DNA of 64,000 bases, from positions 24,658,197-24,722,196 of the forward strand of contig NC_133230.1 in the NCBI RefSeq assembly GCF_040436345.1, given 5' to 3'. This document shows, in pieces, positions 1 to 64,000 of this stretch. Positions within the stretch are counted from its first letter, which is position 1. Each line of letters opens with the position of its first letter. The notes beneath the pieces are model-generated. The model worked only from the letters and a program-made list of their open reading frames with translations. It did no database searches and was not told where the DNA came from. The position numbers and the translations under genes are program-made. This DNA is from Pagrus major. Lineage: Eukaryota > Chordata > Actinopteri > Spariformes > Sparidae.

Positions 1-21
1 GTTCAATGAACATTTAGTGGG

Positions 22-225
22 CGCCGTGGTAGCTCAGTTGATAGAATGTGGGCTCCATGTACAGAGGCTGTGTCCCTGCCGCTGTGTCCTCACGGTGGCC
101 CAGGGTTTGAATCTAACATGCCTTTGCTGCATGTCATCCCCTCTCTTTCTAATCCTGTTTGCTGTCACCTCTCTAAGCTGTCCTGTCAATTAAAGCCATG
201 AAAAGGCCCCAAAAATTGATAAATG
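22..225 (+). repeat. tRNA-derived SINE
   Basis: The head resembles a tRNA gene. An A-box-like GTGGTAGCTCAGTTGATAG is followed by a B-box-like GGGTTTGAATC. A non-tRNA body follows (TTGCTGCATGTCATCCCCTC, a stretch common in percomorph SINEs), then an A-rich tail near 210-235. The spacing between the boxes is longer than in a tRNA and includes an extra insertion, so this is a retroposon and not a functional tRNA gene. Seen: boxes, body and tail. Inferred: family membership. Confidence 0.75.
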
Positions 226-1125
226 AAAAAACCACTCAGTGGTAATGGCGTACCTATGTTTAAAAAAACAGGGTTTCTGTTGAAGGAAGTAATGAGGTAA
301 GCACTCTGTTTTTGCTATATAATGTTCAGCTCTGACGGTTTACTCGCCGGACCAGATTTTCTTGTTCTCAAGTTCATGCAAACGCCCACACACTGAGCCC
401 TTTCTAACGTGCACGTGTGACACACATGCTCATACCGTGGCTGTCTCCTTTCCAGAACATATGTGTTGTATTCTCTCACATCTGCAGGCTACATTTATTT
501 TCCGCCATAAAATAAGCCTTTTAGTCGCAAACAGCTGCAAGGTGTTGCTGTCCCCTATACTATATATAATGTTAGAGGATATCCGTTCAGGGCATAGACG
601 TCTACATATTCCCAGGATAGAAGACAGCATGTGACGGCCTCACTGGTGGTCACACAGGAGAGGGTGACGTGGGCAATCAGGGTTGGACTGTGGCGAATTG
701 ATGATTTGGCTGGCTGGAGAGCAGCCTCTGTCTGATTTATACATCCTCCTCACACATGCTCATGTAATAAAGAATCAAATTAATCTTTCCGTTTCTTTAT
801 GAACATAAACATTCCTTCATGGTGACGATAGGGAGAGTGCGATGGCATTTACAGAACAGCGACCTGTTAGAAATACCTAAATGTTAACCAGCCGCACTAA
901 TGCATGCAGCATTGGCACGCATTGCTGCCTGGGAAATCCTTCGATTGAATAGTTGGCCTGAGTGATTAATGGGCTAATTGCATGATTTATTGAAACAGAG
1001 AGGAGCAGAGCTGTGTAGGACAGCGAGATAAGAGGAAAGTTCCCCGAGAGGCTGATACACTTTCAGAAATTGAATACACATTTGCATGTATGCTTGTGTA
1101 TCCCTGATTCATCTTATGTATGGCT
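226..1125. other. Intergenic DNA, no gene seen
   Basis: No coding exon is supported; the open frames here are short and lack family resemblance or paired splice sites. The part from about 870 to 1060 is dense in homeodomain-like TAAT/ATTA cores (for example GGGCTAATTGCATGATT), which makes it a candidate conserved regulatory element. It cannot be verified from one sequence. Confidence 0.4.
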
Positions 1126-1428
1126 TAAAGGTGCACTATGTAGTTTTGGGGAAGGGATTTTTTATGCCTCAACAAATTGAATCAACAAACTTTATCGTGA
1201 CTGAATTAACTGAATAATCAAACTAACCTCAAAGAACAACACAATTCCATGCAGACCCTGCCACCTTTTCAGCTTCAAACAGCACTCTGGGGACCTTATT
1301 TTCCTCTGAGAACAGCTTGTCTAGTCAGTTATGGAAAAAAAAATTCCCAGTTTGTATTAATACCACTATATTATCATACATATTAAAATTCTGAGTTTGA
1401 ATTTCTTCTCTTAAACCACACAGTGCCC
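1126..1428. mobile_element. MITE family 1, copy a
   Basis: It begins TAAAGGTGCACTATGTAGTT and ends near a degraded inverted form (CACACAGTGCCCC). The interior shares words with the other copies in this window (CTGCCACCTTTTCAGCTTCAAACAG, read here around 1258-1282, and CTGAGTTTGAATTTCTTCTC). No transposase frame is visible, which fits a non-autonomous element. The superfamily is not determined. Confidence 0.65.
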
Positions 1429-4400
1429 CAGTGCATTCAATGTTTATTGAGTGTTACCTCATAACTTGAGTTATTGTTCGGTTAACATTGGAAGAACAAT
1501 ACAAAAGCAGATGAGCGTGTGTTATCTCTGGCAATTCTTCCGGACAAGACACACTACCAGTTATACTCGTCGCTCTGGCATTTCTTGCTTATAAACCATT
1601 ACTGAGGTCCAACGACTGTGCATCTGCAGTTTGAAATATGTCTGCGATAACTTATACTTACCTTAACAGCTTTTAATTGAGCAACACATGAAGTGAAACC
1701 TGTGTTCTTGGAAAGTGGGAGGATACACTTTCGTAACTGTCGAGATCCCCCGAGCTGTCTCTGTGATAAATCTCCTACCTCTGCACTTTAAAAAGGGAGA
1801 AAAAAAAACCACACAGACACACACACTCAGGCACATTGAGCAATATTTCCACCATGTTAACTGGTTGTGTTCTGACTGGCCTGGTTTGTATGGCGTGTAT
1901 ACATTGCGTGTTTACACAGTGGGGCAGAGGGGGAAACGGACCATAAACACACTGCACTGGTTTGTGATTCTAAGAGCACGGCTGAACTGGCTGCTTATCT
2001 CTGACCTACATGTGGGAGAATATAGGACATATAATAAAGGCGGAAGAAAAACAGGCTTATCTGAGGATAACTTTATGATCTCCTGTGTGAGAATGAGCTG
2101 TAGTGGAATTGAATAATCTCCCATTAGGAGGTTTGGTTTAGGTGGCGCTGGGAGATTTTGGTGGTTGCTTGCTTGGAGGGAATTGCAGTCAGCTGGAGAG
2201 AGGAGAAGTGGACTCACTGTCATCCCTCGCTTACTCAACACTCAACACACTCCCTTCCTTTTATTCTATTTTTTTCAGTGGCTGCCAGTCAAGGAAGATG
2301 TGGAAAACACAAGCGGGAAGAGACGCAGATACACACATCTGCTTGTGAGTGCACACACACACACACACACAAGCTTGCAGAAACTTTCCCTGGTCACAGC
2401 CCTCCATCTATCTGCCTACTGACCCGCATTCCAGCCCGGTTGTGTCACTGGAACTCAGCCGAGGCTGTGGCGGCTACTGTCCATCTGATCCTAATGAGGC
2501 TGTGGGCCTGCCATTGAAAAACCACATGAATATTCATGAAATCACATTCTTTTACTGCCTGTTTCCTGTTTCACTCCATCTTTCCTGCTGTCTTCTTGTC
2601 TTCCTTCCTTTCTTTCTCTCTACACCCATTCCTCCCATAACCCCCCCCCCCAGTAACAGTCTACTGGCTCCTGCCCTCCCCTCAGGTACTTATCTCCACC
2701 ACCATTTGCTGATCTAGGTCAGTCTTCTGAGCTCTGTTTCTGTGTGTGTGTTGCTCACCCTCCCCATCCTAAGGCCAGTGTTACATAACAGTGATGATTC
2801 AGTTGGAACAGGCTGTATATGTTCCTCTCTCTCTGGATACATCTGGCCCCGGTTGACTGGTGTCAAACCAGTGTTTTGCTTTGAACCCCAGCCAGTCCAA
2901 CAAATTGGTCCACCTTAAAACCAAATAAACACACAAGGTGTGAGGAGTTCCTGCACAGCACCTGTTGTGCAGCCCAGAGCCGTTTGTTGTGGTGGTTTTC
3001 CAAAGAGCACCTTCTTTACGCTCCTCAGCTGGCAGCGATCTCGTCTGTTGTGGGTCAGTAGTATCTGAGAGAAATTTCGGGAGGGTTAGCATAGGGCCAG
3101 GCAGCCATGTTGTGTCAGCGGAGCAGGCCTTTCAACTCGGCTGTCTAATCTGGAGCTAATCCTAATCCCGTTAGTGTAAACACCGCTGCCATCTGGGCCC
3201 AGACACACCACGGGTCTGATTATAATGAACCCATCAAAAGGTCTTCAAACCACCACACTGCGTGAGCTGTCGCAGGCTCGCGCTAAACTCTCTGACCTCT
3301 CTGACACAGTAGCTCCGAGGATGGACAGTCCCAACAGTTAAGAGGGAAACAAACAAATGCATAGCCAACACTGTGCATGAGCTGATGTTAATGAAGTGAG
3401 CAAAAAAGACACATTAACTGTGTGTAAGAATCTACAGAAACAAACATGAGTAATCTGTTTCTATAGGGTCTTTGGTCATTGGAGATATAAGAGGGAGCAT
3501 TAGCTGCGGTGATGTAACCATGGTGCTGGTTAATGGATAAGCAGGAGAAGGGGGGGCCGTGTGACAACTGCTGTGCTACCCTCACCCTGGCAACCCCACC
3601 ACCACCACCCCTCACACCACACAAATACACTGAATGGGTGAGAGAGGGTGAGATAGCTTGTGCTACTGTTGAGTACTTGAAAGTTTCATATTTTATGCCA
3701 TTTTTACATATGCAGGTTTCTTAAAACGAGAGCAAACCTGCTAAAATAAGTGATTGATTCCTTTCCCATTGCCCGCAGATGAGTTTGCCTTTGTTTCTGT
3801 TTTTGTTTTTTAAAATCGACATCAGAGCAGAGTGCCAGAAAAGGGAAAACAATCAGCGTATCCACTCCATCTGTCTAACAAGCTCAATGTAAGCTTAAAG
3901 CAGTTTTGCTCATGTATTCAGTGTTTTAGCATCTTTCAGCTTATTGTTTTCACAGCATTGTTTCCAGACCTAGCATTCAGCTGTTATAAGCCAAAAACCT
4001 CTATAAACCCCCTGTCTACTACCTGTCCAGCATCTATCACAAAGTTTGCGACTAGCTGGTGAACACAGTGGAGCATTTAGCAGCTAAAGTGCAATGTATT
4101 TCTTTCAGGAGTTGGTGGAGACCAAAAACAGAGCTAAAAGGAGAATGAATATAACACCACCCCAGTGTTACTTCATGTCTGCTCGATGTGTGAATAAAAA
4201 ATGTTTGCAAACATGTTTGCCATATTAGCTTTATATCATGATAATATGTCAATGATGCAGTCACAGCTTGTTGTACTACCCCCAAATGGCTGACAATAAT
4301 CAAACGAGAGAAAAGAAACAAACACTTTTATTGCTGGCTTGTTGGTTTGTCAGCAGGAGGACACATAAACTTCTCAACGGATATCGACAAAACTTGGATA

Positions 4401-5275
4401 GAGGGTGGATCTCAGCCCAGAATAGAATTAACTTCTGGTGCGGATCCAGGAAATTTCATCTAAAGCTTCTGTTAGTAAGATAATCGTTTTTTAGTCTCAT
4501 TCCCAACTTGTTAGATACGGACGATTTCAGAAGGCGGCCGACCAGACCTAAAATCCCAAGGTGTCAGTATTTGACGCAACAGGAAACCCAAAGGACCAGT
4601 ATTACTATCTTACCAACAGGAGCTTTAAGTTTCCCATAACTGGGACAAGGACCTATTCAGGTTTCTGAAATCAGGATATCATCAAAACTGGGTAAAGTAA
4701 TTGTAGTAACTGTACTGTTTGACACAGAATTTGGCATTATCCCAAACTGCTTTCGTAAAAAAGGCAACTTCCCCAACATTTGAAAACACATTTAAAGACA
4801 CTTTTAAGATTTCAAAATAAAGTGAAGCAATCTAGGAATCAGTGCCAAAGGAAATGAACTGATGCCAAGTATCTGATCTCAGAAATATGTTGAAACTTGT
4901 TGCTGCTGTTGGGGGTTTCATCCACACAGTAGCAGTATAGAATCAGAGCCATTGCTACTCTTGCAGTGAACTGCCGTCTTTGTCAGCGAGCAGATGTTCC
5001 ATTGTTCGGCTCCGTGGTGTAAGGTTGCTTCAGTTGAAGTTGGGACACTTGCTGCATCTTTTGAATTTAGCCCCATTGAGTGCCGTCACCAGCAGCGCCC
5101 ACCTCCCTCTGCACCCCCAAGCTACTCAGAGAGGGGCTTTACCCCTCCCCCTCTGTCCCCTTTAACCCCCTGCAGACCTCATAGCCCCCCCACCACCACT
5201 ACTAAACCCCCCTCTGGATACTTTAGTGCTTGTGCTCTTTGTCTCACCCTCGGTCAGTGATCAGCACCCCCCTAC

Positions 5276-5277
<2 letters not shown>
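1429..5277. other. Intergenic DNA with simple repeats
   Basis: No exon or RNA gene is recognised. Visible structure is limited to a short (CA)n run at about 2350-2371, a C-homopolymer at about 2641-2651 and T/C-rich stretches. Open frames are low-complexity translations of these repeats. Confidence 0.5.

Positions 5278-5331
<54 letters not shown>
5278..5331. repeat. (CA)n microsatellite
   Basis: An uninterrupted CA dinucleotide run of about 54 bases. The long open frames reading Thr-His here are artefacts of the repeat. Confidence 0.97.
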
Positions 5332-5332
<1 letters not shown>

Positions 5333-5427
5333 CAAAAACCAATTTCTTGACGAATTACAACAGTGTGAGATTGTATATGGAGAGTGTATTTACATCAATA
5401 TAAATTTCAATGATAAAATACAGATCC

Positions 5428-5436
5428 ACACACACA

Positions 5437-5502
<66 letters not shown>

Positions 5503-5503
5503 A
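5428..5503. repeat. (CA)n microsatellite, interrupted
   Basis: A second CA tract with small interruptions (CAAACA, CATACATACA) about 100 bases after the first. The unique DNA between them suggests two independent tracts. Confidence 0.95.
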
Positions 5504-5721
5504 ATACATAGCACACCCACCCAGTGTGTGTTATCAGATGGTCTCTTATCAGATGGTGAATGTATAGTGTATAGATGCCTCTGTTTGTCCTGCATGCTTA
5601 CAATTCCTTCTTTTCAGCCCTCATCTGAATGTGACTGCTGTTGTCCACCACTGTGGAGCTTATGTAATAATCAGTGCCCTGCTTTCCACTTCCCCACTAT
5701 AGGCCTGTGTGTGTGTGAAAC

Positions 5722-5722
<1 letters not shown>

Positions 5723-5758
<36 letters not shown>
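5723..5758. repeat. (GA)n microsatellite
   Basis: A run of GA dinucleotides. Just downstream (5760-5895) is a stretch with two ETS-like GGAAGT/ACTTCCT cores and a donor-like GGGTGAGT at about 5880. It could be a non-coding first exon, but nothing decides this. Confidence 0.93.
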
Positions 5759-7488
5759 CTCTGTTATAAGGCCTAGGAAACACACAGGCAGCACACACTT
5801 CCTGTTTTTGTGTTGAGCCCATTTGGAGGCAGGAAGTGAGAGGAACCGCTTCTCTGCTCTGCTCTTTTTGCTCTCTGACGGGTGAGTTTTCACCCGGCGA
5901 TGCCAGAGATGCTAGTGCTTAGTCAGCTGCCGCCCACTTACTTACACTACAGATTTAGGAGGGTGGGGTGAATGGAGACCTCTCTGAAAGCCAATAACAA
6001 CAAATCTAATAATATCACTTGAGTGTGGTGTGGGTGCTGTTAATGGTCTCTGCTGGCACTTTAGCAAATGACCTTCATATGGGTCCTTGGCGGTGGATGA
6101 TTGCCAGGTCTTATCTCAGCAAGAAAAGGAAGAACATGTATGTGATAACAACATATGTGTGTGTGGCAGCTAGAACCCAGAGGAACCCCAGTTAGAACAA
6201 AAGAAACCGGTGGTGGCAAACATGCCTGAGTGGTCGCTTTGAAGGACTGATTCAGGTTATAATAGTCATCTGCCTTGTCTGAAGGCTTCAGGCTGTGTGT
6301 TGGGGGTGGGGAGCTGATCAGAGGTAGGGGGGTAGTCCAGGCTGTTCCCCTCTTTGTTCTGGCCCACTCCACTCATGCCTGCTTTTGTCTCCACCCACTG
6401 TCTACCACTGAGAGAGCATTATCTCTCTATCCGTCTCGCGCCAAAACAGAGAGGGGGGCGTGCTGCTTTTTCTTCCTCTTTTCTTTCTCTGTCCTTTTTC
6501 TAAGGTACATTTTTCATGTGAGGTCAACACAGTGACTCTAGGTGTGTAAAAGCCCAGAGTTCAGCTTGTGCGTTCCCTGTCTCCCTCCTCCCCTTCTCTC
6601 TGTTTCTGCCTCCCTTTCTCTCTAGCATTTCCCGCCACTCCAGGGTGCAAGGGGAGGAGAGAGGAGGGAGTGGTGTCACACAGCCGGTATGAAGAAAGGC
6701 TGGCTCTTCTGAGCCTCGCGCCAAATGCCGGCGTTATTCAAATCAGCTCAGTGGGTGCGGCCCAACTGTCTCCATGTCCTGTTAACCCCCTCAGAGCTTC
6801 AGACTAGTGAGCAGAGACACAAAGGCGGAGGCACATAAAGGGTAAATGTAGCATTGATGTCCAACAGATACAGCAAATTATGAAGACTTCATTTCACCCC
6901 AATTAAAAAGATTAGAATAATGTGATACATGTGAGTTTTTATTTCTGCTTTTCCAGATTCTCTTTAAAAACATGAAATGTATTTCTGCATCATGCAAAAC
7001 TTTATTTTCCCAAGCTTTCTGTAATGAACAAGAACATTAATCATTCTGTAAAAAAACTTAAATAAATGTTGGGTTTGATTCTACTAAAACATAGATCTGG
7101 GGGTCATGATAAAACATTAACTACCACAGACTAGTAGAAAAATGTATTGTAGCCACATAGCTCCTCTGTTTTCAAGCCACAAAAAAACTCAGCTTCTTAG
7201 ATCAACTTCCTCTCTCACACCCACAGTTTCTGTTTCACGTCCTCTTTGTCTTCAACGCCCCAAGGAATGAATGAAGCAGGGAGGTATTCAGGACTGACCT
7301 ATCCTCTACTGCACTCTAGTGGCTGTGAGCATGAAATGCAAGAAATGACTGACGCAGCTTTAAATACCACCGCACTCCTCAGATTCTCTAATCTGGGAAG
7401 TGATAATCAGGATTAAATTACGTTTAACAAAAAATCCACACGTGTCAAAATTTGTTCCGTGCTCATTTATTTTTGCAACCATAAAAGT
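5759..7488. other. Upstream non-coding DNA
   Basis: No coding exon is supported. Pyrimidine-rich stretches at about 6570-6640 and a GC-richer piece at about 6640-6740 are visible. It might include 5' non-coding exons of the downstream nucleotidase gene, which cannot be told from sequence alone. Confidence 0.35.
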
Positions 7489-7690
7489 TTAAAGGGGCAC
7501 TATGTAGTTTTGGAGAAGAAATTCAAACTTGGTATGAAATTGAGTTGTCCTTTAAGGTCAGTATGTTTATTCAGTCATGAAAACAACAGCAACAAAACAG
7601 GATTTGTTTATTTAGTTTGTTTAGGCATACAAAATCAGTCAATGAAGATCTTTCTCCTCTGATCCCCAAAACTACATAGTGCACCTTTAA
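7489..7690. mobile_element. MITE family 1, copy b (short form)
   Basis: A compact copy of about 200 bases with both terminal inverted repeats clear. The left end reads TTAAAGGGGCACTATGTAGT and the right end ACTACATAGTGCACCTTTAA, its near reverse complement. The interior has no coding capacity. Confidence 0.8.
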
Positions 7691-9253
7691 TTTCTAATTA
7701 TGTCTAACATATCTAGAATGAATGTCTGAATCTTTGGTTCCTCCAGTTTCAGGCAATAAAAAACAGAGAATCCTTCAGCCGTCCTCGGTCAATCGATAAA
7801 AGCTCTTTGCGTCTGGTCTCTGAAGGAGCCTCGGGGAGAGTGTGTGGTCGCAGCCAGACATATTATCCTGCCGGTTACATGGGCACAACTACAAATGGTA
7901 CCTTGCACTGTCGGTCTCATATGTGCTGAATTTAGAAGTAGTGGATTGATATCTGTAATGGCCCCCTGCTGTTTTGTGATTTGATACAATCTCGATGTTG
8001 TTTGCCTGAAAAGTACAATCAAATTACACTGAAAAGAAGATGAAAAAAAAAAGATTAAACACCTATTTGCTACCTCTATAATCCTGACAGAGATATAAAG
8101 ATGATGGCAGTAATGGATGCAGTTGTGTCTCTATTATCCTTTTGTTCCTCAAATCCCTGCACGGATGTCTGCTCTTCCTCCCAGAAAAACATCTGTAGTG
8201 GCTAAATTGCCTGTTTGTTGTGATGAAAGCATAGCTAATATCATTTATCTAGCGTTCATGCTCCTCGAAGCGAAAACCTTTCATCTTTGTTCCCTGCATC
8301 ACCGCTCTGTTTCTGATTGATGCCATATTTGGACGGCTATATATGCAGTCTGGTGTCCCCACAGCCAATCAGATTCGAGATGTGGGAGACTGACTCCCTG
8401 GCCGTTGCCTGGCAACTGGGACTGCTGCTCCGTAATTCAATCCATGGAAAGATCCTGCAGGGGTTTAAATGGGAAGAGGGGAGAAGAAATTATCATTGGA
8501 GGCATAGGAGGGAAAGCAAATGACCCAAGGTGGACTTCATTTCCCACGCCGCTGAGCAGGAATATGAAATGATAGTAAGACTGGGACTAGCACTTGTGGT
8601 TGAAGTTCTTTGGTAGTAAGAACATCTAAAACAAATATGATATTAACTATCTTCTATTTACACAATCCATTAATAGATTGCAAGAGAAAATAGCTTCAAA
8701 GATATCAAACTCCACCTCTCTATGAGGAAGCATAAATGCATTACAAGCATCATGACACACCGATCTGTTCTGTTCAACCAGTTGTCACACACATTAAATC
8801 ACTCTGCTGCTGCTCTATGGAATCAGACACTTGAAGGGTTAAAAAGGGGGCGGATGCAAAAATGGCTTAAAGTCAGCACTGAGTGTGGTGAAGAGAGAGA
8901 GAGGAACACACAGGAAAAGACAAGCACAGAGGAGCTGAATATGGAATACAATACGTATGATGCTTCAGCTGAGAGGATGTATTAATAGCTTGAGTTTTTT
9001 TTTTCAATCTCCTTCTATCTCTTTCTTATTCTTCAACACTCATTGACTGTCTTTTCAGAGCTAAGTGCCCCTGATCTCATCTCCTCAGTGCACCGGGACT
9101 CGATGCAAATTGTAAATTTGCAGGCGTGAGTAAGGGCTTTTTAGGGAACCCCTGCCAAAGAGAGAGGGAGAGACGAAAAGAGAGTTATCTGAGGACACAC
9201 TGACTCAGTGTGGACCAGAGGGAGATAGGAGAGTGGTGAGCCAGAGAGGTAAG
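7691..9253. other. Region upstream of nt5c1a-like gene
   Basis: No exon is supported before the ATG at 9254. It contains the NF-Y/X-box module listed separately. A donor-like GAGGTAAGA lies at 9246-9254, immediately before and overlapping the start codon. Confidence 0.4.
8362..8416. promoter_or_regulatory. CCAAT box plus palindromic X-box
   Basis: AGCCAATCAG, an exact NF-Y type CCAAT box, is followed about 35 bases later by GTTGCCTGGCAAC (8404-8416), a symmetrical RFX X-box. The pair is about 840 bases upstream of the nucleotidase start codon. Both matches are read directly. A promoter or enhancer role, perhaps for an upstream untranslated exon, is inferred. Confidence 0.5.
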
Positions 9254-12200
9254 ATGAGTCTAAACAACGGTCAAACTCTGACCATCAGTGGACAGGATTC
9301 GACCAGAAATGGTAGCAACAGCAACAGAGCTCCATGGGAAGGTGTTCGGGCAGGTTTGAGGCCCTCCACCCCCACCAGGAAACCAGATTCAGTGAGTATC
9401 ATTTCCAGCCGTCCTCACGCAGCATCCATTCACAGGTACAGTTCTTATGAGTTTCCATGCCTTCGCAAAACATCAGAGTTGTTGCAGCAGTAAAGACGTT
9501 CAATGCACAAATCAGAAGTGAACCATGAAGTCAGATTTAATCTTGTTTCATTGCTTTGGAGCTAATTTGTGCTTTGGAGCTAATCTTTCTTGCTAGTTAA
9601 AGCCTGCCAAGACACTTGTGTTCACCACTCCAGGCTGATTATTTCACAGTGGCCAAGATGATGTCATATGATGTACGACAGACACTCTGACCACTTAACT
9701 TAATCAAAGACTAACCTGAGGGTAAAAAGCAGGTGGGTTAATAACAGGTTTACCAGCAAGTGCTTGATCTGAAGCCTTACTGAAAGAAGTTCAGTGGAGA
9801 TGGAGTAGGTTGTGACAGGATACAGAGGCTCAGCTTGGCTTTATTGTATCAGCTGGAAACTGGGCAAAGCATAGTGGGCTCTTGTTTCAGATCAGGTGCA
9901 TGAAAAAGCAACTGCAAGATGCAGAGAGTTGCCTCATGAACTTGGACTTTATAGACTTTAGACTTTTATTCATCCCACATTGGGGAAATTCACTTGTTAC
10001 AGTGGCAGGTGGACAGACATACAATAAGTACAAGGGACATACTTATTTTGAGTAACTACTAGAAAATGTGTATTTGCTTTAAAGGGGCTCTGTGTAACTT
10101 CTGTGTTGTGCTGGACTCCATTTCTAAACTAATGTTAGCGACAGTTGCTCTCTGTTAGCGGAGCATAGAGAGTCTTTCACAAAGGTCCACAGTCCAGCAG
10201 CATTAAGCAACTTGTATAGGAGCAACTGAGAGAGATAGATGCTATTGCTACAAATTGTTGCATAGGGCCCCTTTAATGTTCAAAAACCACATTATTTTTC
10301 TCATACTATGCTGCAGCACCTCTATTCACCCTCTGTCTAAACCGTCTGTTTAAGTGCCTGTCTCTTTAATACCTTCCACCCGAAAATGCCAAGTCTGCTC
10401 TGATTGGTCAGCTCTCACAAGTCTGAGCAGGCACTGCCCAATGTGTATTTCTTTGTTGATTGACCGTTTTGATAGTTTCACAATATTTATTTTGCATCTA
10501 GACCTGCTTTATAATAAAAAAAAAATGGAAATCTCACTTTCTGCAATATGGGACCTTTAGTGGAAGATATATTAATCCTGTCACTGTTTACTTGCTATTA
10601 TTATGTAGATGGAAAATGGGCATCAGATCTATCTTGTTTATTATCTTGTTTTCCTCTTGCTGCTGGATTCTGAGAGTTATTAAACATGATTTGTTGTTGG
10701 CCAGTTATGACAAATAAAGTGTCTTATATCTGATTTCCAGCCCTTTGATGATCAATTAAAGATGGTCTTAAAAATCTAAAAATCTGTCATGATTATCAGT
10801 CAAAATATGTATATGCACAAACTATTATACACACAGCGTGTTATTTGTTGTTGTTATAAAGAGTTAAGAAGTGTCAGCCAGGCTACAAGAGTCTTTAATA
10901 TCACACTGTCACAGCTCACTGAGTTTACTCATCGTAAACTGGGCCATGGCAACACCATTATTACATTTTTCCTCTCTACTGATGTCAGCAAAAAGTTTTT
11001 TTTCCTCCAATATTCATATGACTCTGCTCAGAATATGAGAAATAAAATGTGTCCCTGCAGGCAGAAAAGTTACAACTCTGAATCTGACTGGGTGATAATA
11101 ACATCAGCTCCTCTCAGTCAAATAAGGCAGCTGTGTTTGTGAAGAGCCAGCCAAAGCTGAATGTGAATCAAACATTCATCTCTTTCCCCCAGCCCAAGCC
11201 GGAGAATGCCATCACCATCGCCGTGTCGTCACGAGTCCTCTTCAGCATGGAGAAGGAGCAGCAGATCTTTGAGCAGCAAGGCATGGAAGACTATATCAAG
11301 TATCAGGTGGAGCATGAAACGCAGCCTCTCAGCCCCGGACCTGCCTTCTCCTTCGTCAAGGTCAGAGGCTATGAGGAGGAATAAAAACCCACTGCAGAGA
11401 GATACCTTGGTGTCAGTGTTATGTGTTAGGTTGTGTCTCTGGAGGCGGTGGATGAGTAATAAGCATTAAACACCAACCCACTCAGTCACACACATGCTTC
11501 TGTCCCCCTCTGTGATAAGATATTGTCTTTATGTACAAATCAAATCAGTGTTTGGTCGTGTTCCCAGGCTCTGGAGGCTGTGAACACTCAACTGAGGGAG
11601 CTTTACCCAGAGAGCGAGGAGCTGTTCGATGTCGTGCTCATGACCAACAACCACGCATACGTCGGCCTAAGACTCATCAATACCATCAATCATCACCGTG
11701 AGTTACTGATACACATGAACAATTGAAAGTTAGAAGGTATACTTGGCTTTAAAGCCACAGTGTGTAGAATTTTTAAATGGCTTTTCTTTAAATGAGTTGG
11801 TGTCACAATGATTTCTTTGCTGAAAGGAGAAACAGAAACAGTCTCACTGAAATTTGGTACAGTTGTCATGGGTTACTGACTAACCAATAATCTACCATGT
11901 CTGCTGATGAAAGATCAACGAGGCCATCAACATCCAATGGAAAAGACTGACATATGAGTCACAATCTACCCTATTCCCACAGATAGAAGTACATGCTTGA
12001 CGATCTCTGATAAGGCATTTAAGAAACTGAAAAGCAAATTGTTTAAGATTTAAAAAATAAGTCTGGTGATATCCTATATTTTTATTTTTGTTGACAAATC
12101 CCATGAAAAGAGCAAAACAAAACAAGAATAGAGCTCCAGTATTGTCAAAAAAAAAAAAAAAAAAAAAATTAAAATTAAAAGCACATCAATGAGCCACACT

Positions 12201-15200
12201 CTGTTGCACTGGGTAACATCTTCTATTATTACAATGAACATGGACAGTGTAGTTTATGTTGAATCAATCCCACGCCACACAACAAACCATTCCACTACTG
12301 AAAATAGTCCAAAACCAATGCATTATTTACTCATGTTTGAGGTATTTACTAAAAACTAGAGTGCCCTGCTGATTTAGGAAATTTCTGAGCATTATTTAGA
12401 GATGAAAGTATATAATCATTTTTCAGCAGCCTGTTTTGTTTCTCCAGTCGGGACAAATGTGCCCGGAGCTAAGTGAGAAACGAACTAAAACATTATTGGT
12501 TTTGGTCTTTTCATGGAATTTGTTGACAATAAGAAAAAAATATAAAATGTCACCATCCGTATCGTGTAAAGTTTGCAAATACATTTCTTGAGCACAAAAT
12601 ATGGTTTTGTTTGCTCAAATGAAATTATGTTTTGCTTGCGCATATTTTCTCTTCAAAATATAATTTATGCGCTCAAACTCTCCCATTGTTCCTTCACAAA
12701 TGTGGCACAAATATCACGCCCTATTAAACTCTTTGACACAACTCTAATGCAGGGGCAACCCCTCACACACATACAGTATGCACACAGAGCAAGTGAGAAC
12801 ATTAACAGTAACAACAGTAAGTCCCTGTAAAGATACATTTCATTCAAACACACACACAGCATTATAGTATTATACGTTTTTAAATTAACTTTGTTTAATT
12901 TTTTTAAAAGAGGGGTATTTCGGAGATTCCTTCGCGTACCACTAGAGGGAGCCCGCGTACCACCAGTGGTACATGTACCATAGTTTGAGAAAGGCAGGTG
13001 TAAACGAATGAAACCACTATTGCTGATACAATACATTTTCTTGTACATTATATTTTCTGTGGTTTCTGAGTGGTTTCAAGCCATCACCTCAGCCGACAAT
13101 TGTTGACACAGTTGACTTTTTTCTCCCATTCTGGAGAGTCCTGCTGGGTGGGCTTCTTGAAAGTCACCACTAACCCTAACCCACCCTTTTTCATTTCTTT
13201 TGAGATCAAAAACAAGCCTGTAAAATGAACTTGAGGTGAGCGTTTGTTTAAATGTTTGTTTAAATGCTACACAAATTAATATTTTACAGTAAACTGAAGC
13301 AAATTTGTTTATCCTTTATGAAGCCCCTAGTGTTGATGGACTCCCACTCAGTTGAATGTGTTGCTCTCTATCCCTGAGGATGAACTGGGACTGACAGTGG
13401 TTATGGCAGGATCTTGTTCATGGTCCACTCACCACAATACGACCCTTGGGGATAAGTGGTGGGAATTGAGGATCTGTGGTTCTGGCTCCTTGGAGGGGTT
13501 TGGCAGACCCACACCCAGTGCCTGTTAATGTAGTCAAGCCAAGCAGAAAAATCTGCATTGCCTGAGACAAGATCTCAAGGTCATTCCTTTCCTTTTCCAT
13601 GCTCTGCCTCCTAAAACCACCAACAACCAGTATTTGATGTTGACAGTGATCAGCTATGAATGTTAGTTATGCCCCCCGATTACCGCTGATTCTTTTTTTT
13701 TATCATCAAAATTGTGCTTCCCCAAATATTGCAGTTGTGCTGACGATCCTTTTGTTTGTGTTTTACCTTTTTTTCCTTGTACATTTTCAGTTTTATGCAC
13801 ATCAGCTGCTCACTCAACTTTTTCGTCCTCCTCTCTACAGAGTTGTTCATCGAGCGCTTCTGCATGACAGGGGGAAACAGCCCCATTGGCTACTTGAAGG
13901 CCTACCACACTAACCTTTACCTGTCTGCTGATCCCATCAAGGTTCGAGAAGCACTGGAGGAAGGTCAGTGCTAAAAGACAGAAGCTACATATTACTGTGA
14001 AGCTGTAACACCAGTGTAAGTTATAACATTTATTGATACACAGCTGATTTTTCAACAATTCATTCAGGCATAGCAGCAGCCACCATGTTCACCCCAGAGA
14101 AGATGACGGAAGTGTCGGAGACTCAGCTGCGTGTTGCCTTCGATGGTGACGCTGTCCTCTTTTCTGATGAGTCTGAGCGCATTTTCAAGGCCCACGGACG
14201 GGACAAGTTCTTTGAGCACGAGAAGGCGCATGAGAACATGCCTCTGGACCATGTACAGTATACATATACAGTGACATTTTTTTAATCTCACTGCTATTGG
14301 GCATGTAGTGCATTTGGTACATTCAATGAAGGGATTTTTCTGGTTTATTACAACTTGGGTCTATTGTCTTGCCTGTGACCATCATTTCTGTCACTAAGGA
14401 TTGGGGAAACATGGTGATATCCATCAGTCCATGCCATCCCCCTTTTTAATCAAAATGACCAAAATGCATCCACCTTGTTAACCTAGCTAGGGTTAAGAGT
14501 TAAGGCTTATTTATGTCCCCTTTGCGTACGAAAATATATACAACCGTTTTTGAGCAAACCTTTATTGCCCACATATTTCCAATGCATCCATCCAATGCAT
14601 CCACACCTAGAGGGCGCCGCTCAGAGTCAACTTGGTCTCTCACAGGCCTCCACTTTTCCTTTGCCACCATCCAAAGAAGCGGTCAGATGACCATACAGGC
14701 TTTTCATAAACCAGATTATCAAAAGAATTTGAATTTGAGCACATGTTGAAATATTGGCAAACATTCCTAATTAAGCAGGAAAACACTGTGCACAAGTGTA
14801 AGTACAGGAAGTCAAAGATGAACAAGAAATTTGGTCTGTAAACTCATTTTTTCCATTTGTCTTTTTTCTTTCAAATTAATTTGACTGATCTGGTGGTTTG
14901 TTTTAAACCTGTCCGAGCTTTTATTTCTCGCTACATCTTACTTCTCCTTGAAATGTCACCTCATTTCACTATCTCAGGAATCATTAGACCAATAGGAATG
15001 ATGGCTAATGCTATGACTGCAAGTTATAAGTTATAATAAAGCAGCTGCATGTACAGGAAAGTTTGTTATGAACTGAGATTCTAAAATTTGAACAAATAGA
15101 TCCACATATAAATCTAGAAGCTAACAAATGCAGCCTGTGGGCTCACTGTATTCGTCCTTCTTTCTGCAGGGGCCATTGAAGTGTTTCCTTGAGGCTTTAG

Positions 15201-15541
15201 GAAAGCTGCAGAAGAAGTTCTATAACAAAGGCCAGCGCATGGACTGCCCCATCCGGACCTACTTGGTGACAGCTCGCTCCGCAGCCAGTTCTGGTACCAG
15301 AGCCCTAAAAACTCTGCGCTCATGGGGTCTGGAGATCAATGAAGCTCTCTTTTTGGCAGGGGCACCCAAGGGCCCCGTGCTTGAGAAGATCAGGCCGCAC
15401 ATCTTCTTTGATGACCACATGTTTCACGTGGAGGGAGCAGCTGAATTAGGGACGGTAGCGTGCCACGTGCCCTATGGGATAGCTCAGACGGTCAGCAAGA
15501 AAGGAATTAAGGACAAAGAGACGTCTTCAGCACCCAAGTAG
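9254..15541 (+). CDS. nt5c1a: Cytosolic 5'-nucleotidase IA-like, six exons
   Basis: Coding exons are 9254-9391, 11193-11360, 11568-11697, 13841-13963, 14068-14252 and 15170-15541. All have GT/AG borders and compatible phases and give 371 residues, close to the usual length of vertebrate cN-IA (about 368). The family dephosphorylates cytosolic nucleoside monophosphates, mainly AMP, to nucleosides. HAD-type catalytic motifs are visible: [10 protein letters not shown] (Asp212/Asp214), LVTAR (281-284) and FFDDH (Asp329/330). The [20 protein letters not shown] stretch is strongly conserved in the family. ATG 9254 was chosen because it is the first in-frame ATG, has a purine at -3, and the short Ser/Asn-rich N-terminus leads into KPDS-PKPENA, as in cN-IA. 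The last donor (CAT|GTACAG) is weak. The paralogue cN-IB is possible, but the C-terminal half reads closer to IA. The 3' half is duplicated at 22.7-24.4 kb. Confidence 0.92.
9935..10015. repeat. LINE 3'-tail-like fragment
   Basis: The phrase TTTATTCATCCCACATTGGG followed by GAAATTCACTTGTTACAG resembles the conserved 3' tail of fish LINE families. It lies in intron 1 of the nucleotidase gene. No coding part remains. Confidence 0.45.
10078..10275. mobile_element. Small inverted-repeat element in intron 1
   Basis: The ends TTTAAAGGGGCTCTGTGTAA and TGCATAGGGCCCCTTTAA are imperfect inverted repeats about 200 bases apart with no coding content. The structure is that of a MITE. It belongs to a different family from the GTGCACTATGTAG elements, though the AAAGGGGC tip is similar. 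Confidence 0.55.
12148..12168. repeat. A-homopolymer in intron 3
   Basis: A run of about 21 A residues followed by an AT-rich stretch, inside intron 3 of the nucleotidase gene. Confidence 0.9.
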
Positions 15542-15629
15542 CCTGGACATCACTGCGCAGAGACAAAGGAAGTGGTACTCAGTGCTGTTTAAAATGCCAT
15601 ATACCACAGGAGACCTCCTGTTTATTAGA

Positions 15630-15635
15630 AATAAA
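15630..15635 (+). terminator. Poly(A) signal of nt5c1a-like gene
   Basis: AATAAA lies 89 bases after the stop codon and is kept in the duplicated copy. Other weaker signals further down could be used instead. Confidence 0.55.
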
Positions 15636-16163
15636 ACAAAGTCTTCACACTTTGAAACAATATTTATTTAGACGCCAGGTTGCTCAGCAAACTTGAAGCA
15701 GGATTTGTCAGACTTGCATGTTGTTGGTTTGCCTTTATGTATGTTGTACACGTGGTTGTTTGATCAATGTATATGAATGTAGTTTAAAATGAAGTATATT
15801 GGTAAGAAGGGAACATTTTACTTTAAATTTATATATTTATTTCTTATATCTTATAAAGATGAGTTATAACTTATTTAGCATTTATTGACATCCATCATGT
15901 GCAATTTTCACTTCTGCTACTTGTACCTGAAGTGATAAAAGTTTGGTGTCTCCCTTGTTGTTGCCTGTCTGCCTTATTTTATCATTTGGGTGTGTCGTTG
16001 TTGGTACTGTTGTTCTACTGTTCTGAGTGTGAAGTGTCTATTGAATAACACGCTTGATCAGATGTGGAATCTGGGTTAATCTTGGCCAAATGAACACTGT
16101 GGACTGTTATGCAATCAAGTTTTTGTGTTTCAAGATTGAAGTAAAGATGACTGTATTACTAAC

Positions 16164-16359
16164 TTGCTCCTGCTTCATTCATCGCAGCTGTCACTGACAC
16201 ATGAAAACAGAAAACATTACAGCTCATCTGGCTTAATCCAAGACATTTGCTTTACGGTTACTGTTAGTTCATTTAATAAAGAAAACATAAGTAGGCTATC
16301 GGTGCTTTCAAAGACATGCATTAGCATTGTCTAAGAAAGTGATACTCACAAAGTCCCAC
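16164..16359 (-). pseudogene. ISG12 5'-exon relic (exons 1-2)
   Basis: The minus-strand stretches 16164-16193 and 16350-16359 line up with exons 2 and 1 of the A-type ISG12 genes, including flanking splice sites and upstream promoter sequence. The start codon is changed (ATG to GTG at 16357-16359). Exon 2 reads TGACAGCTGCGATGAATGAA instead of the hydrophobic A-type sequence. No exon 3 or 4 follows before the end of the nucleotidase gene. It is therefore a stranded 5' remnant lying tail-to-tail with nt5c1a, and it was carried along in duplication N. Confidence 0.7.
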
Positions 16360-18177
16360 GTCATTCCTTATTCTGCTGCACCTTGAACTGGGTTTATATT
16401 CTATAGGTGAGGGTTAGGTAACATTTCTTGAGAAATGGAAAGAGGGTGTCACAGAGTCCTTATCTCCGTTGAACCTGAACTAACATTTCAAGACATGACT
16501 ATAACTGGAACACCAGAATAGAAAGCAAAGGATAGAAACACTTTAAAAGACTCTGATAAATCAGTGGACCTCGTACTTTGTAAAGACCCGTTGGCCTTTC
16601 AGTGTGACCAGCCCAAAGCACGCCTGTGCAATAATTAGGATGTTTAATCAACACTTTTATGTGACACCAGTCACCTGTCAGGTGGATGTGGTTGGATTAT
16701 CTTTGAAAAGGAGATGTGGGTTGAATCAAATTTGAATTTAAGAGGAAAAAAGTTGTTTGTGTGTACGAGCAAGTCTTTGAGTTCAACTCATGACTAGTTA
16801 TGTTCAAGCATACCACCTAAAACAGATGATTAGTAAAAAAGGTAAAAACTGAATGAAATCTGCAACTGTGACTCCAGATTTTAATTAAGCCATATCTAAT
16901 GACACCATTTTGAAGGTCTCCATCCCAATTTTTCCCAACATCAGTACGTGGTCTCCGTAGATGTAGATATTGACGTTAAAAATGCTCTGATATGTCACAT
17001 AAATAAATGATCTCAAAGGGGTCGTTTATAGTGACGAATATACAGAAAAAGTGTGTTTTAGCATCTTTCAGCTCATTGTGTTGGTTTTGCGAGTCAAGTC
17101 AATTTAATGTATAAGATACCAATTCACAACAACAGTTATTTCAAGACACTTTTTAATAAGAGCGGGTCTAGTCCCTTCACGTTACTTTACAGAGACCCAA
17201 CAATCCCCGTGAGCAAGCACTTGGTGACAGTGGTGAGGAAAATCAGCTTTTTAACAGAAAGAAACCAAGAAGCAGAAAGGATGAGCAAATTGTCTAATTT
17301 GTTTCTATGTATGTGTAAATGTCCCGACTTCTTTGGAATTGGCATTGTGGGTTACAACTTCCTTATGAGATTTTGAAGTCCAGAAATGGTTATGGATAAG
17401 CTGATAAACTGAATAGGTTACTTGATCTCAACAAATATCAGCAGTTTAGCACATTTGAAGTGACAGATTCAGCAGTTGCAGTTGCTTCTTTTTAGTTGAC
17501 TATCTTTTGTTTTCTAGCCAGGACACAATCAGGTTACACAGGAAATTAGAGACTGTTTAAATGTCATAAACCTGGCTGCTGTTATAAATAGATTGTCTAA
17601 CCAACACCCAACCTTATTTTGGAAGCATTAATGACTCATTTTAACATAGGGATTGTTTTTTACGGTGTGTGAACACAGACAATACATTAACTACAGGGAG
17701 ATTAGCTCTGACCCTATTAGCTCTTTAACACCACTTTAACAAACATGTGTAGTTGAGACCAGATATGGATAAAAGACCAGTTGTTGTGAAGAGGAAAAAG
17801 TCATTCAATTCAATAGAAAAAGTACGTGTGATGTGAAAGTGAATGTGAAAGATGTTTAATTACAATACAATCAATCTATAAAACTATCCCTGTGTGAAAC
17901 TTTGTAGCAGACTACATACGCAGTCCAGAAACATTACAAAAAAAACCAGAATGCCTTCTCTCAAATATAATGGAACTGCATCACACTTGGCTTTGGTGCT
18001 CAAAGCGTCAAAAAAATACATTTGAGAAACTCTTTCCAGAAATCATGACCTGCTTACACAAGATAATCCACAGACCTCATTGTGAACAGTTGCTCATAGT
18101 TATGACTCCTCAGCTGATGATCTACTGACTATTTACACATGACACAGTGAGCCAGCATCTTTCAGAGGCTTTAAAAG
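16360..18177. other. Spacer between relic and ISG12-A1
   Basis: No gene is seen. From about 17.1 kb the sequence is one of three copies of a shared spacer (others at about 25.93 and 35.09 kb). Near 17960-18110 it holds a degraded half of a small element with TGCCTTCTCTCAAATATAAT. Confidence 0.6.
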
Positions 18178-18183
18178 TTTATT
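18178..18183 (-). terminator. Poly(A) signal of ISG12-A1
   Basis: TTTATT on the plus strand (AATAAA on the gene strand), about 170 bases after the stop codon, in a position conserved in all A and B copies. Confidence 0.65.
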
Positions 18184-18353
18184 GCATAAAAACATTTCAG
18201 ACATTATTTTCAATTTCCTCCTTAATTTAGCAAAAAATGATTTTCAAATCAAAACAAATCAATTTTACTTAAATAGCCCAAAATCCCAATCGCATTGCCT
18301 CAGTGGGCTTTACAATCTGTAAAGTGAACGACATCCTCTGTCCTTAGACCAGA

Positions 18354-19021
18354 TCAGATGAGGAGTGCAATCAGCCCTCCTGCTGCTGCTCCAGTGCCGC
18401 CCACAGCTGCACTGACAGCTCCTGACAGTCCAGCTGCACCTACAGAAACATTGCACAGGCTTTATATCAAGGTATGGAGCTACAGCAATGATCATCTCAG
18501 CATTCAGACACAAAGCTTAAAAAAGTCATTTAATACATCAAGGAATGAATTTTACCTGCTGCCTGCAAAACAGCCACTGTACTTCCTGCTGCCACTGCTC
18601 CTCCATTAGCCACTGCTGCAGCTGACATCATGCTGGCAGCATAGGAGCCTGCTGCTATTCCAGCTGAGGTGAATCCTATGCCGGCCAGAACAAAAGGAGC
18701 CCCGACCACGGCACCTGCTGCACATTGTCAAAAGCATAGCAGAGGAAACTGTTACACCACTTCAAAATGGATCATGCTTGATATAACTTCAGTATGTAAA
18801 TGGATTTTCTACTTTAAAGTGTGTTAAAAACAACTGGAAACAACACAGATGATCCATGAAGGCTTTCCAAACACTTACTTGCTCCTGCTCCGATTAACGC
18901 AGCTGTCACTGAAACACAAGATGAAAACATTACAGCTCATTTGGTTTAGTTAAAGACAATTTGCTATGGTTACTACATTCATAGAGAAAGAGAAGGAACA
19001 GTGTTACTCACATAGCCCCAT
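18354..19021 (-). CDS. isg12: ISG12/IFI27-like protein, A-type copy 1
   Basis: Four exons on the minus strand, in transcript order: 19012-19021, 18879-18908, 18556-18717 and 18354-18439. All have GT-AG borders and every intron is in phase 1, giving 95 residues. The protein is almost wholly small and hydrophobic. The family core is in exon 3 ([23 protein letters not shown]) and the Gly/Ala-rich end (AAGLSGA to GGLIALLI-stop) is in exon 4. Members of this family (Pfam IFI6/IFI27) are interferon-induced and sit in mitochondrial, ER or nuclear-envelope membranes, where several affect apoptosis; those roles are family knowledge. The start is fixed by the 10-base first exon ATGGGGCTAT, shared by the A copies. 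A TATA-like TATATAA lies about 40 bases upstream. It is nearly identical to A2 at 36.3 kb, with one visible residue change in exon 4. Confidence 0.9.
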
Positions 19022-19060
19022 GTTGTTCTTCTTTGTGATGAGCCTTGCACTGGGCTGAGT

Positions 19061-19104
19061 TTATATACTGAGAGTTAGGTATCACTTCCTCAGAAATGAA
19101 GCAG
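19061..19104 (-). promoter_or_regulatory. TATA box and degenerate ISRE-like site, A1
   Basis: TTATATA (TATATAA on the gene strand) lies at 19061-19067. CAGAAATGAAGCAG at 19091-19104 occupies the place where B2 and C carry GAGAAACGAAACT. The A version has lost the second GAAAC, so interferon response is less certain. The TATA call is fair; the response element is inferred by position. Confidence 0.45.
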
Positions 19105-21063
19105 TTTAAGATCTAATCAAAAGAGGGCGTCACTGAGTACTTAGCTCCCTTTCAAAATAAACTTTAGTCATTAACATTTCTTGGGTGGTTTGTCATAACT
19201 ATAACTGGAAAAACAGGACAGAAACATAGGCAGAAATTAAGCACGTGTGACATGGTGATGTAGTGTGATGTCAAGAAGTCATGAATTTAAAGGTGGGGCT
19301 ACTGATGAGGCCTTTCAGGCACTTTCTGTGGGAGAGAGGAGCTCCCGCTGGCACGGACTTTGGCTTTTTAACTTTTAAGACATTTTACATGAATCATCTC
19401 AGCAACTATTGGATGGATTTTTGTATGATATTCACTTAAATGGGCACCTGAGTGAGAAGAATTCTGTACAACATGGAAAAAACCTCAGTATACATTGGCA
19501 GCAGCGCTACTTATAGGCACACATAAATATCACACAGTAAATAGTAATCACAACAGTCTGAGACAATGATGAGCTGAATGTATCACAATGCAAGGTGCAA
19601 AGATTAGACGTCTCGGAAGTAGAATTTAGTCCTTGTTGCAGCAGGAAGGCATCTTAAACCATGTTGATTTGTTGGACAACAAGCTGTAGTGCCTCCCAGA
19701 GGGCAAAAGCTGACACAAAAAGTGAGCAGGAAGGGATGGGTAAAATATCATTTTATAGGGACATCACTGCTGAGGGTCCAAGGGTCTGTCTCCTTCACAG
19801 GAAGCTCCAGATCCAGTGGATGCAGCGGCTGTTGTTCATGTGGACCGAAAGACTAATGAATGCTGAGTGGGAGAAATGTAATGAAGGAATGTTTGATTTG
19901 TACACTGACATCAATCGTTGGTCTGAGAGGGCTTCAATATCCGTCACAATGGCAGACTCTGGGTGTCTGGAGGTACAGATGAGATGAGCCTTGGAGAAAT
20001 TCCAGACTCCGTTGGTGATACTGAGAGACGACAGGGACCGAGAGTCTGTAGCTCCTGTCTACGACTACACTCCTGTACACTGTACTTTAAGTATTTGTAT
20101 AACTGAGGCCCTTTCCAGTCTATTATTTTATTCATCATTGATTATTCCACATCAAGCTGCTGCACTTAAAAAATGTTAATGAGCTTGTGAACAATTTAAT
20201 TTACTCATTCAGGCCATCTAGTGGACATGATGAGGAATGGAAGAAAAATATGTGCAGACGACACACTGAACTGTCACAGCTTTTACAGATTTATTGTTTT
20301 TATTTACTGAAAAAATATTTTAAAAATTAGATTTTTAATTCATATAAGAAGTTCATCCATGCCAGTGACAGTTTTCTAAGTCAAGTTACATTTTACAGTC
20401 TTGTGGATTTCTGTTTGTTCCCCTTCACTCTTCTTGAAAGCTACACTCTATCAAATTGGTCGATATTTACAGGTTGAAATCCAGGTCAGGTTTTGTTATA
20501 TTTCTATCTTCCTGAATACTTTGCAAGTTAGACAACGTCACTGTTTTGGGACCACCTTGCTGCCAGGTAGTAGACTCACATTGTTCAGTGAAACTGCAGG
20601 TAAGGGGCAAATTAAGATTAGCATGAGAAAAATCATTTGTTCAGCTTTTTTATTTATCCCCTTTTGTCTTTTTATTTGTTTTGGTTGCTTTTTGCTGTCA
20701 TGAAGTCTCTTAAAGGGAGAGTTCACCCCAAAATAAAAAATAGATATTTGTCCTCATACCTGCAATACTATTTGTCCATCTAGATTGTTTTGGTGGAAAT
20801 TGGGGAGTTTGGGAGGTATGGGTTATACAGATGTCTGCCTTCTCTCAAATAAAATGGAACTACATCACACTTGGCTTGGGTGCTCAAAGCGTAAAAAAAT
20901 AAATAAATACACATTTGAAAAACTCTTTCCAGAAATCATGACCCACTTACGCAAAATAATCCTTGTTGTGAGCAGTTGCTCATAGTTTTGACCCCTCAGC
21001 TGATGATCTCCCAACTATTTACACATGACACAGTGAGCCAGCATCTTTAAGCAGTTCTAAAAG
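19105..21063. other. Duplicated spacer with recurring ORF block
   Basis: No gene is recognised. The stretch from about 19.2 to 20.2 kb occurs three times (also 33.4-34.5 and 37.1-38.2 kb). It contains an open frame with WMQRLLFMW and MNAEWEKCNEGMFDLYTDIN, preceded by an acceptor-like CTCCTTCACAG. The frame is interrupted differently in each copy, which suggests old captured DNA and not a working gene. A partial element beginning TTAAAGGGAGAGTTCACCCC starts at about 20711. Confidence 0.5.
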
Positions 21064-21069
21064 TTTATT
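21064..21069 (-). terminator. Poly(A) signal of ISG12-B1
   Basis: TTTATT on the plus strand (AATAAA on the gene strand), in the same place as in the other B copies. It lies beyond the inserted repeat and the stranded old C-terminus. Confidence 0.55.
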
Positions 21070-21226
21070 GCATACAAACATTTCAGCTGTCTGACATGAC
21101 AAAGTTGCTGGTTAGTATGTGAACTGACATTATTTTCAATTTCATCCTTAATTTGGCAAAAAAAAATGACTGGCCTCAGATTTTACAATCTGTAAAGTGA
21201 ACGACATCCTCTGTCACCGACCAGAT

Positions 21227-21384
21227 TCAGATGAGTGCAACCAGCCCTCCATTGTGCATAGTTAGTACTTTTACTTTAGGTACTTTACAGTACATTTTGA
21301 GCCCAATACTTTTGTACTTTTACTTGAGTAAAAATGTATGCGTATGACTTTGACTTGTGACAGTATTTCTACACTATAGAACTG
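21227..21384 (-). other. Stranded ancestral C-terminus plus inserted repeat, B1
   Basis: On the gene strand 21251-21227 reads GGAGGGCTGGTTGCACTCAT plus CTGA, that is G-G-L-V-A-L-I-stop, the counterpart of the A-type ending GGLIALLI. It is separated from the present exon 4 by about 130 bases containing TACTTTTACTTGAGTAAAA-type sequence, typical of a widespread fish repeat. The translated frame now stops at 21385, before it. Confidence 0.7.
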
Positions 21385-22097
21385 CTATTTAAGGACAACA
21401 TCTGACACCATCAACTTAGGCTCAGCAGCTGTGTCATCATCAGGTGGGTCATCATCAGCTGGGTCATGATCATCAGCTTTTGCTTTTGCTTTTGCTTTTC
21501 CCACAAAGAGACTAGTCAGCCACCCCAATGCTCCTCCAGTGCCAGCCACAGCTGTAGTGGCAGTTGCCGACAGACCAGCTGCACCTACAGCAAGATTACA
21601 CTGGTTTAATATCAAGGTATGAAGCTACAGAAAAGCTGAGAAATAAATAAATAAATAACTAGGCTAAAAACAAGGACACTACAATGTCCATTATTGTTGT
21701 CTGTAGTGTGCATGTCCTGTCATTTTATAGCTGCATGTATTGTGATTTGTTCTGCGTGTCTGACAAACCTGTGAAGACGAAGGCAAATTTCCACATTATG
21801 GATAATAAAGATTATTATTGTTAAATGAATGAGTGGCACTATTATACGCAGTGGTTCCATCATAGTCATACTTAACAATGGATTGTAACCAAAAGCTACA
21901 AATCTGTTATGACAAGAAGATGAAACGGCTTTTATCTGCTGACTGCAAGACAGCCACAGCACTTCCAGCTGCCACTCCTCCTCCGTTAGCAATCGCAGCA
22001 GCCGACATCATTTTAGCAGCGATGGAGCCTGCTGCTATTCCAGCTGAGGTGAAACCTGCAGCGCCCAGAGCCAAAGGAGCCCCGACCACGGCAACTA
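21385..22097 (-). pseudogene. ISG12 B-type copy 1, truncated and splice-broken
   Basis: Only exons 3 (21936-22097) and 4 (21385-21584) remain. Exons 1 and 2 are missing because duplication N copy 2 begins at 22163. In addition the exon 3 donor, GTAAAA in B2 and B3, is ATAAAA here (plus strand TTTTAT at 21930-21935). The remaining reading frame is intact, with core [20 protein letters not shown] and a B-type charged tail (KAKAKAKA, then DDHDPADDDPPDDD). It could give a product only through a new promoter and a cryptic donor, so it is called a pseudogene. Exon 4 has one KA unit more than the sister copies. Confidence 0.85.
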
Positions 22098-22675
22098 CTG
22101 CACATGGATAAGAACAGAATCAGAGGAAACTTTTCTAAATCAAAGTGTGCTAATTTGTTGGGTAGTGTTGATGGACTCCCACTCAGTTGAATGTGTTGCT
22201 CTCTATCCCTGAGGATGAACTGGGACTGACAGTGGTTATGGCAGGATCTTGTTCATGGTCCACTCACCACAATACGACCCTTGGGGATAAGTGGTGGGAA
22301 TTGAGGATCTGTGGTTCTGGCTCCTTGGAGGGGTTTGGCAGACCCACACCCAGTGCCTGCTAATGTAGTCAAGCCAAGCAGAAAAATCTGCATTGCCTGA
22401 GACAAGATCTCAAGGTCATTCCTTTCCTTTTCCATGCTCTGCCTCCTAAAACCACCAACAACCAGTATTTGATGTTGACAGTGATCAGCTATGAATGTTA
22501 GTTATGCCCCCCGATTACCCCTGATTCTTTTTTCTTATCATCAAAATTGTGCTTCCCCAAATATTGCAGTCCTCCTGACGATCCTTTTGTTTGTGTTTTA
22601 CCTTTTTTTCCTTGTACATTTTCAGTTTTATGCACATCAGCTGCTCACTCAACTTTTTCGTCCTCCTCTCTACAG

Positions 22676-24376
22676 AGTTGTTCATCGAGCGCTTCTGCAT
22701 GACAGGGGGAAACAGCCCCATTGGCTACTTGAAGGCTTACCACACTAACCTTTACCTGTCTGCTGATCCCATCAAGGTTCGAGAAGCACTGGAGGAAGGT
22801 CAGTGCTAAAAGACAGAAGCTACATATTACTGTGAAGCTGTAACACCAGCGTAATGAAGCAAAAGTTGGCGTCTCTGCTGCATATGTAACATGTATTGAT
22901 ACACAGCTGATTTTTCAACAATCCATTCAGGCATAGCAGCAGCCACCATGTTCACCCCAGAGAAGATGACGGAAGTGTCGGAGACTCAGCTGCGTGTTGC
23001 CTTCGATGGTGACACTGTCCTCTTCTCTGATGAGTCTGAGCGCATTTTCAAGGCCCACGGACGGGATCAAGTTGTTTGAGCACGAGAAGGCGCATGAGAA
23101 CATGCCTCTGGACCATGTACAGTATACATATACAGTGACAATTTTTTAATCTCACTGCTATTGGGCATGTAGTACATTTGGTACATTCAATGAAGGGATT
23201 TTTCTGGTTTATTACAACTTGGGTCTATTGTCTTACCTGTGACCATCATTTCTGTCACTAAGGATTGGGGAAACATGGTGATATCCATCAGTCCATGCCA
23301 TCCCCCTTTTTAATCAAAATGACATCCACCTTGTTAACCTAGCTAGGGTTAAGAGTTTATTTATGCTCCCTTCACGTACGAAAATAGATACATCCGTTTC
23401 GAGCAAACCTTTATTGCCCACATATTTCCAATGCATCCATTCCTAGAGGGCGCCGCTCAGAGTCAACTTGGTCTCACACGGACCTCCACTTTTCCTTTGC
23501 CACCATCCAAAGAAGCGGTCAGATGACCAGACAGGCTTTTCATAAACCAGATTATCAAAAGAATTTGAATTTGAGCACATGTTGAAATATTGGCAAACAT
23601 TCCTAATTAAGCAGGAAAACACTGTGCACAAGTGTAAGTACAGGAAGTCAAAGATGAACAAGAAATTTGGTCTGTAAACTCATTTTTTCCATTTGTTTTT
23701 TTCTTTCAAATTAATTTGACTGATCTAGTGGTTTGTTTTAAACCTGTCCGAGCTTTTATTTCTCGCAACATCTGACTTCTCCTTGAAATGTCACCTCATT
23801 TCCCCATCTCAGGAATCATTAGACCAATAGGAATGATGGCTAATGCTATGACTGCAAGTTATAAGTTATAATAAAGCAGCTGCATATACAGGAAAGTTTG
23901 TTATGAACTGAGATTCTAAAATTCGAACAAATAGAGCCACATATAAATCTAGAAGCTAACAAATGCAGCCTGTGGGCTCACTGTATTCGTCCTTCTTTCT
24001 GCAGGGGCCATTGAAGTGTTTCCTTGAGGCTTTAGGAAAGCTGCAGAAGAAGTTCTATAACAAAGGCCAGCGCATGGACTGCCCCATCCGGACCTACTTG
24101 GTGACGGCTCGCTCCGCAGCCAGTTCTGGTACCAGAGCCCTAAAAACTCTGCGCTCATGGGGTCTGGAGATCAACGAAGCTCTCTTTTTGGCAGGGGCAC
24201 CCAAAGGCCCCGTGCTTGAGAAGATCAGGCCGCACATCTTCTTTGATGACCACATGTTTCACGTGGAGGGAGCAGCTGAATTAGGGACGGTAGCGTGCCA
24301 CGTGCCCTATGGGATAGCTCAGACGGTCAGCAAGAAAGGAATTAAGGACAAAGAGACGTCTTCAGCACCCAAGTAG
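22676..24376 (+). pseudogene. Partial nt5c1a pseudogene (exons 4-6)
   Basis: Exons 4 (22676-22798), 5 (22931-23116) and 6 (24005-24376) are copied with their splice sites. Exon 5 has one extra base near 23066, and the shifted frame meets TGA at 23077-23079. Exons 1-3 are absent. Exon 6 remains fully open (with motifs LVTAR and FFDDH), showing little decay since duplication. No upstream promoter of the original gene came along. It may be transcribed in part, but it cannot encode the catalytic domain: the DGD motif is upstream of the break and VTAR/FFDD are downstream. Confidence 0.92.
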
Positions 24377-24998
24377 CCTGGACATCACTGCGCAGAGACA
24401 AGGGAAGTGGTACTCAGTGCTGTTTAAAATGCCATATACCACAGGAGACCTCCTGTTTATTAGAAATAAAACAAAGTCTTCACACTTTGAAACAATATTT
24501 ATTTAGACGCCAGGTTGCTCAGCAAACTTGAAGCAGGATTTGTCTGACTTGCATGTTGTTGGTTTGCCTTTATGTATGTTGTACACGTGGTTGTTTGATC
24601 AATGTATATGAATGTAGTTTAAAATGAAGTATATTGGTAAGAAGGGAACATTTTACTTTAAATTGATATATTTATTTCTTATATCTTATAAAGATGAGTT
24701 ATAACTTATTTAGCATTTACTGACATCCATCATGTGCAATTTTCACTTCTGCTACTTGTACCTGAAGTGATAAAAGTTTGGTGTCTCCCTTGTTGTTGCC
24801 TGTCTGCCTTATTTTATCATTTGGGTGTGTCGTTGTTGGTACTGTTGTTCTACTGTTCTGAGTGTGAAGTGTCTATTGAATAACACGCTTGATCAGATGT
24901 GGAATCTGGGTTAATCTTGGCCAAATGAACACTGTGGACTGTTATGCAATCAAGTTTTTGTGTTTCAAGATTGAAGTAAAGATGACTGTATTACTAAC

Positions 24999-25194
24999 TT
25001 GCTCCTGCTTCATTCATCGCAGCTGTCACTGACACATGAAAACAGAAAACATTACAGCTCATCTGGCTTAATCCAAGACATTTGCTTTACGGTTACTGTT
25101 AGTTCATTTAATAAAGAAAACATAAGTAGGCTATCGGTGCTTTCAAAGACATGCATTAGCATTGTCTAAGAAAGTGATACTCACAAAGTCCCAC
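24999..25194 (-). pseudogene. ISG12 5'-exon relic, duplicated copy
   Basis: Same relic as at 16164-16359, carried by duplication N: exon 2-like 24999-25028 and exon 1-like 25185-25194, with the same ATG to GTG change. The defect therefore predates the duplication. Confidence 0.68.
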
Positions 25195-26899
25195 GTCATT
25201 CCTTTTTCTGCTGCACCTTGAACTGGGTTTATGTCCTATAGGTGAGGGTTAGATAACATTTCTTGAGAAATTGAAAGAGGGTGTCACAGAGTCCTTATCT
25301 CCGTTGAACCTCAATGAACTCAACTAACATTTCAAGACATGACTATAACTGGAACACCAGAATAGAAAGCAAAAGATAGAAACACTTTAAAAGACACTGA
25401 TAAATCAGTGGACCTCGTACTTTGTAAAGACCCGTTGGCCTTTCATTGTGACCAGCCCAAAGCACGCCTGTGCAATAATTAGGATGTTTAATCAACACTT
25501 TTATGTGACACAGGTCACCTGTCAGGTGGATGTGGTTGGATTATCTTTGAAAAGGAGATGTGGGTTGAATCAAATTTGAATTTAAGAGGAAAAAAGTTGC
25601 TTGTGTGTACGAGAAAGTCTTTGAGTTCAACTCATGACTAGTTATGTTCAAGCATACCACCTAAAACAGATGATTAGTAAAAAAGGTAAAAACTGAATGA
25701 TATCTGCAACTGTGACTCCAGATTTTAATTAAGCCATATCTAATGACACCATTTTGAAGTTCTCCATCCCAATTTTTCCCAACATCAGTATGTGGTCTCC
25801 CTCTGGACAGATGTTGACGTTAAAGATGCTCTGATATGTCACATAGACAAATGATCTCAAAGGGGTCGTTTATAGTGACGAATATACAGAAAAAGTGTGT
25901 TTTAGCATCTTTCAGCTCATTGTGTTGGTTTTGCGAGTCAAGTCAATTTAATGTATAAGATACCAATTCACAACAACAGTTATTTCATGACACTTTTTAA
26001 TTAGAGTGGGTCTAGTCCCTTCACGTTACTTTAGAGACCCAACAATCCCCGTGAGCAAGCACTTGGTGACAGTGGTGAGGAAAATCAGCTTTTTAACAGA
26101 AAGAAACCAAGAAGCAGAAAGGATGAGCAAATTGTCTAATTTAATTCTATGTATGTGTAAATGCATTGTGGGTTACAACTTCCTTATGAGATTTTGAAGT
26201 CCAGAAATGGTTATGGATAAGCTGATAAACTGAATAGGTTACTTGATCTCAACAAATATCAGCAGTTTAGCACATTTGAAGTGACAGATTCAGCAGTTGC
26301 AGTTGCTTCTTTTTAGTTGACTATCTTTTGTTTTCTAGCCAGAACACAATCAGGTTATACAGGAAATTAGAGACTGTGTTTAAATGTCATAAACCTGGCT
26401 GCTGTTATAAATAGATGTCTAACCAACACCCAACCTTATTTTGGAAGCATTAATGACTCATTTTAACATAGGGATTGTTTTTTACGGTGTGTGAAGACAG
26501 ACAATACATTAACTACAGGGAGATTAGCTCTGACCCTATTAGCTCTTTAACACCACAGAACAAACATGTGTAGTTGAGACCAGATATGGATAAAAGACCA
26601 GTTGTTGTGAAGAGGAAAAAGTCATTCAATTAAATAGAAAAAGTACGTGTGATGTGAAAGTGAATGTGAAAGATGTTTAATTACAATACAATCAATCTAT
26701 AAAACTATCCCTGTGTGAAACTTTGTAGCAGACTACATACGCAGTCCAGAAACATTACCAAAAAACCTGACCTGCTTACACAAGATAATCCACAGACCTC
26801 GTTGTGAACAGTTGCTCATAGTTTTGACCCCTCAGTTGATGATCTCCCAACTATTTACACATGACACAGTGAGCCAGCATCTTTAAGCGGTTCTAAAAG
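25195..26899. other. Duplicated spacer, no gene
   Basis: Copy of the 16.36-17.95 kb spacer. Beyond about 26763 is the A/B flank junction. Nothing coding is supported. Confidence 0.6.
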
Positions 26900-26905
26900 T
26901 TTATT
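26900..26905 (-). terminator. Poly(A) signal of ISG12-B2
   Basis: TTTATT on the plus strand (AATAAA on the gene strand), conserved with the other B copies. Confidence 0.6.
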
Positions 26906-27060
26906 GCATACAAACATTTCAGCTGTCTGACATGACAAAGTTGCTGGTTAGTATGTGAACTGACATTATTTTCAATTTCCTCCTTAATTTGGCAAAAAAA
27001 TGACTGGCCTCAGATTTTACAATCTGTAAAGTGAACGACATCCTCTGTCACTGACCAGAT

Positions 27061-27218
27061 TCAGATGAGTGCAACCAGCCCTCCATTGTGCATAGTTAGT
27101 ACTTTTACTTTAGGTACTTTACAGTACATTTTGAGCCCAATACTTTTGTACTTTTACTTGAGTAAAAATGTATGCGTATGACTTTGACTTGTGACAGTAT
27201 TCCTACACTATAGAACTG
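27061..27218 (-). other. Stranded ancestral C-terminus plus inserted repeat, B2
   Basis: As in B1, the gene strand at 27084-27061 reads G-G-L-V-A-L-I-stop after the TACTTTTACTTGAGTAAAA-type insert and lies in the 3' UTR of the present gene. Confidence 0.7.
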
Positions 27219-30200
27219 CTATTTAAGGACAACATCTGACACCGTCAACATAGGCTCAGCAGGTGGGTCATCATCAGGTGAGTCATCATCAGCTGGGTCA
27301 TCATCATCAGCTTTTGCTTTTGCTTTTCCCAAAAAGAGACTAGTCAGCCACCCCAATGCTCCTCCAGTGCCAGCCACAGCTGTAGTGGCAGTTGCCGACA
27401 GACCAGCTGCACCTACAGCAAGATTACACTGGTTTAATATCAAGGTATGAAGCTACAGAAAAGCTGAGAAATAAAGAAATAAAAAACTAGGCTAAAAACT
27501 AGGACACTGGAACAATGTCCATTATTGTTGTCTGTAGTGTGCATGTCCTGTCATTTTATAGCTGCATGTATTGTGATTTGTTCTGCGCGTCTGACAAATC
27601 TGTGAAGACGAAGGCAAATTTCCACATTATGGATCATAAAGATTATTATTGTTAAATGAATGAGTGGCACTATTATACTCAGTGGTGTCATCATAGTCTA
27701 CCTAAACAATGGACTGTAACCAAAAGCTACAAATCTGTTATGACAAGTAGAAGAAACAGCTTTTACCTGCTGACTGCAAGACAGCCACAACACTTCCAGC
27801 TGCCACTCCTCCTCCGTTAGCAATCGCAGCAGCCGACATCATATTAGCAGCGATGGAGCCTGCTGCTATCCCAGCTGAGGTGAAACCTGCAGCGCCCAGA
27901 GCCAAAGGAGCCCCGACCACGGCAACTACTGCACATGGAAAAGAACAGAATCAGAGAAAACTTTTCTAAATCAAAGTGTGCTAATTTGTTGGGTCACTTT
28001 AAAATTGATCATGTATGATCTAAGTTTAACATAGAAATGTTTTTTTTACATTTACAAAAAAAAAAAAGGTGCACTACTTCATTTTGGGGAAGAAATTATA
28101 ATCAACAGAGAAAGATCATCATTAATTGATTTTTTTTAAATGCCTAAATAAACAAATTGTCTTCATTTCCTTGACTGAATAAACAAACTGATGTTAAAAA
28201 GGACAACACAATTTCATACTGTTTTACTTTGTATTTGGCGGACCCTGCCACCTTTCTAGCTTCAAACAGTGTTCTGGAGACCTTATTGTCTTTCGTTCAG
28301 TTTGTTCAGTTATGGAAAAAGAAATATTTCTGAGTTTGTATCATCACCTCAGTAATATCGTAAATATTAAAACTCTGAGTTTGAATTTCTTCTCCAAAAC
28401 TAGATAGTGCCCCTTTAAAGTGTGTTAAAATCAGCTGAAAAAGTAAACAGGTAACACTTCATTTTAAAAAAGGTTCACAAGTTTCATGGTAAGTAGGTGG
28501 TAACTAATAAGTGACATTTGAAATTACCACAAAAAAGACAACAACAACAACAAAAAAATAAAATAATAATAATAACAACAACAATAATAATAATCTCATA
28601 CTTTTGCATAAAAAGTTAATAGCAGGTAATTTCTTTAATGTTTTTCCAAGACACTTCCAACTGGTTTCTGCTTAACTTCCCCTCAGCAGGCCACTAAACT
28701 GAAGTAAATTTTTGCAGCTGAATTTCCAACCACTTTACTGTAGTTCCAACTTCTGAAAGTCAGTAAATCGAAGTACATTCTCACCAGTTTCTATCACTTC
28801 AGCAGATCAGTCCAGCTTTGAAACATTTCTCCTAAATGTCAAATCTTTATATAGTTATACACCATAAATTGCTTATTACGACAATGGCTTAATAATCAGA
28901 ATCAAGTGGCTAACTTCCCATTTTTAAAAGTTTCATTCCTTCATTTCTTTTATACAACACAAATGAAGAACAGGCAAACTTAACAGAACAGCAGGATTGA
29001 GGAGACACAACAGACAAAGATTGAACTAAAGACTGCACAACACGTAGATCCGACCGAGCAATCTGATTGGTCAATCAGACATTATAGACTGTGCTCAAAT
29101 GAGCATCACAGCACAGCTAGCCGTGCTCAAATGAAAAAGTGCCTCATCACTGAAAATATCACTCCGCCTGTATTTTAAACTACACAGGAGCAGCTAGCAA
29201 GAAACACAGCTAGCTAACGATGGAGCTAAAACGGCTGTATTGACCTGACACAAAATGGATCATTTTGCTGTTAATTTTGATCTATAAAGGAATAATAAGA
29301 AAGAGACTAAAAGAAAAAAGCTAAGAATACCATTCTTAAAACTGCATTCTAAAAGGTCCTTAAAAAATAAATAAATAAATAAAACAAACAACCTAAAATC
29401 TGAGTAAAATGCCAGAAATTACTAATAAAAAGGAGTTTAGAAGAAGGATAAGAAGAAATCAATTAAAAGCCAAGTTAAAAAGGTGTGTCTTGAGCGTGCT
29501 TTTAAAAACATCAACAGTCTCTGCGGCCCTGAGGCTCTCCGGCAGGCCATTCCACAGACGTGGGCCGTAGTAATAAAAGGATGCCTCACCGCGGGTTTTT
29601 GTCCGAACACTTGGGATGACTAAAAAGTTGGAGCCGGAGGACCTCAGGGTCCGCGAGGGTTGGTAATGTAAAAACAAATCAGATAGATAAGAAGGCCCAA
29701 GACCGTTAAGACACTTAAAAACAAACATTGTCTTTCATGACACATTGTGAGGTTTAAAGTCTTGTAGTTTGGGTAAAAGTTTCTCTCTCTTGGCTTCAGG
29801 ACCAATGATTAAAACTTCTGTTTTGTCCCGGTTGAGCTGCAGGAAATTCTCTGCCATCCATGATTTTATATCTAAAATGCAGTTAAGAAGAATGTCAACT
29901 GGCCTCGTGTCTTCAGGCTAATATTTTCACCTTGTGGTATAGCAGTACAGTAGAAGAACAGTAAGATTAATAAAGCTATTGTAGCCTATGCAGAATAAGC
30001 AGAAGTAATAAATATTTAGATGTAAGAGACGATGTAGTAAATGTCGCCTAAAAATGGATCATATAAACTATCAAATTGCTGATTAATGAAAGCAGTATAA
30101 CTGTCAATCATTGTAGATAAAGATCAGCTGTGCTGCTGAGTCATTGACGCGGCACCTGCTACCGTAACGTTACTAGCTTAAAATGACTGTAAAGTCGGCA

Positions 30201-31058
30201 GACGTAATAACTATATCAGTCCATGAAAAAAAATTTTTTTCCAGGGGATATCTTAGTTACAACATGATTGAGCTAGCAAAGCAGTTGTGTGTTGCTATGT
30301 GCGGTATTTATTCAGTTTTGGGAAATTGCGATGTCTTGAAAGCATAAGCTGAAGTTGGCTGCAGCTGACAGGGACTAGTTAACGCCAGACGTCATGTATT
30401 TTCATTGAAACGGGGACAAACACTAGCAAAACACTTATACTTTGAGAGCGTATTGTTCCACATTATGGATACATTTTTCTAATATATTTTATTTTTATTG
30501 GTGGTTGTTGTATAATCGCATTATTACACGAGAGGGTGTGCTTTACCGTCGTTATTGTCACGACAAGCGCCTCGTTCCTGACCGCATCACTGACACACCC
30601 TCTCGTGTAATAATGCTTAAACAAACAGCAGGAACAGAGAAGGTGTGGAGGTAAAGTCAAACTGGAGAGGAGCACAGGAGGGAACCAGAACACTGGACAA
30701 CACTGTGACACCTACATGCCATTCCCAAGGACGTTCAGCTCCTAAACTAAGTATTTTAAATTGAACTGAATGCCAGGACATTTCTGGACCTGTTATATTA
30801 AGTGTTACCAGCAAACACAGTTGATCCATTAAGACTTAACAAATACTTACTTGCACCTCCTGCAATTAAGCCAACTTTCTTGACTGTCTCTGAAACACAA
30901 GATCAAAATCTAAATCAACATTTACATCTCATCTGGTTCATTCAGCCAGTTGCTATGGATACTATATCACTGATTTAATATGAAAAACACAAGTATAAGT
31001 ACTTTCACAGAAATGTATCAGTATCATCACAAGACCAGTGTTACTCACCAGACTTCAT
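27219..31058 (-). CDS. isg12: ISG12/IFI27-like protein, B-type copy 2
   Basis: Exons in transcript order are 31049-31058, 30851-30889, 27767-27928 and 27219-27412. All borders are GT-AG and all introns phase 1, giving 134 residues. The start ATGAAGTCTG is shared in form with B3 (ATGAAGCCTG). Exon 2 is longer than in B3 (39 against 30 bases) and adds a basic TVKKV. The ISG12 core is in exon 3 ([20 protein letters not shown]). Exon 4 carries the family [12 protein letters not shown], then WLTSLFLG, then a charged tail ([20 protein letters not shown], ending SDVVLK). Intron 2 is 2.9 kb and holds a MITE, a LINE fragment and a hairpin, of which the last two are absent from B3. This is the only B copy with an undisturbed ISRE-like site. 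Membrane targeting of the core is family knowledge; the tail has no known role. Confidence 0.88.
28064..28418. mobile_element. MITE family 1, copy c, in intron 2 of B2
   Basis: The left end reads AGGTGCACTACTTCATTTTG and the right end AAAACTAGATAGTGCCCCTT. It has the family interior (CTGCCACCTTTCTAGCTTC). The same insertion, truncated on one side, is in intron 2 of B3, so it predates the B duplication. Confidence 0.75.
28500..29458. other. Intron 2 of ISG12-B2, AT-rich
   Basis: A short (AAT/AAC)n patch lies at about 28535-28595. Up to about 29030 the sequence matches intron 2 of B3. From there to about 30615 B2 has about 1.6 kb that B3 lacks. No exon is supported. Confidence 0.5.
29459..29760 (-). 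mobile_element. LINE reverse-transcriptase C-terminal fragment
   Basis: The minus-strand frame reads [16 protein letters not shown], then [11 protein letters not shown], then [20 protein letters not shown] and LPESLRA. This is the signature end of ORF2 in fish LINE families of the L2/Rex type. Only the last 90 or so residues are present, as expected for a 5'-truncated insertion. It sits in intron 2 of ISG12-B2 on the same strand. Confidence 0.85.
30518..30616. repeat. Perfect 23-bp inverted repeat (hairpin)
   Basis: Arms 30518-30540 and 30594-30616 are exact reverse complements, including ATTATTACACGAGAGGGTG. They are separated by 53 bases. It is in intron 2 of ISG12-B2, inside the segment missing from B3. 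It could be a tiny foldback element or a cruciform/hairpin. Confidence 0.85.
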
Positions 31059-31106
31059 TCTATTTTCTGTTCTGATCAGCTGTGAGCTGGGCCGGGCAGG
31101 GCTGGG

Positions 31107-31156
31107 CTTTATATAGCCAGCTGATAGTTAGGTTTCATTTATTGAGAAACGAAACT
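31107..31156 (-). promoter_or_regulatory. TATA box and ISRE-like site, B2
   Basis: CTTTATATAG (CTATATAAAG on the gene strand) is at 31107-31116. GAGAAACGAAACT at 31144-31156 reads AGTTTCGTTTCTC on the gene strand, an IRF/ISRE-like double GAAAC whose spacing is one base short of the textbook ISRE. It is about 86 bases upstream of the ATG. The identical 13-mer is found before ISG12-C. Confidence 0.6.
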
Positions 31157-31159
31157 AAA

Positions 31160-32050
31160 CACTCCGGGGGGGTGGGGGGGGGGGGATTGTTTAGTCTGGC
31201 TTTTTGTCCTAGATTTGGACAGAATAAATCAAAATGCCCACGTTGGGGCTCATGCGCAACATAAAACATAAAAGGAAAACACAGACCAAAAACGACAAAC
31301 AAAAAAGTTTACTATATAAATACGATATAACGATATGTACTATAGACAAGGAATTAATAGATTTCTACGTCATGTTGTTTACTAATTAATGCATTTGTGA
31401 TGAAAACGATTCAACCGGAAGTGCATTCGCGATTTTATTTTGAAATGTATCCCGTGCATTTCCTGTCCTCACAGTGGAGGTCTGCAGCCAGGAATTCGTG
31501 GGAGGGACAGTTTGGGTTTTTCTTTTGTAAATAACTTTGTTGACATTAAACCTACAGGTCTCTCAGTCCATGACTTTTCCAAAATAGTCTGTGTTGTAAA
31601 ACATATTGGAGCTTCTAAAAAAACGGCGATCACCACAGCTTCTCATTCATGCCGATCATATTTACTGATTAAAACACGTAATACTGAACAGTTACAAGGA
31701 GGAAAACAACAGAGGCGAAATAAACAAGACGAGGAGGGAAGGTCCGATTCGTTACCTAGCAACCAGAAGAACTCAACGTCTGCCACACTAACGGAAGATA
31801 ACGCAACACATTTCTATTTCAAAATAAAAGCATTTGTTATTGTAACCTATTACTATAATTATTAATCTATTGTCAGAGAAAAATATTTACAACAATATGT
31901 AGGCTAATGTTTTCATACTATCACATTTATTTTTACCTGTATAGGCCTACCGGTATGTGAATCGGGCGCGATCGCGTGCGTGCGTGCGTGCGAGCGAGCG
32001 AGAGAAAGAGAGAAAGAAAGGAGACTCCAGCACAAACTGAACGGATAGAA
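31160..32050. other. Non-coding stretch with ETS and X-box motifs
   Basis: A G-rich run is at 31165-31185. ACCGGAAGTG (ETS) is at 31414-31423 and GTTACCTAGCAAC (X-box-like) at 31751-31763. A (GTGC)n/(GAGC)n simple repeat lies at about 31973-32015. The long open frame at 31440-31865 has no family resemblance and is not called. It may be the edge of a promoter region. Confidence 0.4.
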
Positions 32051-32182
32051 ATGAAAAGAGGGAAATCACAGAATACAGAATATGTCCAGGAGACTCCTCA
32101 GGACGTGAGGGAGGAAGGATCAGATGGTGGCTCAGGTAGCGATGAGGAAAATATATATGGCTGCACATCTGTCAGCTGCACT
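32051..32182 (+). other. Candidate first coding exon, unrecognised
   Basis: The ATG at 32051 opens 44 codons (beginning MKRGKSQNTEYVQETPQD, acidic middle GSDGGSGSDEENIYG) ending at a donor CACT|GTAAGC in phase 0. The composition is protein-like: hydrophilic, acidic, with tyrosines in acidic context, as in the cytoplasmic tails of type II receptors. No partner exon is found within 1-2 kb, so this may be a stray exon or chance. Confidence 0.3.
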
Positions 32183-32901
32183 GTAAGCAGGAGTAGCCTA
32201 CACCATGCAGACATTTCTCAAACTTTATTTTGTAGGCTCAGGACAGACTAGATCATGATTATATTGGATATAATAGGGTAGCCTAACCTAATAAATCGAA
32301 GTGTCAATCTCCCAGCATTCCCCGAATTTTCAGAATATCAAAACAATAAAAATCAAAAACTTAATTTTCACGTTATTCTGTTTTTGTTTTAAAACAGAAT
32401 AACAGGCACAAAATGTGGTTTTGTGTTATTCTGGGAACAAAATACAAATTAGTGGGACATCATTCACACAAATACACTGTATTACACTGACTAAATGCTG
32501 CAAGAATAATGAAATAAATAAGATGCAGACAAAATAAACAACACAAAACCAGGTTAATGGTGGGGCTAAGCAGCCAGGTATGGGTAAATAAGAAAACAAA
32601 CGAAATAAGATAAAGGAAATAAACAGACTCAACTACACAAAACAATATTAAATGGGGTTAAAGGCAGCAAGCCAGTTGGTAATTAAACAAAACAAAATGG
32701 AGTTAAGCCCCACTGACAACACACTATACTAAAATGGCCCAAACTAAAATATCTAGGGACTAGATAAGCAATCCGTCATCAAGCAAAAGTCACGTGAGCA
32801 AAGTAACGGTGCTATTCCGCCACTGAGCGAATACCTATAATGACAACAGCCATTTAGCTACTACACGCTAAATGTCACAGCGCACGTATAGATGGACATA
32901 C

Positions 32902-33127
32902 CAGCTGCAATCGGTGAGAGCGCCATGGCTGAGGAAGGGAAGAAGGTCCACAGGCATCTACAAAATCATATGTGACTAGTTTTAACGCCACACTAACAAA
33001 ACAGATAAATAAAAAGCACAAACAACAAAGACTGCTCTCATACCTGCTACAGCAGCGGGCGCACCAGAGATGACGTATGCTATGGCGACAGAGGGAGAGC
33101 AAAGAGGACAACTACCTGCCTTTATAG
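32902..33127 (-). other. Possible alternative 5' exons and TATA
   Basis: On the minus strand CTATAAAGG (plus 33119-33127) is followed by a donor AGCAG|GTATGAG near 33046. An acceptor-like TTTTGTAG then precedes a short exon with ATG at 32926. It codes MALSPIAA and ends in phase 1 at 32902 with donor GTATGT. The phase suits ISG12 exon 2 or 3 of B2, 2 kb and 5 kb further along. It might equally be the 5' end of another lost gene. Confidence 0.3.
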
Positions 33128-33280
33128 TATGCCTGCATACAACGATTGGCTGTCGATCACCGAGGAATTGAGAGCAAAAATAGACAGGACCATGTAAACT
33201 AGAGCAGAATATAATAAGGCTCTTCTGCTACACTATGGTTACTACATTTATAGAGAAAGAGAAGGAACAGTGTTACTCAC

Positions 33281-33290
33281 AAAGCCCCAT
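33281..33290 (-). pseudogene. Solitary ISG12 A-type exon 1
   Basis: Ten bases ATGGGGCTTT with the A-type donor and upstream TATA region. No exon 2 follows, because the sequence to the left changes abruptly at about 33232. It is the left edge of another A-flank copy that extends to about 34.56 kb. Confidence 0.65.
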
Positions 33291-34560
33291 GTTGTTCTTC
33301 TTTGTGATGAGCCTTGCACTGGGCTGAGTTTATATACTGAGTTAGGTATCACTTCCTCAGAAATGAAGCAGTTCAGATCTAATCAAAAGTGCGTCTACTT
33401 AGCTCCCTTTCAAAATAAACTTTAGTCACTAACATTTCTGAGGTGGTTTGTCATAACTATAACTGGAAAAACAGGACAGAAACATAGGCATAAATTAAGC
33501 ACGTGTGACATGGTGATGTAGTGTGATGTCAAGAAGTCATGAATTTAAAGGTGGGGCTACTGATGAGGCCTTTCAGGCACTTTCTGTGGGAGAAAGGAGC
33601 TCCCGCTGGCACGGACTTTGGCTTTTTAACTTTTAAGAAATTTTACATGAATCATCTCAGCAACTATTGGATGGATTTTTGTATGATATTCACTTAAATG
33701 GGCACCTGAGTGAGAAGAATTCTGTACAACATGGAAAAAACCTCAGTATACATTGGCAGCAGCGCTACTTATAGGCACACATAAATATCACACAGTAAAT
33801 AGTAATCACAACAGTCTGAGACAATGATGAGCTGAATGGGGTGCCCAAACCTTTCCTCATGGAAGGCCTGAACTGAAACTTAATGTTGGACAAAGGGCCA
33901 AAAGCAAATATTTACTGCTTTGTTGAGATGAAAAAAAGGTATTGGGATAAGATACAGCTGTGAGGGGCACCAATGCTGAGGGTCAAAGGGCCTTAACCCA
34001 CTGTCTCCTTAACAGGAAGCTCCGCATCGAGTGGATGCAGCGGCTGTTGTTCATGTGGCCCGAAAGACTAATGAATGCTGAGTGGAAGAAATGTAATGAA
34101 GGAATGTTTGATTTGTACACTGACATCAATCTTTGGTCTGAGAGTGCTTCAATGTCCGTCACAATGGCAGACTCTGGGTGTCTGGAGGCATAGATGAGAT
34201 GAGCCTTGGAGAAATTCCAGACTCTGTTGGTGATACTGAGAGACGACAGGGACCGAGAGTCTGTAGCTCCTGTCTACGACTACACTCCTGTACACTGTAC
34301 TTTAAGTATTTGGTATATGGACTGTGCCCACTTGTGCAAGCTATGCAAAGATATTCTGTCGACATATTTGTGTATTAAGCTGATTTTGTCAAGAAAGAAA
34401 AGGACAACTGAGGCCCTTTCCAGTTGATTATTTTATTCATCACTGATTATTCCACATCAAGCTGCTGCACTTAAAAAATGTTAATGAGCTTGTGAACAAT
34501 TTAATTTACTCATTCAAGCCATCTAGTGGACATGATGAGGAATGGGAAAAAAAATATGTG
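33291..34560. repeat. Third copy of ISG12-A upstream block
   Basis: Matches 19.02-20.25 kb and 36.98-38.2 kb, with an internal replacement at about 33838-33960. Contains the WMQRLLFMW-type frame. No functional gene is recognised. Confidence 0.75.
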
Positions 34561-35090
34561 CAGATGACACACTGAACTGTCACAGCTTTTACAGATTTAC
34601 TGCGAAAAACATTTCAGCCATCTGACATGATGAAAGTGCTGTTTAGTAAGCAAACTGATATTATTTGGAATAAACTCCTACACTGGGCACAGGTAGAAAT
34701 ATTGTTCATTCATCTTCTTCCTTCAACCTAGTTGTCCCAGGGGAAAATTTGTCTTATAGCCAGGTTAAACATTACAAAATATTTAAAAAGGCTGACATGA
34801 ACACATCAAGTGACAACTGATACCCTGAAGTATGTTTAACCATCACTAAGAGGCTAAGACTCAGTGGTGGAGACTAATTCAAGTACTGCACTTAAGTACA
34901 ATTTTGAGATGTTAGTTCTTTACTTAAGTATTTCCACGTTTTGCTATACTTTATACATCTACTTCACAACCCTTCCAACCAAATATGGTACTTTTTTACT
35001 CTATTTCATTTATTTGATAAACCACATCTATACACCAATAATTACAATCCAATTATATAATAAATATATTATACTCTGAAAAAATGCCAG
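34561..35090. repeat. Spacer with fish TACTTAAGTA-type repeat
   Basis: At about 34863-35000 the sequence CAGTGGTGGAGACTAATTC followed by AAGTACTGCACTTAAGTAC is a full-orientation example of the repeat whose relative was inserted in exon 4 of the B-type ISG12 genes. Confidence 0.6.
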
Positions 35091-36136
35091 TGACAGTTAT
35101 TTCATGACACTTTTTAATTAGAGCAGGTCTAGACCCTACAGATTACTTTACAGAGACCCAACAATCCCCGTGAGCAAGCACTTGGTGACAGTGGTGAGGA
35201 AAATCAGCTTTTTAACAGAAAGAAACCAAGAAGCAGAAAGGATGAGCAAATTGTCTAATTCGTTTCTATGTACGTGTAAATGTCCCGACTTCTTTGGAAT
35301 TGGCATTGTGGGTTGCAACTTCCTTATGAGATTTTAAAGTCCAGAAATGGTTATGGATAAGCTGATAAACTGAATAGGTTACTTGATCTCAACAAATATC
35401 AGCAGTTTAGCACATTTGAAGTGACAGATTCAGCAGTTGCAGTTGCTTCTTTTTAGTTGACTATCTTTTGTTTTCTAGCCAGAACATAATCAGGTTATAC
35501 AGGAAATTAGAGACTGTGTTTAAATGTCATAAACCTGGCTGCTGTTATAAATAGATTGTCTAACCAACACCCAACCTTATTTTGGAAGCATTAATGACTC
35601 ATTTTAACATAGGGATTGTTTTTTACGGTGTGTGAACACAGACAATACATTAACTACAGGGAGATTAGCTCTGACCCTATTAGCTCTTTAACACCACAGA
35701 ACAAACGTGTAGTTGAGACCAGATATGGATAAAAGACCAGTTGTTGTGAAGAGGAAAAAGTCATTCAATTCAATAGAAAAAGTACATGTGACGTGAAAGT
35801 GAATGTGAAAGATGTTTAATTACAACACAATCAATCTATAAAACTATCCCTGTGTGAAACTTTGTAGCAGACTACATACGCAGTCCAGAAACATTACAAA
35901 AAAAACAGAATGCCTTCTCTCAAATATAATGGAACTGCATCACACTTGGCTTGGGTGCTCAAAGCGTCAAAAAAATACATTTGAGAAACTCTTTCCAGAA
36001 ATCATGACCTGCTTACACAAGATAATCCACAGACCTCATTGTGAACAGTTGCTCATAGTTATGACTCCTCAGCTGATGATCTACTGACTATTTAAACATG
36101 ACACAGTGAGCCAGCATCTTTCAGAGGCTTTAAAAG

Positions 36137-36142
36137 TTTATT
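36137..36142 (-). terminator. Poly(A) signal of ISG12-A2
   Basis: TTTATT on the plus strand, identical in context to A1. Confidence 0.65.
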
Positions 36143-36312
36143 GCATAAAAACATTTCAGACATTATTTTCAATTTCCTCCTTAATTTAGCAAAAAATGAT
36201 TTTCAAATCAAAACAAATCAATTTTACTTAAATAGCCCAAAATCCCAATCGCATTGCCTCAGTGGGCTTTACAATCTGTAAAGTGAACGACATCCTCTGT
36301 CCTTAGACCAGA

Positions 36313-36980
36313 TCAGATGAGGAGTGCAATCAGCCCTCCTGCTGCTGCTCCAGTGCCGCCCACAACTGCACTGACAGCTCCTGACAGTCCAGCTGCACCT
36401 ACAGAAACATTGCACAGGCTTTATATCAAGGTATGGAGCTACAGCAATGATCATCTCAGCATTCAGACACAAAGCTTAAAAAAGTCATTTAATACATCAA
36501 GGAATGAATTTTACCTGCTGCCTGCAAAACAGCCACTGTACTTCCTGCTGCCACTGCTCCTCCATTAGCCACTGCTGCAGCTGACATCATGCTGGCAGCA
36601 TAGGAGCCTGCTGCTATTCCAGCTGAGGTGAATCCTATGCCGGCCAGAACAAAAGGAGCCCCGACCACGGCACCTGCTGCACATTGTCAAAAGCATAGCA
36701 GAGGAAACTGTTACACCACTTCAAAATGGATCATGCTTGATATAACTTCAGTATGTAAATGGATTTTCTACTTTAAAGTGTGTTAAAAACAACTGGAAAC
36801 AACACAGATGATCCATGAAGGCTTTCCAAACACTTACTTGCTCCTGCTCCGATTAACGCAGCTGTCACTGAAACACAAGATGAAAACATTACAGCTCATT
36901 TGGTTTAGTTAAAGACAATTTGCTATGGTTACTACATTCATAGAGAAAGAGAAGGAACAGTGTTACTCACATAGCCCCAT
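36313..36980 (-). CDS. isg12: ISG12/IFI27-like protein, A-type copy 2
   Basis: Exons 36971-36980, 36838-36867, 36515-36676 and 36313-36398, an exact structural match to A1 at offset 17959, giving 95 residues. The visible coding difference is in exon 4, where AAVGG of A1 becomes AVVGG. Splice sites, start exon ATGGGGCTAT, TATA (about 37020) and poly(A) signal are all retained, so both A copies look usable. The core motifs ([19 protein letters not shown]-stop) mark it as ISG12. Near-identity including introns means that expression of A1 and A2 cannot be separated by short reads. Confidence 0.9.
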
Positions 36981-39018
36981 GTTGTTCTTCTTTGTGATGA
37001 GCCTTGCACTGGGCTGAGTTTATATACTGAGAGTTAGGTATCACTTCCTCAGAAATGAAGCAGTTTAAGATCTAATCAAAAGAGGGCGTCACTGAGTACT
37101 TAGCTCCCTTTCAAAATAAACTTTAGTCATTAACATTTCTGAGGTGGTTTGTCATAACTATAACTGGAAAAACAGGACAGAAACATAGGCAGAAATTAAG
37201 CATGTGTGACATGGTGACGTAGTGTGATGTCAAGAAGTCATGAATTTAAAGGTGGGGCTACTGATGAGGCCTTTCAGGCACTATCTGTGGGAGAGAGGAG
37301 CTCCCGCTGGCACGGACTTTGGCTTTTTAACTTTTAAGACATTTTACATGAATCATCTCAGCAACTATTGGATGGATTTTTGTATGATATTCACTTAAAT
37401 GGGCACCTGAGTGAGAAGAATTCTGTACAACATGGAAAAAACCTCAGTATACATTGGCAGCAGCGCTACTTATAGGCACACATAAATATCACACAGTAAA
37501 TAGTAATCACAACAGTCTGAGACAATGATGAGCTGAATGTATCACAATGCAAGGTGCAAAGATTAGACGTCTCGGAAGTAGAATTTAGTCCTTGTTGCAG
37601 CAGGAAGGCATCTTAAACCATGTTGTTGGACAACAAGCTGTAGTGCCTCCCAGAGGGCAAAAGCTGACACAAAAAGTGAGCAGGAAGGGATGGGTAAAAT
37701 ATCATTTTATAGGGACATCACTGCTGAGGGTCAAAGGGCCTGTCTCCTTCACAGGAAGCTCCAGATCCAGTGGATGCAGAGGCTGTTGTTCATGTGGCCC
37801 GAAAGATTAATGAATGCTGAGTGGGAGAAATGTAATGAAGGAATGTTTGATTTGTACACTGACATCAATCGTTAGTCTGAGAGGGCTTCAATGTCCGTCA
37901 CAATGGCAGACTCTGGGTGTCTGGAGGTACAGATGAGATGAGCCTTGGAGAAATTCCAGACTCCGTTGGTGATACTGAGAGACGACAGGGACCGAGAGTC
38001 AGTAGCTCCTGTCTACGACTACACTCCTGTACACTGTACTTTAAGTATTTGTATAACTGAGGCCCTTTCCAGTTTATTATTTTATTCATCATTGATTATT
38101 CCACATCAAGCTGCTGCACTTAAAAAATGTTAATGAGCTTGTGAACAATTTAATTTACTCATTCAGGCCATCTAGTGGACATGATGAGGAATGGAAGAAA
38201 AATATGTGCAGATGACACACTGAACTGTCACAGCTTTTACAGATTTATTGTATTTATTTACTGAAAAAATATTTTAAAAATTAGATTTTTAATTCATATA
38301 AGAAGTTCATCCATGCCAGTGACAGTTTTCTAAGTCAAGTTACATTTTACAGTCTTGTGGATTTCTGTTTGTTCCCCTTCACTCTTCTTGAAAGCTACAC
38401 TCTATCAAATTGGTCGATATTTACAGGTTGAAATCCAGGTCAGGTTTTGTTATAGTTCTATCTTCCTGAATACTTTGCAAGTTAGACAATACACTGTTTT
38501 GGGACCACCTTGCTGCCAGGTAGTAGACTCACATTGTTCAGTGAAACTGCAGGTAAGGGGCAAATTAAGATTAGCATGAGAAAAATCATTTGTTCAGCTT
38601 TTTTATTTATCCCCTTTTGTCTTTTTATTTGTTTTGGTTGCTTTTTGCTGTCATGAAGTCTCTTAAAAGGGAGAGTTCACCCCAAAATCAAAAATAGATA
38701 TTGTCCTCATACCTGCAATGCTATTTGTCCATCTAGATTGTTTTGGTGGAAATTGGGGAGTTTGGGAGGTATGGGTTATACAGATGTCTGCCTTCTCTCA
38801 AATATAATGGAACTACATCACACTTGGCTTGGGTGCTCAAAGCGTAAAAAAATAAAAAATAAAATACATTTGAAAAACTCTTTCCAGAAGTCATGACCCA
38901 CTTACGCAAGATAATCCTTGTTGTGAGCAGTTGCTCATAGATTTGACCCCTCAGCTGATGATCTCCCGACTATTTACACATGACACAGTGAGCCAGCATC
39001 TTTAAGCGGTTCTAAAAG
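36981..39018. other. Duplicated spacer between A2 and B3
   Basis: Copy of 19.02-21.06 kb, with the recurring WMQRLLFMW frame at about 37690-37875 and a partial TTAAAAGGGAGAGTTCACCC element from about 38663. No gene is supported. Confidence 0.55.
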
Positions 39019-39024
39019 TTTATT
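39019..39024 (-). terminator. Poly(A) signal of ISG12-B3
   Basis: TTTATT on the plus strand (AATAAA on the gene strand), conserved among the B copies. Confidence 0.6.
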
Positions 39025-39179
39025 GCATACAAACATTTCAGCTGTCTGACATGACAAAGTTGCTGGTTAGTATGTGAACTGACATTATTTTCAATTTCCT
39101 CCTTAATTTGGCAAAAAAATGACTGGCCTCAGATTTTACAATCTGTAAAGTTAACGACATCCTCTGTCACCGACCAGAT

Positions 39180-39337
39180 TCAGATGAGTGCAACCAGCCC
39201 TCCATTGTGCATAGTTAGTACTTTTACTTTAGGTACTTTACAGTACATTTTGAGCCCAATACTTTTGTACTTTTACTTGAATAAAAATGTATGCGTATGA
39301 CTTTGACTTGTGACAGTATTTCTACACTATAGAACTG
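39180..39337 (-). other. Stranded ancestral C-terminus plus inserted repeat, B3
   Basis: The gene strand at 39203-39180 reads G-G-L-V-A-L-I-stop, separated from the present stop codon by the same inserted repeat as in B1 and B2. Confidence 0.7.
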
Positions 39338-41337
39338 CTATTTAAGGACAAGATCTGACACCGTCAACATAGGCTCAGCAGCTGTGTCATCATCAGGTGG
39401 GTCATCTTTAGGTGGGTCATCTTCATCAGCTTTTGCTTTTGCTTTTCCCACAAAGAGACTAGTCAGCCACCCCAATGCTCCTCCAGTGCCAGCCACAGCT
39501 GTAGTGGCAGTTGCCGACAGACCAGCTGCACCTACAGCAAGATTACACTGGTTTAATATCAAGGTATGAAGCTACAGAAAAGCTGAGAAATAAAAAAAAA
39601 AATAACTAGGCTAAAAACTAGGACACTGGAACAATGTCCATTATTGTTGTCTGTAGTGTGCATGTCCTGTCATTTTATAGCTGCATGTATTGTGATTTGT
39701 TATGCGCGTCTGACAAACCTGTGAAGACGAAGGCAAATTTCCACATTATGGACAATAAAGATTATTATTGTTAAATGAATGAGTGGCACTATTATACGCA
39801 GTGGTGTCATCATAGTCTACCTAAACAATGGACTGTAACCAAAAGCTACAAATCTGTTATGACAAGTAGATGAAACGGCTTTTACCTGCTGACTGCAAGA
39901 CAGCCACAGCACTTCCAGCTGCCACTCCTCCTCCGTTAGCAATCGCTGCAGCCGACATCATTTTAGCAGCGATGGAGCCTGCTGCTATTCCAGCTGAGGT
40001 GAAACCTGCAGCGCCCAGAGCCAAAGGAGCCCCGACCACGGCAACTACTGCACATGGAAAAGAACAGAATCAGAGGAAACTTTTCTAAATCAAAGTGTGC
40101 TAATTTGTTGGGTCACTTTAAAATTGATCATGTATGATCTAAGTTTAACATAGAAATGTTTTTTTTTACATAAAAAAAAGTGCACTACTTCATTTTGGGG
40201 AAGAAATTATAATCAGCAGAGAAAGATCATCATTAATTGATTTTTTTTAAAATGCCTAAATAAACAAATTGTCTTCATTTCCTTGACTGAATAAACAAAC
40301 TGATGTTAAAAAGGACAACACAATTTCATACTGTTTTACTTTGTATTTGGCGGACCCTGCCACCTTTCTAGCTTCAAACAGTGTTCTGGAGACCTTATTG
40401 TCTTTTGTTCAGTTTGTTCAGTTATGGAAAAAAGAAATATTTCTGAGTTTGTATCATCACCTCAGTAATATTGTATATGTAATAATCTCCTATTTTTGTT
40501 TAAGAAGTTAATAGCAGGTAATTTCTTTAATGCATTTCCAAGAGACTTCCAACTGGTTTCTGCTTAACTTCCCCTCAGCAGGTCACTAAACTGAAGTAAG
40601 TTGTTGCAGCTTAATTTCCAACTTCTGAAAGTCAGTAAATTGAAGTACATTTCTTAACTATTTACATTCACTTCAGCAGATCAGTCCAGCTTTGAAACAT
40701 TTCTCCTAAATGTAAAATCTTTATATAGTTATCCACCATAAACTGCTAATTATGACAAATACAACTTAATAATCAGAATCAAGTGACTAACTTCCCATTT
40801 TAAAAGTTACATTCCTTAATTTCTTTTATACAACACAAATGAAGAACAGGCAAACTAAACAGAACAGCAGGATTGAGGAGACACAACAGACAAAGATTGA
40901 ACTAAAGACTGGACTTAAATACAAACTACACTAACGAGGGGATGAGGTGCAGGTGGAGTGTGGCGGAGAAACGCCGGTGAGTTTAAGAAATGGAGGAAAC
41001 AAAAGAACAGCAGGAAAAGAGAAGGTGTGGAGGTAAAGTCAGGCTGAAGAGGAGCACAGGAGGGAAACCGAACACCGGACAACACTGTGACACCTACATG
41101 CCATGACATTTCTGGACCTGTGATATGAAGTGTTACCAGCAAACACAGCTGATCCATTAAGACTTAACAAAGACTTACCTGCCCCTCCTGCAATGAGGGC
41201 AACTGTCCCTGAAACACAAGATCAAAATCTAAATCAACATTTACTGCTCATCTGGTTCATTTATTAGTAAAGTATAAGTACTTCCACAGAAATGTATCAG
41301 TATCATCACAAGACCAGCGTTACTCACCAGGCTTCAT
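39338..41337 (-). CDS. isg12: ISG12/IFI27-like protein, B-type copy 3
   Basis: Exons in transcript order are 41328-41337, 41179-41208, 39886-40047 and 39338-39531, with GT-AG borders and phase 1 introns, giving 131 residues. Start exon is ATGAAGCCTG. Exon 3 has the family core ([20 protein letters not shown]). Exon 4 has [12 protein letters not shown], then WLTSLFVG, then the B-type tail (KAKAKA, DEDDPPKDDPPDDD, ending SDLVLK). The tail differs from B1 and B2 in its acidic repeat. A TATA-like CTTTATATAG lies at 41376-41385, but the ISRE-like site is eroded (GAGAAATTAAACT). Intron 2 (1.1 kb) carries a truncated MITE shared with B2. Confidence 0.88.
40176..40480. mobile_element. MITE family 1, truncated copy in intron 2 of B3
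   Basis: Same insertion as 28064-28418. It starts at AAAGTGCACTACTTCATTTT but loses its right terminal repeat at about 40480, where the sequence jumps to TAATAATCTCC. Confidence 0.7.
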
Positions 41338-41375
41338 GTTGTTGTCTGTTCTGATCAGCTGTGAGCTGGGCCAGG

Positions 41376-41425
41376 CTTTATATAGCCGGCTGATGATTAA
41401 CTTTCATTTATTGAGAAATTAAACT
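41376..41425 (-). promoter_or_regulatory. TATA box and eroded ISRE-like site, B3
   Basis: CTTTATATAG at 41376-41385. GAGAAATTAAACT at 41413-41425 is the counterpart of the intact 13-mer of B2 and C with two changes in the second half-site. Confidence 0.5.
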
Positions 41426-41720
41426 AAACAATGTTTTTATCTGAACGAAAGGGGCCCCGCACCCTTTAAATAATCATAATGTCGTAGTCACTAAGTGCAC
41501 AGTCACTGCAGTTTTTCTCTGTATTACCAAGGTTACTATCACAGTATTTACTGTACTCATCAGAGTGCTGATTAGTAGGACAGGTAAACTGTGAAGGACT
41601 GGGCCATGAGTTAACAGACTCTGCAGTCTCTCCGCATGCTGAGTTCCATGCTATTAGTAAATATCTTTTCTCTTTGTGCACACATGATGGAATTAAAAGT
41701 TACATCGTATGAACAAGCCG

Positions 41721-42006
41721 TTAAAGGTGCATTATGTAGTTTTAGGTAAGAAACGTAAAAAATCTTCACTCTTGAGGACAACACAGTTTTATATTGTTTT
41801 ACTTTGTATTTGCAGAACCATTCTACATATTCTAGCTTTAGACAGCTCACTGAGGACCTTATTCCCCTCTGAGGACAGCTTGTTTATTCAATTCTGGGAA
41901 TGCTGTGTATTGAATAAATATTTCTGAGTTTGTATTATAAATTTACTAACATTGTAAGTGCTACTTTTCTGAATTTATTTTCTAAAACTATATAGTGCAC
42001 CTTTAA
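41721..42006. mobile_element. MITE family 1, copy d
   Basis: Complete copy with terminal repeats TTAAAGGTGCATTATGTAGT and ACTATATAGTGCACCTTTAA, just upstream of the ISG12-B3 promoter. Confidence 0.8.
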
Positions 42007-42163
42007 GAAAACATTACAGGTGTTGATGCAATTTGATCATTTTAATTTCACTGAAAAAAAGGCGACAAAAGAAGGGTGGGACTGAGTTTTTGTTTATTCA
42101 ATTAATCATTTCCTGTCAGGGCTTACTATGAAATTAGAATCAGAAATAGGTACCTTTTTTGAT

Positions 42164-42240
42164 CCACACACACACACACACATATATATATGTATATGTA
42201 TATGTATATATATATATATATACACAAATATATATATAAA
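42164..42240. repeat. Compound (CA)n/(TA)n microsatellite
   Basis: A CA tract followed by TATATG/TATA repeats. Confidence 0.92.
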
Positions 42241-42435
42241 TAAAAAAATAAATGATATAAAGATTTATGTTAGACATTGAAGAGCTTGATTTATAGTGTT
42301 GAAGGATCTGGTCAATTTAATTATATGAAAATGGATCAAGTGATTGTGTGCAAGCTACGTTTCACTCTACTCATTTCTAGGGTACATTATGGGGAATAGA
42401 CAACACACTGAACCAGTATCTGTCAGGTTTTACAG

Positions 42436-42441
42436 ATTTAT
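42436..42441 (-). terminator. Poly(A) signal of ISG12-C
   Basis: TTTATT (AATAAA on the gene strand) in the context TACAGATTTATTGCAGAAAAC, about 275 bases beyond the stop codon. Confidence 0.5.
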
Positions 42442-42713
42442 TGCAGAAAACATTTAAATACAAAATACATTTATGTATCATGATGCAAGGTGCAAGGATT
42501 GGAAGCTAAAAGGCAGAATGTTGCATCAGGAAAGAGTCTGATTTTAGACCAGGTTGTTTTGGTGGGAAAGGACCCATAGCGCCTCCCAGAGGGCAAAAGC
42601 TGAAACAGATAGTGAGCAGAGTGGAAGGGGTTGGATACAATATCTCATAACTTGCATTTGCCTCCTTCATTTAGCAAGATAATATCATAAAGTCATGTTG
42701 TTACTTCACATTG

Positions 42714-44124
42714 TCAGCGGAAGAAGCTGGCCAGATATCCCACTGCTGCTCCAGCGCCGGTCACAGCTGCAGTGGCAGCTCCTGACAGGCCAGCTGCACC
42801 TACAGCAACATTACACAGGGTTTATGTCAAGGTATGGAACTAAAGAGAAGCAGAGAGATCTTTGATGGCAAGACAGAAAGACCAAATGAAACAGTAACAC
42901 TACAATCACAGTATCACTAAATTGTACCTAAACACTATTTTTGCTGAATACTGAACAAATTACCCACATTAGCTTTTTTTTTTTTTTTTTTAAATCTCTA
43001 CTGTGACAAGCTTTACTTGTTTAAAAAGGGGCACCATTTAGTTTTGTAATGTAATATCTACAATATTGATGAGGTAATATTTATTTTTTCCATAACTGAA
43101 TAAACAAGCTGTTCTCAGAGGAAAATAAGGTCGCCAGAACACTGTTTGAAGCTAGAAAGGTGGCAGGGTCCGCCAAATATAGACAAAGTCTGTTTTATTT
43201 AGTTTGTTTAGAAATACAAAAATAAACAGTAAATGAAGCCCTTTCCCTACTGATTAAAATGATTGTTTTGTTCTTCAGATTTTGGAACAATAATCTGATG
43301 GAGGTTTGACGATAAGAAAAAGCAGCCGACTAAATTAGGACATGGTGGGACCTTTTTTCCCATTTATGATTAAGGAAGTCCTGTAGCTGAAGGGTTCCCT
43401 GGTAGCACACCTCGTAGTGTGTCTGTCCCATATACTGAGGTCGAGGCTCGAGGTTGCAATTTGCAATCCTGCAACTTCTTAAAATTATAGTTAATTATAA
43501 TTCAATAGTACAATGAGGACAGGATGTGACTGGCTAATCTTAGAAAGAAGATACAACACATTGCATCACACTCCACACATGACTTCCTTTTAATCATTGC
43601 TCAAGTAATGACCATTTGATTAATGATCATTTTTCAAACCCACCATAAAAACATCTATCCTGTATGATGTTTACCTGCTGACTGCAAAACAGCCACAGCA
43701 CTGCCTGCTGCCACCCCTCCTCCGTTAGCTACTGCAGCAGCAGACATCATTTTAGCAGCCACGGAGCCTGCTGCTACTCCAGCTGAAGTAAACCCTGCGA
43801 CCCCCAGAGCAACAGGAGCCCCGACCAGGGCAACTACTGCACATGGACGAGAACACGGCAGAGGAAACTTTAACGTTTGCATTTTATAGATGAAAATGCG
43901 TCACAATCCTTGACAAAGTTACTTACCTGCTCCCACCCCTGCTCCGATAGCGACAGCTGACACTGAAACACAACATGGACAACTGAAATCAACATTTACA
44001 GCTAATAACTGGTTTAACCAACACATTTGCTAAGGTTGCAATCATTATTACAGTTTTATGAGAAGAACACGCCAGTAAAAGTGGCAACGTCGTCAAAGGA
44101 ACAGCGATACTGACCGGGAGCCAT
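42714..44124 (-). CDS. isg12: ISG12/IFI27-like protein, C-type
   Basis: Exons in transcript order are 44115-44124, 43927-43962, 43675-43836 and 42714-42799, with GT-AG borders and all introns phase 1, giving 97 residues. Start exon ATGGCTCCCG has donor GTCAGT. The core reads GFTSAGVAAGSVAAKMMSAA and the end AAGLSGAATAAV to YLASFFR-stop. It has the short family ending, with neither the A-type GGLIALLI nor the B-type charged tail, so it is a diverged single-copy member at the edge of the array. Upstream, 46 bases from the ATG, is an intact GAGAAACGAAACT site. No TATA box is obvious. A 0.7-kb palindromic element begins about 130 bases upstream of the ATG. Confidence 0.9.
43021..43255. mobile_element. 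MITE family 1, degraded copy in intron 3 of ISG12-C
   Basis: Begins TTAAAAAGGGGCACCATTTA and carries the family interior in reverse (GAAGCTAGAAAGGTGGCAGG). The right end is degraded. Confidence 0.6.
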
Positions 44125-44169
44125 TTCTTCTGATGCGACAAAGAGCAATATGCAGCGATTTACTTTCTG

Positions 44170-44182
44170 GAGAAACGAAACT
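44170..44182 (-). promoter_or_regulatory. ISRE-like site of ISG12-C
   Basis: GAGAAACGAAACT, identical to the site before B2. It reads AGTTTCGTTTCTC on the gene strand, which fits the IRF core AANNGAAA on the other strand. Interferon control is inferred from the motif and from the family. Confidence 0.6.
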
Positions 44183-44251
44183 CTCGCAGACTTGACGTGA
44201 TGACGGTGAATACGTCACAGTACGTAGGTCAAAATGCGTTGGGCCGTTGCC

Positions 44252-44940
44252 GCAGTACGTTAGCGCGTCCGCCATATTGGATGTGGCAGGTCTGCCCATC
44301 AAACACAAGTTGAAGTGAACACTGTGGGTTTTCTGAATTAAAAGCTCCAACATTTACACGTTTTTATATTTATTTAAGTACTTATAGTCTGCAAATCAAT
44401 ATAAGACACTGCAACTGGCAGTGAGTCTGCTTTCTTTTCTTTTAGCAGTGAAGTGATGTACTCCATGACAGAAAATTATACACCTATTATATTGTATACG
44501 ATAACATTTTATGGTAACCCCCCCCCCCGCCCCCCCCCCCCCCCCCCAAACCCCAGTAAAGTTGCAGTAGGCTACTATTATAAATATGCACCATATATTA
44601 TGCAAGCCAGTTGTCCATATTTAGAGTTAATACAATACAATAAAATAAGTGTATAATTTGGTGTCATGGAGTATATCACTTCACTGCTAAAAGAAAAGAA
44701 AGTAGACTCACGGACAGTTGCAGTGTCTTATTTTGATTTGCATAATTTTTGTCTCAATGATTGTCATTATTAGTACTTAAATGAATATAAATCACTGAAT
44801 ATAAAAACAATTAATCAAAATTAGTTAAATGTCAATGCTTTTTATACAGAAAACCCACAGTTTTCACATCTACTAGTATTTGTTTACAGGGCAGACCTGC
44901 CACATCCAATATGGCGGCAACGTTGACGTACTGTCCAGTG
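44252..44940. mobile_element. Large palindromic element with YY1-like tips
   Basis: Left arm (44252 to about 44510) and right arm (about 44650 to 44940) are imperfect inverted repeats around a C-homopolymer (44519-44547). Matching parts include CCGCCATATTGGATGTGGCA against TGCCACATCCAATATGGCGG, and CAGTGAAGTGATGTACTCCA against TGGAGTATATCACTTCACTG. No transposase frame is seen. It lies immediately upstream of ISG12-C. Confidence 0.8.
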
Positions 44941-44949
44941 AGTCAATGC

Positions 44950-45190
44950 GGCGTCTACGTGTCTGGTGCCAGCTGTTCTGGCAATGTCCCTACACAAGCA
45001 AATTCTGGAGAGATGTATCCTGGTATATTGCTGATAACTTTGACTCTGAATTCTCTTTCTGTTGGAAATATGTACTGTTTGGTTTCCACGCTGAAAGAAT
45101 TATAAATAATCGTTTTGTTGATCATTTTAGGAAAGTACCATACAAAGCCAAATATAGCCACTCTAAACCTATAGTTATAGTTTTTTAAAA
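44950..45190 (+). mobile_element. LINE ORF2 3' remnant (first)
   Basis: The frame contains CQLFWQCPYTSKFWRDVSWY and later FSFCWKYVLFGFH, resembling the RT zinc-binding region of L1-like LINEs. The frame decays after about 45185. Confidence 0.6.
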
Positions 45191-45399
45191 GGAAACTACG
45201 CAGTACATTGAAGGCCGGAGGCTGACAGTAAAGTGTGGATGTATTTGTGAGTGGCAACACACTATCGGGAGTGTGTGAAGGCCTTAAAGACAGAGCAGAC
45301 ACACCATGGAGAGATCATTTTAAAGTTCAATCCAATGTAAATCCTGTATGGAGCGTTTTATAAACCATTATCAACCAAAAATACTGGTGATGTAAATGA

Positions 45400-45965
45400 T
45401 GTGTCTTACATGGGATTGTGGCTGAATGTATTTGTATTGGTATTAAATCCTGTACTGTCAGATGATTGTCCTTTTTGCTTAGAAATTATATTTCATTGTT
45501 TTGTACATTTTTCTGGATTAAAATCCTTATTAGGAACATTTAGTACTCTGTTGACTTCTGTCAGAGAGTGTTTCACTAAACAGGTTTTTAGTTTTTGTTA
45601 TGGTGAAGAAAAATGACAAAAAAGGTTGACTGCTGGGTTTCTTCTTTGGTCAAGCAAAATTGGCAATTTACTTAATGAAATATTGGAAAGAGGACACAGG
45701 TGTGACTACTTATTAAAGGTTTAGTTAGAGCACAAGTGTTGTTGGAATATTATAATTATGTGAAAATGGACAATTTGGATTTTTTTCAAAATGTGTGGGA
45801 TTATAAGAGCATACTCTTCTCGTTGAAGGACTTAGAAATCACGTTTGCTGCTGTGTTACTCTGATTTATTTATTCGTAGTTGGCTATGTGAATGTCTATG
45901 TTGTAAACTATCCTGAATGTGGAACTTTTTTTATTTTAATAAATGATTGTCTCTCTCTTAAGTTA
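45400..45965 (+). mobile_element. LINE ORF2 3' remnant (second)
   Basis: DDCPFCLEIIFHCFVHFSGL followed by a Leu-rich stretch, then (in other frames) GQAKLAIYLMKYWK. This is the Cys/His zinc-binding module and C-terminal tail of an L1-type ORF2 with several stops and frameshifts. It ends near AATAAATGATTGTCTCTC. Confidence 0.7.
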
Positions 45966-46999
45966 AACATATTTTATTGATATTTATTTAATGGTGTCTT
46001 TTGTAAAGACTAATAAAGCTATTTAGTTTTCACAAGTAAATACATGGAATTTCATCCCCCTTGGGGATTCTTGGTACCACTGGAGGATAGTTAAATATTA
46101 TTTTCCACACTATACTTCCAGACTTTTCCAAAAACTAATAAAAACAATGAGGTGTGAAACTGGCTAACTTAATATATACATCTGTCAGTTGCCTATAAAT
46201 ATCAATATTCACAATTATCAATTACTTCATCATTGTATATCCGATGAAATAAAGTTTTTTCAGTCACATAAAAACTTAATTTCCCTCCCATGTATTATTT
46301 TTATTATATTATTATTGTTGTTGCTATGCATCTCCCTCTCTCTCCTAACCCAGCCAGCAGGTCAAGGCAGATGGCCGCTCACAGCCAGCTTCTGTTCGAG
46401 GTCTGACTTTTAGAAGGCAGATTTTCCTCGCAGCTGTTGCCAGTGCTTGCTCATGGGGCAATGTCGTAGGTTGTACCTCACTGCAATGTAGTTTCAGCCA
46501 CTCCATTGTTATTCATTAGCTTAAATTAAAATTCAGTCATTTCAAGTTTGGCTGGTTGATTTGATAAGTTTAAGATCTGAGTTTTGCTTATTTTTTTTTA
46601 TTTAACTGATGGCGTGTGTTGTAAATACTTCTCTTTAGGTCACACAAATAAATAAGAAAATAAACAAACAAATAAATACAATTAATTTGTACACACTTTT
46701 CACAGGCAAAAGTCACAATGTACTTTACATTGGCATTAAGAAAACATCAGATAAAGTGATCACCTGGGCTACATACACTGGTGGAAAATATCTGTGCACC
46801 CTAGGGTGCCCTTCCAGCTGACAAAACATGGTGAAGTACCCTCTCTTCACAATAAATATATCATGCCTTTCTGTGTGCTGGAACCCCCCCGCAACAGCTG
46901 GCGCCATTTTTATAATTTTTGCCCCTGCCCTTCAAACATCCTTAGTCCGCCTCTGGCCTCATAAATGATAATAACAGCAATAAAAAAAATAATGAAATA

Positions 47000-47340
47000 C
47001 ACACAAAAACTTGTTGTCCATATATGAAGTACATACCAGGTGCATAGAAGGTGTACCTGTCCAAACACTGTCTGTAGCTGTCTGTAAAATAGCTGTCTGT
47101 AAAATAAATCCACAAATCAGCAAACCAGAAGGGTGCTGGCAGAGCGTTCTATAATTTAGGAGCTATGGCCTCAAAAGCTCTGTTACCATGGGCCTTAAGG
47201 CGGGTGCATGGAACAGACAGCAAATTTGACAAGTTTGACACAAGACAGCGAGCTGAGTATGGGTGAAGTAATTCAGCCATATATGCAGGGGCCTGACTGT
47301 GCAATGCTTTGTAAGTCAGAATTTTAAACTGACTTTTATA
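47000..47340 (-). mobile_element. LINE RT C-terminal fragment, minus strand
   Basis: The minus strand translates in pieces to PAYMAELLHPYSARCLVSN, then LSVPCTRLKAHGNRAFEAIA and PKLWNALPAPF. These phrases are typical of the end of fish LINE ORF2. Frames are interrupted by stops. Confidence 0.75.
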
Positions 47341-48240
47341 TGGAACGTAGGCACCACAGAACGATGGAGCCTACACCCAGGGCCAGACTCAGTCTGGGGT
47401 GCACTGAGTGTGTCTTGGTGTCTTGGCGTGCGTCAACATGATAGTGTTAATGTTATTTGTGGATCATCATCACCAGGATCATGTTTATGTTGCAATATGA
47501 AGAGTAGATAAAATTGTATTTTCAAATTTTCATTTTATTGAAGGCACTACGGTAGTATTTAACCACGGAAGATCATTGTAATGATCATTGTATTGACAAA
47601 TGAAATCGCGTAATATTACACACAGAAAAAATTGTTACCATCGGCTCTTCAACTTGTCCAGAACATTGAATTCAACTTAAAAACAAACAAACAGTGAAAG
47701 CAAAAAATAAACAATACATATATCACATATGTATATCTATTCAGGCTGTTGCATTGTGGGTAATTGCACTCCTGTGACACTGCTGGACAGTTGAAAAACA
47801 AATGATCAAAACTGATACAGCAGAAGAACCGGAGATATCAATTTTTTTATGTCATGCATTTTTCTTCCTTTTCAAAACCTGTTGCCTACATTACCCACAG
47901 AGCAACTTGGCCACAGAGTGACATCACTGGAGGTAATTAATAAGTTTACAAGCAGCTTCCTCTGGACCCACAAAAGGCTTTGAACTACTTTTTTCCACAT
48001 ATGCAGCAGTACTGTAGCCAAGACCTGTAAACACATTAAAAATGTGTTAAACTGGTGGTAACCCTTTAAGTAAAGTACTTAGTTAGAGTAGAGTACATGA
48101 TAGCTTTTACTCATGTTTTTCTTTTTAATTAATTAATCATTTTATTTCGCTCCTGCTGCTGGTATAAAGGTTTAACAACGTACATCAGTTTACCTAAAAT
48201 CAGTCAAAGTGGGCCTCTGTTGTTGTTCGGCATACAGCGG
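47341..48240. other. Intergenic, upstream of lgals8
   Basis: No exon, RNA gene or recognised repeat beyond AT-rich stretches. Confidence 0.4.
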
Positions 48241-48261
48241 GACTGATCACATGGTAGGGCT

Positions 48262-48273
48262 TGCGCATGCGCG
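48262..48273. promoter_or_regulatory. NRF1-type palindrome in lgals8 promoter
   Basis: TGCGCATGCGCG fits the NRF1 consensus (YGCGCAYGCGCR) and lies 150 bases before the galectin start codon in a locally CpG-richer stretch. Such sites mark TATA-less housekeeping promoters. The transcription start is probably between here and 48424. Confidence 0.6.
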
Positions 48274-48423
48274 TGTCGGCGGTGCTTATGGAGAGAAGAT
48301 GCCCACTGCCATCATCCCCGTGTAGTGCAGGAGAGCTGCAAACCGGTCATATTTACCGCAGACACCACACACTCTGTTGTCTTTAGGCACAGCTGCATGT
48401 TGTAGTCCGACACAGGAAGCCTG

Positions 48424-51400
48424 ATGTCTGTGGCAAATGCGAAACACACTGTCCTGAATCCGGTAAGAGGCGTATTATCATTATTATTATTATTATCATC
48501 ATTATCATTATCATTATTATTATCAGGATTAGTATTATTATTATGCCACGATCAACAGCCCCTAATGCAGCTTATAAACTGTGTGCAAGCCGCTGTGTTC
48601 TCAGCAGGTGTCTTTAAACGGTCAGCACAAAGGACGTGAACTAGCTACCAGACGGTCACTGTATGTTCGAGTTAATCCATGAATCACGTTCAAATGTTGT
48701 GTCTTCAGCTGCTGTCAGTGCAGGTGCACAGTGCTCTAACGTCAACTCTCCACCTCAGGTGATCCCATACACAGGGCCCATACCTGGAGGCCTGCACCCT
48801 GGGGAGATCATCATCATCCAGGGCACTGTGCCCCCAGATGCTGACAGGTAAGATGGAATGATATTAGAGGAATATACTGAAGAGGCTTCATGTGTAAGGT
48901 TTGATAATGTTATCCATCTCATGGGGTACCTTCAACCGGAAAAACTTTAAAAAAAGATTTTGTGCCTGGGTGAGAGGGTCCTAAACTTTTTAACTACACA
49001 ACACATGGACACCTGCTAAAATCGCCTCATGGATTTCTGTCAATTTCATGAATTTAAATAAACAGAAGAAGGTTAAGTCTCCTCAAAGGTATCATTAATA
49101 GATACTCCACTATTTAAAGCCCCCCTCCTGTGTATTTAGGTATTTTTATGATATTTCCTTTCCTGATAATATTGATGAGCCACACTCTTCTCCGAATATT
49201 TTCTGACAAACAACTTAATTTTGTGCTCAAAGTCACAAAATTGAAGCCGTTGCTGATATGGAATAATGACGTATGACTATAGTAGAGTTATATCCATATA
49301 TTAAACTGTATCTTTACATAGCAGATAATCGCTTGCTACCATATTTATGTTCAATATCTCAAATATTTAACATTTAAAGGAATTTATAAGACGTTAGCTA
49401 TGAGATCAGCTGGATTCATTTCAGCTCAGCTTTTACTTGGCAGTATAAAATACCTCTTGTCCTCTGGCTGAAAGACTTAAACCCCGAGACCATCCATTAG
49501 CAGTACACCACATCATGTCTGTATTAAAGGGTTAGAGGGCCCCAGGGCTAGGGTTGCAACAGTATGAGATTTTCACAGTATAGTAAATGTGTCAGCGTAT
49601 AAGGTACTACACAGTTATTAAAATTATCATTCTAAGTTACGATGAGCCGTAATGGAATGAAAACAGCAGGATTTGTTGGCTGAACAAACACTTGATTATA
49701 CTTTTATAAGATATTATGTCCTGACAGGCATGAACCCTGATATAAACTTGAGATATTGTTCATTTTAGTAACAATAATACAGAAGAATGCAGTATTGTAT
49801 ATTAGCAAATGTACACGGTATGATAGTCATCAACTTTCATACCAATGTAGACCTTACAAACAGTATTTAGCTGCAGTCTTTCCCAGGGCAAGTACAGCTT
49901 TTGAGGAGTGAAATTCAAGCACTTTCAAGGCACCTAAACAGAAAAATGTCCAGACTCGCGAAGTTTTTATGATCAAATCTAAATTGTTACTATCAATTGA
50001 AAAAAGTAAAGTTTACAGAATCCCTTTATACCCACAGCCATCAATGTATATTGTTACTTTTTTTAAAACCAGCTGTCATAATAACCTTTTCATTGTATGC
50101 TTTGACGATGATCATTTTATTCTCGCTAACTTGGACGCCAGGAGACAACAAAAAAATGAGATGAAAGGATTGTTTAATTTCATACTTAATATTATACATG
50201 GGTGAATAGATGAAAAACCAGATTATCTTGAAAATCAAGAATTTTTCAAGTATATTCCAAACCTAACAGTTAAAATTAAGTATTCTCCAAACTTTCAAGA
50301 TGAATCCTTGAGCATCTATTGAACCCCACCCTCAACTGGACATGAACCCTGTTTTGACAGTTGTGGTAGATTGATTTTACATCAAAGCAACATGCCAATT
50401 TTACAAAATGTTGCTTTAAGATTATCCATGTCTAGGCTTCAAAGGAAATATTCAATTTGACCTTAAAAGGTAACACGAGTTTGTCACACCGGACTTATTT
50501 CCTCTTAATTTTGGTCGAACAAACAAACAAAAGTAATAAATTTTGAGAAAGGGCCTCTATAAAAGGGCCTTTGTTGATTTGGTATCTAAGAGGTGCAAAC
50601 TCCCGAATTCTTCGACATGAAGTGAAGCCCCGGGGTAGCTGCCCTCTTTGCCCAGTTAATAAATCAGCCCCGGTGTGCGCCCTCTCTGCAGGTTTCAGAT
50701 GGACCTGTCGAGCGGCTGCAGCACCAAGCCACGCTCTGACGTCGCCCTCCACTTCAGCCCTCGCTTCAAAGGCTCGCCCTGTGTGGTGTGTAACTCCCTG
50801 CTGCAGGAGAGCTGGGGCAAAGAGGAAACGCTCCACCAGCTGCCCTACAAACGCGGGGCCCCCTTCGAGACCATCATCCTGGTGCACGATGACATCTTCA
50901 AGGTCAGTGGACCCACGCTGTCAAGGGCGAAGGCATCGATAAGCCTGGGTTAAACGATATATGCACATAGTGATCTGATTCATAGAAAAGTAGGATATTA
51001 AAGTACTTGTCTTCACCCATAGGTGGCAGTAAATGGTGCCCACCTGCTGGAATTCAAGCACAAAATCCCACTAAACAGGGTCGACACATTTTCTATATCT
51101 GGGAACGTCAGGGTGCACGCTATCGGCTACATCCCAAACTCAGTGAGTACACTCCCATCAGCTATTTGTCCTCACAAGCTGGTCAGATGTGTGTTTGTTT
51201 CAGAAACATATCTAATTAATAGCTTTTAAATTTGTCTTTTTTCTCTCTTAGGCAATATATTCAGAATCAGGTGACTTGGTGAGTATTTCCTTCTTGCGTC
51301 ATCTAGCCAGAAACGCTCTGCCTCAGTGTGCCCAGTATCTTGTGATGCCACTAAAATGGGATCACATCTCCTAAATGATTCCTTTGTGTTTCTGCTGCAG

Positions 51401-52909
51401 GCTGTTTATTTCAAACTTTTGAAGGACTATTCTGTTTGTTTTGTGTCAACATTATGGTCATTAAAGTAATATATGAGATCTAGGAACAGGGCAGCATCGC
51501 GACAACAGTTGGGGCAAGAAATATGAAGTCAAATTCAAAGTGAAAGCACGTGAAATGCTGTGCTAGCTGTGTTTCTTCCTCAAAGTGATGACACTGAAAT
51601 CCAGGATCTGAGCAATTAACTTGGTATCGGCCCTGAAAAAGCCATATCGATCGACCCCTAACATTTACACCTACACACTGTATACACACACTCATGCACA
51701 CGGTATCACACCGATATGTCGCTGCACAAAGTCATGTACAGTAGATACATACATTAATATGACATATATCTTTTAGTTATTGATTCCTTATTCATTATTC
51801 TGTAGGCAAATTAAAAAAAAAAAAGTTTATTGATTATCACTGTAAAATGTAGATTTTGAAGAGAGCTTAATTTAGAGCTGCATTCTTAGCCGATTAGTTG
51901 ACCAGAAGAAAATTTAACTAGCAACTTTTTTGCTAAAATGCCAAACATTTGCTTGTTCCAGCTCCTCAAATGTGAGTTAATGCTTGTCTTAATGATTATA
52001 TGATGGTTAGCTCAACATCTTTGTGTTGTTGACTGTTGGCCAGGCAAATCATTTAAGAGGCGTTCCTTTGGATTTTTGGAAATTATACTGGGTATTTTTC
52101 ACTGTAATTTTATAGACCACATATATACTTGATAATACTAAGCTAAGCTAAGTAGATCAATTGATAATGAATATATTAACAGTGTTATTCTCCTTCCAGA
52201 GCCTCCCTTACAAAGGGAGTATACTCAAAGGACTGAGCCCCGGACAGCACATCACAATCAAAGGGCAGGTCAGCATGTATCCTCACAGGTAAAGTGAAAA
52301 CTGATGAAACTTGCCTTGTCCTAACCAGCAAAAACAATCTGATGTGTATGATTTGTGTGAACTGCTAATGAAAATTAGACTTGGCTCTGGTTATGTTTTT
52401 TTTTCAATGACTTATACGTTTCTCCCAGTTTCACAGTGAACCTCCGCAACAGCAGGACAGAGAACATCGCTCTCCATCTGAACCCTCGCATTAAGTCAGG
52501 TGTGTTCACCAGGAACTCGTACCTGAGTGAGTCCTGGGGTCAGGAGGAGCGGGAGCTGCCCTTCTTTCCCTTCTCGTCAGGGGATTACTTTGAGGTAGGA
52601 ACCACCTACAACTTACCTTTATTTTGAAGGGCTTCTGTGGTCAGCTTCAACTGTATTATTCTGTGTTTACCATGTTTAGGTTTGTAATATCCAACCACAG
52701 GTCGATCATTATTATTTCTCTTCGTCTGTGTGCTCTGTGTGATCTTTTTTTTCTGTCAGATTCTCATCCTGTGTCAGCCCCATCAGTTCAAGCTGGCGGT
52801 GAACGGCTCACACCTGTTTGAGTTCAGACATCGGGTGCAGGACCTGAGCAGCATTGACCAGCTGGAGATCATGGGCGACCTGGAGCTCACTGATGTCAAA
52901 CTGTGGTGA
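48424..52909 (+). CDS. lgals8: Galectin-8-like tandem-repeat lectin
   Basis: Eight exons: 48424-48462, 48759-48847, 50692-50902, 51023-51142, 51252-51278, 52200-52288, 52429-52594 and 52760-52909. All borders are GT-AG with consistent phases, giving 296 residues. Two beta-galactoside-binding domains are joined by a very short linker (about residues 150-165, [17 protein letters not shown]). Galectin-8 binds glycans at the cell surface and on damaged endosomes, where it recruits autophagy; this is family knowledge. In the N-domain the ligand motif is H63-F-S65-P-R67 with N77, W84 and E87. The usual Asn of HxNxR is Ser here. Arg43/Gln45 and Arg57 match the residues that give galectin-8 its preference for acidic galactosides. 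The C-domain has the canonical H208-L-N210-P-R212, N221, W228 and E231. There is no signal peptide, as expected for galectins. Confidence 0.93.
48476..48545. repeat. (ATT/ATC)n microsatellite in lgals8 intron 1
   Basis: A trinucleotide tract, ATT mixed with ATC, right after the first splice donor. Confidence 0.9.
48848..50691. other. Intron 2 of lgals8
   Basis: 1.8 kb, AT-rich. At about 49550-49640 GGGTTGCAACAGTATGAGAT resembles a common fish DNA-transposon-derived repeat. No other feature is seen. Confidence 0.45.
51279..52199. other. Intron 5 of lgals8
   Basis: About 0.9 kb between the 27-base linker exon and exon 6. Fragments of dispersed repeats are visible (AAGCCATATCGATCGACCCC at about 51640; GAGCTGCATTCTTAGCCGAT at about 51876). 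No exon that would lengthen the linker is obvious. Confidence 0.45.
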
Positions 52910-53420
52910 CTCGGGACTCCAGATTTACATGGAAGCCAGCGTTACAGACACTGTTGTGTTCTGGTTATCGAGAAGCTAAATTAGCTTAGCCACCCAGACA
53001 ATGGAAGCTGAGAATGGCGAACACTGTGCTGACTACAGGTCAGGTTGGTCTTGCAGCAACCATAGGTCACTGGTTTAAGCTAGTCTAGCCTTTTTGGTGA
53101 CCTAGGATCATGGAGTATTAATGGTCCATGTTTCCAGCCCTGGCTAGAAGACTGATGCATGAGAGTTAGCTGTGCTGGAGCATCTGGCTGTGAGCCACCA
53201 TGACTGTTTACAGCTACAAGTTAGGTTTGCCTTGGTTCATTTCTGTCTCTAGTGCATCTCTGCTGTGATACGCCCTTAGTGCACTGTATAATTAAAAACA
53301 GGAAATATGTGTAAATGTTAATAAGCACTCAAGTACTGGCTTTGTTTAAAAGCCAAGACAGTCAGCAATTACAAACAATGAATGAAATTGACGGGCTCTT
53401 ATTCTTTTGGAGCGAGGCCC

Positions 53421-53426
53421 AATAAA
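53421..53426 (+). terminator. Poly(A) signal of lgals8
   Basis: AATAAA 512 bases after the stop codon. No earlier AATAAA is seen in the 3' region. Confidence 0.5.
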
Positions 53427-55765
53427 GGCTCATTTACTGTACAGCTAATTTAAGAAGCTTGGAAACATTTCTCATCATTACTAAATAATTAGTAGTGGTT
53501 ATACTCTTATTTTCTTTGGAAAACATTTTGAATGTATGCTTAAAATCATTTTCATCTGCAATTGTTTAACATTAAATGTTAATTAAATTCTTCTTTTTAA
53601 TCAGTCTGCTACAAAGGTCGTAATCCTCAGGATTCTTTAACTCATCGCATCGTCTCATGCACTTGAAGTCAATTCAACATGTAATGGTGCAGCAGAACTC
53701 AAGCACAGTGCAGTACAGGGTTAGTTTAAAACATAACTGTTTCAAATACCAATTTGCAAACTTTATGCAAGCTATAGAATAAAGTAGGATCCTGCATATG
53801 TGACCATCTGTTGTCTCACTGCTCTCCCACTCAGTGCTGCAAAGATCAATCCTGCTGATAAAAAATAAAACTAATAAAAAGATCTGGGATATTTCTTCTC
53901 CAATGTCAATGTTACTTTTATGCATTGTCTGTTGTAATTGTTGTAAAATATGTATGAAAAATCCTCCCTATGTATCATAAATGATTTATTAACAAAATAA
54001 ATGTGTTCCTATTATCATTTTGTATCCACTGTTTAATGTCTGAACGGTTTGCTTTACACCTGCATGGATTGATGTGTGGCCAGTACGAGGCGGCACAACA
54101 GGCTGCAAACACAATAGTGAGATTTGTTCACATTGATGTTATGAAGTGGCTTATCTACACATCCAGCAGAACCGAAGTCACGTTAGCATTCATTTGGAGT
54201 TGTGTCAGTGTCCACCTGTTGAATGTAGGTCCTTTATTCACTCTCCTTTTTGCTCCGATTTGCTCTCCTGCAACTCCAAAGAAAAATCAACAGGGCTTTA
54301 GCTAAATGCTGCATTTTCTGCCCCATATAGTTGCTCACTCGTTCAGTGCTGGCCGAAAAAAAGCGGCCTGGAAACAATGTTGATGAGCATGGACAGAGTG
54401 AACCCGAACAGTGAAGTCTGAGGCTGAAAACATCAGAACAATGAGCAAGATTAAAATAAAAGAAGAAATATTTCTGAGTTTGTATTATTACCTAATTTAA
54501 TATTTTAAATAATAAAGTTCTGAGTTTGAATTTCACCTTAAAAGCTGCATAGTGCCCCTTTAAATAATAGAAGAGTCAAAATGTAGCTGTCTGCACCTGC
54601 TGACTAACTTGCTAAAGGTAAAATGTAGTTGAATGTAAATAAAAACAGTAACCTGCAGTACTTCCTGCTCACCACAAGGTGGTAGAAGAGAATTACAAGT
54701 TGACTGCCTTATATTACCCAAACACCTTCACCAACCACTGCCAGTCAGACAAGTCACTTTAAATAAATATGACTGGAAACCAGTTTTAGTCTGTACAGTT
54801 CTCTTCAGACGCCGGTGTTTGAAACCAGGACTTCTGTCAGGATAAACGAAGACGTTATAGCCTAAAGAATGTCCTGACCTTGTTTGAACAGCCATAAATA
54901 TTCAGCAAAATTCATCGGACAGGCTTGTAAATCTGTCTCATTTACGCCTTATTCCCACAGGCATCAGTCACAAGATGAACTATAAAGGAAATGTTATCAC
55001 CATGTGACTCTCACATCAGCACACATTATGCCTTCTGAACCTCAATATTAATGCAATAGTGTCTGATAAAAAGTTTGTGTTTTATTAATATCCACAGGAA
55101 ATATAATAATTTGTAAGATTTGTAATAACCATGGTACAGTACAACAGTCTCTTTTTTTTAACATAGAAAAAGCAGGATGATATGCAACACGATGACATCG
55201 ACCATTGCACTGCTGAGAATGTCCGAGAAAAAAGGCAGAAGACGCTGTCCAATCAGCAACAGGCAAATAGGCTAATGTTTGTTTTACAAAAAAAAGACCT
55301 GTCAGACCTGTGATCTCATTTAACAGAAATTCATCATTTTGACCAAAAATGTCATGTACTGTCAAAACATGAGAATCTTTTTTTGCTTGACATGGCTCAC
55401 AGACATACGCCACTTTGAAAAAGAAACTCTCCAACTGTCCAGTTTCCAGGAGCTAATGGATTATGCTTCCCTAGAAGTAAAAAACATGTATGTCTGACTT
55501 GTCGTACAGGCCACCACACCAGAAAAAAAAACATCTCTCCCAGTTCCAGCACAGAGATTTGGCAAGACACTGGCTGAGGACAACTGGTTTCACTTTGTTT
55601 CAGTTCAGTTTGATTCAGTTTATAGCAGCTGAATTTAAACCACAGCCTTTTTCAGAGAGAGTATAACTCAGCATGAGAGTGAGCTGGTACAAAAGTGGCA
55701 CAGGAGAGTTTGGATGCATGTCTTCAGGAGGGAAGAGGTGGGAGGAGGGGGTGTATATCCCACTG
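53427..55765. other. Region between lgals8 and the minus-strand gene
   Basis: No coding exon. A partial MITE family 1 copy ends at about 54566 (CTGCATAGTGCCCCTTTAAA). The right part (about 55080-55765) may be 3' UTR of the minus-strand gene: TTTATT at 55081-55086 (AATAAA on that strand) could be its poly(A) signal. Confidence 0.4.
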
Positions 55766-56230
55766 TCAGACGGAGCTGAGCTTTACCAATCCTCTGACAG
55801 AGTCCTCGTGTAGTGAGTCCTGGCTGGCTGGGTTGTAGAAGCCGGCCTGCATGGTGTGGCTGTGACCAAGTGGGCTGCCGCAGGGAAGCATACCTGGCGG
55901 CGAGGGCACTTCCTCTGGGGTAAGAAAGTGGTGGTGGGCCACCGGCTCCTGGAGAGGGTGACTGTGGTTGTGGCTGTGTGCGTGGACTGGCAGCATGTCG
56001 GTGGCTTCATGGCAGCTGAGGCTGGGGGTGGACGTCGGAGGGGTGGGCTGGCCGAGGGGGAGCGAGGTGCATGGGCCGCCCAGGGTGAGGGAGGTCCGGC
56101 CAGGTAGGGTGCCTCCGTTTTCAGGTGAGGCCGTCAGGATGACTGGCTCGCTGCTCTGCTGCTGGAGGAGAGGTGTGGCGGCGGCCTGCAAAACGAATTT
56201 GGTGCTCTGAATGCACTGGTCTTGGTCACA
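55766..56230 (-). CDS. Last coding exon of an unrecognised gene
   Basis: The minus-strand exon starts after a good acceptor (pyrimidine tract, TTTTCTCTCAG, plus 56231 onward) and runs 154 codons to TGA at 55766-55768. It begins CDQDQCIQSTKFVLQAAATP and continues through Ser/Pro/Gly-rich, apparently disordered sequence. It has a His-rich stretch (HAHSHNHSHPLQ, HHHF) and ends VKLSSV, which fits a class I PDZ-ligand pattern (S-x-V). Codon usage and GC content are higher than in the surrounding AT-rich DNA, supporting real coding. The open frame extends 5' of the acceptor, but that part is low-complexity and lacks conserved character. No upstream exon is recognised in the remaining 7.8 kb, so the gene must enter from beyond the window through a long intron. 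I do not recognise the family. Confidence 0.6.
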   Translation of the reverse strand, partial: CDQDQCIQSTKFVLQAAATPLLQQQSSEPVILTASPENGGTLPGRTSLTLGGPCTSLPLGQPTPPTSTPSLSCHEATDMLPVHAHSHNHSHPLQEPVAHHHFLTPEEVPSPPGMLPCGSPLGHSHTMQAGFYNPASQDSLHEDSVRGLVKLSSV

Positions 56231-56852
56231 CTGAGAGAAAAGTAGCAGAAAGCAGGAAAGGGAGAGAACAACATGGGAGGGGGATGTGAAAGTCGAAGAG
56301 ATAGATAAGGAGCCCGAGGTGATGGACGGAAATAGAAAACAAATAAGAGCGAGGCAGTGTTGAAAATTAGATGGAGAGGGAGAGAAGAGACGACACACGA
56401 GATCAAGGAAAACAATATGCGGAAAGACAAGAGGAGGGGAGAGGTGATTGGATAAGAGAGAGAGGAAGAAAAAAAGATGTTAGTACCCCTTGTTAGAATG
56501 CAGAGCAACACAAAGAACCCGCTCCAGCTCATTCATCCACCCCAGTGAAAACAGAGCTGAGGTCAGTAGAGTTGAAAACACAAGGCAGTTAAGTCACCGC
56601 TTCATGGCCTATTGATCTCTGTTGCCTTGCTTTAAAGTGGAAATCACACGTCTAAAACTGGAGCAGAGGAACTAGGTTAGGACACGGAGAGTCATCAATA
56701 CCATACATTAGCTACAGGGAGATTAGCTTTAACCCCGTTAGCCATTTATCACCACAGAGCGACCACACGTATTGGAGACCAGCTATAGGTGAAAGATCAC
56801 TTGCTGTGCAGAGAGAGAAGTTAAAAAAACGTATAATCAAACAGGAAAAGGA

Positions 56853-57561
56853 CTTTAAAGATTTAGTTCACCCAAAATCAAAAACACATATTTTTCCTCT
56901 TACCTGTAGTGCTATTTAGCCATCTCGTTTGCGATAATGTGAGCCGAGTTTTGGAGACATGGGTTGGCAGAGATGTCTGCCATCTCGAATACCATCAAAG
57001 TAGATGGCATTCATTAAACATTAAAGGAGCACTATGTATTTTCTTTTTTTTTGGTAACAATTTTGTATTTATGGCCCTATATTCTTGAAATGTAGGACTT
57101 CTATGTTCAATGTGCTCTTTTTGTTTTCACCTCACCATAACTCAAAATATAAGCCTGTTTGTGCTTTAATATTTATGCGTACAAATGTAAACATATGGCT
57201 TTAAATACATCTAAAACTTATATCCCTCAGTTGCATAGTGCACCTTTAATGCCTCGGCTGAGCTGTAAAGTTAGATAGCTTAGTTTAATTAGTTAGCTAG
57301 CCTTGCATCAATAAGTAGGTGCAAGTTTCCTTCTGCGTGGTGAGACAGCTAGATGGAGTTTATTTAAATATACATTTTTTTTTTTTTAAATGGGGCACTT
57401 TAGGCACCACCAGCCAAGTGCCATCTAGTTTCATTATATTCGAGAGAAGCCAGACACCTCTACGGCTGATATCTTCAAAACTCAGCAACTAACACTAAAA
57501 CAACCGAGATGGATAAATAGCACAACAGGTAAGAGGAAAAATGGGTGAACTGTCCCTTTAA
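56853..57561. mobile_element. MITE family 2, interrupted by a nested MITE
   Basis: The ends AAAGATTTAGTTCACCCAAA and GGGTGAACTGTCCCTTTAAT are inverted repeats. Inner parts also pair (TTTTCCTCTTACCTGTAGTG against CAGGTAAGAGGAAAAATGGG). A family 1 element sits inside at 57021-57249. No coding content. Confidence 0.75.
57021..57249. mobile_element. MITE family 1, copy nested in family 2
   Basis: Ends TTAAAGGAGCACTATGTATT and TTGCATAGTGCACCTTTAA. It is inserted in the family 2 element, so family 1 moved later at this site. Confidence 0.75.
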
Positions 57562-58309
57562 TGCCTCCTTTCATCCCAGACAAATCTGACTGACAAGAAC
57601 ATCTGAAGCACAGAGATTTGTCCCAGACTTCTCACCTTTCTGCCTCAATCTCACTGACCTAGAAAGAGCAGATTACAGATGTGATTTAAACAGAAGTTAC
57701 GCAACCTTTGACAGTAGATGAGATGCGATTCTAAGTATTATCAATTCACTTATCACTTTTGCAACAACCTCTCTCCAGATTGTTGAAAAGACTCATCTGA
57801 GCGAGGAGGTTATCAGACTGAAATGACACAGAAACCTGGCTCACAGCCACGTTAGCATGGAGCTACATCAACAGCGGCGTGTTGGATATAAAATTAAAAG
57901 GATAGAGCTCTTTGTCCTTTTTTTCTACTTTCAGGCCCACTCATGTTTTATAAACAGTCATAGCTAGACTGACTCAGCACTGTCCATCCCCCACGGCAGA
58001 CACGCACAAACACACACACAAACTTCAAGGAACAATGTGTACATAGACTGCTGATAGAGTAACCTTGGATAGCAGATAGCAAGTGAAGCAGCGCAGGCAA
58101 TGTTTTGGTAAGCTCTCATAAATGGTGATGATGACACAGCAAGGACTAGGATTTTTTTCTCTCATTAAAAATTGAAACCTACATTTACATTTTGTAGTGA
58201 ACGGGAGTGAGTCTACAAACATGACATAGTTAAATGTGAACAGAGATAGAAAGACAATATTTTCACAAAAAGATCTTTCCCGTACATCTTACACCATTGC
58301 TCAAATAAT

Positions 58310-58560
58310 CTATTTTGATAATTAATAATTTAAGTAATTTTCCTGGCAAAAACATTTCCTCCTTCCTCCTTCCAGCTTCTCAGTTGTAAGTATTTGATGC
58401 CTTTTGTTACTGTCTGAATATCTTTAGTTTTTGGAGTGTTGGTTGGAAAGAACAGAGGACATCATCATGGCCTCTGGGAAAACGTGATATTTTTCACCAT
58501 TTTCTGACATGTTAATTAACTGACAATGAAAATAACGACTAGTTGCAGTTAGTGCTACAC
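58310..58560. mobile_element. hAT-like small repeat, reverse orientation
   Basis: Contains the reverse of the widespread fish repeat GGCTGCAACTAAC...: AAAATAACGACTAGTTGCAG and CACCATTTTCTGACATGTTA. No coding content. The hAT affiliation is from memory of the repeat type. Confidence 0.6.
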
Positions 58561-59643
58561 AATTAACCGCAAATATTATCGAAATCTCAATCAATGTTTT
58601 GATAAATGAACAAAATGTGTGACAAACAGCAATATGGAGAAGTAGAGTAGTGCTGCAAATCTTGTTGTTTGGCACAGACCCCAACAAATATTACATCATG
58701 TTTTTTATATTTTTTAATAGCAAAAATGGCCATTCCTTCAAACTATAAATCATATTGCTGTCAATATTCCAGTCATTTTGTGATAGATTGTCCACTTAAT
58801 GATGTTCAGAAATCTCATATTGTTGTTCAGCAACAATTACGGGTTTAATTCAATAATCATGAGGGTCGGGTCATGAAGAGGACGAGCACGATCTTGTACA
58901 AATCAAATTAAGTATTTCTCAAAGCGGAAAACATTTCTGTTTCATATTTAAACAAGTCTCGAGATGAGATGTTGGAATCCAGCTACAAGTTGGGAGATTC
59001 CAGCCGTCTGTGTTATTCCTGACAACACTCTGCTGTCTGCTCTGAATGAGCATGTGACTCATAATAGGTTGTAGTACATTTTGCTGGGGCTTAGGTGGTA
59101 CATTTGATTGTATGCGGCTCTTAGAGGAACAAAGAAACAAAGCTGGGCATTTTCACTGACTGTAATGCCATAACTCATGCAGCTGACTGAAGTAAGAGAA
59201 GTGGAACTGAAAACGAGGCTGCGGGCTGTCAGTCCTGCATCACTCACTGTGCAATAATCAACAAGGAAATGTTGGTTGAAAAAATTGCACTGTATGTGTG
59301 TGTGTGTGTTGTATAAATAAAGCTCACAGCTCACAAAGGAAAAAGACAGGGGTAGAGGTAGAGGGACAGGAAGGAAGACAGAAAACCAAAAATAGAATAA
59401 TATTTACAAGGCCAAATACAAATGGTGTACCATGAGGTAAAAGGACAGAAACATATTTTTGTTCACTAACTTACAGTGGCATCTACCCATACAGATATTA
59501 TTGGTTTATTTAAAATGAAAATAAATGCTCAACGCATTGAGATATAACATTTTAAAAAAGTGTATTATCTTTCCTAGTAATATCCGTATTCACCTTCACT
59601 GTGTATCAGGGTGGAGGCACAAATCTCAGTGACAAATGCTAAA

Positions 59644-59900
59644 ATAGGGCTGCAACTAACAATTACTATCAATTAATCAGTCGATTACAATTTTTTTGAT
59701 TCATCGATTTGTATAAATAAAACATCCGAAATTACTGAAAAAACTCAATTCTCAAAGCCCAAGGATGTCTACAAATTTACAATAAAATTAAGCAGAGAAA
59801 AGCTACAACTTCTTACATTTGTGAAGCTCAAACCAGAGAACATGGTTTTCTCTAGTTATTGTTTGTAATTTGAGCGAACTGACCCTTTAACTCAAGACTA
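59644..59900. mobile_element. hAT-like small repeat
   Basis: Begins ATAGGGCTGCAACTAACAAT, followed by AATTAATCAGTCGATTACAA and the CAAAGCCCAAGGATGTCT block typical of this family. Confidence 0.65.
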
Positions 59901-59996
59901 ACGATGACTACTGTCAAGTTAAATTGCATCTACAACCCAAAAATCAAATGACATAAAAAAGGTGTTGTGTAGTAATGTGCCATAATTTCACACGCT

Positions 59997-60010
59997 GTTA
60001 CCATGGCAAC
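59997..60010. promoter_or_regulatory. Perfect palindromic X-box (RFX)
   Basis: GTTACCATGGCAAC is a full RFX-type X-box. It lies in probable intronic DNA of the minus-strand gene, so an enhancer role is possible. Only the motif is seen. Confidence 0.45.
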
Positions 60011-62539
60011 CACTTCAAAGGCTTCACCATACTAGGTCGTGGTTTGAGCTGCATCTCAAGCACAAAGTAGCTCACAAAGAAAACAGGGCCTTCATCGCAC
60101 AAATGTAAATGCAACCTCAATGCATTAACCAACACAGTACTATAAGAAAAGGAGGTCAAGTTACTCTTAAGTGCAATATCTCTAGTTAAAAAAGGGAGGA
60201 GAACACTGTACCGTCTCCTCTATTCACATCTTTAGGCTTGGAAATGTCATTTCTATGAGACATATCTGATACATGGTTTATTGATGAGGACATTCCTCAT
60301 CTTGAGTTCACATCATGAGATTCCGAGTTAAAAATGGCCTACCTACTGTACGACATTTCCCATACATAAAATAACAGCAATGACGAAAACACAACTGACA
60401 AAACGTATGAATCAAGTACAATACATTTCCATTTTATACCTCCCTTCTCTGCTGCCTCTTTGACACCTCTATCTCTCCCTCACACACACACACACTTCAT
60501 GTACATTCACACACTTTGTCGAAGTAGCACCCACCCACACACCTCTGTAGTAAACAGACATCAGTGATGGGAGACTTGTCCTCATTGTGGTTTGAACCGT
60601 TTAACTAAACCAGCCTCTCTAAAACCTACTTGATGACACTGTATTATCAGCGTGGACCTGAAATGAGCAGTCTGGTGGTCTGGATTTTTAAGGCAAGCAA
60701 AGATTTTTACAGTAATGAAGAGAGTTGCATCAGTAGGCGTAGGAGGGAGATGAAGAGAATCTTCAAAAATAGTCCCTCCTGATGTGTTACCAATGTGGCA
60801 TGTTTCTGAGTTTAACAAATGGATATTAAGTTAACAGCTGACTCTGTGTCAGTGGCCAGCAGCAGGCACAATGGGACAACACTGGCCGCTAATCATGACC
60901 GCTACAGAAAACAGATGGCAGTTATTTCTGAATGTGCTAACATAAGGGAATGTTCCTGTGGCTCTCGTCCCATTACGAGTCGTCCACACAGTTAGGACCT
61001 GAAGACAGATGACGTGCATGTTCGACATCTCAATGAGAACGAACGGGGCGAGGTCGAGTCTGGACGAGAACAACGAGATGACTGTGGCGCGGAGGGAGGG
61101 CGCCAGTGGAAGACGTTTAAGTAGCTGTGTGTGAATAGGCCTTAAATCTAGTGTGTAATGTGTGAGGTTAAACTGAACAACAGGAGAATTGTTGCTTCTT
61201 TTCAGGCACCGGAGGAAGACTGGTCAGCGAGGTCAGTACAATGTCCTCTTCACAACACCAGCTATTCTCTCTGCAGAGACAGTTTAACATTAGATCTCTG
61301 TTTACTGACCGTGGTGAACTTTTAGTTTGTGAGATTGTGAGTTTGCACAACATGGTCTAATTTATTATATACCATCTCTTTCTTATTCCTACTCATTGTT
61401 TTTCTGGGGTCCCACGCAAGACGTGATTACCGGCAAGATGAGGAAACCCTGTCAGTTTTGGTCAATCTTGCTTTGGACAGCCATGAACTGGTAACCAGTT
61501 AATTTTTGAGAAAAAAATGCAGCCATGGTTTGTGAGAGCTGTCCAGCAGCTTGTGGTCAGAGCTAGCTTGTTTTTAAATCTCATCTTTCTTCTCCTCAAA
61601 ATGTTTTTCAATGCATTTAGTCAGAGTACTCTCTTGATGGTATAACATACTGAGACTTGAGGTACCAAACTAACTTTTTTAATCCCTTGCAGTCTACCAC
61701 ACTGATTGGCAGCATATTGGTCTCAATCATTCGGCTGAGTGACGGCATCGGACCGGGGTGTATCACACTTTCCCCCCGCCTGGCAGTGATGTAATCTTTG
61801 GCTGCGTGCCATCCTCAGACATGGCAGTTGGGTGCTTGTTCTTAATGTGGAAAAGTATAGTTTTTTTTAATCATTTTGATGGTGCAGTGTCTTGTAAGAG
61901 GGTGAATGGTGTCTGTCTCAGCCACTCCGCCCCCCCATCACTTGTCTCTGCACTGTGTAACTTCAGTGAGAAGGCAGGATCACAGCGTTAGATACATGTT
62001 TACTTCAAGATACAAGTTTTCAACACATAGCATTGTTATGACGCAATGAGTTTTGTTTGTTGTTTGTAGTTAGCACCTACTTCACGTCCAACATATTGTT
62101 ACAGACCTGGGATTTGTATTCATGACAGTGGTGTTGCGCTCAAAAACAGTGGGGGGCGCCAAATCGCACAAAATGACAACTTCTACATTACGTTGCTTTA
62201 AAAGTAGCATCACACAATTTACATTTGACTTTGTTGCCTTTCTGGAGGAAATGTTCCCACAGTGTGCAGCATTTGTTACTTTGCAGTGTGTGTGTGCGCG
62301 TTTCTCAGGGCTCCAGACTAACTTTTTTACACTGGTTGCACTGGTGCCCCTGATTTTTTCATTAACATGACCAATGACAAAGTTTTCACATTTTTGAGAG
62401 AATGTGCGACTAAAATAGTTGCATCCTGGAGTCCTGTGTATGCAAATTAACCGAGAGAGATATGCGTAACTGGTCAAAAATATTCTTGGTGGTTGACTGA
62501 TTAATGGTTAACCACTGACATCCCTAATTGTGACAGAGT
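60011..62539. other. Intronic or intergenic DNA, no gene seen
   Basis: Contains a short (CA)n run at about 60480 and no exon with both splice sites and protein-like composition. Open frames on both strands are unremarkable. Confidence 0.4.
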
Positions 62540-62865
62540 AGAGAGTTGCAACTAACAATTTGTTTCAATATCCATTAATCTGCCAATTACCTTCATGATT
62601 TATAGATTTAATGTTTAGTGTATGAAATTTTAAAAAGTTGTGAAAAACGCCAATCACAAATTCCCAGAGCCCCAAGTAACGTCTTCAAGTTGCTTCTTTT
62701 GTCCGACCAACAGTCCAAAACCGAAAGACTCTTCATTTACAATCATAAATTCGGGAAGAAAAGCAGCAAATCGTTACATTTAAGGCGCTGGAACCAGCAA
62801 ATGTTTGAAATTTTTGCTTTAAAAAGAATAGTTGGCGAATAATTTTCTTTCTATTGACTCAAACT
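62540..62865. mobile_element. hAT-like small repeat, longer copy
   Basis: Starts GAGTTGCAACTAACAATTTG and includes CCCAGAGCCCCAAGTAACGT and AAAGAATAGTTGGCGAATAA, in the family order. It produces a spurious open frame. Confidence 0.65.
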
Positions 62866-64000
62866 GAAAAAGAAAGTCTGAAATCAGGGAGAGTAAAATC
62901 CTACAGTTTATGCTGTGATTCCACCCCTGCAAAGACACACAAAGGACCTTTCCCTGCTACTGTTGACCTAATTTACAGATGACATGGAGCGGCACATACA
63001 AAATTAAAAACATCGCTGTCTCGCTCTTTGCAATCCAGAGCAAATTCAACATGTTCAATTCAGTGGGATGAGAGAGACTAACTGGATTTGCTTTGCCAGT
63101 TCCGTATAGAGAGAGAAGAAGGTGCAGCGGTTCTGAGTCGGTGGCATTTTGTGTCAGATAATTAAATGAAGCTGTTTGACCTCATCTGGCCTTTACTCCC
63201 TCTGACTAGGTGAAGTAATCTAGGCCGGTCCTTAAACTTATAGCCAATGTTTACCATTACAATCAGAGTCAATCAGACACAAAGTAAGCCATGACGTCTG
63301 TAATTTCAGATCCTCAAACTGTATGGGGCTAAGTTCATCTGCCTCAGGTTGTGAGAGCTGATTATCTGTTTATGGCAAATGAACAAAAGACAACAGCTGG
63401 AGTTTCATTGTGTCAGACAGGCTGCTGTGAAAGATGCTTCGTCACTGTCTTATGCTGACGAAGGCCTGGTCCTGTAGGCGTGACAATATGGTCTGGGTGA
63501 GACAAGGCCAAAGTACCACAGCCAAGGAACTAAGGACCGTCAAAATGTTTCAGTATGTTGTATGTTGTAATACTTCAGTTTTCTATAAAATAAACCCCCT
63601 TTTTCACAGTACTTATCATCTGCATTTTTCAGCAATAATAATTTCAGATTACTCATCTTCTGCAATCATTTCTCCACATAGTAGTTCTCATTGTTTGAGG
63701 CAGAGTCCACCATTCCCATGCGAGATTCAAATTATCTACCTACGCACAACTGATTCACAAGGTTGTAATTTTATCTCATTGATATTAGCCTCACAGTTCA
63801 CATTAAAAGCATTCAACTGGCAAAATAGGGGCGGCTTTTATTGTGAAGCAGTCACAGGAAACAATGAACTTGTCAAGGTGACAGCTCTAACCGCAGTCAT
63901 TTCCAGCATTTTATGTCAGTTTTAAATATTGCAGGAAGTAACAGAACAAGAGGGAGCAGCCACATTGAGTTGTTGTGTGGAAAACTACTTGCATGAAATC
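62866..64000. other. Intronic or intergenic DNA, no gene seen
   Basis: No exon or recognised repeat. The longest frame (63434-63925) has no family resemblance or domain character. Confidence 0.4.

Follow-up and report, generated by a model that had tools for sequence, protein, structure and literature searches.

Organization of the ISG12 array

The window that we analysed is a 64,000-nucleotide stretch of Pagrus major contig NC_133230.1. On its minus strand lie ISG12 genes in the order C, B3, A2, B2, B1 and A1 (Table 1), and all three types exceed the curated cut-off of 29.1 bits for the Ifi-6-16 domain PF06140 (B 97.4, A 83.5 and C 87.5 bits), scores that were taken from typed proteins in which the start of B1 is hypothetical. 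The B2 translation is identical, letter for letter, to P0001, a predicted Pagrus major protein of 134 residues, and the start of P0001 guided the choice of B2 exons 1 and 2. Besides the array, the plus strand has 5'-nucleotidase domains at 11.5, 14.0, 15.1 and 22.6 kb, and galectin-type domains lie at 50.7 and 52.4 kb. ISRE-like motifs (GTTTCGTTTCTC) are predicted upstream of B2 (31144) and of C (44170), both on the minus strand; the counterpart in B3 is GTTTAATTTCTC.

An earlier note on this DNA had counted three B genes. In two of them, B2 and B3, the frame is complete and the splice sites are GT/AG, whereas B1, the copy cited in that note, is probably not a working gene. It looks broken because its exon-3 donor begins with AT (ATAAAA, as against GTAAAA or GTAAAC in the other five genes) and because its own exons 1 and 2 are missing. 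From 22163 upstream, the sequence of B1 is a copy of 13328-17944 (96.2% identity). The segment duplicated between 22163-26765 and 13328-17944 is 4.6 kb long and contains 5'-nucleotidase exons, and it also carries an A-like exon 1-2 remnant at 25.0-25.2 kb, with a second copy near 16.17 kb. This duplication removed the first exons that belonged to B1.

Table 1. Positions of the ISG12 genes and of the parts of the B copies within the window
Feature	Position	Strand	Remarks
C gene	44124-42714	-	untailed; ends GYLASFFR
B3 gene	41337-39338	-	exons 41337-41328, 41208-41179, 40047-39886, 39531-39338; frame intact
A2 gene	36980-36313	-	C-terminal GGLIALLI
B2 gene	31058-27219	-	exons 31058-31049, 30889-30851, 27928-27767, 27412-27219; frame intact
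B1 remnant	22097-21385	-	exons 3 and 4 only
A1 gene	19021-18354	-	C-terminal GGLIALLI
B1 exon 3	21936-22097	-	donor ATAAAA
B1 exon 4 body	21505-21584	-	acceptor GTAG before 21584; ends in hydrophobic GWLTSLF
B1 charged C-terminal extension	21388-21504	-	39 residues in B1
6-bp tandem repeat	21476-21499	-	4 copies; codes KA repeat (Tandem Repeats Finder)
15-bp tandem repeat	21422-21472	-	3.4 copies; codes A/P-D-D-D-P (Tandem Repeats Finder)
Dispersed-repeat piece in B1	21249-21405	+	profile E 4e-39; model 242-399; envelope 21244-21425
Dispersed-repeat piece in B2	27083-27239	+	profile E 1.5e-37
Dispersed-repeat piece in B3	39202-39358	+	profile E 6.9e-39
GGLVALI-TGA behind B1 stop	21227-21250	-	A1 homology starts at 21250
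GGLVALI-TGA behind B2	27061-27084	-	A-class ending
GGLVALI-TGA behind B3	39180-39203	-	A-class ending
A-class 3' UTR and flank behind B1	20978-21226	-	AATAAA at 21069-21064
Opposite (left) end of repeat family	34858-35080	+	CAGTGGTGG from 34862

The charged tail

In all three B copies, as the earlier note had observed, exon 4 closes with a charged C-terminal tail that is rich in Lys/Ala and then in Asp/Pro. The note had also linked this tail to the insertion of a dispersed repeat. A repeat does supply its final six codons (SDVVLK) and the TAG stop (21385-21387), but not its bulk (KAKA/DDDP), which is built of in-frame 6-bp and 15-bp tandem repeats outside the repeat-family match. The profile match ends at 21405 and thus takes in no more than the stop and about six codons, and we rejected the idea that the tail is copied repeat-element DNA. 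In B1 the envelope of the match ends at 21425, so that the repeat could extend some 20 bases deeper into the tail at most.

The tail is confined to these genes in the searches that we made. Its DNA has three matches in the 785.9-Mb assembly (25 contigs), namely B1, B2 and B3, in a search that skipped simple repeats. A protein-database search with the tail end, which depends on shared five-residue words, gave four candidates and one match, P0001 itself. Outside the array, the protein search of the genome turned up a single ISG12-like gene, on contig 10, whose exon-4-like frame ends without such a tail, and among the 46 stretches of viral contigs that fitted the pattern of the B protein there was no relative. 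Hydrophilic or charged tails as such are ordinary in the family. By a simple rule they are present in 54 of 159 rows, and the basic-then-acidic order is present in 29 of the 159, mostly mammals; these are the rows of the ending survey described below (167) minus eight that were left out.

Of the 36 residues of the B2 tail, 4 are Lys/Arg and 12 are Asp/Glu. In the AlphaFold model of P0001, which is of low confidence (mean pLDDT 71, pTM 0.32), long helices extend to residue 107 and are followed by coil, except for a short helix at 129-133. The B product would be an otherwise ordinary membrane protein of the Ifi-6-16 family that carries an acidic and probably disordered tail at its C-terminus.

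A truncated end of a dispersed repeat

The DNA behind the tail is indeed a dispersed repeat, which the note had thought it to resemble. The B repeat piece has 206 candidates in the genome, and of the 40 that were scored, 37 lie outside the B copies and three are the B copies themselves. The 19-base motif given in the note occurs 39 times in the genome, against 0 for its reversed control. The family profile was seeded by one copy (L028) in an iterated search over 27 loci; few copies extend into the last third of the profile, which is probably flank. We compared 35 repeat loci, which correspond to 34 places (L047 and L052 are the identical place) and of which 27 also fed the profile. At least 20 further model positions beyond the point where the B piece stops are present in 28 of the 35. 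Since these loci continue past the position of the A junction, the element is cut there in B.

The note had further pointed to a forward relative at 34.86 kb. A family link exists, as this piece matches 22 of the 35 loci, but it probably concerns the opposite end of the element. Twelve of the matches are in the same orientation and at most 40 bases from the start of the family match, three are reversed and the rest lie elsewhere. The link between 34.86 kb and the B piece came from these genome copies. The direct alignment of the two is barely above shuffled sequence (equalled by 3 and by 2 of 500 shuffles), and we rejected the 34.86-kb repeat as sufficient proof of the family. Our reading of the sequence at 34.86 kb is that it forms the other end of the same element family.

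An end motif of the CAG-N-GGTG type is found near the match end in 9 of the 35 loci, as CCACCNCTG in six, CCACCATTG in L047/L052 (one place) and CCACCTTTG in L008. Both ends of one copy could be paired loosely in L008 and nowhere else. Among the 35 loci, no 8-bp target-site duplication had a partner with at most one mismatch, and L008 alone had one with two mismatches. The subterminal motif AAGT occurs eight times in the 146 bases of the B piece, where its excess is weak (44 of 1000 shuffles reach this count), and eight times in 34862-35010, where it is clearer (6 of 1000). The element in B is the truncated end of a dispersed element that we call hAT/Tol2-like rather than a proven hAT. A 21-mer of the repeat had 0 matches in viral contigs and three in prokaryote genomes, in named prokaryote bins, and we found no mention in the literature of a 17-mer from the repeat end.

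A second, A-class ending

Behind each B copy, the TAG is followed by 134 bases and then by GGLVALI-TGA, in agreement with the distance of about 130 bases that had been noted before. The stretch scanned behind each copy contains one AATAAA (B1 21069, B2 26905, B3 39024), so that GGLVALI would lie in the B 3' UTR. The similarity to the A genes extends well beyond the heptapeptide. A1 17952-18380 and B1 20836-21250 are 75.7% identical over 448 columns, far beyond chance, and the 3' ends of A1 and the B copies are identical in 197-198 of 263 columns. In the genome, 20836-21250 finds whole-length matches in A1, A2, B1 and B3 and a match from position 91 on in B2, and the remaining places match just its first ~150 bases (40 of 769 candidates scored). 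By this homology, GGLVALI and its 3' flank are a second, A-class exon-4 end. The portion at 20836-20978 is another dispersed repeat, common to the A and B 3' flanks; elsewhere it is mostly 70-82% identical over up to ~150 bases, again among the 40 scored of 769 candidates.

The retained ending of the B genes

The earlier note took GGLVALI for the original ending of the B genes and held that a repeat insertion had swapped the C-terminus. Neither point is supported, and nor is an insertion that split exon 4. At the same codons, in register, A has GGLIALL, C has GYLASFF and B has GWLTSLF, directly before its tail; GGLVALI and its 3' flank belong to the A class, with an identity of about 75% to A1/A2. 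Among other fish, GW-L-x-S endings are widespread, and untailed relatives close with GWLTSFFR (Zoarces), GWLASFFG (Lates), GWLASSIF (Cheilinus) and GWLASRFF (Paralichthys). The outgroup heptamers GWLTSFF and GWLTSLI match GWLTSLF at 6 of 7 residues, a level reached in 1 of 100,000 draws of seven random codons with equal base composition. From this comparison, GWLTSLF is B's own hydrophobic ending, still within the protein, with the tail added behind it. Since B's own ending is retained, the C-terminus was extended, not swapped.

We surveyed the endings of 217 proteins, of which 50 were off-pattern and left out, giving 167 rows. The class-II ending, G-W/Y-L-x-S-x-x after the final hydrophobic segment, is present in B1-B3 and C, and 50 of the 167 rows received this label under a rule that also takes in P0017, in which the ending is unreadable, and a number of tetrapod endings. 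A tree was then made from the core alone, with endings removed (72 columns, 49 rows, 21 open forks); its rows were chosen as fish, P0016, P0021 and P0054 by guess. B2 and B3 group with Sparus P0017 (97/83). Lates, Zoarces and Cheilinus join next (85/72, open) and then Paralichthys (86/81), and every row of this seven-row group is labelled II, P0017 among them. A1 lies in a separate group (97/88). On this tree the class-II label needs 9 changes and class I needs 5, and 0 of 500 shuffles were as low for either. The two classes are not fully discrete, since GW and ALI endings are mixed in a few fish proteins, such as Cottoperca GWLTAILI and Etheostoma GWLAAIII. The tailed form looks derived, as the note had assumed; its relatives in the tree are untailed where the ending is readable.

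At the DNA level, B exon 3 is nearer to C (139-142 of 162 positions) than to A (132-135 of 162). The first 81 bases of exon 4 do not separate the parents (B-C 62/81, B-A1 59/81, A1-C 61/81). The 5' ends of the B genes are slightly more A-like (A1-B2 175/255, B2-C 163/272), so that a second breakpoint is possible.

Some further observations concern the endings. The stretch 19512-19832, between B1 and A1, is a decayed class-II exon-4 end with 3' UTR, of which a second copy lies near 37.5 kb. Its alignment to the C gene scores 172 (shuffle maximum 60), and its exon part alone is weak against C, being matched by 3 of 500 shuffles. We read the Sparus protein P0017 as what looks like a misjoined gene model with its own ending unreadable. 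The ends of P0017 (Sparus aurata) and P0097 (Xyrichtys novacula) resemble out-of-frame exons of the next ISG12 gene, and both are probably chimeric gene models across tandem neighbours. P0131, an IFI27L2A-like protein named as from the prawn Macrobrachium rosenbergii, was found together with fish A-type proteins, which may reflect contamination or mislabelling.

Variation among the B copies

The three B copies are near-identical recent duplicates, and we therefore regard their structure as the result of one event, not three. Among them 11 of 110 tail columns vary, and every change alters the amino acid. The exon-4 body has 1 variable column in 84, the repeat UTR has 2 in 134 and the A-type UTR, counted over ungapped columns, has 3 in 189; against these three regions pooled (6/407) the tail stands out (Fisher p = 0.0001). 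Intron 3 varies at 21 of 351 positions, which is not significantly below the tail (p = 0.19). No synonymous change occurs among the 11 variable tail codons, a weak signal with a chance of 0.063 if changes are random. The tail has a single length change, which keeps the frame, and none of the three copies has gained a stop. We rejected positive selection on the tail as a firm claim on the grounds of the intron and the synonymous count. By these counts the tail is unconstrained or fast-changing, and selection is not established.

Proposed origin and alternatives

We consider it quite likely that the B genes are a chimera made inside the tandem ISG12/IFI27L2A array, with a class-II core, a tail that grew in place and an A-type 3' end. 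By protein comparison, exons 3 and 4 derive from the class that ends in GWLxSF. The old stop behind this ending would have been lost, and the frame would have run on. The tail consists mostly of the 6-bp and 15-bp in-frame repeats, which presumably grew by slippage, and it terminates at a stop inside the truncated end of the hAT/Tol2-like element. At the broken inner edge of this element lie the A-class exon-4 end, 3' UTR, predicted poly(A) signal and flank, which were presumably joined by non-homologous recombination or by deletion between neighbouring genes. The junction in B reads AATGG-AGGGCTGG; at this point AATGG stands in the repeat model and GGAGGGCTG in the A genes. Only GG is common to both, so that the join looks non-homologous. 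The simplest course would be a deletion in the array by which a class-II gene, with the repeat already behind it, became fused to the 3' portion of a gene of type A, and B would then use an A-type 3' end.

It is a serious possibility, although not the one that we would expect, that the tail is a neutral run-on without function and that the B copies are decaying duplicates. B1 fits this with its missing splice donor and first exons, and so does a tail variation not significantly above that of intron 3. However, B2 and B3 keep complete frames with GT/AG sites, the only length change in the tail preserves the frame, all three copies are free of stops and, as a weak point, none of the 11 variable codons is synonymous. 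Possible but rather unlikely, in our view, is gene conversion, in which B is sister to A in its backbone, comprising promoter, 3' flank and exons 1-2, whereas its core, comprising exons 3-4 with the tail and the repeat, was converted from a class-II gene through two breakpoints, leaving the A ending stranded. The informative sites shift in this direction. In the 5' part, those shared by A and B outnumber those shared by B and C by 37:23 (B2) and 37:21 (B3), while in exons 3 and 4 the sites shared by B and C are favoured by 25:15 (B2) and 25:16 (B3), a change of pattern with Fisher p = 0.025 and 0.024, respectively. A and B also have a common 3' flank, including the dispersed repeat copy at ~20836-20978. 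Yet each half alone is barely or not significant (binomial p 0.048 to 0.31), and homologous conversion aligns endings in register and would not keep both.

We regard as very improbable the model of the earlier note, in which the repeat entered an A-type exon 4, became the tail and pushed the original ending into the 3' UTR. It accounts for the repeat between the tail and the A ending, which supplies the stop and six codons, and for a tail that occurs in no protein but P0001 and nowhere else in the genome. Against it, an in-register ending of B's own precedes the tail, the B core stands apart from A in the tree, most of the tail is outside the repeat match and the element is truncated on its A side. 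Least of all do we believe in an assembly or annotation artefact that mis-joined A and C reads. Near-identical tandem units are difficult to assemble, and P0001 may stem from the same assembly, in which case it gives no independent support, but the join is common to three copies that have copy-specific differences.

Under the chimeric origin that we favour, one can read in the B genes how a short, hydrophobic protein of antiviral type came to have a long charged tail, by way of a stop run-on, repeat growth, a stop from a mobile element and a neighbour-type 3' end. It also suggests caution, since gene models in ISG12 arrays may be run-on or chimeric. A bolder scenario, which we put forward as speculation and hold to be improbable, is that the acidic tail evolved in the red sea bream lineage and is fast-changing, like the separately evolved tails of mammals, took its stop from a transposon and its 3' UTR from a neighbour, is under positive selection, gives B a new partner and belongs to a counterpart of the nodavirus locus.

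Comparison with known systems

The B cluster shares the domain (PF06140) and the 4-exon structure of fish ISG12/IFI27L2A genes. In the titles and abstract openings, largely of open literature, that we searched for teleost ISG12/IFI27, Pagrus major IFI27 and, among the best 20 matches, zebrafish ISG12 paralogues, we found no description of a tailed ISG12 with a second ending. The same search found no literature on ISG12 with gene conversion, and for IFI27L2A with a transposable element it found mouse only.

Fusion genes arise between tandem neighbours. As in such fusions, in B the body of one gene is joined to a neighbour-type 3' end. B differs in the position of the join, which falls after the stop codon, and the neighbour's ending would therefore be untranslated. 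Mammalian and avian IFI27L2-type proteins have, like B, a basic and then an acidic stretch behind the final hydrophobic segment. The sequence of their tails differs from that of B, and their origin was probably separate.

Among hAT elements, Tol2 and Hermes have AAGT repeats close to their ends (PMC10368747). The repeat family seen in B resembles such elements and their non-autonomous copies in its CAGTGGTGG / CCACCNCTG ends and has AAGT-type motifs near the ends, although their excess is weak in the B piece; B itself carries only a truncated 157-bp piece.

The closest comparison is the IFI27L2A cluster of European sea bass at the VNN-resistance QTL, which has galectin-type and 5'-nucleotidase-type flanks and is the main nodavirus-resistance QTL (PMC11899128). 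The Pagrus array lies between the same flanking gene types. The KA/DDDP tail of 36-38 residues, the repeat-derived stop and the second A-class ending are features of B that are not described for sea bass in the sections consulted (PMC11899128). Since the sea bass cluster with the same flanks holds the main nodavirus QTL (PMC11899128), the B copies with their tails, present in a farmed sparid, offer a concrete candidate on which function could be compared.
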